From Clostridia bacterium (GTDB lineage: Bacteria > Bacillota > Clostridia > Christensenellales > Aristaeellaceae), in NCBI GenBank assembly GCA_017431005.1, contig JAFRLY010000001.1, positions 52,451 through 116,450 on the forward strand: 64,000 bases of DNA. The letters are read 5' to 3'. The stretch's first letter is position 1; each line of letters starts with the position of its first letter. A model generated the notes under the pieces. That model had not been told where the DNA came from. It searched no databases and worked only from the letters and a program-made list of their open reading frames with translations. Below, piece by piece: positions 1 through 64,000 of the stretch. A program made the position numbers and the translations under genes.

Positions 1-618
1 CGTCAGCATCATTTTCAGCGCCGCTTCCACGGCCAGGGAGCCTGTTTCCAGATTGATGACGGTGTTCAGCACGCCCGGCTTCCGGGAACTGAGCACCTGC
101 TCCATCCGGGGGTCATCGGGCTCCAGCCCATTGGCCGCGGCAATCAGCGCGCGCTCCAGCCTGCGGGTGATATATCCGCGGGTATTGTTGTGGGTGGCGT
201 TGGGGATGCCCAGCTCTCTGGCTTTTTCAATGAGCCGGTATCCGGGAAAGGCATGCCCCAGCGGAATCTGATAATGCTCGCTCTTGCCGGCGAAATACAG
301 GCGGCCGTCCTCGCCGGTCCGGAAGGCTCCGAAGCCGCTCAGCGGCGCGGCGTGGGTATGCTGCGCGGCGGCGTAGGCCCGGGTCGGCGCGCCGGATTCG
401 GAGTCCGGAAACGCCGGAACGACGCGGGTTCCCACGCTGGCCATCAGCTCCTCCTGCCGGCGGGCAAAGGACTCCGGCCAGAAATCGGTTTTCTCTTCCG
501 CGGCGGCCTTCAGAGCGGCCCCGCTTTCACCTGTCAGGAAAGACCTGGCCGCGCAGACCGCGGAAATGTATTCGTCACCCAGCAAATCCGCCAGGGACAG
601 TTGAAGGTTTTTCAGCAT
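1..618 (-). CDS. class III aminotransferase-like protein, N-terminal part (cut by window edge)
   Basis: The minus-strand frame is open from an ATG at 618 to the window edge (206 codons), so only the N-terminal part is visible. The start follows GGGGAGGATCAGA, a good ribosome binding site. The visible end reads NLETGSLAVEAALKMML, the pattern of the PLP-binding part of class III aminotransferases (glutamate-1-semialdehyde mutase/ornithine aminotransferase fold), where this helix follows the cofactor phosphate loop. The catalytic lysine would lie beyond the edge. It is the last visible gene of the leftward operon, 22 bp after the isomerase-like gene, so it probably acts on an amino or keto sugar from the same pathway. 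The substrate cannot be read from sequence. Confidence 0.6.
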   Translation of the reverse strand, partial: MLKNLQLSLADLLGDEYISAVCAARSFLTGESGAALKAAAEEKTDFWPESFARRQEELMASVGTRVVPAFPDSESGAPTRAYAAAQHTHAAPLSGFGAFRTGEDGRLYFAGKSEHYQIPLGHAFPGYRLIEKARELGIPNATHNNTRGYITRRLERALIAAANGLEPDDPRMEQVLSSRKPGVLNTVINLETGSLAVEAALKMMLT

Positions 619-640
619 TCTGATCCTCCCCGGAAACTGC

Positions 641-2032
641 TCAGACAGGGCAGAATTCAATGTTCAGCAGGCGGCAGAGCATCCGGATCCGCTCCGTATA
701 ATCGCCCAGAACCACGGTCTCATGGTGTGTGCCGCCCTGCTCAAGCCAGGACCGGACACAGCCGCGGACACCGGAATCAGGCCGGAAGAACATATAGGGC
801 ATGTCGATCTTTTTCAGTCCGCATTCGTCGAGTATTTCACCCGCGGCGCAGACCAGCCTGAACCGGCTGCCGCTGACATGAACCAGGCTCATCAGCTGCG
901 CCCGGCCCGGGCGCGGGGCGAAAATGGGCGTGGGCGGGTTGTCCAGTCCGCCCTCCGCCATGACGCGGTTCATCAGGAACGGCCTGCGGTCCGTCCGGCA
1001 GGTTTTCCAGTTGCCCTCGCCCGCGTGGCAGAGCAGGATGGCCTCCCGTTTCAGGTCCATCATGTACATTTCACTGAAATTGGCCTCCCCGCACAGGCAG
1101 TGCATCAGGGCGACCGTCATGGCCGTGGACGCGTCGCCTTCGGCGGCGTAGCCGTAGCCGTCCGCCATCAGGCTGGACGCGGCAAGCAGCGGAAGCTGGG
1201 TGAAGCGTCCGTCGGCTCCGCATTCCTCAAAGTGGAGCGTATAGCCGTCATATCCCATGTCCTTCAGATACTGCCGGATGCCCAGGTACATGCGCACGGC
1301 TTCCTCGTGCTGGCCGGGCCGCATGGAGGGATCGATCTCGAAAACACTGCGCTCGAAGGCGATCCGGTCCGCGATCTCCTGCTCCGTAACCGCAGCGCAC
1401 CGGCTCTGCACCGTGCCGATGGAATCATACACAAATTCCGCGCCGAGATGGTTGTAAACCGCCATGTCGTCGCTGATGACATCCCCCATTCCGGGCAGCT
1501 TTCCGATCACGCCGATCCGCATACGGCGCAGGAACCGGGCGGCGCGCGCGGCGGCGCCGAAGTCGGCCGCGAAACGGTTCAGCTCCCCGTTCATCCTGCT
1601 CCCGGCAAAGAAGACACAGGGAATACCCGCCCGCATCAGACAGTTTGCGTTGTCCTGGGATCCGTGGATTCCCTGGTTGACGGTGAGCTCCCATTCCTCA
1701 AAGTCTTCCCCGACGGTCTCGTCCGGCTGAACCAGGGCGAGGGCGAGCGGCAGACGGTTCTCCTGCATGGCCCGCACCAGATACTGCCCCTGCGAATAGC
1801 TGCACAGGAGGATCAGTATGCCGTCCAGGTCATCGCGGTTGTACCGGCGGGTGATCTCCTCAATATCCTGCCGGTTCAGCGCGACACGGTCAAACACGCA
1901 GTCCGCTTCGCCGGCCAGCGAGGCGGCGACGGACCGCACATATTCGGTCTGGGCCTGTGTGATTCCGGGGAAAAGGGGCTCGTAGCCCTCCAGCATCAGG
2001 GCAAGAATGCCGAGTCTGGGCTTCTGATTCAT
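641..2032 (-). CDS. L-arabinose isomerase-like protein (AraA/fucose isomerase superfamily)
   Basis: 463 aa, close to the length of AraA (about 470-500). Family knowledge: these enzymes interconvert aldoses and ketoses with a divalent metal. The N-terminal half is the Rossmann-like fucose/arabinose isomerase domain; the C-terminal segment GGTHHETVVLGDYTERI resembles the AraA C-terminal signature (GTHH then hydrophobic-LGDH). Start ATG follows AAGGAGGAACCGCC. It lies 12 bp downstream of the FGGY kinase, giving the classic isomerase-kinase pair. The sequence is divergent enough that arabinose is not assured; another pentose, deoxysugar or uronate derivative is equally possible, and some members of this superfamily have no shown isomerase activity. 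Confidence 0.7.
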   Translation of the reverse strand: MNQKPRLGILALMLEGYEPLFPGITQAQTEYVRSVAASLAGEADCVFDRVALNRQDIEEITRRYNRDDLDGILILLCSYSQGQYLVRAMQENRLPLALALVQPDETVGEDFEEWELTVNQGIHGSQDNANCLMRAGIPCVFFAGSRMNGELNRFAADFGAAARAARFLRRMRIGVIGKLPGMGDVISDDMAVYNHLGAEFVYDSIGTVQSRCAAVTEQEIADRIAFERSVFEIDPSMRPGQHEEAVRMYLGIRQYLKDMGYDGYTLHFEECGADGRFTQLPLLAASSLMADGYGYAAEGDASTAMTVALMHCLCGEANFSEMYMMDLKREAILLCHAGEGNWKTCRTDRRPFLMNRVMAEGGLDNPPTPIFAPRPGRAQLMSLVHVSGSRFRLVCAAGEILDECGLKKIDMPYMFFRPDSGVRGCVRSWLEQGGTHHETVVLGDYTERIRMLCRLLNIEFCPV

Positions 2033-2044
2033 GGCGGTTCCTCC

Positions 2045-3511
2045 TTAAAACAGCGGCCTGACGGCCTGATAAAGCGCCCTGTATTTTCTGCGGGCGCGCT
2101 CATAAACCTCGGCATGAGCCGGATCGGGGGTATAGCGGACGGATCCGGCAAGCAGCGGAGCCGTATCCGGCACGGGCATTCCCGCGCCGCGGGCCGCAAG
2201 CAGCGCGGCGCCCAGGGCGGGAGCCTCCTCGCAGGAAAGCGTGATAAATTCCCGGCAGCAGATATCGGCTTTGATCTGTTCCCATTCCGCGCTTCTGGCG
2301 CCTCCGCCGAGGGAAATGACCGGTCCGTCCGGCGCGCCCCACAGAGCCATCGTTTCCAGCAGCTCCGCCAGCAGATGGGCGACTCCCTCCATCACGGCGC
2401 GGACAAAATGATCCCGGCCGGTGGAGAGGGAAGCGCCGAAGAATACGCCGCGGGCTTCGGGGCAGAAATCCGGATCCACCGATCCGTCCAGGAAGGGCAG
2501 GAACAGCAGCCCCTCCGCGCCGGGCGGCGCGTTCTGTGCCATCCGGCTGAGTCCGCTGTAGCTGACGCCGGGGCAGAAGCTGTCGCGGAACCAGGTCAGC
2601 GACATGCCGCCTGTATTCCCGATGGGCAGAACCATGTATTCGCCTGCATTGACATGGCGGTATACGGTCGTATGCGGAAGACCCGGCCGATCCGTCGGAT
2701 CCGGACTGTGCAGCACGGCTCCGGTCACCAGCGCTGTTCCCGTGGTTTCCATGGCGGCGCCGGGCAGCAGCCGGTCCATGGCGTAGGAAGCGGCGACCTG
2801 ATCCATGGCGCCGGCGATTACCGGGATTCCGGACGGAAGCCCCAGCGCGGACGCGGCGGCGGGTGTCAGCACACCGGCCTGCATGCCGCTGTCAAGCAGC
2901 TCGGGCAGCTCCTCCGCGCTGAGGCCTGCCGCGTCCAGCGCCTCCGGCCACCAGCCGTCCCTCCGCAGGCTGAACCAGCCCGTGGAGGTCTGCAGCGTTT
3001 TTTCCGTGACGAAGCGTCCTGTCAGGAAATGAAGCAGATAATCCTCGAGCAGCAGCAGCCTGCGCCCGGGAGCGAACAGCAGGGGCTCGTGCCGTTTCAG
3101 CCACAGCGCCTTGGCGAGAGGCACTGCGCCGGTCAGCCCGGGCAGTCCGGTTTCCCTGTGGAAGACGTCATCCGGGAACTGCTTTTTCAGGAGTTCCGCT
3201 TCGCTGTCCGCCCGCTGGTCCAGCCATACCAGGAAGGGCCGCAGGGGCTCTCCCGACGGATCGGCCACGGTCAGGGTTTCTCCCTGGGTGGTCAGCGCGA
3301 CGGCGGCAACGGACGCCCCGTCCGCGCAGACTTCCCGGACGCCCTGCCGGACGGCCTCCAGATAGGTGCCGCCGCCGGCTTCGGCCCGGCTGCCGGAGAT
3401 TTCCAGGCGGTATTCCTGAATGCTTTTTTTCTGCAGCGTCATATCCGCTGCAAACAGGCAGACCTTGACGGACGTGGTGCCCGCGTCGACGGTCAGAATG
3501 CGGGGAATCAT
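2045..3511 (-). CDS. FGGY-family carbohydrate kinase (xylulokinase-like)
   Basis: 488 aa, the normal size for FGGY kinases. These phosphorylate a ketose or polyol with ATP. The N-terminus reads TVDAGTTSVKVCLF, the phosphate-1 loop DxGTTS of the actin-like fold, and the C-terminal half has SLGGGARSAEWEQIKAD, the adenosine-binding GGG(A/G)xS motif followed by the conserved WxQI-type helix. Start ATG is preceded by GGGAGGGAAAAGC. It sits between the oxidoreductase and the isomerase-like gene with short gaps, so the three genes are almost certainly one transcript. Substrate choice within the family (xylulose, ribulose, rhamnulose, fuculose, erythritol) cannot be decided by eye. Confidence 0.85.
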   Translation of the reverse strand: MIPRILTVDAGTTSVKVCLFAADMTLQKKSIQEYRLEISGSRAEAGGGTYLEAVRQGVREVCADGASVAAVALTTQGETLTVADPSGEPLRPFLVWLDQRADSEAELLKKQFPDDVFHRETGLPGLTGAVPLAKALWLKRHEPLLFAPGRRLLLLEDYLLHFLTGRFVTEKTLQTSTGWFSLRRDGWWPEALDAAGLSAEELPELLDSGMQAGVLTPAAASALGLPSGIPVIAGAMDQVAASYAMDRLLPGAAMETTGTALVTGAVLHSPDPTDRPGLPHTTVYRHVNAGEYMVLPIGNTGGMSLTWFRDSFCPGVSYSGLSRMAQNAPPGAEGLLFLPFLDGSVDPDFCPEARGVFFGASLSTGRDHFVRAVMEGVAHLLAELLETMALWGAPDGPVISLGGGARSAEWEQIKADICCREFITLSCEEAPALGAALLAARGAGMPVPDTAPLLAGSVRYTPDPAHAEVYERARRKYRALYQAVRPLF

Positions 3512-3525
3512 GCTTTTCCCTCCCG

Positions 3526-4668
3526 TCAGTATACAATGGGGACGAACCGCTCCGCGGCGTCGGCGTCCCGGGCGGCCAGGCAGATTGCAGCGCTTTCCAG
3601 GCCCGCCGTCAGACCGGACTGCGCCGGCAGCCCGTCAAGAACGTTCAGAAAATCGAGCGCCAGCGCTTCGTCGCCTCCGAAATGCTGGCCTGAGCCGAAC
3701 CGGAAGGAATGGGTTACGGTCTGGGCTGTCAGGTAGCGGTCCTCCCGGATTTCCCCGGTGTTGAAATCAAATTCGGCGCTGCCTTCCGTTCCGATCAGGC
3801 GAGCTCCGCGCCTGGCCGCGCTCTTTTTGACCGTGAAGACCTGGCTGTAGCTGATCAGCGCGCCGCTTTCCGTCTGCAGAAGCATGGCCGCGGTGTCCTC
3901 GTTGCCTGTATCTTCGGCAAAGCAGCACTGGTTTCCCTGCACCTCTTCCTTATAAATATGCGCGACCGAATAGCTGCTTTCCCGGCAGGTGCGGTATTCC
4001 GGGCACTCGGGGCAGGTGAGGCCCGCGGGCCGGTCCCCGCGGAAATACAGCTTGGCTGTTTTTGAACAGACGGAAACGGGCCTGTCTCCGGTCAGGTAAT
4101 TGATGTAGTCCACGTCATGAGTGGCCTTCTGCAGAAACAGTCCGCCGGTTTCCGACGGATCCCTGTACCAGCTGTGATAGTATACGCTGCCGTAGGGGAC
4201 GTTGTTGACCGCCTGCACCATGGTGATCCTTCCGAGGACGCCGCTGCTGACGATGCGCTTCATTTCCTGCACGATGGAGGTGACCCGCAGGGGGAAGGAT
4301 ACAACCACCCTGCTTTCCTTTCCTTCGCCCGCGGCCTTCAGTTCAGCGTACTGCTCCCGCGAGATGCAGACAGGCTTTTCCAGAAAAAGCGGCAGGCCCT
4401 CCCGCAGCGCCAGGCAGGCATACCGGGTATGCAGGGAGCAGCGCGTTCCGATAAAGACGCCGTCCAGGGTTTCCCTGCGCAGCATTTCCTCAGCGCTGTC
4501 GTACCAGGCAGTGCCGGAAAAATACGGGTCATCCCGGACTTCCGGGCTGATGCGCGGCCAGGCGGGATCCGCAGCGGCTGCAACCTGAATATCCGCCTCC
4601 AGGGAGCGGAATGCGTTCATCATGGTTGCTGATCTCAGACCGTATCCGATGAACCCGATTTTTTTCAA
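3526..4668 (-). CDS. Gfo/Idh/MocA-family NAD(P)-dependent oxidoreductase
   Basis: 380 aa, typical for the family. The N-terminus KKIGFIGYGLRSATMM is a Rossmann dinucleotide fold (GxGxxS variant), and EKPVCISREQY is the conserved EKP motif whose lysine acts in catalysis. The middle contains CPECPEYRTC, a cysteine cluster found in some sugar-acting members. The start is TTG at 4666-4668, chosen because GAGGAGATTTCC lies just upstream and the frame begins KKIGFIG immediately. It is first gene of the leftward operon and faces the ABC importer across the control region, so it probably oxidises or epimerises the imported sugar. Exact substrate unknown. Confidence 0.85.
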   Translation of the reverse strand: MKKIGFIGYGLRSATMMNAFRSLEADIQVAAAADPAWPRISPEVRDDPYFSGTAWYDSAEEMLRRETLDGVFIGTRCSLHTRYACLALREGLPLFLEKPVCISREQYAELKAAGEGKESRVVVSFPLRVTSIVQEMKRIVSSGVLGRITMVQAVNNVPYGSVYYHSWYRDPSETGGLFLQKATHDVDYINYLTGDRPVSVCSKTAKLYFRGDRPAGLTCPECPEYRTCRESSYSVAHIYKEEVQGNQCCFAEDTGNEDTAAMLLQTESGALISYSQVFTVKKSAARRGARLIGTEGSAEFDFNTGEIREDRYLTAQTVTHSFRFGSGQHFGGDEALALDFLNVLDGLPAQSGLTAGLESAAICLAARDADAAERFVPIVY

Positions 4669-4688
4669 GGAAATCTCCTCTTTTCAGA

Positions 4689-4717
4689 ATATTAGTAATA
4701 AAAATGATGATTTCCAA
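4689..4717 (-). promoter_or_regulatory. promoter of the leftward sugar operon
   Basis: Read on the minus strand, TTGGAA (4717-4712) and TAATAT (4694-4689) are separated by 17 bp, a plausible sigma-A promoter 21 bp before the TTG start of the Gfo/Idh gene. The -10 element overlaps the first copy of the repeated TTATTACTAATA motif, so a protein bound there would block initiation. The -35 is only moderate. Confidence 0.5.
4690..4701. promoter_or_regulatory. operator-like site 1 of an inverted pair
   Basis: TATTAGTAATAA here is the exact reverse complement of TTATTACTAATA at 4871-4882. The core ATTACTAAT is partly palindromic. It overlaps the -10 of the leftward promoter. Two identical 12-mers about 180 bp apart on either side of a divergent promoter suggest a repressor that bridges both sites; the regulator itself is not visible nearby. 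Confidence 0.5.
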
Positions 4718-4724
4718 CCTTTTG

Positions 4725-4753
4725 TTGACAGAACAATGCAAAACTGTTATAGT
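4725..4753 (+). promoter_or_regulatory. promoter of the ABC importer operon
   Basis: TTGACA (4725-4730) and TATAGT (4748-4753) with exactly 17 bp between them, a near-consensus sigma-A promoter. It leaves an untranslated leader of about 140 bp before the permease ATG at 4904. The leader contains the second TTATTACTAATA motif. Confidence 0.75.
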
Positions 4754-4870
4754 GTTTCTGGATACAAATCGATCATATTCTGACATAAATCAGGAAATAA
4801 GTCAAGGGCGCTTGGAATCTGCAGCCGCTTTTCCCCTGCCGGAGAACGGGGGAAAGAGCTCATCCCAAAA

Positions 4871-4882
4871 TTATTACTAATA
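4871..4882. promoter_or_regulatory. operator-like site 2 of an inverted pair
   Basis: TTATTACTAATA, the inverted twin of the site at 4690-4701, with a longer local palindrome ATTATTACTAATAAT. It lies in the leader about 118 bp downstream of the importer -10 and 21 bp before the permease start codon, next to its ribosome binding site, where a bound protein could act as a roadblock or loop anchor. Confidence 0.5.
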
Positions 4883-4903
4883 ATATGGAGAGGGAGGTGG
4901 CCT

Positions 4904-5881
4904 ATGACAGTCCGACAAGCCGGCGCCGTGCGGCAGCCTGATCTGCGGAAGCAGAAGACAGGTTTTGTCGCGTATATCAGGAAATACTGGTTCCTGTACA
5001 TGCTGGTGCTGCCCGGGTTTGTTTTCATGGCGGTGTTTGACTACGGCCCCATGTACGGCATTCAGCTGGCCTTCAAAAAGTATTCTCCCAAGGCCGGCGT
5101 CTGGGCCAGCCAGTGGATCGGCCTGGACAACTTCCGGCGTATGGTGGGGGATCCCAGCTTTATCCGGGCGTTTAAGAACACCATCATCATCAATATCTAC
5201 CACCTGATCTTCGGCTTCAGCTTCAACGTGTTTCTGGCGCTGATGCTGAACGAGCTGAAGCTGCGGAAATATAAATCCGTTATGCAGACCTGCGTGTATC
5301 TCCCGTATTTCCTGTCCTGGGTCATCTTTTCCGGCCTTGTGCAGGTCTTTCTGGAATCCCCGGGCACCGCGGATTCCGGGGGCCTGGTCAACCAGCTGAT
5401 CGCCATGGCGGGCGGCGAGCCCATCGATTTCCTCAAGCGGCCGGAGCTGTTCCGGGGCATTCTGGTGATCAGCAACATTATCAAGAGCTCCGGCTATTCG
5501 ACCATTGTTTATCTGGCGGCGATCGCCGGCATTGATCCCGCGCTGTATGAAAGCGCGGCCATCGACGGGGCCAACCGCAGGGACGCGCTGATCCATATCA
5601 CCTTTCCCCGCATTCTTCCCAGCGTGGTGATCATGCTGATCCTGCAGCTGTCAGGCCTGTTCCTGTCCAACTTTGACCAGGTGTACAACCTGTATAACAA
5701 CTATGTCCTGTCCACCGGCGACGTGCTCTCCACGTACATTTACCGGATCAGTCTCGGCGGCGGCGGAACGGATTTCGAACTGTCCACGGCAATGAACCTG
5801 ATCATGAACGTGATGGGCCTGATTGTGGTCGGCATTACCAACCGGTACGTATCGCGGCTTGATGTACAGGGCATATTCTGA
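4904..5881 (+). CDS. ABC sugar transporter permease, LplB/YteP type
   Basis: 325 aa integral membrane protein with about six hydrophobic segments, the first at roughly residues 26-46 after a polar N-terminus. Family knowledge: one of two inner-membrane subunits of carbohydrate-uptake (CUT1) importers. The sequence ALYESAAIDGANRRDALIHITFPRI is the EAA loop that contacts the ATPase (EAA-x3-G-x9-I-x-LP form). Start ATG follows AGGGAGGTGGCCT. Followed 13 bp later by the second permease and then the binding protein, the usual order for this subfamily; no ATPase is encoded here, so a shared MsmX-like ATPase elsewhere is likely. Confidence 0.9.
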   Translation: MTVRQAGAVRQPDLRKQKTGFVAYIRKYWFLYMLVLPGFVFMAVFDYGPMYGIQLAFKKYSPKAGVWASQWIGLDNFRRMVGDPSFIRAFKNTIIINIYHLIFGFSFNVFLALMLNELKLRKYKSVMQTCVYLPYFLSWVIFSGLVQVFLESPGTADSGGLVNQLIAMAGGEPIDFLKRPELFRGILVISNIIKSSGYSTIVYLAAIAGIDPALYESAAIDGANRRDALIHITFPRILPSVVIMLILQLSGLFLSNFDQVYNLYNNYVLSTGDVLSTYIYRISLGGGGTDFELSTAMNLIMNVMGLIVVGITNRYVSRLDVQGIF

Positions 5882-5894
5882 GAGGAGGGGGAAA

Positions 5895-6821
5895 ATGACA
5901 GCAGGAAGCAAGGAAAAACCGTCCCGGGTCAGTATGCTGCAGAGGTTTGGCTTTAACTTCTATGATGTTTTCGTTTTTGCCTTTGTCACGTTGTTTGCCC
6001 TGCTCTGCGTATATCCCATGTGGTATGTGCTGGTGGCTTCCGTGACCCCCTACAGTGAGTTCGTCAAGGGAGGCCTGATGCTCTGGCCTACGGGCGGGAT
6101 TGATTTTCAGTATTATCACGCGATTTTCACAACCCGTTCCTTCATTAACAGCATGTGGATTTCCGCCTCCAAGACGGTTCTTTCGACGGTTGCCAGCGTG
6201 CTGGTGACGGCCGCCATGGCCTACGGCGTCAGCAAAACGCATGTGAAGGGCATGAAAATCATCAATGCGCTGGTGGTTTTCAATCTGTTCTTCTCCGGCG
6301 GCCTGATTCCGCAGTACATGCTGTATAAGGATCTGGGGCTGATCCGCAGCTACTGGGTCATGGTGCTGCCCGGGGTGCTGAATATCACCTATTTCATCAT
6401 TATGCGCAATTACTATTCCTACTCTGTTCCCAAGTCTCTGGAGGAAGCCGCCCTGCTGGACGGATGCACGGAGGTGGGAACGTTTTTCCGGATTGTGACG
6501 CCCGTCAGCCGCAGCATGCTGGCGGCCATCGCGCTGTTCATCGCGGTGCTCAACTGGAACGATTATTACAGCTACATGATGTTTATCGGCAACAAAACCA
6601 ATCTGCAGCCGTTTGCCTGGATTCTGCGCAGAATGCTGGTGGACCAGACCATGATGAACCAGGTGCGCAAGGGAGCCATGAGTCTGGGCAGCCAGCCGCC
6701 GCCTCCCATGGCGCTGCGCATGTCCACCATCATCTGCGCCATGGTGCCCATTATGTGCGTGTATCCCTTCCTGCAAAGGTATTTTACCAGCGGCATCACG
6801 CTGGGCGCGGTCAAGGAATAA
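5895..6821 (+). CDS. ABC sugar transporter permease, YtcP type
   Basis: 308 aa, six predicted membrane segments, start chosen at ATG 5895 behind GGAGGGGGAAA, only 13 bp after the first permease. The EAA loop reads SLEEAALLDGCTEVGTFFRIVTP. This is the second membrane subunit of the CUT1 importer and would pair with the upstream LplB-like subunit. The C-terminus ends in a typical YFTSGITLGAVKE tail seen in YtcP proteins. Such pairs usually import oligosaccharides released from plant or host glycans. Confidence 0.9.
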   Translation: MTAGSKEKPSRVSMLQRFGFNFYDVFVFAFVTLFALLCVYPMWYVLVASVTPYSEFVKGGLMLWPTGGIDFQYYHAIFTTRSFINSMWISASKTVLSTVASVLVTAAMAYGVSKTHVKGMKIINALVVFNLFFSGGLIPQYMLYKDLGLIRSYWVMVLPGVLNITYFIIMRNYYSYSVPKSLEEAALLDGCTEVGTFFRIVTPVSRSMLAAIALFIAVLNWNDYYSYMMFIGNKTNLQPFAWILRRMLVDQTMMNQVRKGAMSLGSQPPPPMALRMSTIICAMVPIMCVYPFLQRYFTSGITLGAVKE

Positions 6822-6841
6822 CGCTTTTCAGCCGGTTCTGT

Positions 6842-6857
6842 CTCCGCCTGGGCGGAG
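6842..6857 (+). other. intercistronic hairpin before the binding-protein gene
   Basis: CTCCGCC-TG-GGCGGAG between the second permease and the solute-binding protein gene. No T-run follows, so it looks like an mRNA processing or stabilising stem-loop of the sort that allows a binding protein to be made in excess, rather than a full terminator. Confidence 0.4.
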
Positions 6858-6887
6858 TAAGATAAAAAAACAAAGGAGGATCCATTC

Positions 6888-8552
6888 ATGAAAAGAACCC
6901 TGTTGATTCTCGTCGCGCTGGTCATGGCGCTTTCCCTGGCGCTGCCTGCCATGGCGGAAGGAAATGCCGCGCGGGAAAAAGTAACCGTCCGCTTCGCTCA
7001 GTTCGGCAACAGCACGGATGATGTCGAAGGCATGGAAAACGATCCCATAAAAAAGGCGATCGAGGAAGCCGTGAATATTGAGCTGGAATACGATACCGGC
7101 ACCGATGGATTCATCGAGCGCATGGAAACCGAGCTCTATACCGGCGGCGCTGCCGAGCTGTTCTGCTCCTTCGGTGAAACCGAAAAGATCCAGAAGTATG
7201 TGGAGGAAGAACTGGTCTATGACCTGGCGGCGATCGTAAACGCCGAGCCGGAGCGGTATCCGACGCTGTTCAAAATTATGAACGCGCCTGAATACAAGGC
7301 ATACAACAAGCTGTACACCGGAGATCCGGAAAAGGCTTATGCCTTCTATTCCATCTTCTCCTTCGCCAGCCCCATCTACGGCGGCGTGCCTGCCTACAAC
7401 AAGGCGATCCTGGATGAAGTGAACGAGGGTAAGGTCCCGGCCACCCTGGATGAGTTTACGGCCTTTATGAAAGCTTGCGCGGACAAGGGCTATGTAGGCT
7501 ACTGGCCCCGCAACAGCAAGCTGACGGACTGGACCTATTTCAACTTTACCTTTGCCGTGCCGATGGGCACCAGCATCATGGCACCCGCGGGCGACGCCTG
7601 GACCGGCTTTGTGCAGACCGGCGAGCTGGGCACGGACACCGAGGCCTGGAAGCTGATGACCACCAGCGAGGAATCCAAGGAAGTCGTCAGGCTGCTGGCT
7701 GATCTGTATGCTGCCGGCGCGCTGGACAAGAACCTGGGTATCAAGGGCGACTTCGACGACGCTTATTCCGATTTTGCCGCCGGCAAGATCGGCGCGGCCG
7801 ATTTCGGATTCGGATTCCCCACCCAGTACGCGGACTTCTTCAACCGCCCCTGGAAGGAAGCCCATCCGGACGCTTCCACGGATGATCTGGTGCTGGGCAC
7901 CGCTCTGACGGTTGACGGAAAATACGGCGATGTATATTCCCTGCTGAACTGGGTAAGCTACCATTACTTTGTGCCCACCAGCTGCTCCTATCCGGACCGG
8001 GTGCTGGATCTGATCGAGTATCTGGCTTCCGCTGCCGGCCAGGATCTGATTCATAACACAACCAATTATGCATACCGTGAGGATCAGGGCTCTGACTTCT
8101 GGAACAGCGTCAACTCCGCTTACGGCTATAATGACGGACGCTGCAAGTATGTGTGGTTCGCGCCGATGTTTGCCGGCGGCGAATATGAAGTGGACTTCAC
8201 CAACCGCGAGTGGTGGGACGCTTCCACGCATCCCATCGACAACAGCTGGCACTGGCAGGATGCGGAGTATGCCGGCCTGGTGGAATATTCCATGGGCGTG
8301 ACATCTCAGTTCGTCGGTGATCTGGTTGTGGATCTGCCCCAGTATTACACCCGGATTCAGCTGCCCGCCGAGGCGGCAGACATCCGCGCCAAGCTGACTG
8401 AAATCACCAATCAGTATCTGACCCAGATGATCGGCGGCCAGCTGGATATCGATACGGGCTGGGCCCAGTATCAGGCGGAATATGAAGCTGCGGGCGCCGC
8501 GCAGATTGAGCAGATGGTGAATGATGCCATCGCCGCGGCCCGGGCGGAATAA
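6888..8552 (+). CDS. extracellular solute-binding protein of the sugar importer
   Basis: 554 aa, in the range of the large LplA/YtcQ-type binding proteins that accompany LplB/YtcP permeases. The N-terminus KRTLLILVALVMALSLALPAMA is a clear Sec signal peptide with an AMA|EG type I cleavage site; I see no lipobox cysteine, unlike most Gram-positive binding proteins, so how it stays near the membrane is open. The body contains scattered aromatic residues and the bilobal pattern of family 1 binding proteins. The start ATG follows AAAGGAGGATCCATTC. It supplies substrate to the two permeases just upstream. Confidence 0.88.
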   Translation: MKRTLLILVALVMALSLALPAMAEGNAAREKVTVRFAQFGNSTDDVEGMENDPIKKAIEEAVNIELEYDTGTDGFIERMETELYTGGAAELFCSFGETEKIQKYVEEELVYDLAAIVNAEPERYPTLFKIMNAPEYKAYNKLYTGDPEKAYAFYSIFSFASPIYGGVPAYNKAILDEVNEGKVPATLDEFTAFMKACADKGYVGYWPRNSKLTDWTYFNFTFAVPMGTSIMAPAGDAWTGFVQTGELGTDTEAWKLMTTSEESKEVVRLLADLYAAGALDKNLGIKGDFDDAYSDFAAGKIGAADFGFGFPTQYADFFNRPWKEAHPDASTDDLVLGTALTVDGKYGDVYSLLNWVSYHYFVPTSCSYPDRVLDLIEYLASAAGQDLIHNTTNYAYREDQGSDFWNSVNSAYGYNDGRCKYVWFAPMFAGGEYEVDFTNREWWDASTHPIDNSWHWQDAEYAGLVEYSMGVTSQFVGDLVVDLPQYYTRIQLPAEAADIRAKLTEITNQYLTQMIGGQLDIDTGWAQYQAEYEAAGAAQIEQMVNDAIAAARAE

Positions 8553-8574
8553 TCTCTTTCATCGGACAGCTTGC

Positions 8575-8602
8575 GGGAGGGGGAGCAATCCTCCTCCCTT
8601 TA
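8575..8602 (+). terminator. partial terminator after the binding-protein gene
   Basis: GGGAGGGGGA-GCAA-TCCTCCTCCC (one mismatch) followed by TTTATG. Likely attenuates read-through from the importer genes into the aminotransferase gene rather than stopping it, since the next start lies only 75 bp on. Confidence 0.5.
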
Positions 8603-8678
8603 TGCCCGGTCCGGCGGCATGACGCCGGGCAGGGCGGAGGAAAGATATTTTATCATTCATCAGGGGGAGGAATTCAGT

Positions 8679-9911
8679 ATGCCTGAGCAGGCTAAGCTTT
8701 CAGATCCGTCCGGCCGCGGCAGGGTGGACGGGTACAAGGTTATTTTCCCGCAGATGCAGCATCCCTATACGGAAGAGGAAATACAGGCGGTCGTTTCCGT
8801 TATGCGGAATGCGGAGGGCCAGACCCAGGGCAAATACCTGGAGCAGTTTGAGAAGGATTTTGCCGCCTTTGTCGGCGCGAAGTACGCCTTCGGCGTCAAT
8901 AACTGCACCAACGCGCTGAAGCTGGCGGCGATTTTCTGCCATATTCAGCCGGGCGATGAGGTGATTATTCCGGCCTATACCTACTGCGCTTCCGCGATTC
9001 CCTTCGGCGATCTGGGAGCCAGAATCGTATGGGCGGATATCCATCCGGAAACCTGGACCATCGATCCGGACGATTTTGAACGGAAGATTACGGATAAAAC
9101 CAAGGCGGTTGTGGCCGTTCACCTGCTGGGCATTCCCTGCGATATGAAGCGCATTGTGGATATTGCGCGCCGTCACGGCATCAAAGTGGTGGAGGACTGC
9201 GCCCAGGCGCTGGACTGCCGGATCGACGGGCAGCATGTGGGCACCTTCGGCGACTTTGGCTGCTTCAGCTTCCATGCGGCCAAGACGATGACGACGCTGG
9301 GCGAAGGCGGCATGTTTGTCTGCCAGGACGATGAAATCGCGCATCAGGTGCCGGGCATCCGGCATAACGGGCTCTGCGCGTTCCAGGGGCCGAGGGAGCG
9401 CTTCTGGAAGCCCGCGATGAGCAACGTCGATGAATTCCTGGAGGACCGCTGGCCGCAGAACTTCTGCATCGGCGAGGCGCAGTGCGCGCTGGGCTCCGTG
9501 CAGCTCAAATCCGTGATTGCCAACAATGACATTCTGATTGAGCAGGACAGGCGGATCCGGGAATGGCTTAAGGATGTGCCGGAGATTTCCTTCCCTGCGA
9601 TCGTGGAAGGCGGCCGCTATGTGGTGCATCAGTATATTATGCACTATGACGGCAGCAGGAGCGGAAAGACCAGGGATGACCTGCTGGATCTGATGACGCA
9701 GAAATACGGCGTGCGCTGCATCGTGCAGTATTATCCGCTGTACCGGTATCCGCTTTTCCGGAAAAAGGGAATGGGCGCCTATGACTGCCCGGTGCTGGAC
9801 GCCTGGTGGGATAACAGCTTCTCGTTCCCCTGGTGGTGTGGCATTGACGATGAAAGCATGCGCATTATGTGCGAGGGACTGAAGGCCGCCGTGGAGGAGC
9901 TGCGCGGCTGA
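8679..9911 (+). CDS. DegT/DnrJ/EryC1/StrS-family sugar aminotransferase
   Basis: 410 aa, start ATG 8679 behind GGGGGAGGAATTCAGT. Fold type I PLP enzyme: the pyridoxal-binding aspartate lies in VVEDCAQALDC and the Schiff-base lysine is K202 in FHAAKTMTTLGEGGM, both standard for the DegT family. Members transaminate keto sugars to amino sugars, or act as dehydratases. Its place between an importer and a DapA-like aldolase within a catabolic locus is unusual, since most DegT enzymes serve antibiotic or surface-glycan synthesis; it might run in the degradative direction. Specific substrate not readable. Confidence 0.85.
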   Translation: MPEQAKLSDPSGRGRVDGYKVIFPQMQHPYTEEEIQAVVSVMRNAEGQTQGKYLEQFEKDFAAFVGAKYAFGVNNCTNALKLAAIFCHIQPGDEVIIPAYTYCASAIPFGDLGARIVWADIHPETWTIDPDDFERKITDKTKAVVAVHLLGIPCDMKRIVDIARRHGIKVVEDCAQALDCRIDGQHVGTFGDFGCFSFHAAKTMTTLGEGGMFVCQDDEIAHQVPGIRHNGLCAFQGPRERFWKPAMSNVDEFLEDRWPQNFCIGEAQCALGSVQLKSVIANNDILIEQDRRIREWLKDVPEISFPAIVEGGRYVVHQYIMHYDGSRSGKTRDDLLDLMTQKYGVRCIVQYYPLYRYPLFRKKGMGAYDCPVLDAWWDNSFSFPWWCGIDDESMRIMCEGLKAAVEELRG

Positions 9912-9933
9912 ACGGAAAACCGGAACTGAACAG

Positions 9934-9984
9934 GCGGTCGAAAAGGCAGTGACCGTGAAACCGCTGCCTTTCGGCCGCTTTATT
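9934..9984 (+). terminator. terminator-like hairpin before the aldolase gene
   Basis: Long stem pairing GCGGTCGAAAAGGCAG with CTGCCTTTCGGCCGC (a few mismatches), followed by TTTATT. It lies in the 97-bp gap before the DapA-family gene and may partially end transcripts of the aminotransferase gene. Confidence 0.5.
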
Positions 9985-10008
9985 ATAAAAAAAGAAGGAT
10001 GAAAGCAA

Positions 10009-10908
10009 ATGAATGCAGAAAAATTCCGGGGGATTGTCGTGCCGGTGGTAAACCCGTGCACACCCGATGACGGGGTGGATGAGGAAGCGCTGATGCGTTT
10101 TTATGCCCGGCTGGAAAAGGCGCCGGTTCAGGGCCTGTATATTAACGGAGGCACCGGCGACGGCGGCAGCCTGACCCGGGAAGAGCGGGAAAGGACGGCG
10201 GAGCTGCTGCTGCCTGAAATGAAAAAAGCAAGGCGCTGCGCCATTGTGCATGTGGGGCAGACCACCACGCGCCAGGCGGTTCTTCTGGCGGAGCACGCCA
10301 TGAAGCACGGGGCGGACGCGGTCGCCAGCATTCCTCCCCGGAAGGGCTGGGATCAGGTGGAAGCCTATTACCGGACCCTGGCGGCGACCGGAGCGCCGGT
10401 GTTTGTGTATTATATTCCCGGCGTGACCGGCATGACGGCCGGCCTGAACGAGATGAAACGCATCCTGGATATTCCGGGGGTTGCGGGGCTGAAGCTCAGC
10501 GACTGGAATGTTTTTCTGCTCAGGCAGGTAAAGCTGGCTTATCCGGAGAAAATCGTATACTCCGGCTTTGACGAGATGCTGCTGCCCGGGCTGCTGTACG
10601 GCGCGGACGGCTGCATCGGCACATGGGAAAACCTGCTTCCGGAGCTGTATGCCAAAGTGTATCAGCTGATCCGCGCGGGACGGACGGAGGAAGCCCGCCC
10701 GCTGGGCGAGGCCTTCACCGCTTTCCTGGCGGTCGGGTGGCGGTACGGCATTATTGACACCTTTGAGGAGCTGATGCGCGCGAAGGGCTATGCGCAGCGC
10801 TGCTTCCGCGGACCGTCCTCCTGGTATCCCGGAAAGGTTCCGGCGGAGGTTGTGGCGGAGCTTCTGGGGCGGATGGACGAAATCAACAAAATGGTACAAT
10901 CTGTATAA
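10009..10908 (+). CDS. DapA/N-acetylneuraminate-lyase-family aldolase
   Basis: 299 aa, the usual length for class I aldolases of the DHDPS/NAL superfamily. The active-site pattern is present: NGGTGDGG substitutes for the GTTGE/GSTGE phosphate-like loop, VYYIPG carries the catalytic tyrosine, and K162 in GLKLSDWN is the Schiff-base lysine. The family condenses or cleaves pyruvate with an aldehyde (dihydrodipicolinate synthase, N-acetylneuraminate lyase, 2-keto-3-deoxy-gluconate aldolase). In a locus with sialidase-fold proteins, a lyase for a keto-deoxy sugar acid is more likely than lysine synthesis. No nanE or nanK-like partner is visible, so plain sialate catabolism is not shown. Confidence 0.85.
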   Translation: MNAEKFRGIVVPVVNPCTPDDGVDEEALMRFYARLEKAPVQGLYINGGTGDGGSLTREERERTAELLLPEMKKARRCAIVHVGQTTTRQAVLLAEHAMKHGADAVASIPPRKGWDQVEAYYRTLAATGAPVFVYYIPGVTGMTAGLNEMKRILDIPGVAGLKLSDWNVFLLRQVKLAYPEKIVYSGFDEMLLPGLLYGADGCIGTWENLLPELYAKVYQLIRAGRTEEARPLGEAFTAFLAVGWRYGIIDTFEELMRAKGYAQRCFRGPSSWYPGKVPAEVVAELLGRMDEINKMVQSV

Positions 10909-10927
10909 GGAAATACAGGAGGCTTCC

Positions 10928-11842
10928 ATGGAATATGCAGTGATTCCGGGCACGGAGATGAAGGTCAGCCGTTTATGCCTGGGAACCATGACGTTCGGCG
11001 TGCCGGTGCCGGAGGCGGAGGCTGTCCGGCTGACAAGGTTCGCGCTGGACGCCTGCGGGATCAATTTTATCGACACGGCGAATATGTACGAGGGCTACAA
11101 CCGCTCGGCGGGCAGCGCGGGCGGCGTGGCGGAGGAAATTGTGGGGAAGGCCGCGGAGGGGCGGCGGAGCGATTTCGTGATCGCCACAAAGCTGGGAATG
11201 AAAGTCGGCGCCGCTCCGGAGGATGACATGACGAGCCCCGCGGCGGTCCGCATCCAGCTGACCCGCAGCCTGAAGCGGCTGAAAACTGATTATGTGGACG
11301 TGTATTATCTGCATCGCTTTGACCCTGTCACACCGCCGGGGGAAATTGCCCGCGCGATGGGAGAGGAGCTGAAGGCGGGGCGCATCCGGGCCTGGGGCGT
11401 AAGCAATTACACCTGCGGACAGCTGAAGGCGCTGATCGCGGCGGCCCGGGAGGAAAACGTGCCGCAGCCGGTGCTGTGCCAGCCCCAGATGAGCCTGCTC
11501 TGCCAAGGGCCGCTGGAGGACCTGGTGCCGTACTGCCGGGAACGGGGAATGGGCGTCGTGCCGTATCAGGTGCTGCACGGCGGTTATCTGACCGGAAAGT
11601 ACCGCGCCGTAACCGACGCTCCGGCCGGAAGCCGGATGGCGGAAAAACCGGGCTGGATGAAGCCGATGACCGAAGCGGACTGGGAGATTGTGGAGAATGC
11701 CCGCCGGGAGGCCGCGCAGGCCGGCCTGACAATGGCGCAGTATGCCCTGCGCTGGGCGCTTTCGCAGCAGGGTGTTACCAGCGCCCTGATCGGCGTGAAG
11801 CGGGAGGAACAGATCAAGGAGGCGGCGGAAGCGCTTGCCTGA
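10928..11842 (+). CDS. aldo-keto reductase
   Basis: 304 aa TIM-barrel NAD(P)H oxidoreductase. The start is ATG 10928 behind ACAGGAGGCTTCC, 19 bp after the aldolase gene. Signature segments: FIDTANMYEGYNR contains the catalytic Asp and Tyr (DxAxxY), and DVYYLHRFDP the conserved His; the C-terminal cofactor site reads GVTSALIGVKREEQ. Likely reduces an aldehyde produced by the neighbouring aldolase, or oxidises a sugar, but AKRs are broad in substrate. Translationally close to the genes on both sides, so part of the operon. Confidence 0.88.
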   Translation: MEYAVIPGTEMKVSRLCLGTMTFGVPVPEAEAVRLTRFALDACGINFIDTANMYEGYNRSAGSAGGVAEEIVGKAAEGRRSDFVIATKLGMKVGAAPEDDMTSPAAVRIQLTRSLKRLKTDYVDVYYLHRFDPVTPPGEIARAMGEELKAGRIRAWGVSNYTCGQLKALIAAAREENVPQPVLCQPQMSLLCQGPLEDLVPYCRERGMGVVPYQVLHGGYLTGKYRAVTDAPAGSRMAEKPGWMKPMTEADWEIVENARREAAQAGLTMAQYALRWALSQQGVTSALIGVKREEQIKEAAEALA

Positions 11843-11851
11843 GGAAGAATT

Positions 11852-13648
11852 ATGGCCAGAGAGATTCCATGGAAGGGCTTTTTCCGGGCCGCGCCGGTTT
11901 ATGTGCCGTCCGCGCGCCCGGGCTGCACGGCCTGGGTGACCGTCTTTACCCGGCCGGACGGCGATATCGGCCTGAGCTTTGATGAAACCCTGCGGGAAAG
12001 GAATCCCGCGTTTCAGAAAACAAGGCTGGAAATGGCTGAGGCGGCCTGTGTGCCGGTTTCCTACGGCTCCGTGGAGTGCGGAACGGAGGACCTGACGGTG
12101 TACCGGGTGTTCATGCGCTCCTCAGACGGGCTGCATTTTACGGAAACGGGGCGCTGCCTGCGGGCCCGGAGCGCCTACTGCTGCGCGGCGCTGCCGGACG
12201 GACGGCTGATCGGCTTTGACGTTCCCCGCCGCAATGATGACGGCACTGCCTGGGCGGACTGGCTGCGGGTGCAGGTCAGTGAGGACGGCGGAAGCACCTG
12301 GACAGGGGAGCGCAGGCTTCTGCAGGGGAATGTTCCCTATATGTGGCGGGTGCGCACCCTGCGGGACGGTACGATTCTGCTGCTGCTCAGCCTGCAGGGC
12401 TCTCCCTGGGGAGCGGGCCGGGAGCGGAGCACGCGCCACACCGCACTTCCGGGGGAAACGCAGCTGAACCGGATTCAGGCCTGCTTTATGACAACCCGGG
12501 ACGGCGTGCATTTTTCCGGCCCGCATTATATTCTCCCGGGCATCGGCGCGCATGAGTATGACGTGTGTGAGCCGGAGGACGGATGTCTCCTGTTTATTGC
12601 CGGCGACGTGCAGGGGACGCCCGCGGGCAGGCAGGAGGTGCGCCTGACCGCGGACGGATGGATCAACGGCCCGCTTCTGCCGGTTCACGAAGGCGCGCCG
12701 CTGAATCCGCGGCGTGATCCGCAGGGGGGCTGCATACCGGAAACCCTGGTCTGGGACAGCGCCGCGGGCTGTATCATCGGCTACCGGCGCAATATGGGCT
12801 ATTCCCTGTCGGCAGACCGGGGGGATACCTGGGTGCGCACGGATCCCGAGGGGGAGCTTCCCAGGCTGTATCAGCCCGTGATGATGAATCTGCCCGGCGG
12901 GCTGATCGGCACCTACGGGCATGTGGGCGGGGACAACGGCTTTGGCCACCAGGATATGTGCATCTGGGGTCAGGTGCTTCGCCCGGACTGCGCGGCGGCG
13001 CTGCCGGCCGGCGCGTCGCTGACGCTGTCGCGCTGCATGAACGCGAAGAAGGACCGTTACATCAATGTGTTTGAGGCCCGCCTGTCCTGCCGGGACAGAA
13101 ATCCGGCAGGGAAGAAGCTGCGCTTTCACTTTCAGCCCTTCTGGGATGAGGACGGATCGGTCAATACCTGCCCGCTGCGGGAGTCGGCGCTGACGGCGGA
13201 GGCGGAAACGGACGGAGAGGGACGCGCCCGGGCGCATGCTTTCTGGTTTGACGGAACCGCGGATATCCATGCCGCCTACCGCGTAGGCGTCAGCTGGCCG
13301 GGCGACGGTGAAATCGCCTCCTGCGAGGGACCGGAGATGACGGTGCTGCCGCTGACGCCCCGGCGGGGGAATCCGTTCCCTTACGACGCCTTTTTCGCGG
13401 AGGGAACGTTGTTCCTCTCGCCTGCCTTTCTGCGGGACTGGCCGGACGCGCTCAGCCGCCTGCAGGCGGTCACGGGACAGGAGGAGCTTCCGCCCGGCGT
13501 GCTTCCCGGGGAGGCCGCGGCAAGGCTGGAGGCCTGCGGCGTGCTGAACAGGGAACCGGACGGCAGCCTGCGCTGGGTCCGGAGCGTGCATGCCCCGCGG
13601 CTGCTGAATGATGTCAGACCCATGCTTTCGGGCGATGAATATGTGTAA
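11852..13648 (+). CDS. sialidase-fold (BNR/Asp-box) protein with extra C-terminal region
   Basis: 598 aa. Asp-box motifs (SxDxGxTW) are seen as SEDGGSTW near residue 146 and SADRGDTW near residue 320, marking a six-bladed beta-propeller of the sialidase/neuraminidase superfamily. There is no signal peptide, so it is probably cytoplasmic and acts on imported oligosaccharide, or is exported by another route. The last 200 residues are not part of a propeller by eye and are unassigned. Cysteine-rich for such a protein. True sialidase activity is not assured: the arginine triad cannot be placed without alignment, and many BNR proteins in such loci act on other acidic or branched sugars. Confidence 0.65.
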   Translation: MAREIPWKGFFRAAPVYVPSARPGCTAWVTVFTRPDGDIGLSFDETLRERNPAFQKTRLEMAEAACVPVSYGSVECGTEDLTVYRVFMRSSDGLHFTETGRCLRARSAYCCAALPDGRLIGFDVPRRNDDGTAWADWLRVQVSEDGGSTWTGERRLLQGNVPYMWRVRTLRDGTILLLLSLQGSPWGAGRERSTRHTALPGETQLNRIQACFMTTRDGVHFSGPHYILPGIGAHEYDVCEPEDGCLLFIAGDVQGTPAGRQEVRLTADGWINGPLLPVHEGAPLNPRRDPQGGCIPETLVWDSAAGCIIGYRRNMGYSLSADRGDTWVRTDPEGELPRLYQPVMMNLPGGLIGTYGHVGGDNGFGHQDMCIWGQVLRPDCAAALPAGASLTLSRCMNAKKDRYINVFEARLSCRDRNPAGKKLRFHFQPFWDEDGSVNTCPLRESALTAEAETDGEGRARAHAFWFDGTADIHAAYRVGVSWPGDGEIASCEGPEMTVLPLTPRRGNPFPYDAFFAEGTLFLSPAFLRDWPDALSRLQAVTGQEELPPGVLPGEAAARLEACGVLNREPDGSLRWVRSVHAPRLLNDVRPMLSGDEYV

Positions 13649-13663
13649 AAAGGAGCTCGGCTT

Positions 13664-15076
13664 ATGGATTTCGGCGTAACAATCACCTCCGGGGCGCGCC
13701 CCTGGCAGATTTTCCAGCAGTCGGAGGACGGAACGGCGGCCATTCACCTGAAGGGCAGATGCTCCCGGGTCCGTCTGTCCCAGGAGCTGCCCCTGTCGTT
13801 TCAGCGGATCACGGACCGTCCGGTGACGGCCGTGAAGGTCCGGGTGGCGCTGGAGGAGACGGGCGAGGATATCATTCCCTGGACGATGTGCCGGTTTTCG
13901 GACGAGAGCTGGGAGGCTGATCTTTCCGGCGTTCCGGCGGGCGGCCCTTACAGAATCGAAACCTATATGGAATATGAGGGCTGGGACGGGCTGTCCTGCA
14001 CCCGGGGGGACATGGTTCATCACATCGGCGTGGGGGATATCTACGTCATTGCCGGCCAGAGCAACGCGGCGGGACGGGCGAAGGGTCCGGTGGCGGATAT
14101 GCCGGATCTGAATGTGCATGTGCTTCGCTCCAGCGGCGAATGGGATCTGGCGACGCATCCGCTGGGCGAAACCACAGCCGCGGTGCACGTCGGGCATTAC
14201 GAGAACCATAATCCGGGGCACAGCCCCTGGCTGCATTTTGCCAAAAGGCTCAGCCGGGAGCTGGGCTATCCCATCGGCCTGGTGCCCTGCGCCTACGGCG
14301 GCGCCCCGCTGCGCTGGTGGAATCCGGAGGAAAACGGTGCCCTGCTGCGCAACATGATGGAAATGCTGGAGGACGGCGCGGTCCGTCCCCGGGCGGTCCT
14401 GTGGGTGCAGGGAGAGGCGGAAGGCTTTGAGGACAGCGCGGAAACCTATCTGCAGCGCTTCAGCAGCTTTGTCGGCGCTGTGCGCCGGGAGCTGAACGAT
14501 CCCGGGCTGCCCTTTGTCACCGTGCAGATCAACCGCTGCATGACGGAAGGCAATGAAAAGCTGGATCGTCAGTGGGGAATGGTGAGGGAGGCGCAGCGCC
14601 GGGCCTGGCATACTCTGGGAAATGTGCTGCTGGTGCCCTCCGAGGACGTGGCTCTGTATGATTTTATCCACAATTCGGCCCAGGGCAATCTGGTCATCGG
14701 GGAGCGCTGCGCCAGGGCGGTGCTGGCCGAATATTTCGGGAAACGCTATGACTGGAAGGCCCCGGAAATTGAGAGCGCGGTGAAAACGGGTCCGGACACG
14801 GTGCGGATCCGGTTCTCCCGCATCCGGAACTGGCTGAATCCCTATGACGTGACGGCGGACCGGCTGCCGGTCGAGGCGGAGGACGGGGAGGGGCTGATGC
14901 GCCCCGTATCGTATCAGACCGGACGGGACACCCTGACGCTGACCTTCGGGCGCCCGCTGCGGGGCAGCGCCCGGGTTCACGGCATGTGGCGCATGGATCC
15001 GGGGCCCGCTGTTCCCTGCGACTGCATGCGGCTGCCTGTCCTGGCCTGGTATGACTTTCCTGTATCGGAGGCCTGA
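13664..15076 (+). CDS. sialate O-acetylesterase-type carbohydrate esterase (SASA domain)
   Basis: 470 aa, start ATG behind AAAAGGAGCTCGGCTT. The SGNH-like block I reads YVIAGQSNAAGR around residue 128 with the nucleophile serine in GQSN, and block V-like WVQGEAEG appears near residue 247, matching the SASA (DUF303) family that removes acetyl groups from sugars. The N-terminal 120 residues form a separate beta-rich domain, as in sialate 9-O-acetylesterases. No signal peptide is visible, fitting an intracellular role after uptake. Sits between a sialidase-fold protein and an unassigned hydrolase; it ends one base before the next ATG, so translation is coupled. Confidence 0.75.
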   Translation: MDFGVTITSGARPWQIFQQSEDGTAAIHLKGRCSRVRLSQELPLSFQRITDRPVTAVKVRVALEETGEDIIPWTMCRFSDESWEADLSGVPAGGPYRIETYMEYEGWDGLSCTRGDMVHHIGVGDIYVIAGQSNAAGRAKGPVADMPDLNVHVLRSSGEWDLATHPLGETTAAVHVGHYENHNPGHSPWLHFAKRLSRELGYPIGLVPCAYGGAPLRWWNPEENGALLRNMMEMLEDGAVRPRAVLWVQGEAEGFEDSAETYLQRFSSFVGAVRRELNDPGLPFVTVQINRCMTEGNEKLDRQWGMVREAQRRAWHTLGNVLLVPSEDVALYDFIHNSAQGNLVIGERCARAVLAEYFGKRYDWKAPEIESAVKTGPDTVRIRFSRIRNWLNPYDVTADRLPVEAEDGEGLMRPVSYQTGRDTLTLTFGRPLRGSARVHGMWRMDPGPAVPCDCMRLPVLAWYDFPVSEA

Positions 15077-17098
15077 ATGAGCGAATCCTATCGGTACATT
15101 TTCCGGTTTTGCTGCGATCCCGGCTTTAATGACCGGGAGGAAACCGAAGCGCTGATGCGCCTGGCGGAAAAAGCGGAGATCGACGATGTGTGCGTGTTCG
15201 CCAACGTGCAGGAGCTGAACACCGGCCATATGACGTACGGCGAGCAGGAAACCTGGCTGCGCCTGATGTCGGATCTGATTCCGCGGCTGAAGGAAAAGGG
15301 CATCACCCTGTCCGTGAATCAGTGGCACAGCGTCATGCATGCCGATCTGGGCAAGGAGCTGCGGCCGGATCAGCCTTTCCGGCGGATGGTGGATCCCCGG
15401 GGGCATGAGGCTTCGCTCTGTGTGTGCCCCCTCTGCGCGGAATGGCAGCGGTATATCGCCGGCCTGTACGCGCGGTATGCCCGTCTGGACGCGTCCGTCC
15501 TGTGGGTGGAGGACGATTTCCGGCTGCACAATCATGATCCGCTGGTCTGGGGCGGATGCTTCTGCGCGGAGCATATGCGGATTTACAGTGAAAAGGCCGG
15601 TAAAAAGCTGACGCGGGAGGAGTTTGTCGCCGGCGTGCTGCGGCCCGGCGCGCCGCACCCCTACCGGAAAATCTGGCTGGAGACCGCCCGGGAAACCATG
15701 GTTTCCGCGGCGCGGGCCATCGCGGACGCGGTGAGAGAGGTCAACCGGACGGTCCGGATCGGCCTGATGAGCAGCGTGCCGCAGATTCACGCGGCGGAGG
15801 GGCGGGACTGGCCGCTCCTGCTGAAAACGCTGTCGGCGGGGCAGCCGCCTGTATGCCGGGTGCATCTGCCCGCCTATCAGGAGATGGCTCCGGGAGCCTA
15901 CCTGACCCGCTTCAATCTGGTGTCCATGCTTTGCGCCGCGCTGCTGCCGGAGCATACGGAAATCTATCCCGAGCTGGAAAACTATCCTTATTCCCTGTTT
16001 GCCAAGTCCCGGAAATTCACGCGGTTCCAGCTGATCAGCGCCATGCCTCTGAACCTGAAGGGCATGACCATAGATCTGTATGATCTGAACGGAAACGGCA
16101 TTGTGCCGGAGGACGGGTATGAGGACATGCTGCGGCAGACCAAGCCGTTCCTGAACCGGATGCTGCGTTCCGGAGCGTTTCAGGGCAAAAGGCTGGGGGT
16201 CCGGGTGCTGGTTTGCCAGGACAGCAGCTTCACCCTGCATACCTCCCGCGGGGAGTCGATGGAGGAGCTGTATCCCCGGGACGCCTTCTTCGGCGGCCTG
16301 CTGCCGGCCCTGGGCATTCCCTTCGCCTACGCGGTTTCTCCCGACCTGTCCGGGGAAACGGTGGCCGTCTCGGGCCAGGTGCTGCGGAATTACACCGCGG
16401 AGGAAATTGAAAAGCTGTTCGCGCGCAATGTCATCCTGATGGACGGCGAGGCCGCGGAGACGCTCACGGACCTGGGCCTCGGAAGGCTGGCCGGGCTTCG
16501 CTCTGTACGATGGATGCGGCAGAACGGCGGAGAATACACCTATGAGGAGACGGTTCCCGGCTTTGTCTGCCGGGGACGGGAACGGGCGCGCGCTTCGGCT
16601 GTGATTTCCGCGTGCGACGCGGCGGCGGCGGAGTATCTGCCGGACGCGCAGGTGCGGGAGTTTACCGCCTTCCATGATGCCTTCCGCCGCCGCACGGCGC
16701 CCGGGCAGACCCTTGCCGGCGGCCGGGTGATTCTTTTTCCCTTCGGGCACTGTGAGGGAATCATGGAGATTCCGCCCATGCTGCTGAGCGCAGCCCGGCA
16801 GGAGATTCTGCAGGAGATGCTGCGCTGCGCGGGATGCGCGCTGCCGATGGCGGAGAAGGTTCCGTACCTGATGCTTTACGGATACGAAACAGAAAACAAC
16901 CGCTGGCTGTACGCGGTGAACGGGGCGGCGGACGATGCGGAGCATGCCGTCGTTTCGCTGCCCTGGCCGGCGGAAAAAATCTCGTGGGACTCCTCTTCCG
17001 CGTCCGCCGCGGCGGCGCTCCGGGAGGACGGCTCCCTGGACATCAGCCTGCCGGCCATGGAGGCAATGCTGATCTGCCTGGATAAAAACGGAGGGTGA
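15077..17098 (+). CDS. putative TIM-barrel glycoside hydrolase of unassigned family
   Basis: 673 aa. I do not recognise a named family. The N-terminal part (residues 1-200) has the alternating hydrophobic strand pattern of a TIM barrel, with acidic WVEDDFRLHNHD near residue 147 as a plausible catalytic strand, and a cysteine group CVCPLC then CFCAEHM around 119-165 that could bind a metal, as in GH42-type beta-galactosidases. The middle (residues 370-460) looks like a trimerisation or amidotransferase-like domain, and the end is a small beta domain, which together recall GH42 architecture. No signal peptide. Start ATG directly follows the stop of the esterase gene, with GGAGGCCTGA as ribosome binding site. 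Function inferred only from context and fold impression. Confidence 0.5.
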   Translation: MSESYRYIFRFCCDPGFNDREETEALMRLAEKAEIDDVCVFANVQELNTGHMTYGEQETWLRLMSDLIPRLKEKGITLSVNQWHSVMHADLGKELRPDQPFRRMVDPRGHEASLCVCPLCAEWQRYIAGLYARYARLDASVLWVEDDFRLHNHDPLVWGGCFCAEHMRIYSEKAGKKLTREEFVAGVLRPGAPHPYRKIWLETARETMVSAARAIADAVREVNRTVRIGLMSSVPQIHAAEGRDWPLLLKTLSAGQPPVCRVHLPAYQEMAPGAYLTRFNLVSMLCAALLPEHTEIYPELENYPYSLFAKSRKFTRFQLISAMPLNLKGMTIDLYDLNGNGIVPEDGYEDMLRQTKPFLNRMLRSGAFQGKRLGVRVLVCQDSSFTLHTSRGESMEELYPRDAFFGGLLPALGIPFAYAVSPDLSGETVAVSGQVLRNYTAEEIEKLFARNVILMDGEAAETLTDLGLGRLAGLRSVRWMRQNGGEYTYEETVPGFVCRGRERARASAVISACDAAAAEYLPDAQVREFTAFHDAFRRRTAPGQTLAGGRVILFPFGHCEGIMEIPPMLLSAARQEILQEMLRCAGCALPMAEKVPYLMLYGYETENNRWLYAVNGAADDAEHAVVSLPWPAEKISWDSSSASAAAALREDGSLDISLPAMEAMLICLDKNGG

Positions 17099-17103
17099 GA
17101 AGC

Positions 17104-18150
17104 TTGAAAGCGAAAATCGTGGACCGGAGATGGGTTGTGGAATGGTTTGACGAGCGGCAGTGCTATCATATGCCCAGCCTGACCCGGGCGGACAACGGCA
17201 ATCTGGTGGCGGTGTGGAACGGCGGCTTTCTGCAGTGGAACGGCGATCCCATGGGCCGTGACGCCAAGGACTGGGTATCCGTTCTGATGCCCGGCGCGGA
17301 CAAATGGTCGGAGCCGGACGCGGTGGGCTGCGATATCCGTTATTGCTGCCACGACCCGGTTTTCATCAAAAACAAAAAGGGCGAGATCATTCTGCTGTTC
17401 GCGAAATTCCTGGATACAGAAGTGAATTTCGCCACCTGGTGCAACGGACGGGATGAGCTGTGGACCCGGAAATCCCGGGACGGCGGGATCACCTGGGAAC
17501 CCGCCCGCCCTGCCGGCATTTCCTCCGGCCATGCCTCCAACGACAGCGTGCTGCTGCCGGACGGCACCATTGTACTGGCTTCGACCAGCAGCGAACTGCC
17601 CGACAGATATTTCGGGGCGGTGCGCGTCTATCTTTCCCGTGACGACGGGGAAACATGGGAAAAGGGCCCGATCCTGTCGGCAAAGGACGGAAACCTGATC
17701 CGGGAACCCGCCCTGGTGCTGAGACCGGGCGGCGTGATCCGCATGTTTACCAGAACCTGTCCCGGCACAACGGGCTGGGGAGCGGGCATCCGGTCCCTGA
17801 CCAGCTATACGGCTGAAAGCAGGGACGGCGGCAGAACCTGGACGGAGCCTGTGCCGACCTCCATTGTGAACAATGAATCAAAAATTGACGCGGTCTCCTG
17901 GGACGATCAGACCATTCTGATGGCCTATAACGATACGCCCGTGGCGGACTGGCATGAGCGCAGCCCGCTGTCGCTTGCGTATTCCGCGGATGAGGGGAAA
18001 ACCTGGGAGAAGCTGCTGGATGTGGCGCCGGCCCCCGGCAACAAATGCCAGCCGGCGATGTGCAAGGGGCCCGACGGCCTGCTGCATATCATTTATATGC
18101 ACCGGCACACCGCCATCGAGCATGTCCGGGTGGAAATCACGGAAGCGTGA
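17104..18150 (+). CDS. exo-sialidase-like BNR-repeat protein
   Basis: 348 aa with four clear Asp boxes: SRDGGITW, SRDDGETW, SRDGGRTW and SADEGKTW, evenly spaced, so a complete sialidase-fold propeller. No signal peptide. I chose TTG 17104 as start because GGAGG lies nine bases upstream; a GTG nine bases earlier overlaps that binding site. It is the last gene of the rightward operon and is followed by a terminator-like hairpin. Fold is clear; substrate (sialic acid or another terminal sugar) is not. Confidence 0.75.
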   Translation: MKAKIVDRRWVVEWFDERQCYHMPSLTRADNGNLVAVWNGGFLQWNGDPMGRDAKDWVSVLMPGADKWSEPDAVGCDIRYCCHDPVFIKNKKGEIILLFAKFLDTEVNFATWCNGRDELWTRKSRDGGITWEPARPAGISSGHASNDSVLLPDGTIVLASTSSELPDRYFGAVRVYLSRDDGETWEKGPILSAKDGNLIREPALVLRPGGVIRMFTRTCPGTTGWGAGIRSLTSYTAESRDGGRTWTEPVPTSIVNNESKIDAVSWDDQTILMAYNDTPVADWHERSPLSLAYSADEGKTWEKLLDVAPAPGNKCQPAMCKGPDGLLHIIYMHRHTAIEHVRVEITEA

Positions 18151-18172
18151 GAAATCCCCGGACGCAAAAAAC

Positions 18173-18190
18173 CCGGCCTGAAAAGGCCGG
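18173..18190 (-). terminator. terminator of recO (may also serve the opposing operon)
   Basis: CCGGCCT-GAAA-AGGCCGG. On the minus strand the stem is followed by GGTTTTTTGCG, a textbook intrinsic terminator after recO. On the plus strand the stem ends the sialidase-like operon but the T-run is poor. Confidence 0.8.
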
Positions 18191-18210
18191 ATTCTTCATG
18201 TTTCGGGGTT

Positions 18211-18960
18211 TCAGCCGTTGGGCAGCAGCGGCGCGCTCTTGATTCTTCTGCCGAGCCGGGATTCGACGTAGGGCCGGAGCACGGCGAACGGCGCGTAGGC
18301 CTCCGGCGTGTTGACCCAGGAGGCGGTGCCTTCGGTCAGCGCCTTCCGCATCCACCGGATCTGCGCTGCGGCCAGCGGCGTCCGCCTTTTCGCGTCGGAG
18401 GGCGCCGCGGCGTCCTGGCATTCCCGGCAGATCAGCCCGCCGTCCTCGGAATCGAAGAAGGCCGCCTCGTCCTCTCCCAGCCGCCGCTGGCAGACCGCGC
18501 AGTGGTTCAGCCGGGGCTTGAAGCCCTGGCAGGCGGAGAAATGCAGCAGGAACCCGGCCAGCAGCGGCTTCCACTCCTGATCGGAGAAGGTCAGCCGGCT
18601 CAGGGTGTGCAGCAGCAGCATGAACAGCTCCCGCTGCTCCTGCTCGGGCTCCGCGGCGGCCTCGGCCAGGTTCAGCAGGTAGGTGCCGCAGATCAGCCGG
18701 TCATAGTCGTTCCGCAGCGGATAAAAGGTCTCAATTAAATTCACGGAGGTCACGGTGGCGTGACCTCCGGATTCATACAGCATGTAATCGCCCAGGGCGA
18801 ACAGCTCTCCCGCGTTGAGGAATTTCGACTTCGGCTTCCGGCAGTTCCGGAGCATCACGTCGAGCCGGCCCCGGGAGGGGCTCAGCAGCGTCAGCATCCG
18901 GTCGTTGTCCCGGTAGTTGGCGAAACGCAGGACGATGGCGGTATTTTCAGTCTGTTTCAT
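18211..18960 (-). CDS. recO: DNA repair protein RecO
   Basis: 249 aa, normal for RecO. The N-terminus ENTAIVLRFANYRDNDRMLTLLS is the OB-fold start typical of RecO, and the C-terminal zinc-binding cluster is present as CAVCQRR with a second pair LICREC. Family knowledge: RecO loads RecA onto SSB-coated DNA with RecR in the RecFOR pathway. The start ATG overlaps the stop of the acyl-CoA synthetase gene by four bases, so the two are cotranscribed. This pairing is unlike the common era-recO arrangement. Confidence 0.9.
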   Translation of the reverse strand: MKQTENTAIVLRFANYRDNDRMLTLLSPSRGRLDVMLRNCRKPKSKFLNAGELFALGDYMLYESGGHATVTSVNLIETFYPLRNDYDRLICGTYLLNLAEAAAEPEQEQRELFMLLLHTLSRLTFSDQEWKPLLAGFLLHFSACQGFKPRLNHCAVCQRRLGEDEAAFFDSEDGGLICRECQDAAAPSDAKRRTPLAAAQIRWMRKALTEGTASWVNTPEAYAPFAVLRPYVESRLGRRIKSAPLLPNG

Positions 18961-20636
18961 TTGTCCGGCGCGGCATCCTTCCGGCGGAGAGCAAAGCGCT
19001 GCACCTTGCCGGAAATGGTCTTGGGCAGCTCGTCCACAAACTCCACCACCCGGGGATACTTGTAGGGGGCGGTCAGGTGCTTCACGTGATTCTGCAGCTC
19101 CTTCACCAGTCCGTCAGAAGCGCTCCAGCCGGGCTTGAGCACCACGGTGGCCTTGACGATCTGGCCGCGCAGGGGATCCGGCACGCCGGTGATCGCGCAC
19201 TCGAGCACCGCGGGGTGCTCCAGCAGGGCGCTTTCCACCTCGAACGGTCCGATGCGGTAGCCGCTGGACTTGATGACGTCGTCCGCGCGGCTGACGTACC
19301 AGTAGTAGCCCCATTCATCCTTCCACGCCAGGTCCAGGGTGTGGTAGATGTTGTCCTGCAGGATTTCGTCGGTCATTTCCGGATGCTTGTAGTATCCGGC
19401 GAACATGCCGTAGGGCTTGCCGTGATGCACGCGGATGACCATCTCGCCGGTGACGCCGGGCGGGCAGGAATTGCCCTCCGCGTCGATCAGGTCCACGTCG
19501 AAAATCGGCGCGGGCTTGCCCATGGAGCCGGGCACGACCTTCATCCAGGGGAAGGTGCACAGGGTGGCCACCAGCTCCGTCTGGCCGAAGCACTCATGCA
19601 GCTCGATGCCGGTGCGGTTTTTCCAGTCGTTGGCGATTTCCGGGCTCAGGGGCTCGCCGGCCACGGAGCAGTGATGCAGGCTGCTCAGATCGTAGCGGGA
19701 GAAATCCTCCTGCAGCATGAAGCGGTACATGGTGGGCGGGGAGCAGTAGGTCGTGATGTGGAACTTCGAGATCATCTCCAGGATCTCCGCGCCCTTGAAC
19801 TTGTCAAAGTCATAGACGAATACGGTGCTGCCGCCCAGCCACTGGCCGTACAGCTTGCCCCAGACGGACTTCGCCCAGCCGGTTTCGGAAACGGTCAGGT
19901 GCAGCCCGCCGTCCTCCACCTGCAGCCAGTAGATCGCGGTGATGATGTGCCCCAGGGGATAGAAGAAGTTATGGGCCACCATTTTGGGCTGGCCGGTGGT
20001 GCCGGAGGTGAAGTACACCAGCATGATGTCGTCATTGTGGGGATAGGCGTCGCCGGTGGGCTTTTCCCACTGGTCGGAGGCCGCCTCAAAGCCGGGCGCC
20101 CAGGACGTGAAGCCCTCCTTTTCGCCCCGGAGCAGGATCAGGTGCCGCAGGGTCGGGCAGTCGGGCGCCGCCTCGAGCACCGCGTCGGACACGGGTGTGT
20201 TGTGCGCGGTGCAGATGATGACGCTGATGTCCGCGGACTGCACCCGGTAGCGGATGTCCTTGGCAGTCAGCAGATGGGTGGCGGGAATCGCGATGGCGCC
20301 GATCTTGTGCAGGGCCATCAGGATGGGCCAGAACTCATGGTGCCGCTTCAGGATCAGCAGCACGGCGTCGCCCTTCTTCACGCCCAGGGAGGAAAGGTAG
20401 TTCGCGGCCTTGTTGCTGTCCAGCATCATGCGCCGGAAATCGTAGCGCACCACGTCCCCCTCCGGATCGGTCCAGAGCAGGGCGGGACGGTCCGGATCCT
20501 CGCGGCCGTAGCGGTCCACGATGTCGTAGGCGAAGTTGAAGGAATCCACCTTTTTGATTCTGAAATTCTTGTTGAAATCGTCATAGTTCAGGAATTCGCC
20601 CTGAACGTCCAGATATTCATGATAAAGCGGCCGCAT
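18957..20636 (-). CDS. AMP-forming acyl-CoA synthetase
   Basis: 559 aa ANL-superfamily enzyme. The ATP-binding P-loop is YFTSGTTGQPK at about 209-218, the adenine motif ECFGQTEL and the hinge SRADDVIKSSGYRIGP are present, and the C-terminal KTISGKVQR carries the catalytic lysine. Most like the acetyl/medium-chain acyl-CoA synthetase group. It would activate a short or medium carboxylate to its CoA thioester in the cytoplasm. It is transcribed 23 bp downstream of an XRE-cupin regulator that probably controls it, a pairing common in Clostridia. Acyl specificity cannot be read. Confidence 0.9.
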   Translation of the reverse strand: MRPLYHEYLDVQGEFLNYDDFNKNFRIKKVDSFNFAYDIVDRYGREDPDRPALLWTDPEGDVVRYDFRRMMLDSNKAANYLSSLGVKKGDAVLLILKRHHEFWPILMALHKIGAIAIPATHLLTAKDIRYRVQSADISVIICTAHNTPVSDAVLEAAPDCPTLRHLILLRGEKEGFTSWAPGFEAASDQWEKPTGDAYPHNDDIMLVYFTSGTTGQPKMVAHNFFYPLGHIITAIYWLQVEDGGLHLTVSETGWAKSVWGKLYGQWLGGSTVFVYDFDKFKGAEILEMISKFHITTYCSPPTMYRFMLQEDFSRYDLSSLHHCSVAGEPLSPEIANDWKNRTGIELHECFGQTELVATLCTFPWMKVVPGSMGKPAPIFDVDLIDAEGNSCPPGVTGEMVIRVHHGKPYGMFAGYYKHPEMTDEILQDNIYHTLDLAWKDEWGYYWYVSRADDVIKSSGYRIGPFEVESALLEHPAVLECAITGVPDPLRGQIVKATVVLKPGWSASDGLVKELQNHVKHLTAPYKYPRVVEFVDELPKTISGKVQRFALRRKDAAPDK

Positions 20637-20659
20637 AAGCCATCATCCTCCGAATCAGA

Positions 20660-21229
20660 TTATTCCGCGTCTGCGCTTGTTTTGACGACCACCGCGATGA
20701 AGCGGCAGTCCCCTTCCGGGGCATACATGACGTGGGGCAGGGACGAGTCGTAATACACGCTGTCGCCGGGGGCGAGAATCAGCTCGTTCCCGCCCAGAAT
20801 AATTCGGAGGATCCCGTCGAGCACATAGTCGAACTCCTGGCCCTCGTGGCTGTGTGCCTGCTTGACCACGTCGGGCGCGTCCTTCTCCACCGTGACGATG
20901 AAGGGCTCGGCCAGCTTGTGGGCAAAGTTGTAGGCCAGGTGCTGGTAGTGGTACTGCTTGCGGCGGTCAAAGGCCAGGCCCTTGCCGTTCCGGGTCAGGA
21001 TATAGCCCCGCAGCTTCGGGCTTTCCCCGGTCAGCAGATCGGAGATGTCGACGCCCAGGGTCTCGGCAATATTGAAGAGATGGGAAAAGGAGAAGTCCTT
21101 CTCGCCCTTTTCATAAAGGATGTAATCCTCCAGCGGCACCTGGGAGCGCTTTGCGACCTCTTCCTGGGTCAGGCCGACAATTTCCCGCAGATCCGCGATG
21201 CGGATGGCGATCATCTGTATCTGTGTCAT
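20660..21229 (-). CDS. XRE-family transcriptional regulator with C-terminal cupin
   Basis: 189 aa. Residues 6-60 form a Cro/C1-type helix-turn-helix (REIVGLTQEEVAKRSQVPLE), and residues 110-185 a cupin barrel with HSHEGQEFDYVLDG and PGDSVYYDSSLPH, which would sense a small ligand. Proteins of this type control transport or CoA-ligase genes. First gene of the minus-strand operon with the acyl-CoA synthetase and recO, probably responding to the carboxylate that the synthetase activates. Confidence 0.9.
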   Translation of the reverse strand: MTQIQMIAIRIADLREIVGLTQEEVAKRSQVPLEDYILYEKGEKDFSFSHLFNIAETLGVDISDLLTGESPKLRGYILTRNGKGLAFDRRKQYHYQHLAYNFAHKLAEPFIVTVEKDAPDVVKQAHSHEGQEFDYVLDGILRIILGGNELILAPGDSVYYDSSLPHVMYAPEGDCRFIAVVVKTSADAE

Positions 21230-21301
21230 GGGGCTAGTCCTCCCATCTTCTGTCTGAACATCGGCCGCCGGATATCCGGACGGTACTGAAAGTATGCGCG
21301 T

Positions 21302-21330
21302 AGAATATCACAACAATGAAGTAAATACAA
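21302..21330 (-). promoter_or_regulatory. promoter of the XRE-cupin/synthetase/recO operon
   Basis: On the minus strand TTGTAT (21330-21325), 17 bp, TATTCT (21307-21302), about 70 bp before the regulator start codon. Moderate match to sigma-A consensus. Confidence 0.4.
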
Positions 21331-21362
21331 TGCGCAGCATGTGTTTTTTTACTGTACGGAGG

Positions 21363-23357
21363 TTATACGGAATGCGAAAGCAGCCGGGGATGAACGGGCT
21401 CAAACTCAAAAGCCGGATTGGTCATCAGCAGGCGCAGCTTTCCGGGGTGGCGGAAGCTGGTGTACAGCAGCCGGAAATCATAGATGCCTTTTTCCAGGGC
21501 GGCGCAGACGGTCTGCTCCCGCTCCTCGTGCGGCTCATCGTTGTCGATGACCCGCTGCCCGTTCAGGAAAAGAACGGCCCCGTCCGAGCTGCCCAGTTTG
21601 AACAGCGCCTCGTGAGCGTACGGCACCCTCAGGTATCCCTCCAGCACCAGGCTGTAATCCTGCGCCGGGGCGCCTTCGGGAATGCCGGGCTGCGGCATGA
21701 CGCCCGCGGCCAGCGGCTTCTGACCGTTCCGGCCTGCCTGCGCGGCGGACTGCAGTCCGCCCTGATACAGCGTATACCGCAGCCCGGGCTCCGCGGAGCC
21801 AGGCGCTTCCTGCCGGGCGGGAATGCGCAGCTGCCGGTAGGGATTCATGTCCTCCGTTTCCGGTATATGGCTCATAAACAGCCCGAGCCCGGCCAGCATG
21901 GGCGTATCCCAGCTGCGGAAAATCTCAATCCTCACCCGGTCCGACGTGACCGCCGGGAAGCGGACGATGGTCCGGAAGCCGATCGTCTTTTTTTCCGCGA
22001 TTTTCCTCCATTCCCCGTCCGCCAGGGCGAAGGCCCGCCAGCCGGCTGTGCGCTGGCCCTCCTGAATATGCTCCCGCAGCTGCAGGTTGTCGAACGTCCT
22101 TTTTCCGGGAAGGACAATTTCGAGTTCGGCCGTATCGGTGTCCGGATCCCAGTCCGTCTGCGCGGGGGACCACCAGTGCGCTTCATCCTCCGCCAGGACG
22201 TTGCGTGCCTCGGCGCCTTCCTGCTCCGAATCCGCGCGCACGGCGGCGCCGCGGGCCAGATTCACGGAGAAGGTGCCGTCCATAAAGGCGCGGAATTCCG
22301 CCAGCCGCCGGATCTGATCCTCCGGGATGACCCCGTGCCGGTCCGGGCTGACGTTGAGCAGCAGCACGCCGTTGTTGCCGATGGAGTGATAGAAAATGTC
22401 AATCAGCGTGCTGAGCGGCCGGACATAGCTGGTTTCCTCATTCCAGAACCACTGGTTCAGCAGGTGTGTGTTGACCTCGTTGGGATACCACACCGCGCCG
22501 ACGGCGTCCCGGTAATAGTGCTCCTGACCCAGGTCCGGCAGCGTTGCGTCGCTGCCCAGCACCCGGTTGAAAACGGGCTGCACGGACCATTCATCCTCCC
22601 GGCCTGTGCCGTCCTCGTTGCCGACCCAGCGCACGGCCTTTCCCCGCCAGCGCAGCTCTCCTCTGCCCTGCTTCAGCGCCTCCCATTCGCTCTCCGATGC
22701 GAAGCAGAAGGGGTCGTACCGGCGGGTGACACAGAGGGGCTGCGCCTTTTCCATCAGGTCGTACCATGCCTCCGGCCGGTAGGCGGGCACCGGCTGCCAG
22801 ATGGGGAAATCCCCGCAGGCGCCGTCCAGCCACAGTTCCCCGATCCCGCCGTACCGGGTCATCAGCTCGTTCAGCTGCCGCAGGAAGACCTGCTGATAGG
22901 CCTCTCCCGGCCATACGCCGAGCTCCCGCTGATGCATGTCCCAGGGGGAAAGGTAAACGCCGAGCTCCATGCCGTACGCGGCGCAGGCTTTGCTGAGCGC
23001 TTCTGCGATGTCCTGCGTTTCCGGGCCGGCGCTGACCTGGAAGTCAGTGGATTCCGTGTGCCACTGGCAGAATCCGTCGTGATGCTTCAGCGTGGGGATC
23101 ACCATTTTCATGCCGGCGTTCCTGCACACCCGGACCCATTGGTCCGGATCCTGCCGGTCCGGACAGAAGTCCTCCGGCTTTTCGCCGCCGGTTCCCCACT
23201 GGCGGTTCGTAAAGGTATTGGGGGAATAATGCAGAAAAGCGATATATCCCCGGCGCATCCATTTCAGCTGCGCGGGACTCGGGGCCACGTGCGCGGCCTT
23301 TTTCAGCCGCTGCTTCAGGGAATCCCCGGGCAGGAAGGTCGTGCTGGAAAGCGGCAT
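21363..23357 (-). CDS. alpha-L-fucosidase-like GH29 enzyme with C-terminal accessory domains
   Basis: 664 aa. The GH29 pattern TLKHHDGFCQWHTESTDF is at about 89-106, and ELWLDGACG at 174-182 carries the expected nucleophile D178. This arrangement matches GH29 subfamily B-like fucosidases. After the barrel (about residue 360), there is a discoidin/CBM32-like region and a final PA14-like segment (LRYTLYQGGLQ, GSSDGAVLFLNGQRVIDND). No signal peptide, so probably cytoplasmic. Retaining release of L-fucose from oligosaccharides is the family activity. Start ATG follows AAAGGATGTGACGGC. Divergently transcribed from the GH2 gene, suggesting joint use on a fucosylated galactoside. Confidence 0.85.
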   Translation of the reverse strand: MPLSSTTFLPGDSLKQRLKKAAHVAPSPAQLKWMRRGYIAFLHYSPNTFTNRQWGTGGEKPEDFCPDRQDPDQWVRVCRNAGMKMVIPTLKHHDGFCQWHTESTDFQVSAGPETQDIAEALSKACAAYGMELGVYLSPWDMHQRELGVWPGEAYQQVFLRQLNELMTRYGGIGELWLDGACGDFPIWQPVPAYRPEAWYDLMEKAQPLCVTRRYDPFCFASESEWEALKQGRGELRWRGKAVRWVGNEDGTGREDEWSVQPVFNRVLGSDATLPDLGQEHYYRDAVGAVWYPNEVNTHLLNQWFWNEETSYVRPLSTLIDIFYHSIGNNGVLLLNVSPDRHGVIPEDQIRRLAEFRAFMDGTFSVNLARGAAVRADSEQEGAEARNVLAEDEAHWWSPAQTDWDPDTDTAELEIVLPGKRTFDNLQLREHIQEGQRTAGWRAFALADGEWRKIAEKKTIGFRTIVRFPAVTSDRVRIEIFRSWDTPMLAGLGLFMSHIPETEDMNPYRQLRIPARQEAPGSAEPGLRYTLYQGGLQSAAQAGRNGQKPLAAGVMPQPGIPEGAPAQDYSLVLEGYLRVPYAHEALFKLGSSDGAVLFLNGQRVIDNDEPHEEREQTVCAALEKGIYDFRLLYTSFRHPGKLRLLMTNPAFEFEPVHPRLLSHSV

Positions 23358-23392
23358 GCCGTCACATCCTTTTTTTCTGTTCTGTTATATTC

Positions 23393-23398
23393 ATTATA
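23393..23398 (-). promoter_or_regulatory. -10 element for the GH29 gene
   Basis: TATAAT on the minus strand, 36 bp before the GH29 start codon, in GGATATAATG context. No good -35 is seen at the right distance, so activation or an extended element may be needed. Confidence 0.4.
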
Positions 23399-23470
23399 TC
23401 CGTTCCGGCCGGTTTCCGACAGACCTTTTCCGCCGGAAAAAACGGACAGAATCCGCCCTGCCGGACGGGC

Positions 23471-23518
23471 GGAAACCCCCGGTTTCCGGTTGCGGTTTCC
23501 GGGCGGGTATGATATATT
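23471..23518 (+). promoter_or_regulatory. promoter of the GH2 gene with overlapping operator
   Basis: TTGCGG (23490-23495), 17 bp, TATATT (23513-23518) makes a plausible promoter 40 bp before the GH2 ATG. Directly upstream is a perfect 7-bp inverted repeat GGAAACC-CCC-GGTTTCC (23471-23487), and another GGTTTCC half-site falls in the spacer at 23494-23500. This is a good candidate operator for a local sugar regulator. Confidence 0.5.
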
Positions 23519-23558
23519 GAAATACGGTGAAAATACAACGCAGAGAGGTGCGCCGCAT

Positions 23559-26500
23559 ATGTTTGATTTCAATCTTCTGAAGGATCCCGGATACTTTCGT
23601 GAAAACCGGCTGGACGCGCATTCGGACCACGCTTACTACCTGAGCGCGGCGGAGCTGGAAAGCGGAAAAATGTCGATGAGGGAGAGCCTGAACGGGCTCT
23701 GGAAGTTCTTTTACGCGCAGAATCCCGGGCAGGTGATTCCCGGGTTCGAGAGTCCGGATTTCGACTGCCGCGGCTGGCGGGATATCCCAGTGCCGGCGCA
23801 TATCCAGCTGGAGGGCTACGGGGAGCCCCAGTACGCGAATGTCGAGTATCCCTGGGACGGCCATGAGGACAGGGACCTGCTTCCGGGCGATGTGCCGGAG
23901 CGGTTCAATCCCGTCGGCTGCTATGTGAAATACTTCACCCTGCCGCAGCGGATGAAGGGCCGCCGGGTCTTCATCTCCTTCCAGGGCGCGGAGAGCTGCA
24001 TTGCCGTGTGGCTGAACGGGAAGTACATCGGCTTCTCCGGCGACACCTTCACGCCCCACGAGTTTGAGCTGACGGACGCGCTTGTCGACGGGCAGAACAA
24101 GCTGGCCTGCCGGGTTTACCGCTGGTGCGCGGGCAGCTGGCTCGAGGACCAGGACTTCCTGCGCTTCTCCGGCCTGTACCGGGATGTGTATCTCTTCGCC
24201 GTGCCCCAGTCCCATGTGTGGGATCTGCAGGTCACCGCGGAGCCGGAGGCGGACGGAACCGTCGGCCGGCTGAAGTGGAAGGCCCAGGTCGACGCGCCGG
24301 ACGGCGCGGTGCTGACCGTGGCGCTCAAGGGCATTGACGGCACGGTGGAGAAGGCCGTCTGGGACGATGACAACGTGACGGCGGAGGGCGAGCTGGCGGT
24401 GGAAGATCCCCGGCTCTGGTCCGCGGAGGATCCCTTCCTGTATGACCTGGATGTCACTCTGCAGGGCACTGACGGGGAAACGGAATACATCCGCCAGAAG
24501 GTGGGCTTCCGGAAGGTTGAGATCCGGAACAGCGTGATCCTGGTGAACGGCGTCCGCGTGGTGTTCAAGGGCGTCAACCGCCACGACTTCTGCGGGGCGA
24601 CCGGCCGCGCCGTGCCGGAGGAAAAGGTGCGGGAAGCGCTGCTGCTCATGAAGCGGAACAACATCAACGCGATCCGGACCAGCCATTATCCGAATGCCTC
24701 CGTGCTCTACCGCCTGGCGGACGAGCTGGGCCTGTACGTCATCGACGAATGCAATATGGAAACCCACGGTATGTGGGACTGCTTCCTGCGCGGGGAAGCC
24801 ATGTTCCCCGGCGACCGGACGGAATGGCAGCCGCTGCTGCTGGACCGGGTCCGCTCCATGGTGGGCCGGGACCGGAACCATCCCTGCATCGTCATGTGGT
24901 CCTGCGGCAATGAGAGCCTGACCGGCCATGTGATCCTGGAAATGAGCCGGGAGTTCAAGCGGCTGGATCCGACGCGCCTCGTGCATTACGAGGGCGACTC
25001 CCACGCGCCGGCGGAATACCGCCTCCGGGAGATCACGGACGTCGAGTCCGAAATGTACACCCCCGCGGCGAAGATCCGGGCCTACCTGCAGGAGCACCGG
25101 GAAAAGCCGTTCATCCTCTGCGAGTACACCCATTCCATGGGCAACTCCAACGGCGCCATGCACAAGTATACGGAGCTGGCGTATGAGGAGGAACTGTATC
25201 AGGGCGGCTTCATCTGGGACTATATCGACCAGGCCCTTTCGACCCGCGACCGGTTCGGGAAGGACACCCTGCTTTACGGCGGCGACTGGGGCGACCGGCC
25301 CACCGACGGCATCTTCTGCGGCAACGGCATCGTCTTCGCGGACGGGAAGGAAACCCCGAAGCTGCAGGAGGTCAAGTATAATTACCAGAACATTAAGATC
25401 ACCGTGGAGGGCAACCGCGCGGAGATCTGCAACCGCCATATGTTCACGGACACCTCGGCGTACCGCTGCGTCGTGACCCTGGAGCGGGAAGGTGTCGAAA
25501 CGGGCCGCTGGGAGATGGAGACCGCGGTGCCCCCGCTGAGCTCCGAAACCGTGACCCTGCCCTTCGAACTGCCGGAGGCTCCCGGTGAGTACGCGGCCAC
25601 CGTCAGCTTCCGCCTGCGGGAGGATGAGCCCTGGGCGCCGATGGGCTATGAGGTCGCCTTCGGCCAGGGCGTCTGGAAGACGGAGGCGGAGAAGGTCTGC
25701 GACGGCGGCGGGCATCCGGAGCTGTTCTGCCTCTCCAGCCCCTGGAACATCACCGTGCGCGGCGATTCCTTCCAGCTGATGTTCAGCAAGATCAGCGGCG
25801 AGCTGAATTCCTACAAATGGGGCGACACGGAGCTCCTGAAGGCGCCCCTGCTGCCCAACTTCTGGCGCGCGCCGATCAACAACGACAACGGCAACGGCAT
25901 GCCCCAGCGCTATGCCCAGTGGAAGATCGCGTCCATGTACTGCCGGCCCGGGATCACCAGGGAAACCCGGGAGAAGAACATGAACGCCCCGCTGGTCCGC
26001 GGGGAGGACGGCAGCGTCTCCTTCACCCTGACGTACGATCTGCCCACGAATCCCGCCGCGGCCTGCGATGTCACCTACCGGGTGCATCCCTGCGGCAAGG
26101 TGGACGTATGCATGACCTACGATCCGGTGGAGGGCCTGGGCGATATGCCGGAGTTCGGTATGATCATGAAGCTGGACGCGGATTACGACCGGGTGCGTTT
26201 CCTGGGCCTCGGGCCGGACGAGAACTATACCGACCGGCGGGAAGGCGCGCGGCTGGGCATCTGGCAGTACCGGGCGGCGGAAAACATGACGCCCTACCTG
26301 CTGCCCCAGGAGTGCGGCAACCGCACCGGCGTCCGCTGGGCGGAGATTACCGGCGTCCGGGGCCACGGCCTGAAGCTGTGGCTGAACGGCGGCGAGTTCT
26401 CGGCGCTGCCCTGGACGCCCCATGAAATCGAGAACGCGGCCCACGGCTATGAGCTGCCGCCGGTCTGCTACACCGTGCTGAAAATGAGCGCGCAGCAGAT

Positions 26501-26603
26501 GGGCGTCGGCGGGGATGATTCCTGGGGCGCCAGAACCCATGAGGAATACCTGCTGGATGTCAGCGGCCGGAAGGAATTCCGCTTCTCCTTCAAAGGCATG
26601 TAA
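23559..26603 (+). CDS. GH2 beta-galactosidase (LacZ-like)
   Basis: 1014 aa, the length of LacZ-type GH2 enzymes. Domain order is sugar-binding jelly roll, immunoglobulin-like, TIM barrel (about 330-620), immunoglobulin-like and the beta-galactosidase small-chain domain. The catalytic acid/base is E452 in MWSCGNES and the nucleophile E522 in CEYTHSMGNS; CNMETHG is the usual metal/substrate loop. No signal peptide, so intracellular. The frame is open far upstream, but ATG 23559 behind AGAGAGGTGCGCCGCAT begins a normal LacZ N-terminus. Expected to release terminal beta-galactose from imported oligosaccharide, alongside the divergent fucosidase. Confidence 0.92.
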   Translation: MFDFNLLKDPGYFRENRLDAHSDHAYYLSAAELESGKMSMRESLNGLWKFFYAQNPGQVIPGFESPDFDCRGWRDIPVPAHIQLEGYGEPQYANVEYPWDGHEDRDLLPGDVPERFNPVGCYVKYFTLPQRMKGRRVFISFQGAESCIAVWLNGKYIGFSGDTFTPHEFELTDALVDGQNKLACRVYRWCAGSWLEDQDFLRFSGLYRDVYLFAVPQSHVWDLQVTAEPEADGTVGRLKWKAQVDAPDGAVLTVALKGIDGTVEKAVWDDDNVTAEGELAVEDPRLWSAEDPFLYDLDVTLQGTDGETEYIRQKVGFRKVEIRNSVILVNGVRVVFKGVNRHDFCGATGRAVPEEKVREALLLMKRNNINAIRTSHYPNASVLYRLADELGLYVIDECNMETHGMWDCFLRGEAMFPGDRTEWQPLLLDRVRSMVGRDRNHPCIVMWSCGNESLTGHVILEMSREFKRLDPTRLVHYEGDSHAPAEYRLREITDVESEMYTPAAKIRAYLQEHREKPFILCEYTHSMGNSNGAMHKYTELAYEEELYQGGFIWDYIDQALSTRDRFGKDTLLYGGDWGDRPTDGIFCGNGIVFADGKETPKLQEVKYNYQNIKITVEGNRAEICNRHMFTDTSAYRCVVTLEREGVETGRWEMETAVPPLSSETVTLPFELPEAPGEYAATVSFRLREDEPWAPMGYEVAFGQGVWKTEAEKVCDGGGHPELFCLSSPWNITVRGDSFQLMFSKISGELNSYKWGDTELLKAPLLPNFWRAPINNDNGNGMPQRYAQWKIASMYCRPGITRETREKNMNAPLVRGEDGSVSFTLTYDLPTNPAAACDVTYRVHPCGKVDVCMTYDPVEGLGDMPEFGMIMKLDADYDRVRFLGLGPDENYTDRREGARLGIWQYRAAENMTPYLLPQECGNRTGVRWAEITGVRGHGLKLWLNGGEFSALPWTPHEIENAAHGYELPPVCYTVLKMSAQQMGVGGDDSWGARTHEEYLLDVSGRKEFRFSFKGM

Positions 26604-26620
26604 GCAGAACCGGTTCACCC

Positions 26621-26647
26621 GCGGGCAGGAGCGTGTCTCCTGCCCGC
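26621..26647 (+). terminator. terminator of the GH2 gene
   Basis: Perfect 11-bp stem GCGGGCAGGAG-CGTGT-CTCCTGCCCGC, 17 bp after the GH2 stop codon, followed by a T-rich TTCGGTTGTT. Confidence 0.7.
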
Positions 26648-26726
26648 TTCGGTTGTTGCCAAAAGCCGGAAAACCATGATAAAATAATATGATTATCCCT
26701 GAGAATTAGGATTGGAGGGAAGCCGA

Positions 26727-28295
26727 TTGGACAATCAGGAAAAGGACAAGCGCCTGACCATCGACAAGGACTCAAAAATCCAGGTGGTGGTGAACCGTTC
26801 GGCCGGTTCTTCGAACGCTGTGGAAATCAATCTGGCCCGGGTTTTCCACCGGATGAAGCTGAAAAAGCGGGTGTTTGCCTGGGTGCTGGTGCTGTGCCTG
26901 ACCGTCGGGCTGTGCGCCCCGCTGCTGCTGTATCAGTTCACGAAGCCGGAGCTGACCCTGTCCTCCGTCGTGACGCTGAAATATGAGGTGCTGACCCCGG
27001 ATGAGGACGATCCGGAGAATGAGGACCGGGCCGAAATGAAGCCGGTGACTACCCTGACGGCGCCGGACGGGAAGGATCTGGACCTGTCCCAGGTCACCTC
27101 CGCCTATGTGCTGCAGAACGCGCTGAGCGGCCTGACCCTTTCCCAGCCCGTATCCGTCAGCAACCTTCGCACGAACATTGAGGTGCAGCGGATCCTCAGC
27201 GAGGACAGCCGGCGCATGCAGGAGGTGGCCTCCAGCATGCTCGCGGACAAGAGCACCAACGCCTATACCCAGCTGCAGGAGCTGGAGCTGACCTATGACA
27301 ACCAGTTTGTGGTCTCCCTGACCAACGGCTTCGGCGAGCCCGATTCCCGGAAAAAGATTCATCTGACGGATGAGGAGCTGGGCCTGCTGCTGGAGCAGGT
27401 GCTGGGCGCCTACAACAGCTATCTGGTTTCCGCCTACCGGGGCGTCAGCCTGCCGGCGGATGAAATCTCCTTCATTGACACGCAGAGCATGGACCTGCCG
27501 GAAAGCCTGGCCCTGCTGCAGACCGCGGCGGAGAATCTGTACGATTACTGCGACGGGCTTCCCGACGCCATGAAGGAATACCGCTCCAGCCGCACCGGAA
27601 AAACCGTTGAGGACTGGATGGAAACCCTGCAGACCCTCGAGGACGTCAATATTAATTATCTGTACGCCCATGTGCTTTCCGGCGGCATCGCCAGGGACCG
27701 GGACGCCATGCTGAGAACCTATCAGTACAAGCTCCGGACCACCCGGAACGAGCTGGAGGAGACGCAGCAGAAGACGGCTGAAACGGCCGCCCTGCTGGAA
27801 AACTACAAGAACGACGAAATCCTGGTTTCCATGCAGGAGAGCGAGGAAACCCGGTCCACGCGCGCCAACACGAATTACTACAACAAGATGGTGCTGGAGC
27901 AGGTTGAGAATTTTGAGCAGGCCGCGAAGCTGGAAACCGGCATCGCGGATCTGGAGAACAGCCTGGCCGTCCTGACGGCCGCGGAAGCCTCCGGGGATCC
28001 GGCGGACGCGCAGGCGGAGCTGGAAACGGCGGTTGCGGCCGCCGCCGCGGTTTACGGCGGTATCCGGGAGCATATGACGGAGCTGCTCGGCAACGCGGAA
28101 AACACGCATTACGCGGAGTATACGATCGCCCAGGGCAAGTCGAAGAACTTCCTGGCCGCTTCGGCGAGGAATATGGTGCTCGGCGCGGTGGCAGGCATCC
28201 TGATCGCCTGCGTGCTGTGGTTCATGAGCGCGCTGATGCCGGAATTCCAGCTGAAGAAAGAGGATGAAGCGGTGAAGGAGGCGAAGCGGGCATGA
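26727..28295 (+). CDS. membrane protein resembling a polysaccharide co-polymerase (Wzz-like), first of a pair
   Basis: 522 aa with a cytoplasmic N-terminus, a membrane helix at about 50-70, a long external region (about 75-470) with coiled-coil-prone stretches such as LRTTRNELEETQQKTAETAA, and a second membrane helix near 480-500 (LGAVAGILIACVLWFMSALM). This two-helix layout with a large extracytoplasmic helical domain is that of chain-length determinants/PCP proteins, but no glycosyltransferase or tyrosine-kinase gene is close. Start TTG 26727 chosen because GGAGGG lies 8 bases before it. Overlaps the next gene by four bases (ATGA), so the two proteins are made together and may form one complex. 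Confidence 0.55.
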   Translation: MDNQEKDKRLTIDKDSKIQVVVNRSAGSSNAVEINLARVFHRMKLKKRVFAWVLVLCLTVGLCAPLLLYQFTKPELTLSSVVTLKYEVLTPDEDDPENEDRAEMKPVTTLTAPDGKDLDLSQVTSAYVLQNALSGLTLSQPVSVSNLRTNIEVQRILSEDSRRMQEVASSMLADKSTNAYTQLQELELTYDNQFVVSLTNGFGEPDSRKKIHLTDEELGLLLEQVLGAYNSYLVSAYRGVSLPADEISFIDTQSMDLPESLALLQTAAENLYDYCDGLPDAMKEYRSSRTGKTVEDWMETLQTLEDVNINYLYAHVLSGGIARDRDAMLRTYQYKLRTTRNELEETQQKTAETAALLENYKNDEILVSMQESEETRSTRANTNYYNKMVLEQVENFEQAAKLETGIADLENSLAVLTAAEASGDPADAQAELETAVAAAAAVYGGIREHMTELLGNAENTHYAEYTIAQGKSKNFLAASARNMVLGAVAGILIACVLWFMSALMPEFQLKKEDEAVKEAKRA

Positions 28296-29722
28296 AGAAG
28301 ACGCACTGGCTGAGAACGACCATCATTGTGCTGCTGGTCTGCGGCATCCTGGGCACGGCCCTGGCGGCGGTGCTGTTCAACGCGGAAAAAGGAAAGCCGT
28401 ATGCCTCCGCGGCCCTTGAGTTCACCTTTGACGGCGCGGCCTCCGGGCTGGCGCCTAACCGCCAGGCCTTCCGGATTGAGGAAATGGAACAGGATCAGGT
28501 GCTGGAGGCCGCTATTGCCGGGGCCGGCCTGGAGGGCACGGTCACCGCGGATCAGGTGCGGGAGTGCCTGACGGTGCGCGGCGTTTATCCGGATGATATG
28601 CTGGATCAGGTCATGAGCTTTGAGTCCCTGATGGATTTCACCACGAACCGGACGCTGAATATCACGGAATATCATCCGACCCTGTTTGCCCTGAAGCTGG
28701 TGAACGGCTTTGAGCCGGCCCTGAGCCAGGAGCAGCTGACCGCCCTGCGGGACAGCGTGATCACCGCCTACCGGGCCTATTTCGCCTCGCGTTACGCCTA
28801 TGTGACGGATGCGGATACCGTGGACTATCATCCGGAAAGCTATGATTATCCCCAGCAGGTGGCGGTGATCACCGAATCCGTCAGCCAGCTGGCCCGCTAC
28901 GCGGAGGAGCTGGCCGTGCGCGCGCCCGCCTTCATCTGGAACGGGCTGAGCTTCAACGATATCGCCGTGCGGCTGTCGGGCCTGGAGAATACCGACGCGG
29001 CCAGGCTGAACGCGGGCATTATCCTGAACAACCTGACCCGGGACGAGGGCAGGCTGCTGGTGCAGTACCGCTATGAGCTTCAGCGGCTGGAAACCCGGCT
29101 GGCGCAGCAGAAAAAGCGGCTGGCGCAGCTGGACAAGCTCGTCGCCGCCTATGAGAAGAGCGAAATCATCTATGTCAGCACCTCCAGTGCCGTGCAGATG
29201 ATCGAGGGCACTTCCGTCTCCGTTTACGACCGGCTGGTGGAGACCCGGCGGAAGGCCGCGGAGGAAATGACCGGCATTCAGGCGAAGATTGCCGGCTATC
29301 AGCTGCGGATCGCGGACGTAGCCGGCCAGCCCGCGGAAGCCGCGGAGGAAATCACCGCGGCCGAACTGACCGCCAGCGATGGGACCGCCGCGGCCGGAGC
29401 GCCCGCCGCGCAGGCTGAAACCGCGGAGACTGACACGGCGGCGATGACCGCCGCCCTGGAGCAGGATATTGCCCGGCTGGCGGAAAAGCGGGACGCGGTT
29501 GCCGCGGATTTCAAAGGAATGCTGGATGCCTTCAACGCGCAGGAGATCAATGAGGGCACGATCTCCGTCATCTCCCGGAAGTATGAGGCGCCGGGCCTGC
29601 TGTCCGTGGCCTTCCTGAAGAAGATCATCATGACCGCGGGTCCCGTCTGCGCGCTGGGCTTCATGCTGTGCCTGGCGCTCCTGATCCGGAGCCGCAGGAA
29701 AGAGGAAAAGCTGCAGGCGTAA
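28292..29722 (+). CDS. membrane protein resembling a polysaccharide co-polymerase (Wzz-like), second of a pair
   Basis: 476 aa, same topology as the preceding protein: membrane helix at about 8-28 (TTIIVLLVCGILGTALAAVL), a long helical external domain with coiled-coil QQKKRLAQLDKLVAAYEK, an Ala/Glu/Thr-rich linker near 350-390, and a C-terminal helix near 445-467 ending in a basic tail. The similar architecture suggests the pair arose by duplication and acts as a hetero-oligomer. No enzymatic motif. Role in surface polysaccharide export or length control is an inference from topology only. Confidence 0.5.
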   Translation: MKKTHWLRTTIIVLLVCGILGTALAAVLFNAEKGKPYASAALEFTFDGAASGLAPNRQAFRIEEMEQDQVLEAAIAGAGLEGTVTADQVRECLTVRGVYPDDMLDQVMSFESLMDFTTNRTLNITEYHPTLFALKLVNGFEPALSQEQLTALRDSVITAYRAYFASRYAYVTDADTVDYHPESYDYPQQVAVITESVSQLARYAEELAVRAPAFIWNGLSFNDIAVRLSGLENTDAARLNAGIILNNLTRDEGRLLVQYRYELQRLETRLAQQKKRLAQLDKLVAAYEKSEIIYVSTSSAVQMIEGTSVSVYDRLVETRRKAAEEMTGIQAKIAGYQLRIADVAGQPAEAAEEITAAELTASDGTAAAGAPAAQAETAETDTAAMTAALEQDIARLAEKRDAVAADFKGMLDAFNAQEINEGTISVISRKYEAPGLLSVAFLKKIIMTAGPVCALGFMLCLALLIRSRRKEEKLQA

Positions 29723-29746
29723 TTTTTCCCCAAAACAACAAAAGGC

Positions 29747-29791
29747 GGGGCTGTCTCAAAATGATCTGAAAGGATCATAAGAGGCAGCCCC
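29747..29791. terminator. terminator-like hairpin, GGGGCTGTCTCA type
   Basis: GGGGCTGTCTC paired with GAGGCAGCCCC, with an inner stem ATGATC/GATCAT. It ends the Wzz-like pair. Its outer arm is shared with the hairpin at 32667-32707, so it might be a remnant of a mobile inverted repeat rather than a private terminator. Confidence 0.6.
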
Positions 29792-29962
29792 TCTTCAATT
29801 GCTGAAAAAACATCAATAGTATGAAAATTCGGGGCATAGCAGACACGGTTGCCTGACAGCGGCCTTTTTGGATTTTAAAATGGAGCTTGAGAATGTTAAT
29901 CGCCGGAGTCAGGAGTAATGTATTATCAGCTCAAATCACGGCCGTCCCGCCGTTCCGCCCGA

Positions 29963-30469
29963 TTACGGCCGTTTGATCTTTACAATCCGGATCTCTTCGC
30001 TGTTTTCGGACAGAATGCGTTTGTCGATGAAATCGATGGCCCGGACAAAAGCATGAAGGACCTCGTCATCAACGCCATTCAAAGCGTCAAAAAACGGCTG
30101 CCAGATCTGCTTTGCATGCTTCTCCGCAAAGTCCGAATAAATCCTGATTGCCTTTTCCGTGGGGCGGAGAATAATGTTCTTCCGGTTGTTCACCGCCTGA
30201 TACTTCTCCACAAGTCCTGATTCGACAAGCTGCTTGACGGTTTTGGAAAATGTGCTTTGCGGAATGCTCAGCTGGCTGGATGCATCATTCATGCTGAAGA
30301 TACTCTGCCGGTTTTCGATGATGTATTCCAAAACCTGAAACTGCTGGTAGTGAAGAAGAATGCCGTTGCCGCAGTCCATGGTATCCGACAGGGTGCGCGA
30401 CACGGTGTTGCCATGGCGAACCATCGCGGATATGATTTCCTGATACCGCCCCTTCCATTCCAGTTCCAT
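29963..30469 (-). CDS. MarR-family transcriptional regulator
   Basis: 168 aa winged-helix regulator. Start ATG 30469 gives the usual MarR layout: N-terminal dimer helix, then the winged helix at about 60-110 (SQLSIPQSTFSKTVKQLVESG, RKNIILRPTEKA with the wing). Divergent from the membrane hydrolase gene 256 bp away; each probably starts from promoters in that gap, and the direct repeats there are candidate operators. Such regulators usually respond to a small aromatic or lipophilic ligand and repress their neighbour. Confidence 0.88.
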   Translation of the reverse strand: MELEWKGRYQEIISAMVRHGNTVSRTLSDTMDCGNGILLHYQQFQVLEYIIENRQSIFSMNDASSQLSIPQSTFSKTVKQLVESGLVEKYQAVNNRKNIILRPTEKAIRIYSDFAEKHAKQIWQPFFDALNGVDDEVLHAFVRAIDFIDKRILSENSEEIRIVKIKRP

Positions 30470-30498
30470 ACATTCCCCCGCGTTTATTTGATATGCAT

Positions 30499-30526
30499 AG
30501 TATAATTCCCTCCCGTCACAAAGGCA
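30499..30526 (-). promoter_or_regulatory. promoter of the MarR gene
   Basis: On the minus strand TTGCCT, 17 bp, TATACT (30504-30499), about 30 bp before the MarR start codon. It lies back-to-back with the hydrolase promoter. Confidence 0.4.
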
Positions 30527-30534
30527 AGTTGTTC

Positions 30535-30599
30535 TTGACATGGCATGGCAACATAAATATACTTATAATATATATAAATCACGCAGAATAAATATACTT
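30535..30599 (+). promoter_or_regulatory. promoter and repeat operator of the membrane hydrolase gene
   Basis: TTGACA (30535-30540), 17 bp, TATACT (30558-30563), close to consensus. The -10 lies inside the first of two exact 12-bp direct repeats ATAAATATACTT (30553-30564 and 30588-30599, 35 bp apart). A repressor, most simply the divergent MarR protein, could bind here and mask the promoter. Confidence 0.6.
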
Positions 30600-30725
30600 G
30601 CAGAATAATGTTTTTATAGCAATAGGCAGACAGTCTGGAGAGGGTGAGTCCCATGACATAGTATGTTTTGTCGGATGATTCCTGACGGTTTTTGTATGCT
30701 TAAACAGGACAGGGAGGAAAGGAAA

Positions 30726-32546
30726 ATGAAAAAGTTACCAAAGTGCAAACTCGCGCTCCTGATCGCCGTCGTGATGATGATCGTCAGCATGGTGGGCGCG
30801 TCGCTGGTGCAGTCTTCCGGCGGCCGCGTGAATATCTCAGAGGTCAGATGGATTAACAGCAAGGGCTATGCCATGGCAGGTCTGCTGCTGGTGCCTGCCA
30901 CAGCGACAGCTGAGCAACCCGCGCCGGCTGTTGTCTGCTGTCACGGCTTCCTGAACAATAAGGAAATGCAGGACCTGAACTATGTGGAGCTTGCGCGCCG
31001 CGGCTATGTGGTGCTGAGCTGTGACATGCCGTCCCATGGTGATTCGGATATCGGCCACAGCGCGGGCGATATGATGAACAGTGTCCAGGAGGCGGTAAGC
31101 TTCCTCTGCGGCATCAATTACATCGATAACAAGCAGATCGGCGTCACGGGCCACTCCTTCGGCAGCTTCAGCTGCAGCTTTGCGGCTCAGGCGGATGTGG
31201 AAGGCCATATCGCCGCCGTGCTGGTCAACAGCATGAACCCGATCTACACGGTAGGCAACGGACCGGAAGCCACCTTCGCAAATATCTACGGCTCCCGCAA
31301 TGTCGGGGTCATCGCCGGCCTGTATGATGAATTTGCCTTCAATGAAGTCGACGCCGAAGGCAAAGATATGAAGAAGCCGGACTATATCCACTCCGCCAAT
31401 GCGCAGTCCTTCCTCTACTTTGGCCAGGACCCCGCCGGCCTGGAGGAGCGCACGCATGATACCGTCTATACCGACACGGTGGACGGCAAGGAATGCTTCC
31501 GCGTCATCTATACGCCGGACATCACTCACCCCTGGTCGCACTTCAGCAGGGAATCCCTGCGGGATACCATCGCGTTCTTCCAGAAAGCGATTCCGGCACC
31601 CAATCCCATCGATCCGCAGAACATCGTCTGGCCGTGGAAGGTGTTCTTCAATGTGCTGGGTCTCCTCGGCATGGCCATCTTTATCGCGAGTATCGCCATC
31701 GTTCTGCTCGGTACGAAGCCCTTTGAGATTCTGAAGGCGGAGAAGGAACCCGAACCGATTGAAGTGAAGGACCGGAACAGCAGGATCTGGTTCTGGATCA
31801 GCCTGCTCATCTGTGCCCTCTATGGCGCCTTCTCCTATGTGCCGGTGATGCAGCTGGCGAATTCCGCGAACTTCTCGCCGACAACCCTGGGCCAGTCCGC
31901 CGTCTGGGGCATCAGCGTATGGTCCATCGGCTGCGCGCTGGTTGCCATCATCTGCATGCTGATTGGCCGCTTCGCCATCAGCAAGGAAAAGAACGCGCTG
32001 GCCGGCTACCTGAAGCTGAGTGGCAAAAAGGCCCTCAAAACCATCGAGCTTGCCGTGGTGGTTTGCTTCCTGACCTACCTGTGGGTCTTCATCGCAGATT
32101 ACCTCTTCCATGTGGACTTCCGCATCTGGACGCTGGCCGCGAAGGCCTTCACCTCCAGGATCTTTGTGATCTCCATCCCGTATATGCTGCTGCTGTGCGT
32201 GTTCTACATCACGAACTCCGTGGCGGTGAACTGCTTCAACTTCAACACCATCGGCGGGAAGAAATGGGTCAACCTCCTGATCCTGGCGCTGGCCAATGTG
32301 ATTCCCTGCGCCATCGTCGTGATGATCCAGTACTTCACCTTCCGTTCCACCGGCTTCCTGTACTGGAGTGCAAATCAGACACACCTGATGGTCGTGTGGC
32401 TGTATCCGCTGTTCGGCATGCTGCCGGCCTCCGCGGTCATCTCCCGCGCCATCTTCAGGAAGACCGGCAATCCGTATCTGGGCGGCATCATCAACGCAGT
32501 CATCATTGCGCTGATGGCCTGCGCCAATACCTGTACCTTCATGTAA
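30726..32546 (+). CDS. membrane-anchored alpha/beta hydrolase with C-terminal multi-helix domain
   Basis: 606 aa, start ATG 30726 behind AGGGAGGAAAGGAAA. A membrane helix at about 9-27 leads into an alpha/beta hydrolase (residues 40-300): oxyanion VVCCHGF, nucleophile elbow GHSFGSFS and a late HPWSHF as the probable histidine region. From about residue 320 there are about eight membrane helices. The same unusual fusion occurs again at 55105-57006 on the other side of the phage module. The hydrolase likely faces outside and cleaves an ester or amide; the membrane part may transport or sense. Probably controlled by the divergent MarR regulator. Confidence 0.7.
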   Translation: MKKLPKCKLALLIAVVMMIVSMVGASLVQSSGGRVNISEVRWINSKGYAMAGLLLVPATATAEQPAPAVVCCHGFLNNKEMQDLNYVELARRGYVVLSCDMPSHGDSDIGHSAGDMMNSVQEAVSFLCGINYIDNKQIGVTGHSFGSFSCSFAAQADVEGHIAAVLVNSMNPIYTVGNGPEATFANIYGSRNVGVIAGLYDEFAFNEVDAEGKDMKKPDYIHSANAQSFLYFGQDPAGLEERTHDTVYTDTVDGKECFRVIYTPDITHPWSHFSRESLRDTIAFFQKAIPAPNPIDPQNIVWPWKVFFNVLGLLGMAIFIASIAIVLLGTKPFEILKAEKEPEPIEVKDRNSRIWFWISLLICALYGAFSYVPVMQLANSANFSPTTLGQSAVWGISVWSIGCALVAIICMLIGRFAISKEKNALAGYLKLSGKKALKTIELAVVVCFLTYLWVFIADYLFHVDFRIWTLAAKAFTSRIFVISIPYMLLLCVFYITNSVAVNCFNFNTIGGKKWVNLLILALANVIPCAIVVMIQYFTFRSTGFLYWSANQTHLMVVWLYPLFGMLPASAVISRAIFRKTGNPYLGGIINAVIIALMACANTCTFM

Positions 32547-32666
32547 GGTCAGCCTTCTGCGGGAACCGGCCCCCGGGCAGTTTCGAAGCCGGCCCTCCGG
32601 TCGTCTGAAAAATCATGGCTCTCCGCAGAAATACAGGACACATTTGCATAGGACCACAAATACAGC

Positions 32667-32707
32667 AAAGGGGCTGTCTCACTAAAATGGAAGTGAGACA
32701 GCCCCTT
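32667..32707. terminator. terminator hairpin between the hydrolase gene and the phage lysis genes
   Basis: Perfect 17-bp stem AAAGGGGCTGTCTCACT paired with AGTGAGACAGCCCCTTT, loop AAAATGGA, followed by TTCC on plus and by A-rich sequence on the other side. It works in both directions: ends the hydrolase transcript and the phage late transcript. Shares GGGGCTGTCTCA with the hairpin at 29747. Confidence 0.75.
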
Positions 32708-32715
32708 TTCCTGTT

Positions 32716-33132
32716 TTATCCCTCCCGGTGGTGCAGCTGCGCCAGCACGTCCTTCAGTTTATCCGGCACGGGCAGCCCGGCGCGGGCGGCGTTCTCCAGC
32801 AGGCTCAGCCCCTCGTTGCTCATGTAGAAGCAGATCACGGCGGCCCGCAGGGCGCTGCCCCCGCCGGCCACGTGCACATCCAGGATATGGGCGACGCCCA
32901 CCAGCATCAGGATGATCAGCTTTTTGCACAGCCCGCGGAAGCCCACGGCGCTGGAAAGCTTCCGGTCCGAGACGGCGCAGAGCACCCCGGTGACGTAGTC
33001 GAGGGCCATCAGCACGGCCAGGGCGATCAGCAGCCCGTCGGCCCCGCCCAGGAAATAGCCCAGCCAGCCGCCCAGGGCAGTGACGGCGGCCTGCAGCCGG
33101 GCCCACAGCAGATCCACGGAAAAATCCTTCAT
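32716..33132 (-). CDS. phage holin (toxin secretion/phage lysis type)
   Basis: 138 aa small membrane protein with about three hydrophobic segments (LGYFLGGADGLLIALAVLM, ALDYVTGVLCAV, LIILMLVGVAHIL) and a charged tail, the pattern of the pfam Phage_holin_4 (Hol44) family, including DYVTG. Start ATG 33132 is placed 6 bases after AAAAGGAGA; an ATG two codons upstream touches that site and is less likely. It makes pores for the endolysin encoded just upstream. Last gene of the phage late transcript. Confidence 0.85.
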   Translation of the reverse strand: MKDFSVDLLWARLQAAVTALGGWLGYFLGGADGLLIALAVLMALDYVTGVLCAVSDRKLSSAVGFRGLCKKLIILMLVGVAHILDVHVAGGGSALRAAVICFYMSNEGLSLLENAARAGLPVPDKLKDVLAQLHHREG

Positions 33133-33176
33133 CGGCATTCTCCTTTTCATCGGTATTCTGTTTTCGGCATTCGTTT

Positions 33177-34016
33177 TCAGGAAGCGTAGCCCCTGGCTGT
33201 CAGCTCCTTCCGGATGGCCTCCATCAGGGGGAGCAGCATCCGGGCTTCGTTGGCGGTGAGGGTCAGGGGAAGGGTGACGGGTTCGGACGGGGCGGGGGAA
33301 AAGTCGGTGTTGCCCGCGAAGCCGCCCAGGGTCAGGTACTGCGACTGCATGTAGCCGGCCTGGCGGCCGAACTGGCAGCGGCTCCAGGATTCTCCCTTTT
33401 CCAGCAGCACGCCCACGGTGCCGCTCGGGATTTCCACCCATCGGGCGTAGGCTTTGGAGGACGGGGAGGCGGCCTGGCGAAGCTTGACAGGCTTGCCGTT
33501 GGGGGAGGAAACAGTGACGCTTTGAATTTCCATGGCAGGGGATCCCTCCTTCCGGTTTGATAAAGATTTGGCAGACAGGTCAATATCCGGGCCGTAATCC
33601 AGGGCGTCCCAGAGGCCGACCCGGTTCCAGCCCCCGCGGACGGTCTTTTCCGCGAAGGCGCTCTTTGCCACGCAGCCCCGGGACGCGGAGGAATGGATTG
33701 CGCCGTCCGCGGTCCGGATGCCGATGTGCGAGGCGTTGCCGATCCCGTCGGCGCGGTATTTTGCCGGCTCCCCGCCGTCATCCTTCAGGATGAAGAGAAA
33801 GGCGCCGGCGGGGACGCGGCCGAAGCGGGCGCGGCATTCCTCCGGGGTGCCGGTCCAGGTCATGCGGCGGTACCAGGCGTTGGAGCCCGGCAGGTTCAGC
33901 CTGATGCCGATGTCCTTCAGGCAGCGTTCAACGAAGGCCTGGCAGTCCGTTTCGGCGTAGGGCCGGCCCAGATAAGCGCTCCCGGCGTCAGCCAGGGCGG
34001 AAGCGGATGGTTTCAT
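33177..34016 (-). CDS. endolysin: NlpC/P60-type peptidase with SH3-like domain
   Basis: 279 aa. The N-terminal domain (1-140) has the NlpC/P60 layout: YAETDCQAFVERC with the catalytic Cys, SHIGIRT with His. The middle (about 160-240) reads as a bacterial SH3 cell-wall-binding domain (KLRQAASPSSKAYARW, GTVGVLLEKGESW, GYMQSQYL). The C-terminal 35 residues form a helix of unknown role. Cuts peptidoglycan peptides during lysis. Start ATG follows GGAGGGTATATTCC. Immediately precedes the holin. Confidence 0.85.
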   Translation of the reverse strand: MKPSASALADAGSAYLGRPYAETDCQAFVERCLKDIGIRLNLPGSNAWYRRMTWTGTPEECRARFGRVPAGAFLFILKDDGGEPAKYRADGIGNASHIGIRTADGAIHSSASRGCVAKSAFAEKTVRGGWNRVGLWDALDYGPDIDLSAKSLSNRKEGSPAMEIQSVTVSSPNGKPVKLRQAASPSSKAYARWVEIPSGTVGVLLEKGESWSRCQFGRQAGYMQSQYLTLGGFAGNTDFSPAPSEPVTLPLTLTANEARMLLPLMEAIRKELTARGYAS

Positions 34017-34031
34017 GGAATATACCCTCCT

Positions 34032-34475
34032 TTATGACAGAATCAGCTGTACGCCCGGGGGTACCGGCAGCAGGTCCGCCGGGGCGCCCGGGAGGTTTTC
34101 CGTGTTCCGGGCGGTGACGGTCATATCGCCGTTATCCGTCAGGGTGACGTTCTGCCCCGGGAAGGCCGCTTCCAGCAGGGCGGGGACGGAGCCGGCGCTC
34201 CCGTCCCAGCGCCGGAGCAGCAGCTTTGCCCGGATGTACGCCCGGAAGGTTTCATCCGAGGGGTTGGCGGCCGCGGACCGGTCCAGGCCCAGGGATGCCC
34301 CGAGCAGGTCCAGCAGGAGGCCCTCCGCTCCGGTCAGGGAAAAGCCGGAGAGCAGGGACGGCAGAACGGCGGCCAGGTCTTCGGCCTGCCGCAGCACGGC
34401 TTCCGCCAGGGCGGAGAACCGGGGCAGCTCCCGGACGGAAGGTGTCAGGAGCGAAAGATAGGAATCCGGCAGCAT
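34032..34475 (-). CDS. phage baseplate/tail protein, DUF2612 or DUF2313-like
   Basis: 147 aa, start ATG behind AAGGAGGCGCCCC. The C-terminal half AKLLLRRWDGSAGSVPALLE, with VTLTDNGDMTVT, matches the pattern of DUF2612 baseplate wedge proteins (short helix, GT-P, dNxdM). In related phages this gene directly follows baseplate J; here a host-type esterase gene on the opposite strand separates them. In most such phages a tail-fibre gene would come next, but only 15 bp separate this gene from the endolysin. Confidence 0.65.
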   Translation of the reverse strand: MLPDSYLSLLTPSVRELPRFSALAEAVLRQAEDLAAVLPSLLSGFSLTGAEGLLLDLLGASLGLDRSAAANPSDETFRAYIRAKLLLRRWDGSAGSVPALLEAAFPGQNVTLTDNGDMTVTARNTENLPGAPADLLPVPPGVQLILS

Positions 34476-34570
34476 GGGGCGCCTCCTTCAGGCCAGACAA
34501 GGCAGGATTTACAAAAGGTTCCGCAGAATAATAGGAACAGAAATACAATCTCAGAAAGCAGGTGTCAGCC

Positions 34571-35353
34571 ATGCAGATTCTTCCGATCCCGGACGCGTAT
34601 AAAACGCCCTGCGGCCATCCGGGCCGCCTGGAATCCTTCCCGGTTCCCGGTTTTTCCACAGCGACCGTCTATCTGCCGGCGGATTACGACGCGAACGGCG
34701 CGTATCCGGTTTTCTATCTGCTCCACGGCGGCGGGGGAAACGAGCATTCCTTCTTCTCTGAGGACGGCGAGCTGAAGAACCTTCTGGATCATCTGATTGA
34801 GGACCGGCGCATGGCGCCCCTGATCGTGGTCGCCCCGACCTATTATCCGGACGGCACGAAGGAGAAAACGCCCGGCATGTCCGGCATCTATGTCCGGGAC
34901 TTCATTCCCGTGCTGATGAACACGGTCGTTCCCCTGACGGATCAGCGCTACGCGACAATTCCGGACCGGGAGCACCGGGCGGTCGGCGGCTTCTCCATGG
35001 GCGGTGTCGCCACCTGGTATGCCCTGCTGAACGGCACGGACGTGTTTTACTGGTTCATGCCCCAGAGCGGAGACTGCTGGGTCTGCGGGGAAAAGGGCGG
35101 CGGAGACCACGCGGAGGAGACGGCGGCGATCCTTGCGGACGCGGTGCGCGGAAAGGATTTCCGGGTGCATGCCGTGACGGGCGATCAGGATATCGCTTAT
35201 CCGAACCTGAACCCGCAGATGCTCGCGATGGAAAAGCACCCGGACGTTTTCGGCGGCAGGGTGGAGTACAGCGTGCTGCCCGGCGGCGTGCACGATTACC
35301 CGACGATCCGGATCTACATTTTCAACGCGCTGCCCGGCCTGTTCCGGGCGTAA
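34571..35353 (+). CDS. esterase of the EstD/feruloyl-esterase (CE1-like) family, inserted in the phage module
   Basis: 260 aa alpha/beta hydrolase. Features: PVFYLLHGGGGNE (oxyanion loop), nucleophile elbow GGFSMGGVATW, and PGGVHDYPTI with the catalytic His. No signal peptide. Start ATG 34571; a GTG at 34562 is an alternative in-frame start. It runs opposite to the phage genes between baseplate J and the DUF2612 protein, and is followed by its own terminator. CE1-type enzymes deacetylate or remove feruloyl groups from plant glycans, so this is a host metabolic gene rather than a phage part. Whether it replaced a lost tail gene is unknown. Confidence 0.8.
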   Translation: MQILPIPDAYKTPCGHPGRLESFPVPGFSTATVYLPADYDANGAYPVFYLLHGGGGNEHSFFSEDGELKNLLDHLIEDRRMAPLIVVAPTYYPDGTKEKTPGMSGIYVRDFIPVLMNTVVPLTDQRYATIPDREHRAVGGFSMGGVATWYALLNGTDVFYWFMPQSGDCWVCGEKGGGDHAEETAAILADAVRGKDFRVHAVTGDQDIAYPNLNPQMLAMEKHPDVFGGRVEYSVLPGGVHDYPTIRIYIFNALPGLFRA

Positions 35354-35380
35354 GCGCGGCGGCCTTCGGCAAAACACGGT

Positions 35381-35408
35381 CCCGGCGGAAACGCCGGGGC
35401 TTTTCCTT
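35381..35408 (+). terminator. terminator of the inserted esterase gene
   Basis: CCCGGCG-GAAA-CGCCGGG followed by GCTTTTCCTTT, 27 bp after the esterase stop codon and 5 bp before the end of baseplate J on the other strand. Confidence 0.8.
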
Positions 35409-35412
35409 TGCC

Positions 35413-36612
35413 TCAGCGGATGGTGAACTGCACCCCGCCGGAGGCCGGCAGCGCCATCCGCTCGTTCCAGGCCTGGGTCATGAGCTCCGTGGTCACTATG
35501 GCCGGGCTGCCGCTGGTGGCGGCTGAGGAGGCCTCGATCTGCTTCAGCACGAAGGCGGAGGCCCGGCTGCCCGCGGCCGCGTAGCAGCGCCCGAACATGG
35601 AAGGAATATTGAGGGATCCGCCTATGGGCACGGCGGCGACGGTTTCCTGAATGACGGAGGAGACCGCGGCCCGGACGGCCGCTTCGTCAAACCCCGGCAG
35701 CGCGGTCAGGGAAACCATGAAATACACCAGCCGGGTGCCCGGGCGGGAGAAGGAAACGGTATGGGAAATGCCCGCTTCGTCCTCAAAGGGGACAGACGTG
35801 GAGCCGTATGTCGGTATCCCCGGCGCCTTGTGCGCGTAAATCGCCTTCGCCAGGGCGGCCGGACTGCCGCCGTATACGACGCAGGCGACCGCGTGGGCGG
35901 GAATGCCCCGGGCATCCGCGGCGCCGGTATCGTTGACGCAGACGCTGCAGCCCCGGACGTTCGGCACCGCGGAGAGGGCGGCGGACAGGGAATCCGCGGA
36001 AATGCCGCTGCCCGCGGAGAGCGCGGAGGCGATCCGGGCGCGGGCCCCCGCGTCCGTTTCCTCCGCGAGGCCGACCGAGGATCCGGAGGGATTCGTGACA
36101 GAGGTCCAGCCGGCAATGGGCGTCAGGATGCCGGTGACCGTGCCGGCCGCGGCATAAACCGGGCCGGGCGTATCGCAGACCGCTCGTACGGCATCGCCGG
36201 CTTCGGAGCCGGTCAGCGTGACGGCTTCGGATGTTTTCCACAGGCGGCCCTGCGTGTCCGTGACGGCCGTTCCGGCGGGAATGACGGTCCCGGCAGTGCC
36301 ATGGAGCGTCAGCGTGACCGCGGAGCAGGTCGCTCCCCTGCGGGAGATGCCGTACAGCGGCAGCAGCAGATCCAGGGCCTGGCCGGAGGCATAGGCCGGA
36401 TTCCGGGAAAGGTAAACCTGCAGCAGCAGGGCGGATACGTCATCCAGGGCCTTCGCGAAAACGGACAGCAGCTGGTAATCCGGCACCGCCGGGTTCAGCG
36501 CCGCGTCCTGCCCGAAGATGGCGCGGTAAGCGTCGCAGAGCGCTTCCAGCCGGTCCGTATAGGCCGGCAGATGCAGCCCGGAGGCGTCCAGGTACGGAGC
36601 AAAATAGCTCAT
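35413..36612 (-). CDS. baseplate J protein
   Basis: 399 aa, start ATG behind CGGAGGAATGAATA. Typical baseplate J/gp6 wedge features: LDLLLPLYGISRRGATCSAVTLTL near the N-terminus, the GTVIPAGTAVTD step, EETDAGARARI before the domain boundary, and repeated beta segments after. Family knowledge: forms the wedge ring of contractile tails with gp25-like protein. Gene neighbours are gp25-like upstream and, beyond the inserted esterase, DUF2612. Confidence 0.9.
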   Translation of the reverse strand: MSYFAPYLDASGLHLPAYTDRLEALCDAYRAIFGQDAALNPAVPDYQLLSVFAKALDDVSALLLQVYLSRNPAYASGQALDLLLPLYGISRRGATCSAVTLTLHGTAGTVIPAGTAVTDTQGRLWKTSEAVTLTGSEAGDAVRAVCDTPGPVYAAAGTVTGILTPIAGWTSVTNPSGSSVGLAEETDAGARARIASALSAGSGISADSLSAALSAVPNVRGCSVCVNDTGAADARGIPAHAVACVVYGGSPAALAKAIYAHKAPGIPTYGSTSVPFEDEAGISHTVSFSRPGTRLVYFMVSLTALPGFDEAAVRAAVSSVIQETVAAVPIGGSLNIPSMFGRCYAAAGSRASAFVLKQIEASSAATSGSPAIVTTELMTQAWNERMALPASGGVQFTIR

Positions 36613-36687
36613 TATTCATTCCTCCGTGTTTGCCTTTGGTTACATTTCGGTTCGTTATTTTGCGTTCTGGTTACTTTTGGGGCGGTT

Positions 36688-37047
36688 TTATGCTGTCATT
36701 GTTACATTTGCGGCAGTTCCATAAACCGTCAGGATCCGGCATGAGAAGTTGATTTTCCTTGCTTTCAGAGAAATCTGCACTTCTGCGACAGATGCAATTT
36801 GATCCGATTCCAGTACAAATGTAACCAGTTCGTTCGCGATCTGCGGCAGGTTGGCCTGCGTGACGCGGCGGGAGCGGAGCGTCTCAAAAATCGGATTTCC
36901 GAAGGCCGGATCCTCCCACCATTCCCCGGTGAAAAGCTTCAGCCTGTCCCGGACCAATAGCGGCACCGCCTCAGCGTCCCGCAGGCAGCCGGAAGGCACG
37001 GTGACCGGCAGCCAGTCGCCGTTTGCGTCCCGCGCATGCATGATCAC
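36688..37047 (-). CDS. gp25/W-like baseplate wedge protein
   Basis: 119 aa. Contains the gp25-like core: LFTGEWWEDPAFGNPIFETL and the following helix then LKARKINFSCRILTVYGT strands. Start is GTG 37047, overlapping the stop of the spike gene; ATG 37041 is possible. Functions with baseplate J in the wedge that triggers sheath contraction. 75 bp of sequence separate it from J. Confidence 0.75.
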   Translation of the reverse strand: MIMHARDANGDWLPVTVPSGCLRDAEAVPLLVRDRLKLFTGEWWEDPAFGNPIFETLRSRRVTQANLPQIANELVTFVLESDQIASVAEVQISLKARKINFSCRILTVYGTAANVTMTA

Positions 37048-37460
37048 GGCGCGTCACCCCGATTCGTCTTCGGCCATATCCCGGCAAAAGCAAAGGCATC
37101 CGACAGATCATGCCGGCGGCCGGAGGGCGGAACCGCGGCCGTCCCGGTTTCATACCAGCCTTCCGTGTTCACATCCGCGAAGATCAGCAGGCACATATCC
37201 CCCGGGCGGATATCCAGGCGGATGGAGTCATCCGAGAACCGGGGAGCGAAGACCGGCACCTCCCGCAGCAGCGGAAACGGGACAGGCGCGCCTGCGGAAG
37301 TGACGCGGGACCGGACCGCAGGCTGAACGGCAGCCGTCCGGGTTTCCGGGTCATAGGACTGCACAATGCCCGGCAGGGCAACGCGCAGGGAGGAGAGGAT
37401 ATCCTTTTTCAGGGCCTGCAGCAGCTCCGGGGAAAAGGTATCCGAGCTGTCGATGATCAT
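37044..37460 (-). CDS. Gp138-like baseplate spike protein
   Basis: 138 aa, start ATG 37460 eight bases after GGAGG (a GTG nine bases earlier sits on that site). The segment LPGIVQSYDPETRTAAVQP and later VFAPRFSDDSIRLDIRPGDMCLLIF is the Gp138 N-terminal OB-fold found on the membrane-piercing spike of myophages. It is short, with no long beta-helix or metal-binding apex; a separate tip protein is not seen. Confidence 0.75.
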   Translation of the reverse strand: MIIDSSDTFSPELLQALKKDILSSLRVALPGIVQSYDPETRTAAVQPAVRSRVTSAGAPVPFPLLREVPVFAPRFSDDSIRLDIRPGDMCLLIFADVNTEGWYETGTAAVPPSGRRHDLSDAFAFAGIWPKTNRGDAP

Positions 37461-37475
37461 CCTGTTCACCTCCTG

Positions 37476-38087
37476 TTACATTTCTTCCCGGATCCAGGGA
37501 CCGGAAACGGTATCCATGTCGATATAAAGGCCGGCCGGAACCGCGGAGGCCGGGCATACCGCGATGCCGGCCGGCACCAGGTACGGCACGGCGCCGCAGG
37601 CGGAGAGAACGGCCTCAACCGCCTCGGAAAGCCGGCCGTGGAACGCCTGGGGCCGGGCGAAGACCGGGTTCGGGCCGGGATCGTTCAGCAGCCGTGCAGG
37701 CGATCCGGCGGCGGCCAGCAGCATGCGCACGGTGTCCGCGGCGTTGACCCCGGCGGGCACGGACAGGGAAACCCCGGCGGACCGGAAGGACAATCCCGGG
37801 GCAAAGGAAACGGTCAGCAGCTCCCCCTCGGCGGCGGTTTCCTGCGTGATCTCCGCGATCTCCCCGGAGGCCAGCAGCGTTTCCCCGTGAGAGACCTCCA
37901 GAAAATGCGCATTTCGCAGCTGCCAGGCAGCGGCGTCGGACGGATTCCAGAAGCGGAGCAGGAACAGATCCGGATACAGGGACTGCGTGTGACGGCCCGT
38001 CAGGCGGAGATGGGCTCCGGGAGTACTGACAGGCAGGCTGTCGGCGAGAACCGTAAAGGAACGGTCCGGATTAAAGCTGGTCTGCAT
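37476..38087 (-). CDS. baseplate hub protein (gpD-like, small)
   Basis: 203 aa. Beta-rich N-terminal part followed by VNAADTVRMLLAAAGSPAR, a helical segment found in phage late-control D/hub proteins. Position between the plug and spike genes supports the hub role. Overlaps the plug gene by 17 bp. Start ATG behind GGGGAGATACATTCG. Confidence 0.6.
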   Translation of the reverse strand: MQTSFNPDRSFTVLADSLPVSTPGAHLRLTGRHTQSLYPDLFLLRFWNPSDAAAWQLRNAHFLEVSHGETLLASGEIAEITQETAAEGELLTVSFAPGLSFRSAGVSLSVPAGVNAADTVRMLLAAAGSPARLLNDPGPNPVFARPQAFHGRLSEAVEAVLSACGAVPYLVPAGIAVCPASAVPAGLYIDMDTVSGPWIREEM

Positions 38088-38439
38088 CGAATGTATCTCC
38101 CCATGCTATGATGAATTGATCCATATTGTTTTCAGCCGGGTCCGGCGGATCCGGTGCGTCGGTGTTCTTCAGGACGAAGAGCGATCCCAGCCCTCTGCCC
38201 TGCCGCAGATACCGGAAGGGCGCCAGCAGATCATTGATCTGCCCATAGGAGCATTTCAGCGGGATCTGGCTGATCAGCAGCTCGCCGGTTGCGTCATCCC
38301 ATATGGAAACAACCCAAAAATCCGGAGCCGGCAGATACCGGATTTCCACTCGGGCATGCAGGGAGAAGCCGTCCGGGGACAGATCCAGCAGAAACACGCG
38401 GCGCGGTTCGGATGAAACCGGAAGAATGTGGTAAATCAT
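38071..38439 (-). CDS. phage baseplate plug-type protein (DUF6983-like)
   Basis: 122 aa, start ATG behind GAGGTGTTCCC. The beta-rich sequence SLHARVEIRYLPAPDFWVVS with later GSLFVLKNTDAPDP fits the small cyanophage-type baseplate plug family that sits beside the hub in many temperate myophages. Overlaps both neighbours by a few bases, so translation is coupled. Confidence 0.6.
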   Translation of the reverse strand: MIYHILPVSSEPRRVFLLDLSPDGFSLHARVEIRYLPAPDFWVVSIWDDATGELLISQIPLKCSYGQINDLLAPFRYLRQGRGLGSLFVLKNTDAPDPPDPAENNMDQFIIAWGDTFDADQL

Positions 38440-38981
38440 GGGAACACCTCAATGCCCGACCGGGCCAGCAGCTGGCGCAGCGGGCTGTCATAGATCACGG
38501 TGCCGGAGGAGGAACCGGAAGAGACGGTGGAGGATGCCCGGCTGCCGGTATGCGTGACGGCGGAGGAATTGTCATTCCGGACGGCAGAAGCCGCCGGCGC
38601 GGATTCGGTGAAGGCCGCCGTGCCGGTCCAGCCCAGGGGATTTCCCTCCTCCTGCAGGATCACGAGGTCGCTCAGCAGCATGTTTGTGTAGGTTCGGATC
38701 GGCGTATACACATTTACCAGTGTCCGGGAGGAGCGGAGCAGCTCCAGGATCTCCGCCGTCCGGGCGGCCCAGCCAGCGGGATGGCCGGTGTCCGTTTCCG
38801 TGAGGGTCAGCGTGACCCGGGCGGGCTGCTTTCGGGCGCCGTTCAGGTAGTCCGCGGCCTCCGCGGCGTTCGTTTCGGAGGCCACCTTCAGGGAAAGGTT
38901 GTGCTGAATCCGGGTGACGGCGGAGAAATGAACCTCCGCGCCGGTGGAAATGATTTTCAGCCAGGTGGCGGACTGGGGCAT
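38436..38981 (-). CDS. baseplate/tail hub protein, Dit-like position
   Basis: 181 aa. Beta-rich N-terminal half with HFSAVTRIQHNLSLKVASET, then a segment LRSSRTLVNVYTPIRTYTNM followed by VILQEEGNPLGW, the layout of baseplate proteins that connect the tube to the hub (DUF6046-like). A Ser/Ala-rich linker leads to a short tail. Lies directly after the tape measure, as in related phages. Confidence 0.55.
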   Translation of the reverse strand: MPQSATWLKIISTGAEVHFSAVTRIQHNLSLKVASETNAAEAADYLNGARKQPARVTLTLTETDTGHPAGWAARTAEILELLRSSRTLVNVYTPIRTYTNMLLSDLVILQEEGNPLGWTGTAAFTESAPAASAVRNDNSSAVTHTGSRASSTVSSGSSSGTVIYDSPLRQLLARSGIEVFP

Positions 38982-38994
38982 AAGATCACCTTCG

Positions 38995-39867
38995 TCACTG
39001 CAGCGTCTGCTGCAGGGTTTTGACCAGATAGCGCTGGGCGGAATTGTAGATGGACTGCCCCAGCGCCCGGGAATCCGTGCCGGAGGCGTTGACCGTGATG
39101 TTTACCGGCGCCTCCACGGAGCGGGAAACGGAGGAGGCAGGCGTACCTGCGGCAGCGGCGGCGGAAGCGTCCGGCAGGCCGGCGATCGCGGAGGAAACGA
39201 TGGAGGCGCTCAGCTGCAGCGGCGAGGACGCGTAAGCGGCGCGGATGGCGCTCAGCGCGGAGGAGGCCGCGGAGATCACGGCGGAGGTATCCGCCGTCAG
39301 ACTCAGGGGCTGCCGTAGCAGCCGCTGCAGCTCGGAAAGGGAAAGATCCGCCCGGGTGCGGTCCAGGCGGAGCGGCAGGGCGGCATCCGTTTCGGAAAGC
39401 GAGGTCTGAAAGGATGTGAGCTCCTTGGAAGCCTCCGTCAGATCCAGGGCTGCCGGGATCTCTGCGTCGGATACAGCGATGTCCTGCAGGAAGCTCTGCA
39501 GCTCCTCCCCGGCGCCGGACAGATCCAGATGAATTTCAGATGCGGAGCTGTCCGGATCTCTGATCCGGGAAACGGCTTCCGTGCGCAGGCTGTCCGGGGA
39601 AACAAGCGCAAGCGGAAGCTGCCCGGATAACACCGGACGCATTTCAGCGGCTGCGGGAGCGGCATCCGCGCGGTTCTGAACCGGCGCCGGAACAGACGTT
39701 TCAGCGGCATAGGACACATAGGTGTCCAGGTCCGCCCATGCCTGCTGAAAGGCAGAGGATAGAGATTCCGCCAGAGAGCGGTTATCCTCCAGCACGGACT
39801 GCAGCCGGGCCACGCCGGCCTCGTCGATCTCCACGGCATAGGACGCCAGAAATTCCTGATCAGGCAT
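38995..39867 (-). CDS. short tail tape-measure protein
   Basis: 290 aa, Ala/Ser/Leu-rich and mainly helical, with C-terminal VNITVNASGTDSRALGQSIY and a helix to the end, which is the usual C-terminal cap of tape measures. Tail length scales with this protein at about 1.5 angstroms per residue in known phages, so the tail would be only about 45 nm, much shorter than usual contractile tails (600 or more residues). No peptidoglycan hydrolase domain. Start overlaps the end of the chaperone extension frame by eight bases. Alternatively it is a truncated relic. Confidence 0.65.
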   Translation of the reverse strand: MPDQEFLASYAVEIDEAGVARLQSVLEDNRSLAESLSSAFQQAWADLDTYVSYAAETSVPAPVQNRADAAPAAAEMRPVLSGQLPLALVSPDSLRTEAVSRIRDPDSSASEIHLDLSGAGEELQSFLQDIAVSDAEIPAALDLTEASKELTSFQTSLSETDAALPLRLDRTRADLSLSELQRLLRQPLSLTADTSAVISAASSALSAIRAAYASSPLQLSASIVSSAIAGLPDASAAAAAGTPASSVSRSVEAPVNITVNASGTDSRALGQSIYNSAQRYLVKTLQQTLQ

Positions 39868-40021
39868 GGTTCATCACTTCTCTTTCCCGGGCTCGGCGGA
39901 CCAGGATCAGCTCCGCCGCGTCCAGCAGATCATCCAGGGTATAGGTCCCGTCCCAGAGCTCATGCTGCCGCCAGAGGCCCGCGGCGACCGGCAGGAACAG
40001 AAACTCGTCCAGGTTCGGCAT
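39860..40021 (-). CDS. tail chaperone extension frame (DUF6889-like), probably made by -1 frameshift
   Basis: From ATG 40021 it would encode a 53-aa protein rich in acidic and aliphatic residues (DLLDAAELILVRRARE). The same frame is open upstream to 40168, overlapping the end of the chaperone gene, and is in the -1 phase relative to it. A slippery heptamer lies inside the overlap, so the main product is likely a 195-aa fusion, as with lambda gpG-gpGT. It could also be translated separately; the ATG has only a weak ribosome binding site. Confidence 0.65.
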   Translation of the reverse strand: MPNLDEFLFLPVAAGLWRQHELWDGTYTLDDLLDAAELILVRRAREREVMNHA

Positions 40022-40035
40022 CGGGAGGACGGCGG

Positions 40036-40446
40036 TCAGGCCTGCGCCTCCGCCGGACGGGAGGTCGACCCGACGCCGGTGAAAAAAGAATCCAGGGACC
40101 AGAGCGCTTCCTCCAGCGTCAGCTTCAGGCACAGACCGGAATCGTGCTCCGCCTCCGGCCAGGACCATTCCCCCTGCTGCAGAAGCGGCTGATATCCCGC
40201 CTCCAGCAGCACCTCCGTGCAGCTCAGGCAGGAGGTCATCAGGGAGCGGAGCTCCTCCGGGGACAGGGACAGGAAGACCGGATCAATCAGGGAGGCCAGC
40301 GTGGTGCCGGGCTCCTGCGTTTTCGGCAGATGCTTCCGGATCAGCTGCAGCAGCTGCGCGCCGGAGAAGGCGTCCAGCTTGCGGAGCCGGAAAGTGCGGG
40401 CCTCACCGCCGGCGGAAAGGGTCAGTGTTTTATGAATTTCTCTCAT
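40036..40446 (-). CDS. tail assembly chaperone
   Basis: 136 aa, start ATG 40446 behind AAGGAGCCTATTTC. Acidic-helical C-terminal half (SLSPEELRSLMTSCLSCTEV, LKLTLEEALWSLDSFF) and position before the tape measure fit the first tail assembly chaperone (gpG-like). Contains the frameshift heptamer. These proteins coat the tape measure during tail assembly and are absent from the virion. Confidence 0.7.
   Translation of the reverse strand: MREIHKTLTLSAGGEARTFRLRKLDAFSGAQLLQLIRKHLPKTQEPGTTLASLIDPVFLSLSPEELRSLMTSCLSCTEVLLEAGYQPLLQQGEWSWPEAEHDSGLCLKLTLEEALWSLDSFFTGVGSTSRPAEAQA
40081..40087 (-). promoter_or_regulatory. programmed -1 ribosomal frameshift site
   Basis: On the minus strand the chaperone reads TCT TTT TTC, giving the canonical X_XXY_YYZ heptamer T_TTT_TTC in the zero frame, 14 codons before the chaperone stop codon. 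Slipping back one base enters exactly the frame of the downstream extension. GC-rich sequence that can pair follows immediately. Confidence 0.7.
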
Positions 40447-40651
40447 GAAATAGGCTCCTTCCGGAAAAATGGGCAAAGATCAGGAAAATATGATATGATG
40501 AATGAAAGATTATCAGATTATAAAATTCACTTTTGATTTTCCTGACAAAGGCAAACGACAATTAAACTTTTTTCACAATATATCCTAACCAATTCCCTCT
40601 TTACGGCATTATCCATATGGAAGCTTCCAAAACAGGGAAAGGAATTCAAAG

Positions 40652-42196
40652 ATGACGGGCGGAATCAATGATGAGCAGATCAGGCAGATGTCAAAGACGA
40701 TCTTTCGCTTTTGCCTGTCCAGAACGGGCTCATACCATGACGCCGAGGACCTGGCGCAGGAAATCCTGCTTGTCGCCTGCAAGACCACCAATCATTTTGA
40801 AAGCGAAAAGGCTTTCTACGCATTTGTCTGGAAAACAGCAGGCAACATTCTGAAAAGCTGGTACCGTAAGCAGTCCGGGCACCGCACGGAGAAACTGGAT
40901 GAAGACATGCCTGATCATCGGTATGAGGAACTGGAGGAACAGATTCAGGATCATGAGCAGCTTTGCCGGATTCTCCGCAGCCTCGCAGGGATTTCATCTG
41001 ATTACCGGCGCGCTACGGTGGCCTATTATATTGACGGACAATCCGTCCGTGAAATCGCCGAACGCTTTTCCCTGTCCGAAAGCATGGTGAAATACCTGCT
41101 GTTTCAGTCAAGAAAACGTATCAGAGAGGGAATCAATATGGATATGGAATCGGGCAGGCTGAGTTATGACCCTGTAGACCTGACGTTGATCTTCTGGGGC
41201 GGAAAATGCGTCTATTATGATATCTTCAACGAAAACAGGCTGCGCCAGAACATTGTGATGGCCTGCTATTATGACAGGCAGACCGAGGAGCAGCTGAGCC
41301 TGCAGCTCAGCGTACCCACCGCATACCTGGAGGATGCGCTGAAAAAGCTGCTGGAGTATGACCTGCTGAAGAAAAAAGGCCTGACATACCAGAGCAATAT
41401 TGTGATCATTACAGGAAAGGAACTGGAAGCCATCGACCGGCATAACAGGACCGATCTGGAAAAAACTGCCATCAGCATCCGGGCATTCGCCGAAGCATAT
41501 ATGGACGAACTGCGCGCGCTTGGGTTTTGCGGCAGCGACCTGCCGGAGAATTCACTCAGGTGGATGCTGGTCTCGCTGATTCTCCGCCGGGCCTATGTGG
41601 ACCTGTTGCAGCGCGAGGTAACGCTGGATTATCCGACAGACTGCTTTGGCGACCGCTGCTTCCGCTTCCTGATGGAACTGCCAAAAAACGACCCATACTT
41701 TATGGGTATTTCCGCACAGGGTTCTAAGGACGGTACTGTCTTCCTGTGGGATGTGCCGCTGAACGGGGAAGCGCTGCATCCGGTGGTCAGCCCGGTACGG
41801 GCAGACATGCTCATCTCCCTTCCGGATTCACAGCCGGTTACAGACAGCGAAAAGCTCATCTGCTCCGAACTGCTGGAACTGGGTCTGGCCCGAAAGGAAG
41901 GTGAAAGGATCCTGCCGGCATTTCCCTACCTGAGCGCGGAACAAAGCAGGGCCCTGAACAGCCGGATCCTGCCGGTTGCAAAGGACATTTGCGATGGCGC
42001 TGTGAACCGGATTGACGGGATCTCCCGGATCATGAAAGAATATGCTCCGGAACACTTGGCTGATTACGCCAGGAAGCTTCCCGCGCTGATCCAGATGAAG
42101 GAGGGGGAGGCCATTATGCGCATACTCTGTGAAAGCGGCTGGCTCCTTCCCATGAAGGACTGCCTGGCAACTACCGTGATGATGAGGAACAAATAG
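40652..42196 (+). CDS. ECF-type RNA polymerase sigma factor with large C-terminal extension
   Basis: 514 aa, start ATG behind AAAGGAATTCAAAG. Residues 1-70 are sigma region 2 (SYHDAEDLAQEILLVA, FVWKTAGNILKSWYRK) and 105-165 region 4 (VAYYIDGQSVREIAERFSLS, a helix-turn-helix). The remaining about 345 residues are an unusual extension; its first part (about 195-255) looks like another winged helix (QLSVPTAYLEDALKKLLEYDLL). Ordinary ECF factors are about 170-200 aa. It lies on the plus strand in the middle of the phage tail genes with lower GC than they have. The extension could act as a built-in anti-sigma or sensor domain. Confidence 0.8.
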   Translation: MTGGINDEQIRQMSKTIFRFCLSRTGSYHDAEDLAQEILLVACKTTNHFESEKAFYAFVWKTAGNILKSWYRKQSGHRTEKLDEDMPDHRYEELEEQIQDHEQLCRILRSLAGISSDYRRATVAYYIDGQSVREIAERFSLSESMVKYLLFQSRKRIREGINMDMESGRLSYDPVDLTLIFWGGKCVYYDIFNENRLRQNIVMACYYDRQTEEQLSLQLSVPTAYLEDALKKLLEYDLLKKKGLTYQSNIVIITGKELEAIDRHNRTDLEKTAISIRAFAEAYMDELRALGFCGSDLPENSLRWMLVSLILRRAYVDLLQREVTLDYPTDCFGDRCFRFLMELPKNDPYFMGISAQGSKDGTVFLWDVPLNGEALHPVVSPVRADMLISLPDSQPVTDSEKLICSELLELGLARKEGERILPAFPYLSAEQSRALNSRILPVAKDICDGAVNRIDGISRIMKEYAPEHLADYARKLPALIQMKEGEAIMRILCESGWLLPMKDCLATTVMMRNK

Positions 42197-42237
42197 GACA
42201 TCCATGCTGGAAAGATCAATCGGGATTTGGAGGGACG

Positions 42238-42765
42238 ATGACGATGATCATTCGGAGAAACGATTTAGTCATTCGTGATGCAGGGAAGGCTGATTGTGAT
42301 CAGCTTGCCGCATGGTGGAGTGATGGAAAAGTGATGGCACATGCCGGTTTTCCTCTCGGCCTCCATACAACACCCGATGAGATAGAAGCCAAAATATCTC
42401 AGGACAGTGATGAAACAAGACGCAGGCTCATCATTGAATACCAAGGTAAACGTATTGGTGAGATGAGCTACAGTATTGAGGATCAGACAGCTGAGATCGG
42501 GATAAAGATCTGTGATTCCTCATATCAGGAAAAAGGGCTGGGTCGAGTATTATTAAGTATGCTGATCCGTGAGCTTTTTTCACGCGGATATTCAACAATC
42601 AAGCTGGATACAAATATGAGCAATGTGCGCGCTCAGCATGTATATGAAAAACTTGGTTTTCATCAGGTACAAGTCCACGAGAATTCCTGGAAGAACCAAC
42701 TCGGCGAATTACAATCCTCTGTTGATTATGAGCTTACTCCGGAGGCATTTATCGATTTTTCCTGA
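42238..42765 (+). CDS. GNAT-family N-acetyltransferase
   Basis: 175 aa, clearly AT-richer than its surroundings (low 40s percent GC by eye), a sign of separate origin. GNAT motifs: EIGIKICDSSYQEKGLGRVLLSMLI is motif A with the acetyl-CoA loop QEKGLG, and NVRAQHVYEKLGF is motif B. Start at ATG 42238 or 42244 behind GGAGGGACG. Follows the sigma factor gene by 41 bp on the same strand, so likely cotranscribed. Most like the ribosomal-protein or small-molecule acetyltransferase type; target unknown. Not the GNAT toxin layout, since no DUF1778 partner is present. Confidence 0.85.
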   Translation: MTMIIRRNDLVIRDAGKADCDQLAAWWSDGKVMAHAGFPLGLHTTPDEIEAKISQDSDETRRRLIIEYQGKRIGEMSYSIEDQTAEIGIKICDSSYQEKGLGRVLLSMLIRELFSRGYSTIKLDTNMSNVRAQHVYEKLGFHQVQVHENSWKNQLGELQSSVDYELTPEAFIDFS

Positions 42766-42831
42766 GATAAAGTTCTCTTTTTTAAGATGTTCATTGGCAT
42801 GGAATATCGGAAGTTAATCAAACAAAATCAT

Positions 42832-42866
42832 CCGGCAGGGAGCGGAGAACTCCCTGCCGGTTTTTT
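42832..42866 (+). terminator. terminator after the GNAT gene
   Basis: CCGGCAGGGAG-CGGAGAA-CTCCCTGCCGG followed by TTTTTT. It directly abuts copy 1 of the structured repeat and may form part of that unit. Confidence 0.85.
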
Positions 42867-42968
42867 GCGATCGTCGCAATCCACTCAGACTGCGCTTTCG
42901 CTTGTCTTCGTGGGCTCCTGTAGCATAGGAGGCGTTACCCAAATCATAGATTTGGACGCCTCCGCATC
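42867..42968. repeat. structured repeat, copy 1
   Basis: 102 bp from GCGATCG to CATC, abutting the stop codon of the tail tube gene. Plus-strand reading: stem 1 GAC-T-GCG-CTTT-CGC-TT-GTC (about 42887-42905), the constant core CTGTAGCAT, then stem 2 GGAGGCGT-TAC-CCAAATC-ATA-GATTTGG-ACGCCTCC (42928-42963). Copy 2 at 49884-49989 has the same frame with paired changes in both stems. No transposase or known family is recognised. Confidence 0.8.
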
Positions 42969-43398
42969 ATTTCTCCGTCACCTGGGCGGCCAGCAGTGTG
43001 TAGGTCAGGTTTGAGGACGTGCGGTCATAGGTCCGGTCCGGCACCTTCTGCACGGTAACGCCGGTCATGAAGATCGTGCGGCTGCCGGCGGTGTCGTACA
43101 CGGTGAGGGTGCCGAGCGTGAACCGGGAGGAATCGCAGGTCCGGAGATAGCGGGCAAACTTTGAGAGAAAATCATCCGCGATCGAGTTTTGCGGCACCTC
43201 CAGGGTGATCGTTCCGTTTTCGGATTTCAGCTTATTGACCACCACATAGCCATCGGCGGTGGTGGTATGGGAAGACAGATCCCCCGAATAAGAGATGACC
43301 ATTTTTCCCCGCCCGCAGAGATGCAGGTTGGCCTGCCCCACGTTCGGGTGGTACAGCACCGTGCGGGTATCCGCGAGGGAGTAAACTGCGTAGCTCAT
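42967..43398 (-). CDS. phage tail tube protein (DUF3277-like)
   Basis: 143 aa beta-rich protein: SYAVYSLADTRTVLYHP at the N-terminus and TLGTLTVYDTAGSRTIFM in the middle, matching the small tube proteins of DUF3383-sheath phages. It forms the inner tube of the contractile tail. Follows the sheath gene by 17 bp. Its stop codon touches the structured repeat, and two host-type genes on the other strand then separate it from the chaperone gene that normally follows. Confidence 0.75.
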   Translation of the reverse strand: MSYAVYSLADTRTVLYHPNVGQANLHLCGRGKMVISYSGDLSSHTTTADGYVVVNKLKSENGTITLEVPQNSIADDFLSKFARYLRTCDSSRFTLGTLTVYDTAGSRTIFMTGVTVQKVPDRTYDRTSSNLTYTLLAAQVTEK

Positions 43399-43415
43399 TC
43401 ATCTCACCTGCCTTC

Positions 43416-44540
43416 TCAGATCACAACATTGACCGCGATCACAATGGACTCGACGGACCCTGCCAGCAGCAGGGCCACTTGGACCGGCATCGCCTTATGC
43501 GCGGCCCGGTCGGCGTCCGGCTGATTATCGTAGGAATCCGCCCAGAGGGTGAAGCCGTTCTCCGGCATATCCCCGGCTGCCAGCGGCCCGGCGGTGGCTC
43601 CCCGCCATACGCCGGTGGCCAGCACGCCCCGGTCCGCAAAGCCGGACAGGACGGCGGAGAACCGGTTGATGAACTGCGCGGTGGTGTCGTCCGTCTGCGG
43701 CAGGCGGGAGCCGCTGTCCGCCAGCAGGGACACCGCCTCCGTCTGCAGGGCGTCCGCGATCATGTCCAGATACAGCGCCTCGTCATACCGCATCCCGGAG
43801 GCGGTGGTTCCCTTCTCCAGCAGGAGATGGGTGAAGCCCCGGGTCACATAGACATTGCCGTTCAGGGCCTGGATCGCATCAACCTCGGCCTGCGTCAGAT
43901 TCTGCGGCTGGATTCCCTGTACCGTCTGATAGCACAGGGAGAAAGCGGAGGCGGCATGCGCTGCCTGCAGCCCCATGGCGGTGCCCATGACAGCGGCCGC
44001 GTCGGAGGGCTCAGCCACGTAAGTCACCAGAACTCTGCGGGAAGAAAGATTAAAAAGTGATTCCAGCAGGCTGCCGGAGGCGGTGACGGAGGCCGGCGTG
44101 CCCGTGACCGGGAGGAAGAGCATCATCGGATGCTCAGCGGAGCGGACCGCCTCGTCAAGGGCCAGCAGCGCGGCCTTGTCCGCAGCGCCGGCCGGGAAGA
44201 CGCCGTAGAAGCCGGAGGTTTTCTGCAGAGCCGCGGCCAGGGCGGCAGCGGGCGTCTCAGCGGAAGGATAGCAGGAGACCAGGAGGCGGGCCGGGGAGGG
44301 CGAAGCCCCGAAATACTTCAGCGCGGCCTTGTATGCCTCGTCCGCGGCGGTAAAGCCGGCGGATATCAGACCTGCGGCCGCCTCTGTTGCGGAGGCGAAG
44401 GTCAGCAGGCGCTTCTCCTCCGTGAAGGAGGCGCAGGGAGCCAGGATCAGACCGTTATCGAAGGCCGAAGCGGAGGCAGAGGAGCGGACCGCGTTGACCA
44501 CAACCCGGGCGATGGTATTGGTACTGAGCGTAATAATCAC
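43416..44540 (-). CDS. phage contractile tail sheath protein (DUF3383-like)
   Basis: 374 aa. The N-terminal segment and the C-terminal part NGFTLWADSYDNQPDADRAAHKAMPVQVALLLAGSVESIVIAVNVVI resemble the subtilisin-sheath fold end with a final beta arm. ITLSTNTIARVV at the start and the Ala-rich Rossmann-like centre fit DUF3383 sheaths. Family role: forms the contractile sleeve around the tube. Gene order sheath, tube, chaperones, tape measure is standard for myophages. Confidence 0.75.
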   Translation of the reverse strand: MIITLSTNTIARVVVNAVRSSASASAFDNGLILAPCASFTEEKRLLTFASATEAAAGLISAGFTAADEAYKAALKYFGASPSPARLLVSCYPSAETPAAALAAALQKTSGFYGVFPAGAADKAALLALDEAVRSAEHPMMLFLPVTGTPASVTASGSLLESLFNLSSRRVLVTYVAEPSDAAAVMGTAMGLQAAHAASAFSLCYQTVQGIQPQNLTQAEVDAIQALNGNVYVTRGFTHLLLEKGTTASGMRYDEALYLDMIADALQTEAVSLLADSGSRLPQTDDTTAQFINRFSAVLSGFADRGVLATGVWRGATAGPLAAGDMPENGFTLWADSYDNQPDADRAAHKAMPVQVALLLAGSVESIVIAVNVVI

Positions 44541-45130
44541 CTCACTGACATCAGAATATCAGGCGCCGTGTTTACAGCCGGCAGGGAAACGGCAATCTCA
44601 TCTCTTACGCGGAGAGAAACGGAGAGATCCGCCCGGCGGCGCCAGAGGGAGCCGGCCGGCTCCCGGAGAATCAGCGCCTGGGGCGGATCCGGAATCGGGT
44701 AAATGCCGGCGGCGCGGAGAATGCTCCGGGGCTTTCCGTTCCCGTCCAGATACAGCAGCGCCCGGATCCGGTGCGCGTGCTCCTCGGCGTACGGCCCGTA
44801 GCAGACGATGATCAGCCGCCAGGCCGGGAAGGACCGGATTTCCGCGGGAATCTCCGCTGCCGGCCCGGGCTCCGGAGGCCGCAGCCCGTCCGGGCTCCGC
44901 AGGGTAAAGACAGCCGGAACCTGCATCTGCGGCCGGACGGCGGCTGCGTCCTCCGTTTCCAGATAATAGTAGACGACGTCCCGCTCCCGGGGAGGCCTCG
45001 GCGCGTTCTCCGGCTCGGTGTATGCCGGCTGGATCAGGGCGGAGGCAGCCGGGGAATCAGGCGCCAGGCCCAGGCAGGCGCACAGGGCGGTCCAGATTGC
45101 CTCATTCATTACAGTGCTTTCAGTGTTCAT
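44537..45130 (-). CDS. phage tail terminator-like protein (LIC_12616 type)
   Basis: 197 aa, start ATG 45130 behind AGGAGAATCCGG. Segments VYYYLETEDAAAVRPQMQ and WRLIIVCYGPYAEEHAHRIRALLY match the small neck/tail-terminator proteins that cap contractile tails (LIC_12616 family). Overlaps the sheath gene by four bases. Confidence 0.65.
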   Translation of the reverse strand: MNTESTVMNEAIWTALCACLGLAPDSPAASALIQPAYTEPENAPRPPRERDVVYYYLETEDAAAVRPQMQVPAVFTLRSPDGLRPPEPGPAAEIPAEIRSFPAWRLIIVCYGPYAEEHAHRIRALLYLDGNGKPRSILRAAGIYPIPDPPQALILREPAGSLWRRRADLSVSLRVRDEIAVSLPAVNTAPDILMSVR

Positions 45131-45141
45131 CCGGATTCTCC

Positions 45142-45648
45142 TTATCTGCTGACAATTTCCCAGGAAAAGGCGCGGTAAAGCCCGCCGGTATCGTAAAGCG
45201 GCCGGTCAAAGCCCTTCCCGGAGATATAAACCCCCTTCCCGGCGGGACGGTTGTAAATCCATCCCCCGTGGACGGTGACCGGACTGTTCCCGGGAGCAAT
45301 CCCGGCGTCGATGTATGCCCGGATGCCGTCCGCCCCGAGCTGTCCGCAGGCCTCCAGGGCTGCCTGCGTCTTCGGCAGGTCGCCGGCATGGGCGGCCGCG
45401 GCCGCTTCGCGCAGGGCTTCCGCCATTCCGGCCCGGGTTTCCGGCCGGGAAAGCGCGGGCCGCACCACCGGCCGGGGCGGAATGCGCATGACCGGGGAGC
45501 CGTGCTCCTGGATGGCCAGGAGGAACCGGGCCCTCGCCGGGGCGGAGGCCGGAAGCCCGGCCTGCACGGCATGGCCGGAAAGCCAGCGCAGCGCGGCGTT
45601 CCGTTTCTCCTGCGCGGCAGTGTTTTCAACGGTTCTGAGCCGGATCAG
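45142..45648 (-). CDS. phage neck/head-tail joining protein (HK97 gp10-like)
   Basis: About 168 aa if started at CTG 45648, seven bases after a perfect AGGAGG; no ATG, GTG or TTG fits better, though an ATG at 45762 opens a longer frame without a ribosome binding site. The C-terminus YDTGGLYRAFSWEI and PPRPVVRPAL fit gp10-like neck proteins (RPFmRPAL then DTG-L motifs). Joins head and tail. The start needs checking. Confidence 0.65.
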   Translation of the reverse strand: MIRLRTVENTAAQEKRNAALRWLSGHAVQAGLPASAPARARFLLAIQEHGSPVMRIPPRPVVRPALSRPETRAGMAEALREAAAAAHAGDLPKTQAALEACGQLGADGIRAYIDAGIAPGNSPVTVHGGWIYNRPAGKGVYISGKGFDRPLYDTGGLYRAFSWEIVSR

Positions 45649-45758
45649 AAAATCACCTCCTGAACGCGGCGGATTTTTTTTCGGGAAAATGACGGTTTTG
45701 CGCTGACGCCCCGGAAATTCATGCGTATACATAAATGTGACCGGTGAGCATTCGAGGC

Positions 45759-46166
45759 TCACGGCACATACATTCCGAAGGTATGCATGCGGATGAGCGC
45801 CAGCAGCTGAAGGCCGTAAACGGTTTCCGGCAGATCCGCCAGGGAAGTCCGGCCGGCGGAGGCTGAAGAGGAGGAAGAGGACGCGTAGGTAACCGCGACC
45901 TCCCCGACCTTCTGGGAAGCAATCTGCTGCTGCTTCTCCCCGGCTGACGCGATGACCGCCATGGAGGCTTCGGTTCCTTCCGGCGGCGCGGATTTCGCGT
46001 AAAGCGTCAGCTTATGGGCGGCGTACAGCCGCCGGGCTTCCGCCGCGTCCTCCCCGAAGGAGGAGAAACGGGCGTTGGCCTGAAGCAGAAAGGTATCCAG
46101 CACCAGTGCCGGCTCAAACGCGGAAAACTGCGGATAGAAGGCCAGGAATTCCTCCCGGGTGATCAT
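45759..46166 (-). CDS. phage head-tail connector (DUF4054)
   Basis: 135 aa, start ATG 46166 behind GGAGGAAGCGCC, overlapping the upstream stop by four bases. ITREEFLAFYPQFSAF with the helical centre ARRLYAAHKLTLYAKS and LAALIRMHTF-like end is the DUF4054 pattern of capsid connector proteins that follow the capsid genes in this phage group. Confidence 0.8.
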   Translation of the reverse strand: MITREEFLAFYPQFSAFEPALVLDTFLLQANARFSSFGEDAAEARRLYAAHKLTLYAKSAPPEGTEASMAVIASAGEKQQQIASQKVGEVAVTYASSSSSSASAGRTSLADLPETVYGLQLLALIRMHTFGMYVP

Positions 46167-46561
46167 GGCGCTTCCTCCTCTCCGCTTTCCTCCGGCTTTT
46201 CCTCCGGAACAAGCACTGCGGTTCCCCTGCAGAACCGGAACACGGTCCAGGGCTCCAGGGCAACCAGCCGCCAGACGCGGCCGTCCCAGTGAATGCGGTC
46301 CGGAGGATGGTAGACACGGCCGAGGTTTTCCCCCATGCAGAGCGGAAAGGCCGTGTAGATGACGATGAACTCTTCCCGGCGGTCTTCCTCCGGGAGCATG
46401 GTGGCCTGATCGGCCTGCCCGGGCTGGACGCAGCCGACGGTGGGAATCAGGACGCCGGAGGTTTTCTCCGCGGCGCCCTTGCGGCGCCGGACGGCGGAAC
46501 GCTCCACCGTGAAGCTGGCGGCTCCCATGCCGGGGCTCGACAGAAGCGCGGAAATGTTCAA
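46163..46561 (-). CDS. phage head-closure/collar protein
   Basis: 132 aa. I set the start at TTG 46561, seven bases after AGGAGGG; the only upstream ATG (46630) has no ribosome binding site. Sequence FTVERSAVRRRKGAA then DRIHWDGRVWRLVALEPW shows the small beta-barrel of head-closure proteins (gp16 of SPP1-like). Overlaps the DUF4054 gene by four bases. Confidence 0.65.
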   Translation of the reverse strand: MNISALLSSPGMGAASFTVERSAVRRRKGAAEKTSGVLIPTVGCVQPGQADQATMLPEEDRREEFIVIYTAFPLCMGENLGRVYHPPDRIHWDGRVWRLVALEPWTVFRFCRGTAVLVPEEKPEESGEEEAP

Positions 46562-46647
46562 GCAAAGGCCCTCCTGTGAGGTGCCGCCGGAGAAAGGATC
46601 TCCGGCGGCGGATTCGGAAAAAGAATGCAATCGGGCAACGGATATGG

Positions 46648-46653
46648 TATTAT
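46648..46653 (+). promoter_or_regulatory. extended -10 promoter of the inserted secreted-protein gene
   Basis: TGG-TATTAT, an extended -10 (TGnTATTAT), 56 bp before the ATG at 46709. No convincing -35. It gives the inserted gene its own transcription start, opposed to the phage genes. Confidence 0.35.
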
Positions 46654-46708
46654 GTTCAGATGCCCGGGAATGCGCCTCAGGCGCGGAAAGAGAAAGGAGT
46701 ATTACTCA

Positions 46709-47335
46709 ATGAAAAAGTTACAGAAACTCGCATCCCTGTTCATGGCCGCGGCCCTGTCCCTGACTTCTGCGGCTGCCCTGGCGGACATCATCGCTCCGGA
46801 CGATTCGGATTATGATGATCTGGCCGGCGTCACGGTCAACGCGACGGTCGGTGAATATCACGAAGCGGACAATACCTTCACGGTCACCCTGTATGCCGAC
46901 GACGTCTATGAGATTGATGACATCGATGAGCTGAAGAAAGGCGACATCGTGCTGGCGGGCGGCCAGGTCTTCGAGGTCGCTGACAAGTCTGTCGACGAGT
47001 TCGGCGAGACCCTGGTCAAGTGCACCAACGGCTGGGAAATCATCTTCTCCCAGGTGGGCGATGACAAGATGATCGCCATGAACAATGAGGATGAACGCCG
47101 CTTCATGCACGTCTTCGCGCAGCTGCAGCTGCCGGTTGCCGGCGGCATTACCTTCGAGGATGCCTCCAACCCGGATGAGAAGCCCGTGACCTACACCGGT
47201 CTGCAGGAGATCCTGAAGATCAAGCAGGAGAAGGAAACCAACAGCATCGGACTGGATTTCTACGCCACCGTGATCACCATGAACAAAAAGATGGAGATCG
47301 TAAGGATTTACCAGGAGTTTGACGTCGCGCAGTAA
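46709..47335 (+). CDS. secreted protein of unknown function inserted in the phage module
   Basis: 208 aa, start ATG behind GAAAGGAGTATTACTCA. Residues 1-24 are a signal peptide ending SAAALA|D, then an acidic, beta-rich protein with VYEIDDIDELKKGDIVLAGG and VEDKS-like repeats, perhaps an SLBB- or transglutaminase-free adhesion-like fold; I do not recognise a family. No sortase signal. It lies opposite to the phage genes between the head-closure and capsid-side genes and carries its own promoter and terminator, so it is a host cargo gene. Its signal-peptide style matches that of the binding protein at 6888. Confidence 0.75.
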   Translation: MKKLQKLASLFMAAALSLTSAAALADIIAPDDSDYDDLAGVTVNATVGEYHEADNTFTVTLYADDVYEIDDIDELKKGDIVLAGGQVFEVADKSVDEFGETLVKCTNGWEIIFSQVGDDKMIAMNNEDERRFMHVFAQLQLPVAGGITFEDASNPDEKPVTYTGLQEILKIKQEKETNSIGLDFYATVITMNKKMEIVRIYQEFDVAQ

Positions 47336-47348
47336 AACCGCGCTTCGG

Positions 47349-47639
47349 TCAGGCTCCGGCAGGGGAGGCCGCGCTGCTTCGCGCGGCCTTCTCTTTTTTG
47401 CGTCCGGATTCCGCCGCGGCTTCCGCCGGGGTCTCCGGATCATTCTCAAGCGCCTTCTTCTGGGCGGCGGACTGGGCCACCTCCAGGGAGCGCTCCGCCA
47501 CCAGCAGGGCAAAGAGCGGATCCTGGCGGATCGCCTCCGGCGCCTCGACGAAGGTCAGCCGGTCGGCAGGGGTAACGCGGAACAGTGTGCCGCCCTGTTT
47601 ATCATGAAACGAGACGCACACCCGGGATAAAATCAGCAT
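47349..47639 (-). CDS. small phage protein downstream of the capsid gene
   Basis: 96 aa, start ATG behind GGAGGAAAACC. N-terminal half FHDKQGGTLFRVTPADRLTF followed by a helical, Glu/Ala-rich tail. Such short proteins follow DUF2184 capsid genes in related phages; function unknown. The C-terminal codons double as the terminator stem of the inserted secreted-protein gene, suggesting that insertion altered this end. Confidence 0.6.
   Translation of the reverse strand: MLILSRVCVSFHDKQGGTLFRVTPADRLTFVEAPEAIRQDPLFALLVAERSLEVAQSAAQKKALENDPETPAEAAAESGRKKEKAARSSAASPAGA
47366..47396 (+). terminator. terminator of the inserted secreted-protein gene
   Basis: AGGCCGCGC-TGCTT-CGCGCGGCCT followed by TCTCTTTTTT. 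It lies within the last codons of the small phage gene on the other strand. Confidence 0.8.
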
Positions 47640-47651
47640 GGTTTTCCTCCT

Positions 47652-48617
47652 TTATATGCCGTCCATGTACCTTACAGTACTGGGATACAGGAAACGGACT
47701 TCGGAGAACTGGCAGATATAGGGAATCTTGATCCGCATCTCCGCGTACTCCGTATCCATCCTGCGCAGGGGCTGCGTCAGGTTGAAGCAGATCCGGTCCG
47801 GCTGGTTCATGTAGGCCACGATCCGGTCGGTGCCGCCGGAGCCTGCGCCGGTGCACCACTTGCAGGGGGAGATCACCAGATTCCCGCCCTGCTGGGCGGT
47901 CAGGTTGTTCTCCAGGATGTAGGTCAGGATGGACCGCTCGGAATCGTCGGAAACCTTCCGGGTTACCAGCTGGCCGAACTGCGCGACGGGCACCAGGATG
48001 TGGTTCGGCAGCGCGTCGGAGGAGCAGTCGTTGTCCGCCCAGGTTTCGGCGAGAATCGTGTTGATGTCCGCCAGAATCTCATCCGCGGTCTTGGCTGCCC
48101 ATTCGGTTTCGCCGCTCTCCGTCTGTCCGGCGGAGGAGCGGGTCACGATCGGGGAGGTGCACAGGCCGTAGCTGTTCACCTTGCGGAAGCCCTGGTAGAC
48201 GTTCCGGTCGATCATCTTGTCGCAGTGGAGCCGGATGCCCTTGTTCAGGAAGGTTTCCGGATCCCGGCCCACCTGGGCCATCTTTTCCCGCTCCATCGTG
48301 GAGAAGGACATGTATTCCGCGAAGTTGAAGGTTCGGGCCACCGCCTTGGACAGGTCCGCCTGGATCACCGGGATGTCGTTGGCCGCCTCAAAGAAGAGGC
48401 CGTCCTCGTCCCCGCCGGTGGAGGCGTAGGTCACGTCGATGCTCGCGATGGATTCCACGAGCCCGCCGCCGGTGACGACGGGCATGTCCCGGGGCCAGTC
48501 CGTGCCGGACAGCGGCTCCAGGATGGTTTCGTCCACCTTCTCCAGCTCCTTCATCAGGAAGGTGTAGGAGTCGTTGGCCAGGATGGACGGGGTCAGCGCG
48601 CGTGGAGTTCTGATCAT
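47652..48617 (-). CDS. major capsid protein (DUF2184)
   Basis: 321 aa. Contains MVPVAQF-type and VDVTYASTG, FEAANDIPVIQADLSK, RNVYQGF and late LRRMDTEYAEMRIKIPYICQFSEVRFLYP, the pattern of DUF2184 capsid proteins (HK97 fold). Follows the cement-like gene by 11 bp. With DUF1073 portal and DUF2213 protein this forms the standard head set of this phage group. Start ATG behind GAGGTGAAATGAT. Confidence 0.8.
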   Translation of the reverse strand: MIRTPRALTPSILANDSYTFLMKELEKVDETILEPLSGTDWPRDMPVVTGGGLVESIASIDVTYASTGGDEDGLFFEAANDIPVIQADLSKAVARTFNFAEYMSFSTMEREKMAQVGRDPETFLNKGIRLHCDKMIDRNVYQGFRKVNSYGLCTSPIVTRSSAGQTESGETEWAAKTADEILADINTILAETWADNDCSSDALPNHILVPVAQFGQLVTRKVSDDSERSILTYILENNLTAQQGGNLVISPCKWCTGAGSGGTDRIVAYMNQPDRICFNLTQPLRRMDTEYAEMRIKIPYICQFSEVRFLYPSTVRYMDGI

Positions 48618-48628
48618 ATCATTTCACC

Positions 48629-49117
48629 TCACATCAAATTACGGGTCACCAGCACGACCTCGGCCATGCCGTTGGCGTCCCGGCCGGTGCGGAAGCGGCA
48701 GCCCGGGATCATGAGCGTGCTGGAGGAGGACGCGGAAACGGCCTTGCCGGTGTCCAGGTTGATGTACACCTGCTTGCCGGGCAGGATGCCGCTGCCGGCG
48801 GCCTCGAGAACGATCGAGCCCCGGGTCAGCACGTCCACCATTTCACCTGCCTCATAGGCGCCGCGGCTGTTCTCATCCTCGGTGCCGTAGACGTTCGGCG
48901 TCTTGGCGGGAGAGCGGACAGCGAAGCCCAGGAAGGTTTCCGTGCCGGCGCCGGCCTGAATGCCGGTAACGCCGGTGCGCTCGGAATCCTGGAAGACCGG
49001 GGATCCGAAGGGAATCGCCGTGCCGGACACGTTGGCATAGGCTTCGACGATGTCATCCACCGCGCGGGAGATCGCTCCAGCCCAGCCGTTGGGAAAACCG
49101 GAAATCACTTTACCCAT
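48629..49117 (-). CDS. capsid cement/decoration-like structural protein
   Basis: 162 aa beta-rich protein, start ATG behind GGAGGTGACGATTC. PFGSPVFQ and GILPGKQVYINLDTGKAV fit the small decoration (gp24/DUF2190-like) proteins found between the DUF2213 and DUF2184 genes. It would stabilise capsid joints. Confidence 0.65.
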   Translation of the reverse strand: MGKVISGFPNGWAGAISRAVDDIVEAYANVSGTAIPFGSPVFQDSERTGVTGIQAGAGTETFLGFAVRSPAKTPNVYGTEDENSRGAYEAGEMVDVLTRGSIVLEAAGSGILPGKQVYINLDTGKAVSASSSSTLMIPGCRFRTGRDANGMAEVVLVTRNLM

Positions 49118-49134
49118 GAATCGTCACCTCCGTA

Positions 49135-50511
49135 TCAGACCCTGCAGTTGATGTTGCGGCTCGCCATGATCCGCCGGCCCAGCTCCGCGGGATCCGCGGC
49201 GCGGTCCTTCCTGCCGGCCCGGGCCAGGGCGGCATAGGCGCCCGGGGTGCTCTGCCGGCTGTCACCGGCGGTCCTGCGCAGCCGGCGGGCGATCTCGCCG
49301 CACACCTGCTTCCGCTGCTCCTTCGGCATCCGGGCGATGGCCGGGCGCACGGCCTTCAGCGCGGCGCGCACCGCGTCGGCGGCCAGGGGGTTCTGCTCTT
49401 CGCATTCGTCCGCGTCCTGCTCCGGCTCCAGCACGGTGGAGGGCTCCAGCACCTCCTCCATGATTTCGGCGATCTCCCGGGTATCGGCGTCCGCGGGCGC
49501 TTCCGCGGCGGCGCCGGCCTCCACGGCCTTGGCGACCGCTTCCGCGATTTCGGATACGGGGTCGCTTTCCTCGTCTGCGGCGGCGGGCGTCAGCAGCGCG
49601 ATGATCCGGTCCAGCCGCTCGAGAATCGCGGCCTCCGGATCGCTGTCCTGACTGGCTTCCGTCTCCTCCGCGGGCGTTTCGGCGGGCGCTTCCGGGGGAT
49701 ACCCGACGACAATGGTCTCCGGCGCCTCAGCGGGGGCGGCCGGCAGCTCTTCGGTCAGGTTCTCGACAATTTCCGCCACAGCCTCAATGGCTTCCGCGTC
49801 TCCGTCCCGCGCCATGCGGACCAGCTTTTTATACAGGGATTTCTTCATGCTTTTCAGGCTCCTTTCAGTCTTTGGCTTCTCGTGCGATCGCCGTTCACCG
49901 CTCTGACTTCGCAGACACTGCTCGTCAGTCGCGGACGGCTGTAGCATGGGAACCGTTACCCAAATCGAAGATTTGGACGGTTCCTCATCGCGTATGGATA
50001 CTCTCGGGCCGGCGCGTCCGGCGTCCACCACGGCGATATGGTTGCCGCGGATGTTCCGCTGCACGTACTGCCCGTTCTCCTCCCGCAGCTCATACAGGTA
50101 GCCGCAGGAGATTTCCCGTTTCCCGTCCTTCAGGATGGCGTCGATCAGCGTCCGGTCCTGGATGATCAGATCCGCCAGCAGCAGATCGGACATCTCTCCG
50201 GTTCCCCGGCGCACGTTGTGGGCGTGCCCTCTGGACAGGTACCGGACGTTTTCCAGGGTGACGCCGTCCGGGGGATGGTCGTTGGTCACCGGCATCCCCT
50301 CAAAGGACGCGATGGTCGCCGGGGAGAACACCTCCTCCGGCGGGCGGACCACAGGAATCAGGGGATCCCCCCGCGCCGGGGGCAGCCCAAGCTCCTGCGG
50401 CAGGTACTCCTGCGTGCCCGTCCGCGCCACCGGCACGTTCAGGCACAGCAGGTATCCCTCCGGTTCCCGGAGGGACAGGTTTTCGGATAACCGTGTTCCG
50501 TAGTACTGCAT
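49135..50511 (-). CDS. DUF2213 head protein (scaffold/protease-like) with in-frame repeat insertion
   Basis: 458 aa open frame, start ATG 50511 behind AAAGGAGGAAGC. Residues 1-174 are the DUF2213 domain (VTNDHPPDGVTLENVRYLSRGHA, then GNHIAVVDAGRAGPRVSIRD). Residues about 175-209 are encoded by copy 2 of the structured repeat. From MKKSLYKKLVRMARDGDAE (ATG 49848, ten bases after its own GGAG) starts an acidic helical C-terminal part of 237 aa. The frame stays open, but the internal start is well placed, so two proteins may be made. Family members participate in head maturation. Confidence 0.7.
   Translation of the reverse strand: MQYYGTRLSENLSLREPEGYLLCLNVPVARTGTQEYLPQELGLPPARGDPLIPVVRPPEEVFSPATIASFEGMPVTNDHPPDGVTLENVRYLSRGHAHNVRRGTGEMSDLLLADLIIQDRTLIDAILKDGKREISCGYLYELREENGQYVQRNIRGNHIAVVDAGRAGPRVSIRDEEPSKSSIWVTVPMLQPSATDEQCLRSQSGERRSHEKPKTERSLKSMKKSLYKKLVRMARDGDAEAIEAVAEIVENLTEELPAAPAEAPETIVVGYPPEAPAETPAEETEASQDSDPEAAILERLDRIIALLTPAAADEESDPVSEIAEAVAKAVEAGAAAEAPADADTREIAEIMEEVLEPSTVLEPEQDADECEEQNPLAADAVRAALKAVRPAIARMPKEQRKQVCGEIARRLRRTAGDSRQSTPGAYAALARAGRKDRAADPAELGRRIMASRNINCRV
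49884..49989. repeat. structured repeat, copy 2, inside the DUF2213 frame
   Basis: 106 bp from GCGATCG to CATC. Stem 1 GAC-TTC-GCAG-ACA-CTGC-TC-GTC (49904-49926), constant CTGTAGCAT, stem 2 GGAACCGT-TAC-CCAAATC-GAA-GATTTGG-ACGGTTCC (49949-49984). Relative to copy 1 both stems show compensating base changes while the core and the CCAAATC/GATTTGG pair are unchanged. In the minus-strand gene it encodes a linker peptide (SSIWVTVPMLQPSATDEQ and onward) without breaking the frame. Confidence 0.8.
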
Positions 50512-50524
50512 GCTTCCTCCTTTC

Positions 50525-51859
50525 TCATGTCAGGGTGGTGTAGAATCCCAGGTCCTGGCCGCGGGCCTTCAGCTCCGCCAGGGCCTGCTCCCGGGTCAGC
50601 AGCCCGGCCTGGAAGGCGGAGATCACCGAGGCGCTCAGCCGGTCGATCATCTCCGCCCGGTCCATGGCCGAGGTGGTCATGACCGGCTGGAACACAATTT
50701 CGAGATCCTCCGGCACGTACCCCCAGCAGGATACGGCCATCACCGGCAGCAGCTTTTCCAGGGCGGGCCTCAGCACCCGCTCCTGCAGCTGGGAGATCAT
50801 CTCGTAGTAGTTGCGCAGGTCGCTCTCCCCGGTGGCGTTCATCCCCTGGGGCGACCGGCCGAACAGCCGCGTGGCGGGAATCTCCGCCGCCCCGGCCATG
50901 TCCATCATGAAGGACTCATAGATGTCGCTGAGCCCGGCGAAGGAATAGCTGTGGGTTTCCAGGGAATCCCCGGAGGACAGCAGCTGCAGCCCGAAGGAGG
51001 TCCGCAGCCGGTTCTCCCGGGACACGGCCTCCATGACCTGGCGCTTCTGCGCGTCCGTTCCGACGGCCATCAGCTCGCCGAAATCGCTCATCTTCAGCGT
51101 CGTGATGTTCGCCTGGAAGATCAGCTGGGCGATGTTCGCGGAGGCGGCGGAGCGTTTCTGCAGCTCGTCCCAGATATGCTCGAGCTCGCTGGCGCCCCAG
51201 CCCTCCTCCCGCTCCGTTTCCGTCCGGGGCAGCTCCCGCCCGATGAACCGCAGCACCCGGGAATGGTGAATCCGCACCGGCGCGCCGCCGTCCGGGCTCG
51301 CCTCGTACCAGGCGGGCAGGCCGAAGTCGGGATCGTCGAGATCCGTCACCTGCTCCGGGCCGGGGGAGATCCCCTGGCCCCGGTCCAGCACCAGCAGGCC
51401 CTGGAAGCAGTCCGGCAGCAGGGTGTCCGTATCGAGGGGGGTATCGAGGCGGTCCTCCTCGCCCCGGATGACGATCAGGGCGAGGGACCCGCCGTACAGC
51501 CGGGCCCAGCGAATCGCGTTGGTGATTTCCTGCCGGATCCCGTGCCGGGCCTCCAGCAGCCGCAGCTGGTGGATGGCCTCCTCCTCCAGATCGGAGGACA
51601 GCGTGTACCAGGCTCTCGTCATGTCCTCGCAGGGCATGTCGATGATCCGCTTCGCCAGCCAGCTTTCCCGGTAGGCGGCGGTCAGCAGCTCCCGGTTGTC
51701 CGTCAGCCCGGAGCGCAGGAAGGTGCCGCCGGAGAGCAGGGGCGAGGCTTCCCCGAGAAACGCCGCCGCGTTGGCGTAGCCGTCGGCGGCGGCCAGGGGA
51801 GGCGCCGGACGGTTTTCCGCCGGGCGCGCCCGGGGCAGGTTCTTTCTTTTCCTTCGCAT
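50525..51859 (-). CDS. phage portal protein (DUF1073)
   Basis: 444 aa, start ATG behind AAAGGAATGAAAG. Signature segments RESWLAKRIIDMPCEDMTRAW, ARLYGGSLALIVIRG and the SAMDRAEMIDRLS end are typical of DUF1073 portals; GRSPQGMNATGE is the conserved portal loop. Forms the dodecameric DNA gate of the head. Some automatic pipelines label this family as anti-CBASS Acb1; the position next to the terminase and the portal motifs argue for portal. Confidence 0.88.
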   Translation of the reverse strand: MRRKRKNLPRARPAENRPAPPLAAADGYANAAAFLGEASPLLSGGTFLRSGLTDNRELLTAAYRESWLAKRIIDMPCEDMTRAWYTLSSDLEEEAIHQLRLLEARHGIRQEITNAIRWARLYGGSLALIVIRGEEDRLDTPLDTDTLLPDCFQGLLVLDRGQGISPGPEQVTDLDDPDFGLPAWYEASPDGGAPVRIHHSRVLRFIGRELPRTETEREEGWGASELEHIWDELQKRSAASANIAQLIFQANITTLKMSDFGELMAVGTDAQKRQVMEAVSRENRLRTSFGLQLLSSGDSLETHSYSFAGLSDIYESFMMDMAGAAEIPATRLFGRSPQGMNATGESDLRNYYEMISQLQERVLRPALEKLLPVMAVSCWGYVPEDLEIVFQPVMTTSAMDRAEMIDRLSASVISAFQAGLLTREQALAELKARGQDLGFYTTLT

Positions 51860-51877
51860 CTTTCATTCCTTTCCGTT

Positions 51878-53137
51878 TCACTGCAGCCGCCGGAAGCGGT
51901 CGGCCCGGGTGTGGCAGAGATAGCGCAGGGCGTCCATGGCGTGGTCCCGCTCCTTGAGGGGGCGTTCCTCGCCGCGCTGCCGCGCCTTCTCGTCCCAGAG
52001 ATAGCCGTGCACCTCCTTCATCAGGCAGGGGCAGCGGTCCCGCACTGCCCGGATCTGCCGGTTCCCGATGAGCACCGCCGTCGTGGCGATGCCCTCCCGC
52101 ACCTCGTTCCGGGCGTCCTGCACCCGGTAGCCCCGGTTGCGCAGCTCCGTCTTGAAGGACGCCGCGCTCGGGTCCACAATGACCTGCACGTCCCGGTCGC
52201 CGCCCAGGAAGGCGGCGAGGTCGGCGGCGTATTCCGCGTCGGTCTTCTGTTTCCTCCGGGCGGCGGAATCCCAGTAGTATTCGTTCCGGATCCAGAACAC
52301 CTTACCGTCGTCCAGCACGTCCAGGAACACGCAGGGGTTCGCGGTGCCGTAGTCCACGGCCACGAGGCGCCGGCAGTCGCTTTCCGGCGGCAGCTCATCC
52401 GCCCCGCAGGTGTTTTCCGCGTCGTCCCACATGGGATAGACCGCGCCTTCCGCGCTGACCCATTCCCCGAGGATGTACTGGCGGTAGAATACGCCCTGGA
52501 AGGAGCGGGCGTAGCTTTCCCGGATTTCCTGCGACAGCGACAGGTTGTCGTCCATCGTAAAGTGAAGGCGGAAGAGACCGATCTCTTCCGCCTTGTCGAT
52601 GAAGTCTGTCTTGATGTAGTGGTAGGCGCCGTTCGGGTTGCAGTTCATGAAGATCTTGCTGCCCGCCACGGAGCAGCGCCCGATCATCTGGTCCACGAAG
52701 GACCGGGGAAACAGGGCGACCTCGTCGGCGTAGGCGCCGGCGGCGGTCATGCCCTGCAGTTTGTCCTGGGCGTTGTCCTTGTCGGCGCCGAACAGGTGGT
52801 ACACGTTGCTCCCGATGACCACCCGGGCCTCGGTCCGCTTCCACTCGTAGGGCACCCCGAAGGTCTCCAGCAGCCGGAACATCGGGGAAAGCACATTGCG
52901 CCGCAAGGCGCCGCCGGTTACGCCGGCCACGATGAAATCCCGGTCCGTGAAGCTGGAGAGGCTCCAGAGCAGGAAGCTGAGGATCATGGCGACGGTCTTG
53001 CCGCTCCGGATCGCCCCGTCCGCCAGCATCATCCGGTAATGCTCCCGGCCGGAGCCCGTCCGCCACCAGAGCATGGCCTGCCGCTGCTTCGGGGAGAAGG
53101 GGCAGAGCCGGAACGGCGCCGGCTTCTCCCCGCTCAT
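51878..53137 (-). CDS. large terminase subunit (PBSX/SPP1-like)
   Basis: 419 aa. Walker A-like LADGAIRSGKTVAM at about 38-50, the motor's Walker B-like MTAAGAYADEVALFPRS, and the C-terminal nuclease portion with VDYGTANPC and late acidic residues (VIVDPSAAS, KERDHAMDALRYL). It overlaps the small subunit gene by four bases. Powers DNA packaging into the procapsid. Complete length for the PBSX family. Confidence 0.92.
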   Translation of the reverse strand: MSGEKPAPFRLCPFSPKQRQAMLWWRTGSGREHYRMMLADGAIRSGKTVAMILSFLLWSLSSFTDRDFIVAGVTGGALRRNVLSPMFRLLETFGVPYEWKRTEARVVIGSNVYHLFGADKDNAQDKLQGMTAAGAYADEVALFPRSFVDQMIGRCSVAGSKIFMNCNPNGAYHYIKTDFIDKAEEIGLFRLHFTMDDNLSLSQEIRESYARSFQGVFYRQYILGEWVSAEGAVYPMWDDAENTCGADELPPESDCRRLVAVDYGTANPCVFLDVLDDGKVFWIRNEYYWDSAARRKQKTDAEYAADLAAFLGGDRDVQVIVDPSAASFKTELRNRGYRVQDARNEVREGIATTAVLIGNRQIRAVRDRCPCLMKEVHGYLWDEKARQRGEERPLKERDHAMDALRYLCHTRADRFRRLQ

Positions 53138-53487
53138 GCCATATCCCCGCCGTCGGGGTCAGCGCCCTGCAGCATGGCGGTGAAGGCCCGGATGGCCTCG
53201 TCCCGCCGGGCGCTGTCCTCCGGCTCCGCCCCGGGCAGGAAGCGGTTGAACTGCTGGTTGGCCATGGTGGCGCTTTTCTTCATCAGCTGAAAAGCGGCCT
53301 CCCGGATTTCGATCAGCCCGTCCTGGCGGATCATTTCGATGGCTTCCTCCAGGTCCAGGTGATAGGCCCGCCGGCACCAGCGCTCCAGCTTGTCCCGGCT
53401 GACGCCGGCAAAGCCCAGAAACTGGGGCACCCGGCACTGCAGCCGGCACAGCCGTTCGAAATCCTCCTGTGTCATGTCCCTCCGCAT
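53134..53487 (-). CDS. small terminase subunit
   Basis: 117 aa from ATG 53487 (ATG 53475 also possible); longer upstream frame lacks a binding site. FLGFAGVSRDKLERWCRR is a helix-turn-helix DNA-recognition part, followed by a helical oligomerisation region and an acidic C-terminus. It recognises the packaging site; the tandem repeat array immediately upstream is the natural candidate. First gene of the late operon. Confidence 0.7.
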   Translation of the reverse strand: MRRDMTQEDFERLCRLQCRVPQFLGFAGVSRDKLERWCRRAYHLDLEEAIEMIRQDGLIEIREAAFQLMKKSATMANQQFNRFLPGAEPEDSARRDEAIRAFTAMLQGADPDGGDMA

Positions 53488-53593
53488 GCCCCGCAGGGGC
53501 GGAGCTTCAGTGATCTTCGCGATTGCGGATCCCCTCCCTTCCCGGCAAAAAGCCGAAAAAAAGCGGCCCGGATTTCCGGATCGCCTCAATATC

Positions 53594-53621
53594 ATTATAC
53601 CCTTTTCCACTGGTTCCGCAA
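53594..53621 (-). promoter_or_regulatory. late-operon promoter
   Basis: On the minus strand TTGCGG (53621-53616), 16 bp, TATAAT (53599-53594), about 105 bp before terS. The -35 lies within the first unit of the 11-bp repeat array, so proteins binding the array would touch RNA polymerase. Confidence 0.6.
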
Positions 53622-53661
53622 GGAGTCCTCTCTGGTTCCTGAGTGGTTCCTGACTGGTTCC
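53611..53661. repeat. five-unit 11-bp phased repeat array upstream of terS
   Basis: TGGTTCC starts at 53611, 53633, 53644 and 53655, with a degenerate GGAGTCC at 53622. The spacing is exactly 11 bp, so all units face the same side of the helix. Such iterons are typical of terminase cos/pac sites or of activator-binding arrays upstream of late promoters; both uses fit here. Confidence 0.75.
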
Positions 53662-53832
53662 GACCCTGTGCTTTTTTCGGAAAAAACAAAAAATGTATAT
53701 GTACGGACAACAAAAAAAGTGTATAATAATCGCAAAGTTACATATTACATTTCAACAAATACAAGCGGCGGCTCCCGGAGGCGCCGCTGCCCGGAACCCA
53801 CAACATCACACACTGCTGAACAGGAGGGGCGT

Positions 53833-54144
53833 ATGGACAAAAAACACGGTGAAGAGCTGCTCGCGCTGGCGAGGCGCATTTTTGAATCCGGCGAAAAAAC
53901 GCTGGATGACTATATTGAGACAACCTACGGGAATGTAACCGATGACACGGCCGCGCAGCAGCTGGAGGACTTCATGGTGGTTTCGACGGAGGTCAGCGCC
54001 TGCCTGCTGGGCAACGCCTTCGTTTTCCTGAAGCCGGAGGAGCGGGATAAGAAGCTCGTGGAATACATGAACCGCGTGCGGACCATTATCGAATACAACG
54101 ACATGCAGAACGGAACGGAAACGCCCGGGGATCTGCTGAACTGA
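53833..54144 (+). CDS. hypothetical helical protein
   Basis: 103 aa, start ATG behind GGAGGGGCGT. All-helical acidic protein (LALARRIFESGEKTLDDYIE) with no recognisable domain and no signal. It lies between the phage module and the esterase gene on the plus strand, with a stem-loop (AGCGGCG/CGCCGCT) in its leader and TATAAT at 53722-53727. Might be a host gene or a remnant of the missing early phage region. Confidence 0.6.
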   Translation: MDKKHGEELLALARRIFESGEKTLDDYIETTYGNVTDDTAAQQLEDFMVVSTEVSACLLGNAFVFLKPEERDKKLVEYMNRVRTIIEYNDMQNGTETPGDLLN

Positions 54145-54169
54145 CCCGCTTCCGCGGCCGGCGGCGTCT

Positions 54170-54178
54170 GTGCTATAC
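54170..54178 (+). promoter_or_regulatory. extended -10 promoter for the SGNH esterase
   Basis: TGCTATACT, i.e. TG-n-TATACT, about 80 bp before the esterase ATG. No clear -35. Confidence 0.4.
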
Positions 54179-54259
54179 TGAAGGGGACAGAATTCCGCCG
54201 GGATACGGAAAGCTTCCGTCCCGCACATCTTTTACGCGGCGGATCCGGGAGGTAACAGC

Positions 54260-55006
54260 ATGCTTCATTCCTTTCTGCTCATCGGCCAGTCCAACATGGC
54301 GGGCCGCGGCGTGATCGGCGACGTGGAGCGGATTGACAATCCGCGCCTGAAAATGCTGCGCAACGGCCGCTGGCAGCCCATGATCCCGCCGGTCAATCCG
54401 GACCGGCCTTTCTCCGGCATCTCCCTGGCGGAGAGCTTTGCCGACGCCTACCAGAAGGACCACGGCACGGACGTCGGCCTGATCCCCTGTGCCGACGGCG
54501 GCACCCAGCTGGATCAGTGGAAGGAAGGCAGCCTGCTGTTTGACCACGCGGTGCTGCAGGCGCGCCTCGCGGAGCGCACCTCGACCATCGCGGGCGTGCT
54601 CTGGCACCAGGGGGAATCGGACTGCCATCCGGGCCTGGCCGAAACCTACCGGGAGAGGCTCGAGCTTTTCTATGCCGCCCTGACCAAAGCGCTGCGCCTG
54701 GAAAACGTGCCCTTCCTCCTGGGCGGACTCGGGGATTACCTCTTCGCGCTGGAGGAGGAAAAGCAATACTATCAGCAGGTCAACCGCCAGCTCCGGGAAT
54801 TTGCCGAAGCCCATCCGATGACGGCCTTTGTCCCCGCGGAAAACCTGGAGGGCAAGCCGGACCACCTGCATTTCAATGCGAAGGCCCTGCGGGAATTCGG
54901 CCTGCGGTATTACGCCGCCTTTAAAACCGTCGAACCCCAAAACCGCGTCTTTGAGGAAAAGCCGAACGAGGACGATGCCCTCAGGACGTATATTGACGCG
55001 CTGTAA
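54260..55006 (+). CDS. SGNH/SASA-family acetyl esterase
   Basis: 248 aa. Block I FLLIGQSNMAGRG carries the nucleophile serine, block III-like GVLWHQGESDCHPG follows and block V DHLHFNAKALREFG carries the catalytic Asp/His pair, so all SGNH motifs are present. Such enzymes deacetylate xylan or sialate-type glycans. No signal peptide. Start ATG behind GGGAGGTAACAGC, about 80 bp after an extended -10 (TGCTATACT at 54170-54178). Single-gene unit ended by a bidirectional hairpin. Confidence 0.82.
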   Translation: MLHSFLLIGQSNMAGRGVIGDVERIDNPRLKMLRNGRWQPMIPPVNPDRPFSGISLAESFADAYQKDHGTDVGLIPCADGGTQLDQWKEGSLLFDHAVLQARLAERTSTIAGVLWHQGESDCHPGLAETYRERLELFYAALTKALRLENVPFLLGGLGDYLFALEEEKQYYQQVNRQLREFAEAHPMTAFVPAENLEGKPDHLHFNAKALREFGLRYYAAFKTVEPQNRVFEEKPNEDDALRTYIDAL

Positions 55007-55030
55007 AGTACGAAACAGGAAAATAAAGAG

Positions 55031-55057
55031 GTGCCCCGGAGCCTGGCTCCGGGGCAC
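55031..55057. terminator. bidirectional terminator
   Basis: GTGCCCCGGAGCC and GGCTCCGGGGCAC form a 12-13 bp stem with a tiny loop. On the minus strand TCTTTATTTTCC follows, ending the membrane-hydrolase transcript; on plus it ends the esterase. Confidence 0.75.
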
Positions 55058-55104
55058 CCGCCGTTGTGGTGGAGAGCTCACAGCGGCTAAAGGAGGAATG
55101 CTGA

Positions 55105-57006
55105 TTACCAGTATACGTACTTGGTGATTTCGCCGCAGCAGATGATGACCCAGGTGCCGAACAGCAGGGCGGTGAACAGGCCGGTCCAGAGGCTGTTGGT
55201 CTTCTTGGATACATACAGGTTCAGGGCGTTTGCCACGGACATGCCCAGCACCAGCGGCAGGGCGAGGATGCCGTAAATGTACATCCGGTCTGCCAGGAAA
55301 TACGGTGTGAGCATATGGGTTGTGGACAGCTGGATCACGAAGTAGGCCCAGAAGACGAAGATCACGCCGACAGTGAGGAGTGTTCCCAGCGCGATGCTCT
55401 TGATCGTTCCCTTGCGGCTGTCCTCGAATTCCGTCAGTCCGACGCTGCGGAAAGCCAGGTTGCCCAGCAGGAAGTACGGAATCTGGAACAGGAAGTACAT
55501 GAAGATCGCCAGGGTACGCTTCGGGCTGACCGTGGACATCATGAAGGTGCCGATATGGATGCCGCCCTTGGTGTACGCGGAGGCGGTCATGAAGGCCAGG
55601 TAACCGGCACCGACGGTCAGGAGACCGAAAGCCAGGGCCTTCAGCACATAATGGATATGGAAGCCTTTCTCATTGGAGGTGGCCAGGCCGTAGGCATGCA
55701 GGCTGCCGCCGTGCCGCCGGCCCCAGACGAAGTGATAGATCAGGAAGATGGCGATCATTGCCAGGGATACGTACCACTGCCAGGTGATGAAGCCGTTGCT
55801 GTTGCCGCCGCACAGCCAGAGGCCCCTGACGGGAATGCCCAGCCACTTGCCTGTGGAGGCGATGACGCCGGGCTTATACAGCAGCATGGGCACCGCGGCC
55901 AGCACAATGGCAAAGATCCACCACAGCGGATTCTTCTTCGGGATGCCGAGCGGCTGTGCGGGTTTGTTCAGCCGCAGGTCCGCGAATACCCTGCTGTTGA
56001 TCAGGCCGAAGGCCACGACGAACATGATGGCGATCACGCTGACATAGATCAGGAAATAGCCCACGTCGTGCCACTGCCATACGGTGTGGATCTTTCCGTG
56101 ATCCGCGTAGGAATTGACGCCGGCATCCAGGCCGAGGCCGCATTCGCTGGTGATCGCGTAAACAACAGTCTGAACTGCGTCGTTGGTGCACAGGTAATAG
56201 GCGTGGGTGGAATCCGGCTGGAAGGCTGTCCGGTGGTATTCCTTGCCGTCCGTTCCGACGGCGGTATATACCTTGCCCAGCTCAATCATGGGCAGCTCCT
56301 CATCCGGCGTGGTGTAATCGCCGAAGAAGATCCGGCGCAGCTGTACGGTTTCCAGGGAGTTGATCGTGTAGTTCTGGGGATCGGAATGGGCCAGGCAGCT
56401 CTCATCCGCGATACCGATAATGACGTCGTAGTTGAAGTTGTAATCCTGGTTCCATTCCCGGCCGTACATGTTCTGGCCCAGGTTGATGGACAGGAAGATG
56501 CCCTGCTGGTGTTTGATCGACAGAGCGATCGTGTTCGTGCCGCCCAGGGAATGGCCGATGGCGACGATCTTGTTCTGATCCACGAAGTTATACAGCCGCA
56601 CCTGGTGCAGCACAGCGTCCAGTCCGGAAGGCCGGTATCCGGCCGCCTCCACTGTGGCGGTTTCCGCGGTGCCGGTGGGAATATCGGAATTGTGGTTGCC
56701 CATGGCGTCACGGGAGATACAGACATATCCGCGGCGGGCCAGCTCCAGCGCGTAGCTCGTGCACTGCTCCATCATGTCGTTTCCGCCGTGCGCCAGCAGC
56801 ACGCAGGGCGCAGGATTTTCCGGTGTGGCAGTGGACGGCTTGTACAGCAGACAGTTGACCTCGTCACCGTCCGCCGTGGTGACTACCATATGCGTCACTT
56901 CGACTCTGCCCCAGTCCGTATCCACCCCGACGGTGAGAATAACGGAGAAGAGGAACAGAACAGCGACAGCAATGGCAACAATGGTATACCTGCGTTTGTT
57001 TTGCAT
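55105..57006 (-). CDS. membrane-anchored alpha/beta hydrolase with C-terminal multi-helix domain, second copy
   Basis: 633 aa, start ATG 57006 behind AAAGGAGGGGGAAAA. Same architecture as the protein at 30726: anchor helix about 9-28, alpha/beta hydrolase with VLLAHGGND, GHSLGGTN (nucleophile serine) and a histidine segment, then about eight membrane helices from residue 320. The two are clearly paralogues in design but diverged in sequence. They stand on either side of the phage module in opposite orientation, pointing toward it. The enzyme domain probably faces outside; substrate unknown. Confidence 0.7.
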   Translation of the reverse strand: MQNKRRYTIVAIAVAVLFLFSVILTVGVDTDWGRVEVTHMVVTTADGDEVNCLLYKPSTATPENPAPCVLLAHGGNDMMEQCTSYALELARRGYVCISRDAMGNHNSDIPTGTAETATVEAAGYRPSGLDAVLHQVRLYNFVDQNKIVAIGHSLGGTNTIALSIKHQQGIFLSINLGQNMYGREWNQDYNFNYDVIIGIADESCLAHSDPQNYTINSLETVQLRRIFFGDYTTPDEELPMIELGKVYTAVGTDGKEYHRTAFQPDSTHAYYLCTNDAVQTVVYAITSECGLGLDAGVNSYADHGKIHTVWQWHDVGYFLIYVSVIAIMFVVAFGLINSRVFADLRLNKPAQPLGIPKKNPLWWIFAIVLAAVPMLLYKPGVIASTGKWLGIPVRGLWLCGGNSNGFITWQWYVSLAMIAIFLIYHFVWGRRHGGSLHAYGLATSNEKGFHIHYVLKALAFGLLTVGAGYLAFMTASAYTKGGIHIGTFMMSTVSPKRTLAIFMYFLFQIPYFLLGNLAFRSVGLTEFEDSRKGTIKSIALGTLLTVGVIFVFWAYFVIQLSTTHMLTPYFLADRMYIYGILALPLVLGMSVANALNLYVSKKTNSLWTGLFTALLFGTWVIICCGEITKYVYW

Positions 57007-57323
57007 TTTTCCCCCTCCTTTAATCCGGCAGTACATCGTTCGGGTCAGGTTTGGCTGTATGTCAATAAACCCTTCCCGGGCGGTGCTGTGTGCATGGTTT
57101 TTCATTTGCCATGCAACTGTCAATGTGTTAATTGTATTATAGAACGATTTTGTGTATTTGTAACCGGCAATCAACCCAAAACCACATATCCAATACTTTC
57201 AATAAGCAAAAGATATGCAAAAAAACAGTATATAACAGGCAGAAATATTTCTGTCAGCATATCCTGTGATATAATGAGCAGACAGATTTTGAACTGACAG
57301 ATACGGGAAGGAGAACAGGACAG
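57007..57323. promoter_or_regulatory. divergent promoter region (317 bp) between hydrolase and PPC genes
   Basis: No gene seen. Minus-strand promoter: TTACAA (57163-57158), 16 bp, TATAAT (57141-57136) for the hydrolase. Plus-strand promoter: TTTCTG (57248-57253), 16 bp, extended -10 TGATATAAT ending 57275 for the PPC gene. The rest is AT-rich leader. Confidence 0.5.
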
Positions 57324-57743
57324 ATGGAATACAAGCGCTTCAACGATACCTATATGGTCCGTTTCGACCTGAACGAGGAGATCATGCAGGGCCTTCTGTC
57401 GCTCTGTGAAAAGGAAAACCTTCACCTGGCGGAGGTGAACGCGATTGGCGCGATCAACCGCGGAACGGTCGGCGTCTATGATCTGGAAAAGCAGGCCTAC
57501 CGCCAGGAAGACCTCGAAGGCTTCATGGAAATCACCAGCCTCTCCGGCAACGTAACGGCCCTGAACGGAAAACCCTATGCCCACCTGCACGCCGTGATGG
57601 CGGACCAGAATCATACCGTTCATGCCGGGCATGTCATCTCCCTTACGGTCGGCGCCACCTGCGAGATGTTCATCCGTGTCCTGGACGGCAGCGTCACCCG
57701 GGAGAGGAATGAGGAACTGGGCATTAACCTGTGGAAGTTCTGA
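57324..57743 (+). CDS. PPC-domain (DUF296) protein
   Basis: 139 aa. Whole protein is one PPC/DUF296 domain: ENLHLAEVNAIGAINRGTVGVYD, SLSGNV near the centre, AHLHAVMADQNHTVHAGHV with the conserved histidine row, ending ATCEMFIRVLDG. In bacteria and archaea such trimers bind DNA or nucleotides; in plants they are fused to AT hooks. Single gene followed by a large hairpin. Start ATG behind GGAAGGAGAACAGGACAG. Confidence 0.85.
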   Translation: MEYKRFNDTYMVRFDLNEEIMQGLLSLCEKENLHLAEVNAIGAINRGTVGVYDLEKQAYRQEDLEGFMEITSLSGNVTALNGKPYAHLHAVMADQNHTVHAGHVISLTVGATCEMFIRVLDGSVTRERNEELGINLWKF

Positions 57744-57785
57744 AAAAAGGAAAGGAACAGACCTAAAAAACTCCGGACTCAAGTC

Positions 57786-57848
57786 TGATATGCTCCCTCC
57801 ATGAAAGACAGTAAAAAAGAAAAACTGTCGCATGGAGGGAGCATATCA
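57786..57848. repeat. 63-bp near-perfect inverted repeat between convergent genes
   Basis: TGATATGCTCCCTCCATG pairs exactly with CATGGAGGGAGCATATCA (18 bp), and inside it GACAGT pairs with ACTGTC, around an A-rich loop. It lies between the PPC gene and the Pnkp operon, which meet head-to-head. It lacks a T-run on either side, so it may be a two-way barrier, an RNase III-type site or a small mobile repeat rather than a classic terminator. Confidence 0.75.
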
Positions 57849-57884
57849 TTTCATGTATATCCCGGGTTTCCTGCCATTGAGCTG

Positions 57885-57956
57885 TCAAGGCCCCATGACG
57901 CACATCAAATTCTCTTCAGGGAACTTTACGGCCTCAAAATCACCAAACAATTTCAT
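57885..57956 (-). CDS. candidate small protein (23 aa) at the 3' end of the Pnkp operon
   Basis: ATG 57956 follows the perfect AAGGAGGTGAACCC, and the frame reads MKLFGDFEAVKFPEENLMC with four more residues (VMGP) before a TGA. It begins 40 bp downstream of pnkp on the same strand. A ribosome binding site this strong in front of such a short frame suggests it is translated. No family recognised; it could also be the start of a gene destroyed by the adjacent inverted repeat. Confidence 0.4.
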   Translation of the reverse strand: MKLFGDFEAVKFPEENLMCVMGP

Positions 57957-57996
57957 TGGGTTCACCTCCTTGTCGGGCTTAGCTCATTATTATCCA

Positions 57997-60570
57997 TTAC
58001 AACCGTGGATCCACCGGTTCGCTTTCCATGGCCAGCACACCAAACGCGCATTCGTGAACCTTGTAAAGAGGTTCCTTCCGGATAAACCGCTCCAGAGATT
58101 CCATACCAAGGGAGAATTCCTTCAGGGCCAGATTCCGTTTCCGGTTCAGTCCGCGCTTTTTCAAGCGCTGCAGATGATCCGGCTCCAGGTATTCCGCACC
58201 GTAAATGATCCGGAGGTATTCGCTGCCCCGGCATTTGACCGCGGGCTGCAGCAGCGTTCCGTTTTGTTTGGCAATATAGGTCTCGGGCTTGACTACCATG
58301 CCTTCTCCGCCCGTTCCTGTCAGATCGAGCCACCACTGTACACCGGCCTGTACGCTTGCCTCGTCTTCGGTGTTGACACAGATATACGGCGTCTCCATGT
58401 ATACAGGATCAATGCCGGTGATGTACTTCTTAATCGTTTCCATATGCCAGACATGTTTCTCCCCTGAGAAGACCTTTCCTTCCGCCGCCAGGATATGGAA
58501 CGGAGCGATCCGGAAATCATCAATGGATTTCACGGTCCAGCAATATTCCCGGTATGCATTGATGTATTTTTCAATATCTTCCTGTTTAGCCTTGAAACGG
58601 GTCAGGAGTTTTTTGGGATCAACATTCTGACCGGAGACGGTATCACCTACGTCGAAAAACAGATTCCTACGGGTGCAGGCTTGTTCCAGGGCCTTAACGA
58701 CAGCATTCAGGCTGCCCCGCCCGGAATTGCCGGTGGCTGCGTACTGTGTCCGGAGCAGTCCCTGGGCTTTTTCATTCCAGGGCATGAGTTCCGTATCCAG
58801 GCAGACCCAGTCCGTTTCGAAATCCTTCCAGAAGCCTGTCTGTGTCAGTACTTTATCCAGCCGGTCCAGCAACGCGGTTTCCGTTTCAGCATTGTCGAAG
58901 AACCGCCGCCCGGTCCGGGAATAGATGATCCCCCGTGAGCCGTCCGCCACACCGAAGCGTTTCTGAGCAGTATCTGCATTTCTGCAGAGGATGATGACTG
59001 CCCGGGAACCCATGTGCTTTTTCTCACAGACTACATTGGGGATGCCCCTGCTTCTGTAGTAATCAAACGCCTGCAGCGGATGCTCAAGGAAGCCGTCCAG
59101 CTCACTGGTTTCGCAGGGAGACATGGTAGGCGGCAGATAGATCAGCCAATGGGGATCTGCCGCATATCGGGACATGATCTCCAGGGCTGCCGCAGCGTTC
59201 GAATCATTGATATCAATGGAATGGTACAGGGATGTCTCAATATGCAGTTTGTGGTTGAAATCACCTACCGTCAGCAGATCGCCCATATCCTGTTCAGGTT
59301 CCTCTTCCAGAGGTTTAACGGGCTCATAATACTGTTTGTGCGCGGGAACGCTGACGATATCCCGTTCCGGATACCGGAAAGCAGTCAGGCTGCCGCCGAA
59401 CACGCAGCCGGTATCAATGCAGTAAGTGCCGTTCAGCGATTTAACTTCCTTCCCGGCAATATGACCGTATACAACCATGGCCCGTCCGCGATAATCCGCC
59501 GCCCAGTCAAGACGGACCGGCAGACCGTAGGAGTCCGTTTCTCCGGTGGTTTCACCGTAAAGACAGAATTCACGTACCCGCACAGAGCCTCTTCCGATAT
59601 ATTCCTGCTTGAGACCCGCATGTGCAACAACCAGCCTGCCGTCATCCAGCACGTAATGGCTGATCAGGCTGTCCAGGAATTTTACAGTTTCCGCTTTGAA
59701 CGCATCATCCGTCACATCGATTTCCGCGATGGTCTGCTCAATGCCATGTGTTTTCTGAATGTTATTTCCCTTCAGATAACGCAGAAGCTTATTGTCATGG
59801 TTACCCGGAACCGCCAGAGCGTTTCCGCTTCCAATCATTTTCATGGCAAGCTTCAGCACATCCACATTCCGCGGGCCGCGGTCACAGAAGTCACCCAGGA
59901 AAATAACCTTCCGGCCGTCCGGATGAGCGTATCCGTTTTCACCGTTAACATAGCCAAGGGTTGCCAGCAGCTCTTCCAGCTCGTCGCAGCAGCCATGGAT
60001 ATCGCCGATGATATCGAAGGGGCCGTGTTCATCCTTCTTATTGTTCCACATTTTGGTCCGGATCACTTCAGTGTTTTCCAGCTGCTCCATGGAATCAATG
60101 ATATAGACGAACCGGAAGCCCTCCCGTTTCAGATTTCTGATTGACCGTTTCAGCTCCCAGCAATGCTTGTGAACAACCCGCTCAGGGTATCCACGGTCCG
60201 GGCGCGCTTTATTCCGTTCCTGGAGCAGCGCTTCCGGCAGGTTCAGCACAATAGCGACAGAATGCACATTCTGTTCTCGGGCCATATTAATGATCTGCTT
60301 CCGGGCGTATTCCTGGATGTTGGTCGCGTCAATGACCGTCAGCTTCATATTGTTCAGCCGCTTGTTGGCCGCATAGTGAAGCAGATCAAAGGCATCATTG
60401 GATGCTCCCTGATCATTCTCATCGTCCGAAACCATGCCCCGGAAGAAGTCTGAGGACAGCACCTCTGTAGGCTTGAAGTGCTTTAGGGCAAAGCTGGTTT
60501 TCCCGGAGGAGGTTGCGCCGATCATGGCAACCAGGCAGAACTCCGGGATTTCAATTCTGAATTTATCCAT
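57997..60570 (-). CDS. pnkp: bacterial polynucleotide kinase-phosphatase-ligase (Pnkp), RNA repair
   Basis: 857 aa, the length of known bacterial Pnkp. Three catalytic modules are visible: N-terminal 5' kinase P-loop GATSSGKTS at 18-26; metallophosphatase GDIHGC 189-194, GDFCDRG 226-232, GNHD 256-259; C-terminal adenylyltransferase/ligase with CEKKHMGSRAV, nucleotidyl lysine K518. Known role: heals 2',3'-cyclic phosphate and 5'-OH RNA ends left by ribotoxins and, with Hen1, seals them. Overlaps hen1 by eight bases. Start ATG 60570 chosen because the kinase domain begins there. Confidence 0.95.
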   Translation of the reverse strand: MDKFRIEIPEFCLVAMIGATSSGKTSFALKHFKPTEVLSSDFFRGMVSDDENDQGASNDAFDLLHYAANKRLNNMKLTVIDATNIQEYARKQIINMAREQNVHSVAIVLNLPEALLQERNKARPDRGYPERVVHKHCWELKRSIRNLKREGFRFVYIIDSMEQLENTEVIRTKMWNNKKDEHGPFDIIGDIHGCCDELEELLATLGYVNGENGYAHPDGRKVIFLGDFCDRGPRNVDVLKLAMKMIGSGNALAVPGNHDNKLLRYLKGNNIQKTHGIEQTIAEIDVTDDAFKAETVKFLDSLISHYVLDDGRLVVAHAGLKQEYIGRGSVRVREFCLYGETTGETDSYGLPVRLDWAADYRGRAMVVYGHIAGKEVKSLNGTYCIDTGCVFGGSLTAFRYPERDIVSVPAHKQYYEPVKPLEEEPEQDMGDLLTVGDFNHKLHIETSLYHSIDINDSNAAAALEIMSRYAADPHWLIYLPPTMSPCETSELDGFLEHPLQAFDYYRSRGIPNVVCEKKHMGSRAVIILCRNADTAQKRFGVADGSRGIIYSRTGRRFFDNAETETALLDRLDKVLTQTGFWKDFETDWVCLDTELMPWNEKAQGLLRTQYAATGNSGRGSLNAVVKALEQACTRRNLFFDVGDTVSGQNVDPKKLLTRFKAKQEDIEKYINAYREYCWTVKSIDDFRIAPFHILAAEGKVFSGEKHVWHMETIKKYITGIDPVYMETPYICVNTEDEASVQAGVQWWLDLTGTGGEGMVVKPETYIAKQNGTLLQPAVKCRGSEYLRIIYGAEYLEPDHLQRLKKRGLNRKRNLALKEFSLGMESLERFIRKEPLYKVHECAFGVLAMESEPVDPRL

Positions 60571-61975
60571 TTCTCGTAAACACCCCCATCTGGGTCGGCT
60601 GACCTGTGGCCTCATCCGTTTCTCCGATGCCGCTGATCACGCAGGTATAGCCGAATTTCTCACATACATGCTCTGTCCATTTCCGGAACTCTTCCCGGGT
60701 CCATTCGAACCGGTGATCTCCATGGCGCAGGCAATCTTCACCCAGCCCCTCATAATTGACGTTGTATTCCCGGTTCGGTGTGGTCAGAATAACAGTTCCG
60801 GGTTTTGCGAATTCGAAAATAACCCGCTCAAAAGCCGGAATCCTCATGGGTTCAATGTGCTCAATAACTTCCACAATGCAGGCGCAGTCGAAGCCCTCGA
60901 ACCGCTTATCCCGGTAGGTCAGGGAGCCCTGGATCAGCGTCAGCTTCTCTTTTAGCGCGGAAGGCATCCGGTTAATATTCAGCCGCTGTCCGGCTTTTTC
61001 CAATACTCTGGAGGCCACATCACAGGCTGTGATTTTCCGGATTTGCGGTTCCTTCAGCAGCATCGCGGTCAGCGGCGCGCTGCCGCAGCCAAGATCAATT
61101 ACGCTCTTGGCACCGCTGGCAAGAACCGTGTTCTTTACCGCCTCAAGCCGCTGGGTGTTCAGCGGTGTCCGGGCAGCCTTATCTTCAGCAGCCTCTTCAG
61201 CAGCCTCGGCTTCCTCCGCGGTTTCCTCGTCTTCATCCGCGCCGGTGGCCAGCCTGTCGATTGCTCTCCTGGCCATACCTTTCCTGACGCCGAAGTACCT
61301 CTTTACAATCCGTTCCTTCGCCGGATGCTCTGCCAGCCAGCCGTCCCCGTGATCCAGCAGCTTCTGAATCTCGTCCTCGTTCATGTAGTAGTGCTTTTGC
61401 CGGTCAAAGACAGGAATCAGCACATACAGATGATTCAGAAGCTCCGAGAGCTTTACCATGCCGCTGATCGTCAGATCAATATAGGGAGATTCGCCCCATT
61501 CCGGGAATCTGTCATCCAGCTTGCTTCTGGAAACAGAAACGCTATAGCCCAGCGGCTCAAAGAGCTCCTGTGCAAGCGTTTCGTTTCCCCGATCCCTGAG
61601 GGATGTGACGGTTGCAGTCAGCCTGAGCGGCGTGGCAGCCAGATTGGGCCGGTGCTCACTCTTTCCCTTCATGGCGGAACCGAAGACCCGGTTGATCGCT
61701 GTGCTCATGAAGGAGGTTGCCGCATAAGGACGGTCGTTGACATAATCAAACAGACCGCCTTCCTTGCTGCCAAGCTTGCCTCTGGCCAGATCGATGGGAT
61801 CGATATCCAGCACCAGTGCCGCAGTGGTCCGTTCATCGGTGACTTCCGGATAAAAGACATATGCCTTTCCATAACTCAGCTCAAACTGCTGGGCTCTTTC
61901 CGGATGCTTCCAGAGCAGGAAGCCCAGATCCTGCGTGTTCTGACCTTCCCAGGTGATCGTAAGTATCAATTTCAA
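60563..61975 (-). CDS. hen1: 3'-terminal RNA ribose 2'-O-methyltransferase Hen1
   Basis: 470 aa. N-terminal 240 residues are the bacterial Hen1 module that activates the Pnkp ligase; an acidic linker (about 246-267, mostly E/D/A) joins it to a SAM-dependent methyltransferase with motif I VIDLGCGSAPL (292-302) and the metal site E369-xx-E372-H373 plus H421 in GDHRFEWTR. Family knowledge: methylates the 2'-OH at the cut so that the repaired RNA resists the same nuclease. Forms the Pnkp-Hen1 heterotetramer. Upstream of pnkp in the operon. Confidence 0.95.
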   Translation of the reverse strand: MKLILTITWEGQNTQDLGFLLWKHPERAQQFELSYGKAYVFYPEVTDERTTAALVLDIDPIDLARGKLGSKEGGLFDYVNDRPYAATSFMSTAINRVFGSAMKGKSEHRPNLAATPLRLTATVTSLRDRGNETLAQELFEPLGYSVSVSRSKLDDRFPEWGESPYIDLTISGMVKLSELLNHLYVLIPVFDRQKHYYMNEDEIQKLLDHGDGWLAEHPAKERIVKRYFGVRKGMARRAIDRLATGADEDEETAEEAEAAEEAAEDKAARTPLNTQRLEAVKNTVLASGAKSVIDLGCGSAPLTAMLLKEPQIRKITACDVASRVLEKAGQRLNINRMPSALKEKLTLIQGSLTYRDKRFEGFDCACIVEVIEHIEPMRIPAFERVIFEFAKPGTVILTTPNREYNVNYEGLGEDCLRHGDHRFEWTREEFRKWTEHVCEKFGYTCVISGIGETDEATGQPTQMGVFTRNG

Positions 61976-62032
61976 CGCCTCCTCTTCTTCAGGCTCACTT
62001 CATTCTACAAAACCGGATGTTCGGTTTTTCAG

Positions 62033-62266
62033 TCATCCGCGTGATTCAACCGCAAGAATCGAATCAACGGGAACAGAAAAAATCACAGACAGCGCTACCA
62101 GATTGTCCACTGTGGGCAGGCAGACACCGTGCTGCCACTTATAGATTGCCTGGGGCGTGGCAAAGCCAAGCAGGGTCTGAAGCTCTTTGACCGAAAGCCC
62201 TTGCTGTTCCCGGAGAACATAAATGTTCTGACCGGTTCTTTTCAGATCCACAACGGGGATACACAT
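62033..62266 (-). CDS. small XRE-type DNA-binding protein
   Basis: 77 aa, start ATG 62266 behind AAGGCGG. A Cro/C1 helix-turn-helix: REQQGLSVKELQTLLGFATPQAIYKWQHG with the recognition helix reading PQAIYKWQ. No effector domain. First gene upstream of hen1 with a 57-bp gap, so probably co-transcribed and a repressor or sensor for the RNA-repair genes. Similar one-domain regulators are frequent beside Pnkp/Hen1 by analogy with defence loci, but this is inference. Confidence 0.8.
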   Translation of the reverse strand: MCIPVVDLKRTGQNIYVLREQQGLSVKELQTLLGFATPQAIYKWQHGVCLPTVDNLVALSVIFSVPVDSILAVESRG

Positions 62267-62343
62267 GCGAATACCGCCTTTCAAAAATAAAAATCCGCTC
62301 ATTCATGAGAGAACGAGCGGATGCTTTCATCTGTCCTGTTATC

Positions 62344-62466
62344 CTATCTGAGTCCGGAATCACCCGGATATCTGCTCGTCCTTATACGCATGCCAAACGG
62401 AACCTTCCAGGTTCTTGCCTGCAGGTTCATATTAAATGTGCGCATACTGACTGACAGCCGGATCAT
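62344..62466 (-). CDS. candidate small basic protein (40 aa)
   Basis: ATG 62466 stands eight bases after AAAGGAG. The frame reads MIRLSVSMRTFNMNLQART then continues WKVPFGMRIRTSRYPGDSG and ends LR before TAG: basic, arginine-rich, no known domain. It lies between the membrane protein gene and the XRE gene, in line with both. Strong initiation signals but short length, so it needs evidence of translation. Confidence 0.4.
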   Translation of the reverse strand: MIRLSVSMRTFNMNLQARTWKVPFGMRIRTSRYPGDSGLR

Positions 62467-62700
62467 CTTCGGATCTCCTTTCTTTGAATCGTCAATTGCC
62501 GACAAGCAGTATATCATATCCATGAAAGTTTTGTCATTATACCGGTGGTATAAAATACCGAGTTTCTACCGCCCCTGAAAAGACGCTCTTTCAGATCGTC
62601 TTTTCAGTTAGTGTATGGTTGATTTGAACTCTTCAATCTTTTTGTTTGCTGTCTGCTGTTTATTACTCTTACTGATCAGCATTCAGGCGGAAACCGATCC

Positions 62701-63384
62701 TCATATAACACCCAGCAGAGCCTTTTCAATCCGGAGAGATGCTTCAGTGAAATACAGCACTTCCGCATCATTCAGGTCATAATCCTCCTCGAATCGGTCC
62801 CACTTTTCCGCATAGGAGACATACTTTGTCAGCATGCTGGTATAATCCTCGAGCATGGAAAGGGAATTGGACGAGGAAGCGTACTTTTTCATAAACGCTG
62901 CATACTCGTTGAAAAAAGCCTCATATTCGTCAATGGCTTCCTTGACGTTCTTCCGGATGCCTCCGGCAGCAGTGCCAGAGGCTTTTGACGCGGAGGTGCT
63001 GCCAGCTGTGCTGCTGCCGGAAGCAGGAGCAGCTGTTGGCCGTGCAGTGCTTTTCGGCAGGGACCGGACAGAACCGGAGGATACGCTTTCCCTGTTTTCA
63101 GAAATACTGAACTGGGGAAACCAGTTTTTCAGGGTGGTCCCGACGCCGCCGATATTCCGGGAACCCAGAAGGAACATAACGGTGGTGAGTACGATGACAA
63201 CCAGCAAGGCGCAGAAATAGGACCTGGCATAGTTTCGCCGGTTTACATTGCTTTCGGAAAGGGCGAATACGATTAGCAGGATAAAGCCAACGACCGGAAT
63301 GGCGAAAAGAAGGGAATAACCGATATACCCCCAGGCGGATATAGGCCTGAACTGTTCAGAACCGTCATAATGGATTTTACTCAT
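62701..63384 (-). CDS. membrane protein with DUF6591-like C-terminal domain
   Basis: 227 aa, start ATG 63384 behind AAAGGAGACGAAACTT. Two membrane helices near 19-45 and 53-75, a Ser/Ala/Thr-rich spacer (about 110-140), then a helical domain EYEAFFNEYAAFMKKYASS to the end, which resembles the DUF6591 domain of Firmicute membrane proteins. It is preceded by an XRE regulator gene that overlaps it by eight bases. Function unknown. Confidence 0.6.
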   Translation of the reverse strand: MSKIHYDGSEQFRPISAWGYIGYSLLFAIPVVGFILLIVFALSESNVNRRNYARSYFCALLVVIVLTTVMFLLGSRNIGGVGTTLKNWFPQFSISENRESVSSGSVRSLPKSTARPTAAPASGSSTAGSTSASKASGTAAGGIRKNVKEAIDEYEAFFNEYAAFMKKYASSSNSLSMLEDYTSMLTKYVSYAEKWDRFEEDYDLNDAEVLYFTEASLRIEKALLGVI

Positions 63385-63640
63385 AAGTTTCGTCTCCTTT
63401 GTTTTCCTGTTCATTTTCCATACTTTTTTCCAGCATAGCGATCAACTTGCTGGGTTTTTCATGCAGCGCTTCCGCGATCCGCCAGAGCGTGTCCGTCCGG
63501 GGGATTTTCTGGCCGCTTTCCAGGGCAGCCAGATGGCTTCTGGAAATCCCGGCCAGGCCGGAAAGCTGCTCCTGGGTCAGTCCCTTGCGGATTCTTGCCG
63601 CGCCGATTACCATTCCCAATGTTTTGCTGTTATAGGGCAC
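63377..63640 (-). CDS. XRE-family regulator
   Basis: 87 aa, start GTG 63640 behind GGAGGAATCAAA. Helix-turn-helix VIGAARIRKGLTQEQLSGLAGISRSHLAAL with a standard RxxRxxTQEQL-G-SxxxLxxxE pattern and a C-terminal helix of charged residues. Overlaps the next gene by eight bases. Second small XRE protein of the operon, probably autoregulatory. Confidence 0.85.
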   Translation of the reverse strand: MPYNSKTLGMVIGAARIRKGLTQEQLSGLAGISRSHLAALESGQKIPRTDTLWRIAEALHEKPSKLIAMLEKSMENEQENKGDETYE

Positions 63641-64000
63641 TTTGATTCCTCCTTTTTGTTTGCCTCTATAACAGCCCTTGTTTTTTTCGCGAGGTCCTGA
63701 GTCGGCGCTGCAGGCAGCATCCTCTGTTTCTGCGTTCATTGGAAGCATTCTCCCGATACAGCAAAATCTTTTTCGCCGCGGTGTGTATGCTAATGCTAAC
63801 AGGAAAGCGGATGCATTCTGTCCGCTGAAGAAGACAAAAAAAGGGCCCCGCCGAAGCGGCAATGTCATTCAGATAAGGATGACGGAAAGAGAACTGGAAC
63901 CGAAACAGGTTCCGGTCTCTTTTTTTGTTAAGAAAATTGCAGAAAAGGGTTGACAAATCGGTCAAAATGTGCGGCCGCTTTCGCTACTGAATCAAAGAAG
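63641..64000. other. intergenic stretch (360 bp) with a terminator and no gene seen
   Basis: I see no gene. On the plus strand GAGAACTGGAACC-GAAACA-GGTTCCGGTCTC (63889-63919) followed by seven T residues is an intrinsic terminator, though no plus-strand gene feeds it within the window. TTGACA at 63950-63955 has no -10 partner. The XRE operon promoter must lie in this stretch but is not obvious. Confidence 0.5.

Follow-up and report, generated by a model that had tools for sequence, protein, structure and literature searches.

The two copies of a repeated sequence found in the window (the 64,000-nucleotide stretch of Clostridia DNA that was analysed as a whole) are members of one structured, dispersed repeat family, whose element is a unit of ~100 bp with two hairpins. 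On balance, we favour the view that this is a non-autonomous single-stranded-DNA mobile element of the REP/IS200-like kind, consisting of two tandem hairpins that point in the same direction and presumably moved in trans by a Y1/HUH-type transposase, this last part being modelled on known systems.

Two copies of a double-hairpin repeat in one prophage

Copy 1 (42867–42968, + strand; 68.4 bits against search model R1) and copy 2 (49884–49989, + strand; 73.9 bits), both of which are also among the source sequences of that model, lie where the sequence-only reading had placed them and contain the shared blocks that it quoted. The window contains two exact matches to CTGTAGCATNGGANNCGTTACCCAAATC, and none was found in 100 shuffles even when up to three mismatches were allowed. 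Copy 1, which belongs to the CAT subtype, comprises a small foot hairpin (42867–42877), a hairpin 1 that lacks a 3-nt bulge (42881–42913), the linker CTGTAGCAT (42918–42926) and hairpin 2 (42928–42963). In copy 2, hairpin 1 (49890–49939) does contain the 3-nt bulge, and is followed by the same linker (49939–49947) and by hairpin 2 (49946–49988). For the + strand of copies 1 and 2, the folding z scores are -6.1 and -5.8 as DNA and -4.1 and -5.4 as RNA, with 0/200 shuffles equally good in each case. The changes between the copies are compensated as had been described: GGAGGCGT/ACGCCTCC in stem 2 of copy 1 is replaced by GGAACCGT/ACGGTTCC in copy 2, and GCG/CGC in stem 1 is replaced by GCAG/CTGC. 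A third match in the window (39539–39585, - strand; 44.6 bits, E of 2.0e-8 in the own genome) covers hairpin 2 only, with an inner stem of CCGGATC/GATCCGG and no hairpin 1 seen by eye. It is possibly a degenerate copy but, lying within a coding frame (38995–39867, - strand), could be a chance match in coding DNA.

One copy touches a stop codon and the other lies within an open frame, as first noted. Copy 1 starts directly after the TGA (42967–42969, - strand; TCA on the + strand) of a virion structural protein gene (phrog_280; 42967–43398, - strand), the product of which is probably the tail tube given the position of the gene beside the sheath gene; on its other side are a terminator and then a convergent gene. 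The codons ahead of this stop encode a C-terminal TE[KQ] in 22 of the 32 rows compared, mostly rows without the element. We also weighed a short peptide beginning at an ATG overlapping this stop and rejected it, since the second position of its third codon ranks with the most variable bases and there is thus no sign of coding. Copy 2 is contained within a single 458-aa frame encoding a head maturation protease and a following domain (49135–50511, - strand), which remains open through the element and is likewise open at this point in relatives without it; a further copy (L191) also sits within the open frame of the protease gene. Both copies belong to one prophage. The phage module looks incidental, because copies are also found at ordinary operon junctions.

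The repeat is dispersed across a genus

A search for more copies, as the sequence-only reading had proposed, returned 10 matches in the same genome (E<1e-5) and 267 across the genus. The latter are distributed over 32 of 45 genomes, at 0–29 matches per genome, and the remaining 13 contain no match to the element model. Within the order, 8 of 297 sampled genomes contain matches, and 21 stretches of the family were found in genome contigs. The copies that were fetched are mostly the best-scoring ones, and those from related genomes are not independent of each other. No match was found in GenBank phages with copy 1 as the query or in PLSDB plasmids with copy 2 as the query, and the literature hits to the core strings, among the matches listed, were chance ones by title (e.g. 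primers). The window has no match in Rfam 15 at the gathering score, which rejects a known RNA family and agrees with the earlier statement that no named family with this core was known; around copy 1, relaxing the threshold to E up to 5 gave seven matches, all far below the gathering score and five of them over the upstream terminator. The double-hairpin family appears to be undescribed.

Hairpin architecture and paired changes in the stems

Hairpin 2 combines a variable outer stem, a 3-nt bulge and an inner stem that is mostly fixed. The basal stem is 7 bp with up to three further pairs past a bulged base, and the inner stem is also 7 bp. Among 875 outer-stem pairs, 836 are Watson-Crick, 10 are G-T and 29 are mismatched; read on the other strand, 17/875 would be G-U. 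The TTAC/A bulge is retained by 117 of 125 sequences, a sample drawn with a search model that itself contains the bulge. Hairpin 1 displays a 3-nt bulge on the same arm as in hairpin 2 (i.e. a direct arrangement) in 97 of 156 copies, compared to 1 of 156 letter-shuffled upstream stretches that give a same-direction bulged hairpin. Both hairpins lie near the ends of the element on the same strand, and the commonest form of the linker joining them is CTGTAGCAT, which therefore places GTAG at the foot of hairpin 2. The sequence before hairpin 2 in the 156 copies is CTGTAGC in 81, CTGTAAC in 19, CTTGCGC in 11, and other forms in the remainder.

Stem changes are also matched between the arms beyond the two window copies: both-side changes number 39 (8.4 in shuffles), and eight pairs have at least one of them (4.2 in shuffles). 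The sequence-only reading had taken compensation to mean that selection acted on the fold. The compensated changes are borne out, but selection as their necessary cause is too strong a claim because the same pattern would result if one arm were copied from the other or if one copy took the place of another. It is quite conceivable, although we would not put it first, that the paired changes arose by such template switching or replacement and not by selection for shape. The stems are almost purely Watson-Crick with few intermediates, the junction after a gene ending in IDMDMDNVGFM holds three stems in three genomes (L075, L247 and L253), and five copies (L085, L086, L103, L121 and L133) have in common, by eye, a join to a different palindrome at the bulge of hairpin 1. 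On the other hand, arm-copying alone would tend to erase the bulge, and it persists in the great majority of that model-biased sample.

Mobility and placement of the two subtypes

Filled and empty sites were found at one operon junction and at the 3' end of the phage virion gene, showing that the element moves. By eye, neither the operon junction nor the comparison of L217 with L222 (a site within a repetitive array) reveals a target duplication, these being few sites with diverged flanks, and the hairpin-1 side shows no consensus in its flanks on visual inspection.

Longest-frame gene calling was too noisy to describe placement and was replaced by a count of stop offsets. In the CAT subtype, the one seen in the window, 22 of 50 copies (copy 1 included) start exactly after the stop codon of a gene; every other offset contains at most three copies, and offsets +1 to +20 contain 9 or 10 in total. 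These stop-adjacent copies, a part of the subtype, are in a fixed orientation and show no skew polarity (positive GC skew in 8/22). One explanation, tenable but to our minds somewhat doubtful, is that insertion is unaimed and occurs anywhere, with selection in tight operons sparing only those copies that lie in the gap from a stop codon to the ribosome-binding site that follows. In several relatives the best-resolved site carries TGAAGGAG, where the ribosome-binding site directly abuts the stop codon, so that exact adjacency is the sole harmless place there. However, copy 1 is exactly adjacent to its stop even though a terminator and a convergent gene follow and the constraint is absent, and the concentration of copies at offset 0 relative to +1 to +20 also argues against this explanation. 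More speculatively, and in our view improbably, insertion might be aimed at in-frame stop codons in a fixed orientation, linked to the termination of translation or else to whichever strand is exposed at that point; each new copy would then be an instant hairpin 3' end, and the sister subtype would park at heptamer arrays and follow the replication fork.

About half of the copies of this sister CAA subtype lie beside heptamer arrays by a looser test, and 14/85 by a stricter one (three units, right side only). Their orientation follows the replichore in 20/20 (genome G002) and 17/19 (G031) of the listed full copies in two chromosomes, the rule being broken by a weak partial match in G002 and by two full copies in G031, and 74/85 have positive GC skew in the flanks. 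Orientation is not set by the gene strand, with which the element strand agrees in 22 of 41 loci, a comparison that shares the noise of longest-frame gene calling. Among 84 CAA copies, a frame of at least 80 codons ends at the element's own TGA in 11 and at offset +5 in five; those few frames that were inspected traverse heptamer repeats, and none of these cases was treated as a native stop.

The reading as a structured RNA with a regulatory role (3'-UTR or intercistronic), copied around and selected for its fold in RNA, had been put forward as an equal one and now looks rather unlikely. The uniform orientation that part of the CAT subtype shows after stop codons and the strong folding of the minus-strand RNA (z of -4.3 and -5.3 for the two window copies) are consistent with it. 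It is nonetheless less well supported because G-U pairs are few, 13 of the 45 genomes are without a match and replication, not genes, sets the orientation of one subtype; the lack of an Rfam match also counts against it. Plain duplication of phage DNA, leaving only these two copies, would suit their shared prophage and orientation but is effectively dismissed by the 267 matches across the genus and by the different hairpin-1 types of the two copies.

Search for a transposase

The sequence-only reading had also proposed a palindromic element spread by a transposase in trans, of which mobile dispersal is upheld by the genus matches and the filled and empty sites, and the transposase is unseen. 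A search for the PF01797 type identified no transposase for the element: Y1_Tnp (PF01797) is present in 18/32 genomes with copies and 10/13 without, in drafts that are 54–99% complete, and Y1 genes do not track element copies. In 30 Y1 loci (of 67 matches, ~3 kb each) there was no match to model R1, and hence no autonomous relative among them. A structural scan for the same hairpin design gave none in the 89 kb of these loci, a weak result alone because the background expectation is only ~0.8; the same strict scan, applied to 680 kb sampled at even spacing from two genomes, gave six (one after shuffling), three of which are by eye the element's own hairpin 1. A RAYT/REP pairing in the own genome was rejected because the hairpin flanking its sole Y1 gene (L027, 245 aa) is a different one, based on GTGCCAGGCACC.

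Comparison with known systems

The Rickettsia palindromic elements are palindromic units able to sit in frame inside protein genes. Compared by description only, they are similar in size, and copy 2 within its open frame may be a comparable case, whereas 22/50 CAT copies are placed after stop codons instead. The bcr1 repeat of Bacillus cereus is a dispersed structured repeat in a Firmicute; it differs in host group, and was likewise compared by description.

Hairpin 2 is close to the long-REP descriptor, which as set out in the relevant passage calls for GTAG or GTGG 0–2 nt from a 7–20 nt basal stem, a 1–3 nt bulge and a second stem (PMC6006769); the basal stem, bulge and second stem are all present. 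As the GTAG REP superfamily is portrayed in excerpts of two sources (PMC3733652, PMC6006769), the element resembles it in its short dispersed palindromes, hairpin-bulge-hairpin shape, alternative complementary stems, nearness to stops, occasional location in frames and, in 81/156 copies, GTAG at the hairpin foot. It differs from the repeats of these excerpts in having two same-direction hairpins, exact stop adjacency, a GTAG that is not constant, and rare G-T pairs, GT pairing having been frequent in the survey. The groups given for GTAG repeats are Proteobacteria, Cyanobacteria, Chloroflexi and PVC, outside of which this Clostridia genus falls (PMC3733652, PMC6006769). REPs are numerous, usually >100 per genome (PMC2817692), against 0–29 matches in each of the 45 genomes here. 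GTAG REPs also flank genes for REP-associated tyrosine transposases, and element copies lie beside 0/30 of the Y1_Tnp loci examined. Like REPINs, which are described as hairpin doublets thought to be the mobile unit and moved in trans (PMC3116915), the element is a doublet; however, REPINs are inverted and near RAYT genes, while the doublet here is direct in 97/156 copies with no RAYT near the loci examined. Hairpins near both ends, a target duplication not visible at the few sites compared and a replication-related orientation recall the ends of IS200/IS605 and the derived miniature elements, in so far as one section describes them (PMC6006769), but no autonomous parent, transposase or conserved hairpin-1-side flank was seen.

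Proposed mechanism and implications

For a mobile single-stranded-DNA element, we envisage that a Y1/HUH-kind transposase acting in trans would recognise the hairpins in single-stranded DNA and join the unit to a new site, much like TnpA of IS200/IS605 and the REP-associated TnpA. The compensation in the stems would be maintained through recognition of shape, or else regenerated by copying of one arm from the other. Inserted after a stop codon, a unit would give the mRNA a hairpin in its 3' untranslated or intercistronic region and, by analogy with the REPs of E. coli, may change mRNA decay or translation; such a 3'-UTR effect is possible.

With this finding, the Clostridia of rumen and gut gain a family of hairpin repeats for which naturally filled and empty sites are available, together with stems that change in pairs and a sharply defined placement. 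It bears on why REP-like palindromes gather beside stop codons, the adjacency here being exact and in one orientation, and the ready-made junctions let aimed insertion be told from selection. The replichore-oriented CAA sister subtype provides an independent handle on single-strand mobility.

Structure of the repeat unit

Both copies of the structured repeat that the sequence-only reading claimed are confirmed in the window, at 42867-42968 (copy 1) and 49884-49989 (copy 2) within the prophage. The core they share is present twice in the window but in none of 100 shuffles, and each copy folds clearly better than shuffled sequence, whether treated as DNA or RNA. A degenerate hairpin 2 inside a coding frame at 39539-39585 (minus strand) is a possible third copy. 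A strong terminator (~42835-42865) adjoins copy 1, and a sigma-factor-like gene and an acetyltransferase gene lie at 40652-42765 (plus strand), on the strand opposite the phage structural genes.

The commonest layout of the unit is TGCGATCG - hairpin 1 - CTGTAGCATGG - hairpin 2 - CATC or CAAC/CAAT. In hairpin 2 a variable 7-bp outer stem is followed by three bulged nucleotides in the 5' arm, with TTAC facing A in 117/125 distinct sequences, and then by an inner stem. The latter reads CCAAATC/GATTTGG in 104/125 and has paired exceptions, CCGAATC/GATTCGG (5/125) among them. In a 26-sequence alignment, changes on both sides are seen at 8 pairs (39 cells, versus 8.4 after shuffling), and this signal is lost when the partner is slid; these sequences were mostly fetched by the core, so its conservation is partly by construction, the outer stem being unaffected. 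When identical hairpins are counted once and the 8/159 copies with a match length other than 47 nt are set aside, 836 of the 875 outer-stem pairs across the 125 distinct sequences are Watson-Crick, 10 are G-T and 29 are mismatched, 17 of them A-C. Selection on RNA should leave an evident excess of G-U over A-C on one of the strands; with 10 against 17, neither strand shows much sign of it.

By a simple scan, hairpin 1 carries a 3-nt bulge oriented like that of hairpin 2 in 97/156 copies (1/156 letter-shuffled stretches), and 91 of these 97 end exactly 3 nt before the start of the R1 model, a covariance model of hairpin 2 built from the 26 sequences. The remaining 59/156, copy 1 among them with a different type, have another hairpin 1 or none. 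By eye, five loci (L085, L086, L103, L121, L133) hold chimeric copies, in which a GATGAGATTTCCGCCACTGGCGGTCATCGG-type palindromic repeat replaces everything 5' of the hairpin-1 bulge. Elsewhere (L140, L141, L074, L285; L011, L018, L057) hairpin 2 is nested within palindromic repeats of two other kinds, GATCCTTGCT...GCTTCGCTCAGGATGAC and CCAGGGC...GCCCTGGACC.

Size and spread of the family

The window's own genome contains 8 exact-core copies and 10 R1 matches with E below 1e-5. Across the genus there are 267 matches (E up to 0.01, strict filters) in 32 of 45 genomes, at 1 to 29 per genome, and in an order-wide sample matches are found in 8/297 genomes, five from the same genus and three from one other. 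Among species-representative genomes the core pattern is present in 21 stretches, every one bearing the title of a Clostridia or Clostridiales metagenome assembly apart from one Subdoligranulum; several come from goat or roe deer gut. In IMG/VR the exact core turns up on a single contig, which is related to the phage of the window; GenBank phages and PLSDB plasmids, each queried with one copy, gave no match. At least three units form a tandem array of 105-bp period in locus L007 (2618-2909), running to the end of the stretch.

Filled and empty sites

At a conserved operon junction the unit is present in 3 of the 28 genomes shown (G027, G001, G031); without it, the stop-to-start gap is only ~13-21 nt in 18/25 genomes, as in TGA AGGAGTCAGGAAAA ATG. 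In G027 the unit directly follows the TGA, and in G001 and G031 it is separated from the old stop by 8 extra bases, the last three being TGA again.

Copy 1 abuts the 3' end of a virion gene (42967-43398, minus strand), which was compared over 32 rows, two of them one locus. The unit lies immediately 3' of TGA in the window and L220, and a related unit missed by R1 lies immediately 3' of TAA in L227 (G020:C1:2409602-2409695; 79% DNA match to the unit). It is reversed, between heptamer repeats, in L117/L217 (one locus) and L224, the heptamer array is present and the unit absent in L221 and L222, and by eye the other rows have no unit. The protein ends in TE[KQ] in 22/32 rows, so copy 1 follows the native stop of this gene.

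Copy 2 lies within a protease frame (49135-50511, minus strand). The units of the window and L191 sit at the identical codon with different stems, each self-complementary; of the 19 relatives compared, L191 has the site filled, L188 has a partial chimeric hairpin and 17 are, by eye, without the unit. By eye, these sites show no target duplication. None of 21 rows (the window and L186-L205) has a stop within the 45 codons printed around the end of the protease frame, so the frame continues in the direction of the next domain, for which a separate ribosome-binding site and start codon are present.

Exact adjacency to stop codons

We analysed 159 copies (52 CAT subtype, 85 CAA, 22 other), taken as distinct on the hairpin together with 20 and 25 bases of flank; these are the listed, mostly best-scoring matches, with orthologous sites of different species counted separately. 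For the 50/52 CAT copies with sufficient flank, and frames of at least 80 codons, a stop codon lies exactly at the junction in 22 (17 TGA, 5 TAA), and every other offset from -20 to +59 holds at most 3. Many other CAT copies lie, by eye, within other palindromes or tandem arrays. Six of the 22 are from the window's genome (copy 1, L036, L039, L040, L043, L045), and C-termini read by eye give ~19 gene contexts, including the virion gene in two and an IDMDMDNVGFM ending in three; the latter context presumably resembles the secY-adk junction. Where a copy adjoins a stop, its plus strand is the gene's antisense strand, so the order in mRNA would be stop - hairpin 2 - hairpin 1.

This exactness may reflect aim or selection. 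The operon junction is compatible with selection alone; copy 1 speaks for aimed insertion.

Replichore polarity and heptamer arrays

In the closed chromosome of G002, GC skew sampled over 20 stretches flips sign near 0.9 and 2.6 Mb. All 20 full-length copies listed with coordinates, from 29 matches, fit the skew arc (6 plus in positive, 14 minus in negative), three of them non-CAA; the one disagreeing match, weak and partial, is at 2.358 Mb. In G031 (21 matches), 17/19 copies agree, with exceptions at 2.26 and 2.37 Mb and a copy at 1.82 Mb, between sampled skew signs, left out. The skew of the copy's own 2.4-kb locus agrees in 40/41 copies of G001, G002 and G031, whereas the coding strand, called roughly from the longest frame, is the element strand in 22/41 loci; genes therefore do not explain the polarity. 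Flank GC skew is positive on the element strand in 74/85 CAA copies but in only 8/22 stop-adjacent CAT copies.

A 7-nt periodic flank (such as AATTCAG repeats) is found on at least one side of 48/85 CAA copies, against 1/52 CAT copies and 0/304 control windows. In sampled stretches 62/87 overlapping heptamer occurrences match the skew arc, the same lean as the elements but weaker. Such arrays are abundant in G001, G002, G007, G017, G027 and G031 (e.g. L222; right flank of L083). With one mismatch, AATTCAKAATTCAKAATT has 91-720 matches per genome in six genomes (backward control, 0-46) and none in six others, the window's genome among them. The variants AACTTAA, GTGAAGA and AATGAAC also adjoin elements.

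Relation to REP elements

A search limited to Y1_Tnp (PF01797), the transposase type of IS200/IS605 and REP systems, found no enzyme for the unit. The domain is present in 28/45 genomes, 18/32 with copies and 10/13 without, which counts against a simple link; G017, G021 and G038 have 19, 13 and 15 copies yet no Y1 match, and no element copy was found at 30 Y1 loci examined. One locus of the window's genome (L027, contig C51) resembles a genuine REP transposase locus: a different hairpin (e.g. TGACACTGGTGCCAGGCACCGCTGTCA) occurs there several times around a 245-aa Y1 gene and its neighbours.

Among top-ranked open-licence full texts we found no published description of the family. Hairpin 2 is near the structure given for long REPs in PMC6006769, and GTAG is present in the linker of 81/156 copies. 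Like this family, REPs have alternative complementary stems, lie close to stop codons and include in-frame copies (PMC3733652), and PMC12306157 reports reduced translation for E. coli REPs located within 15 nt of a stop codon. Host, copy number, direct doublet, exactness of stop adjacency and the lack of a transposase neighbour set the family apart, so we class it as REP-like, not REP proper. The bulged hairpins, paired Watson-Crick changes and replication polarity suggest that its substrate would be single-stranded DNA, on which IS200/IS605 and REP transposases act according to PMC6006769.
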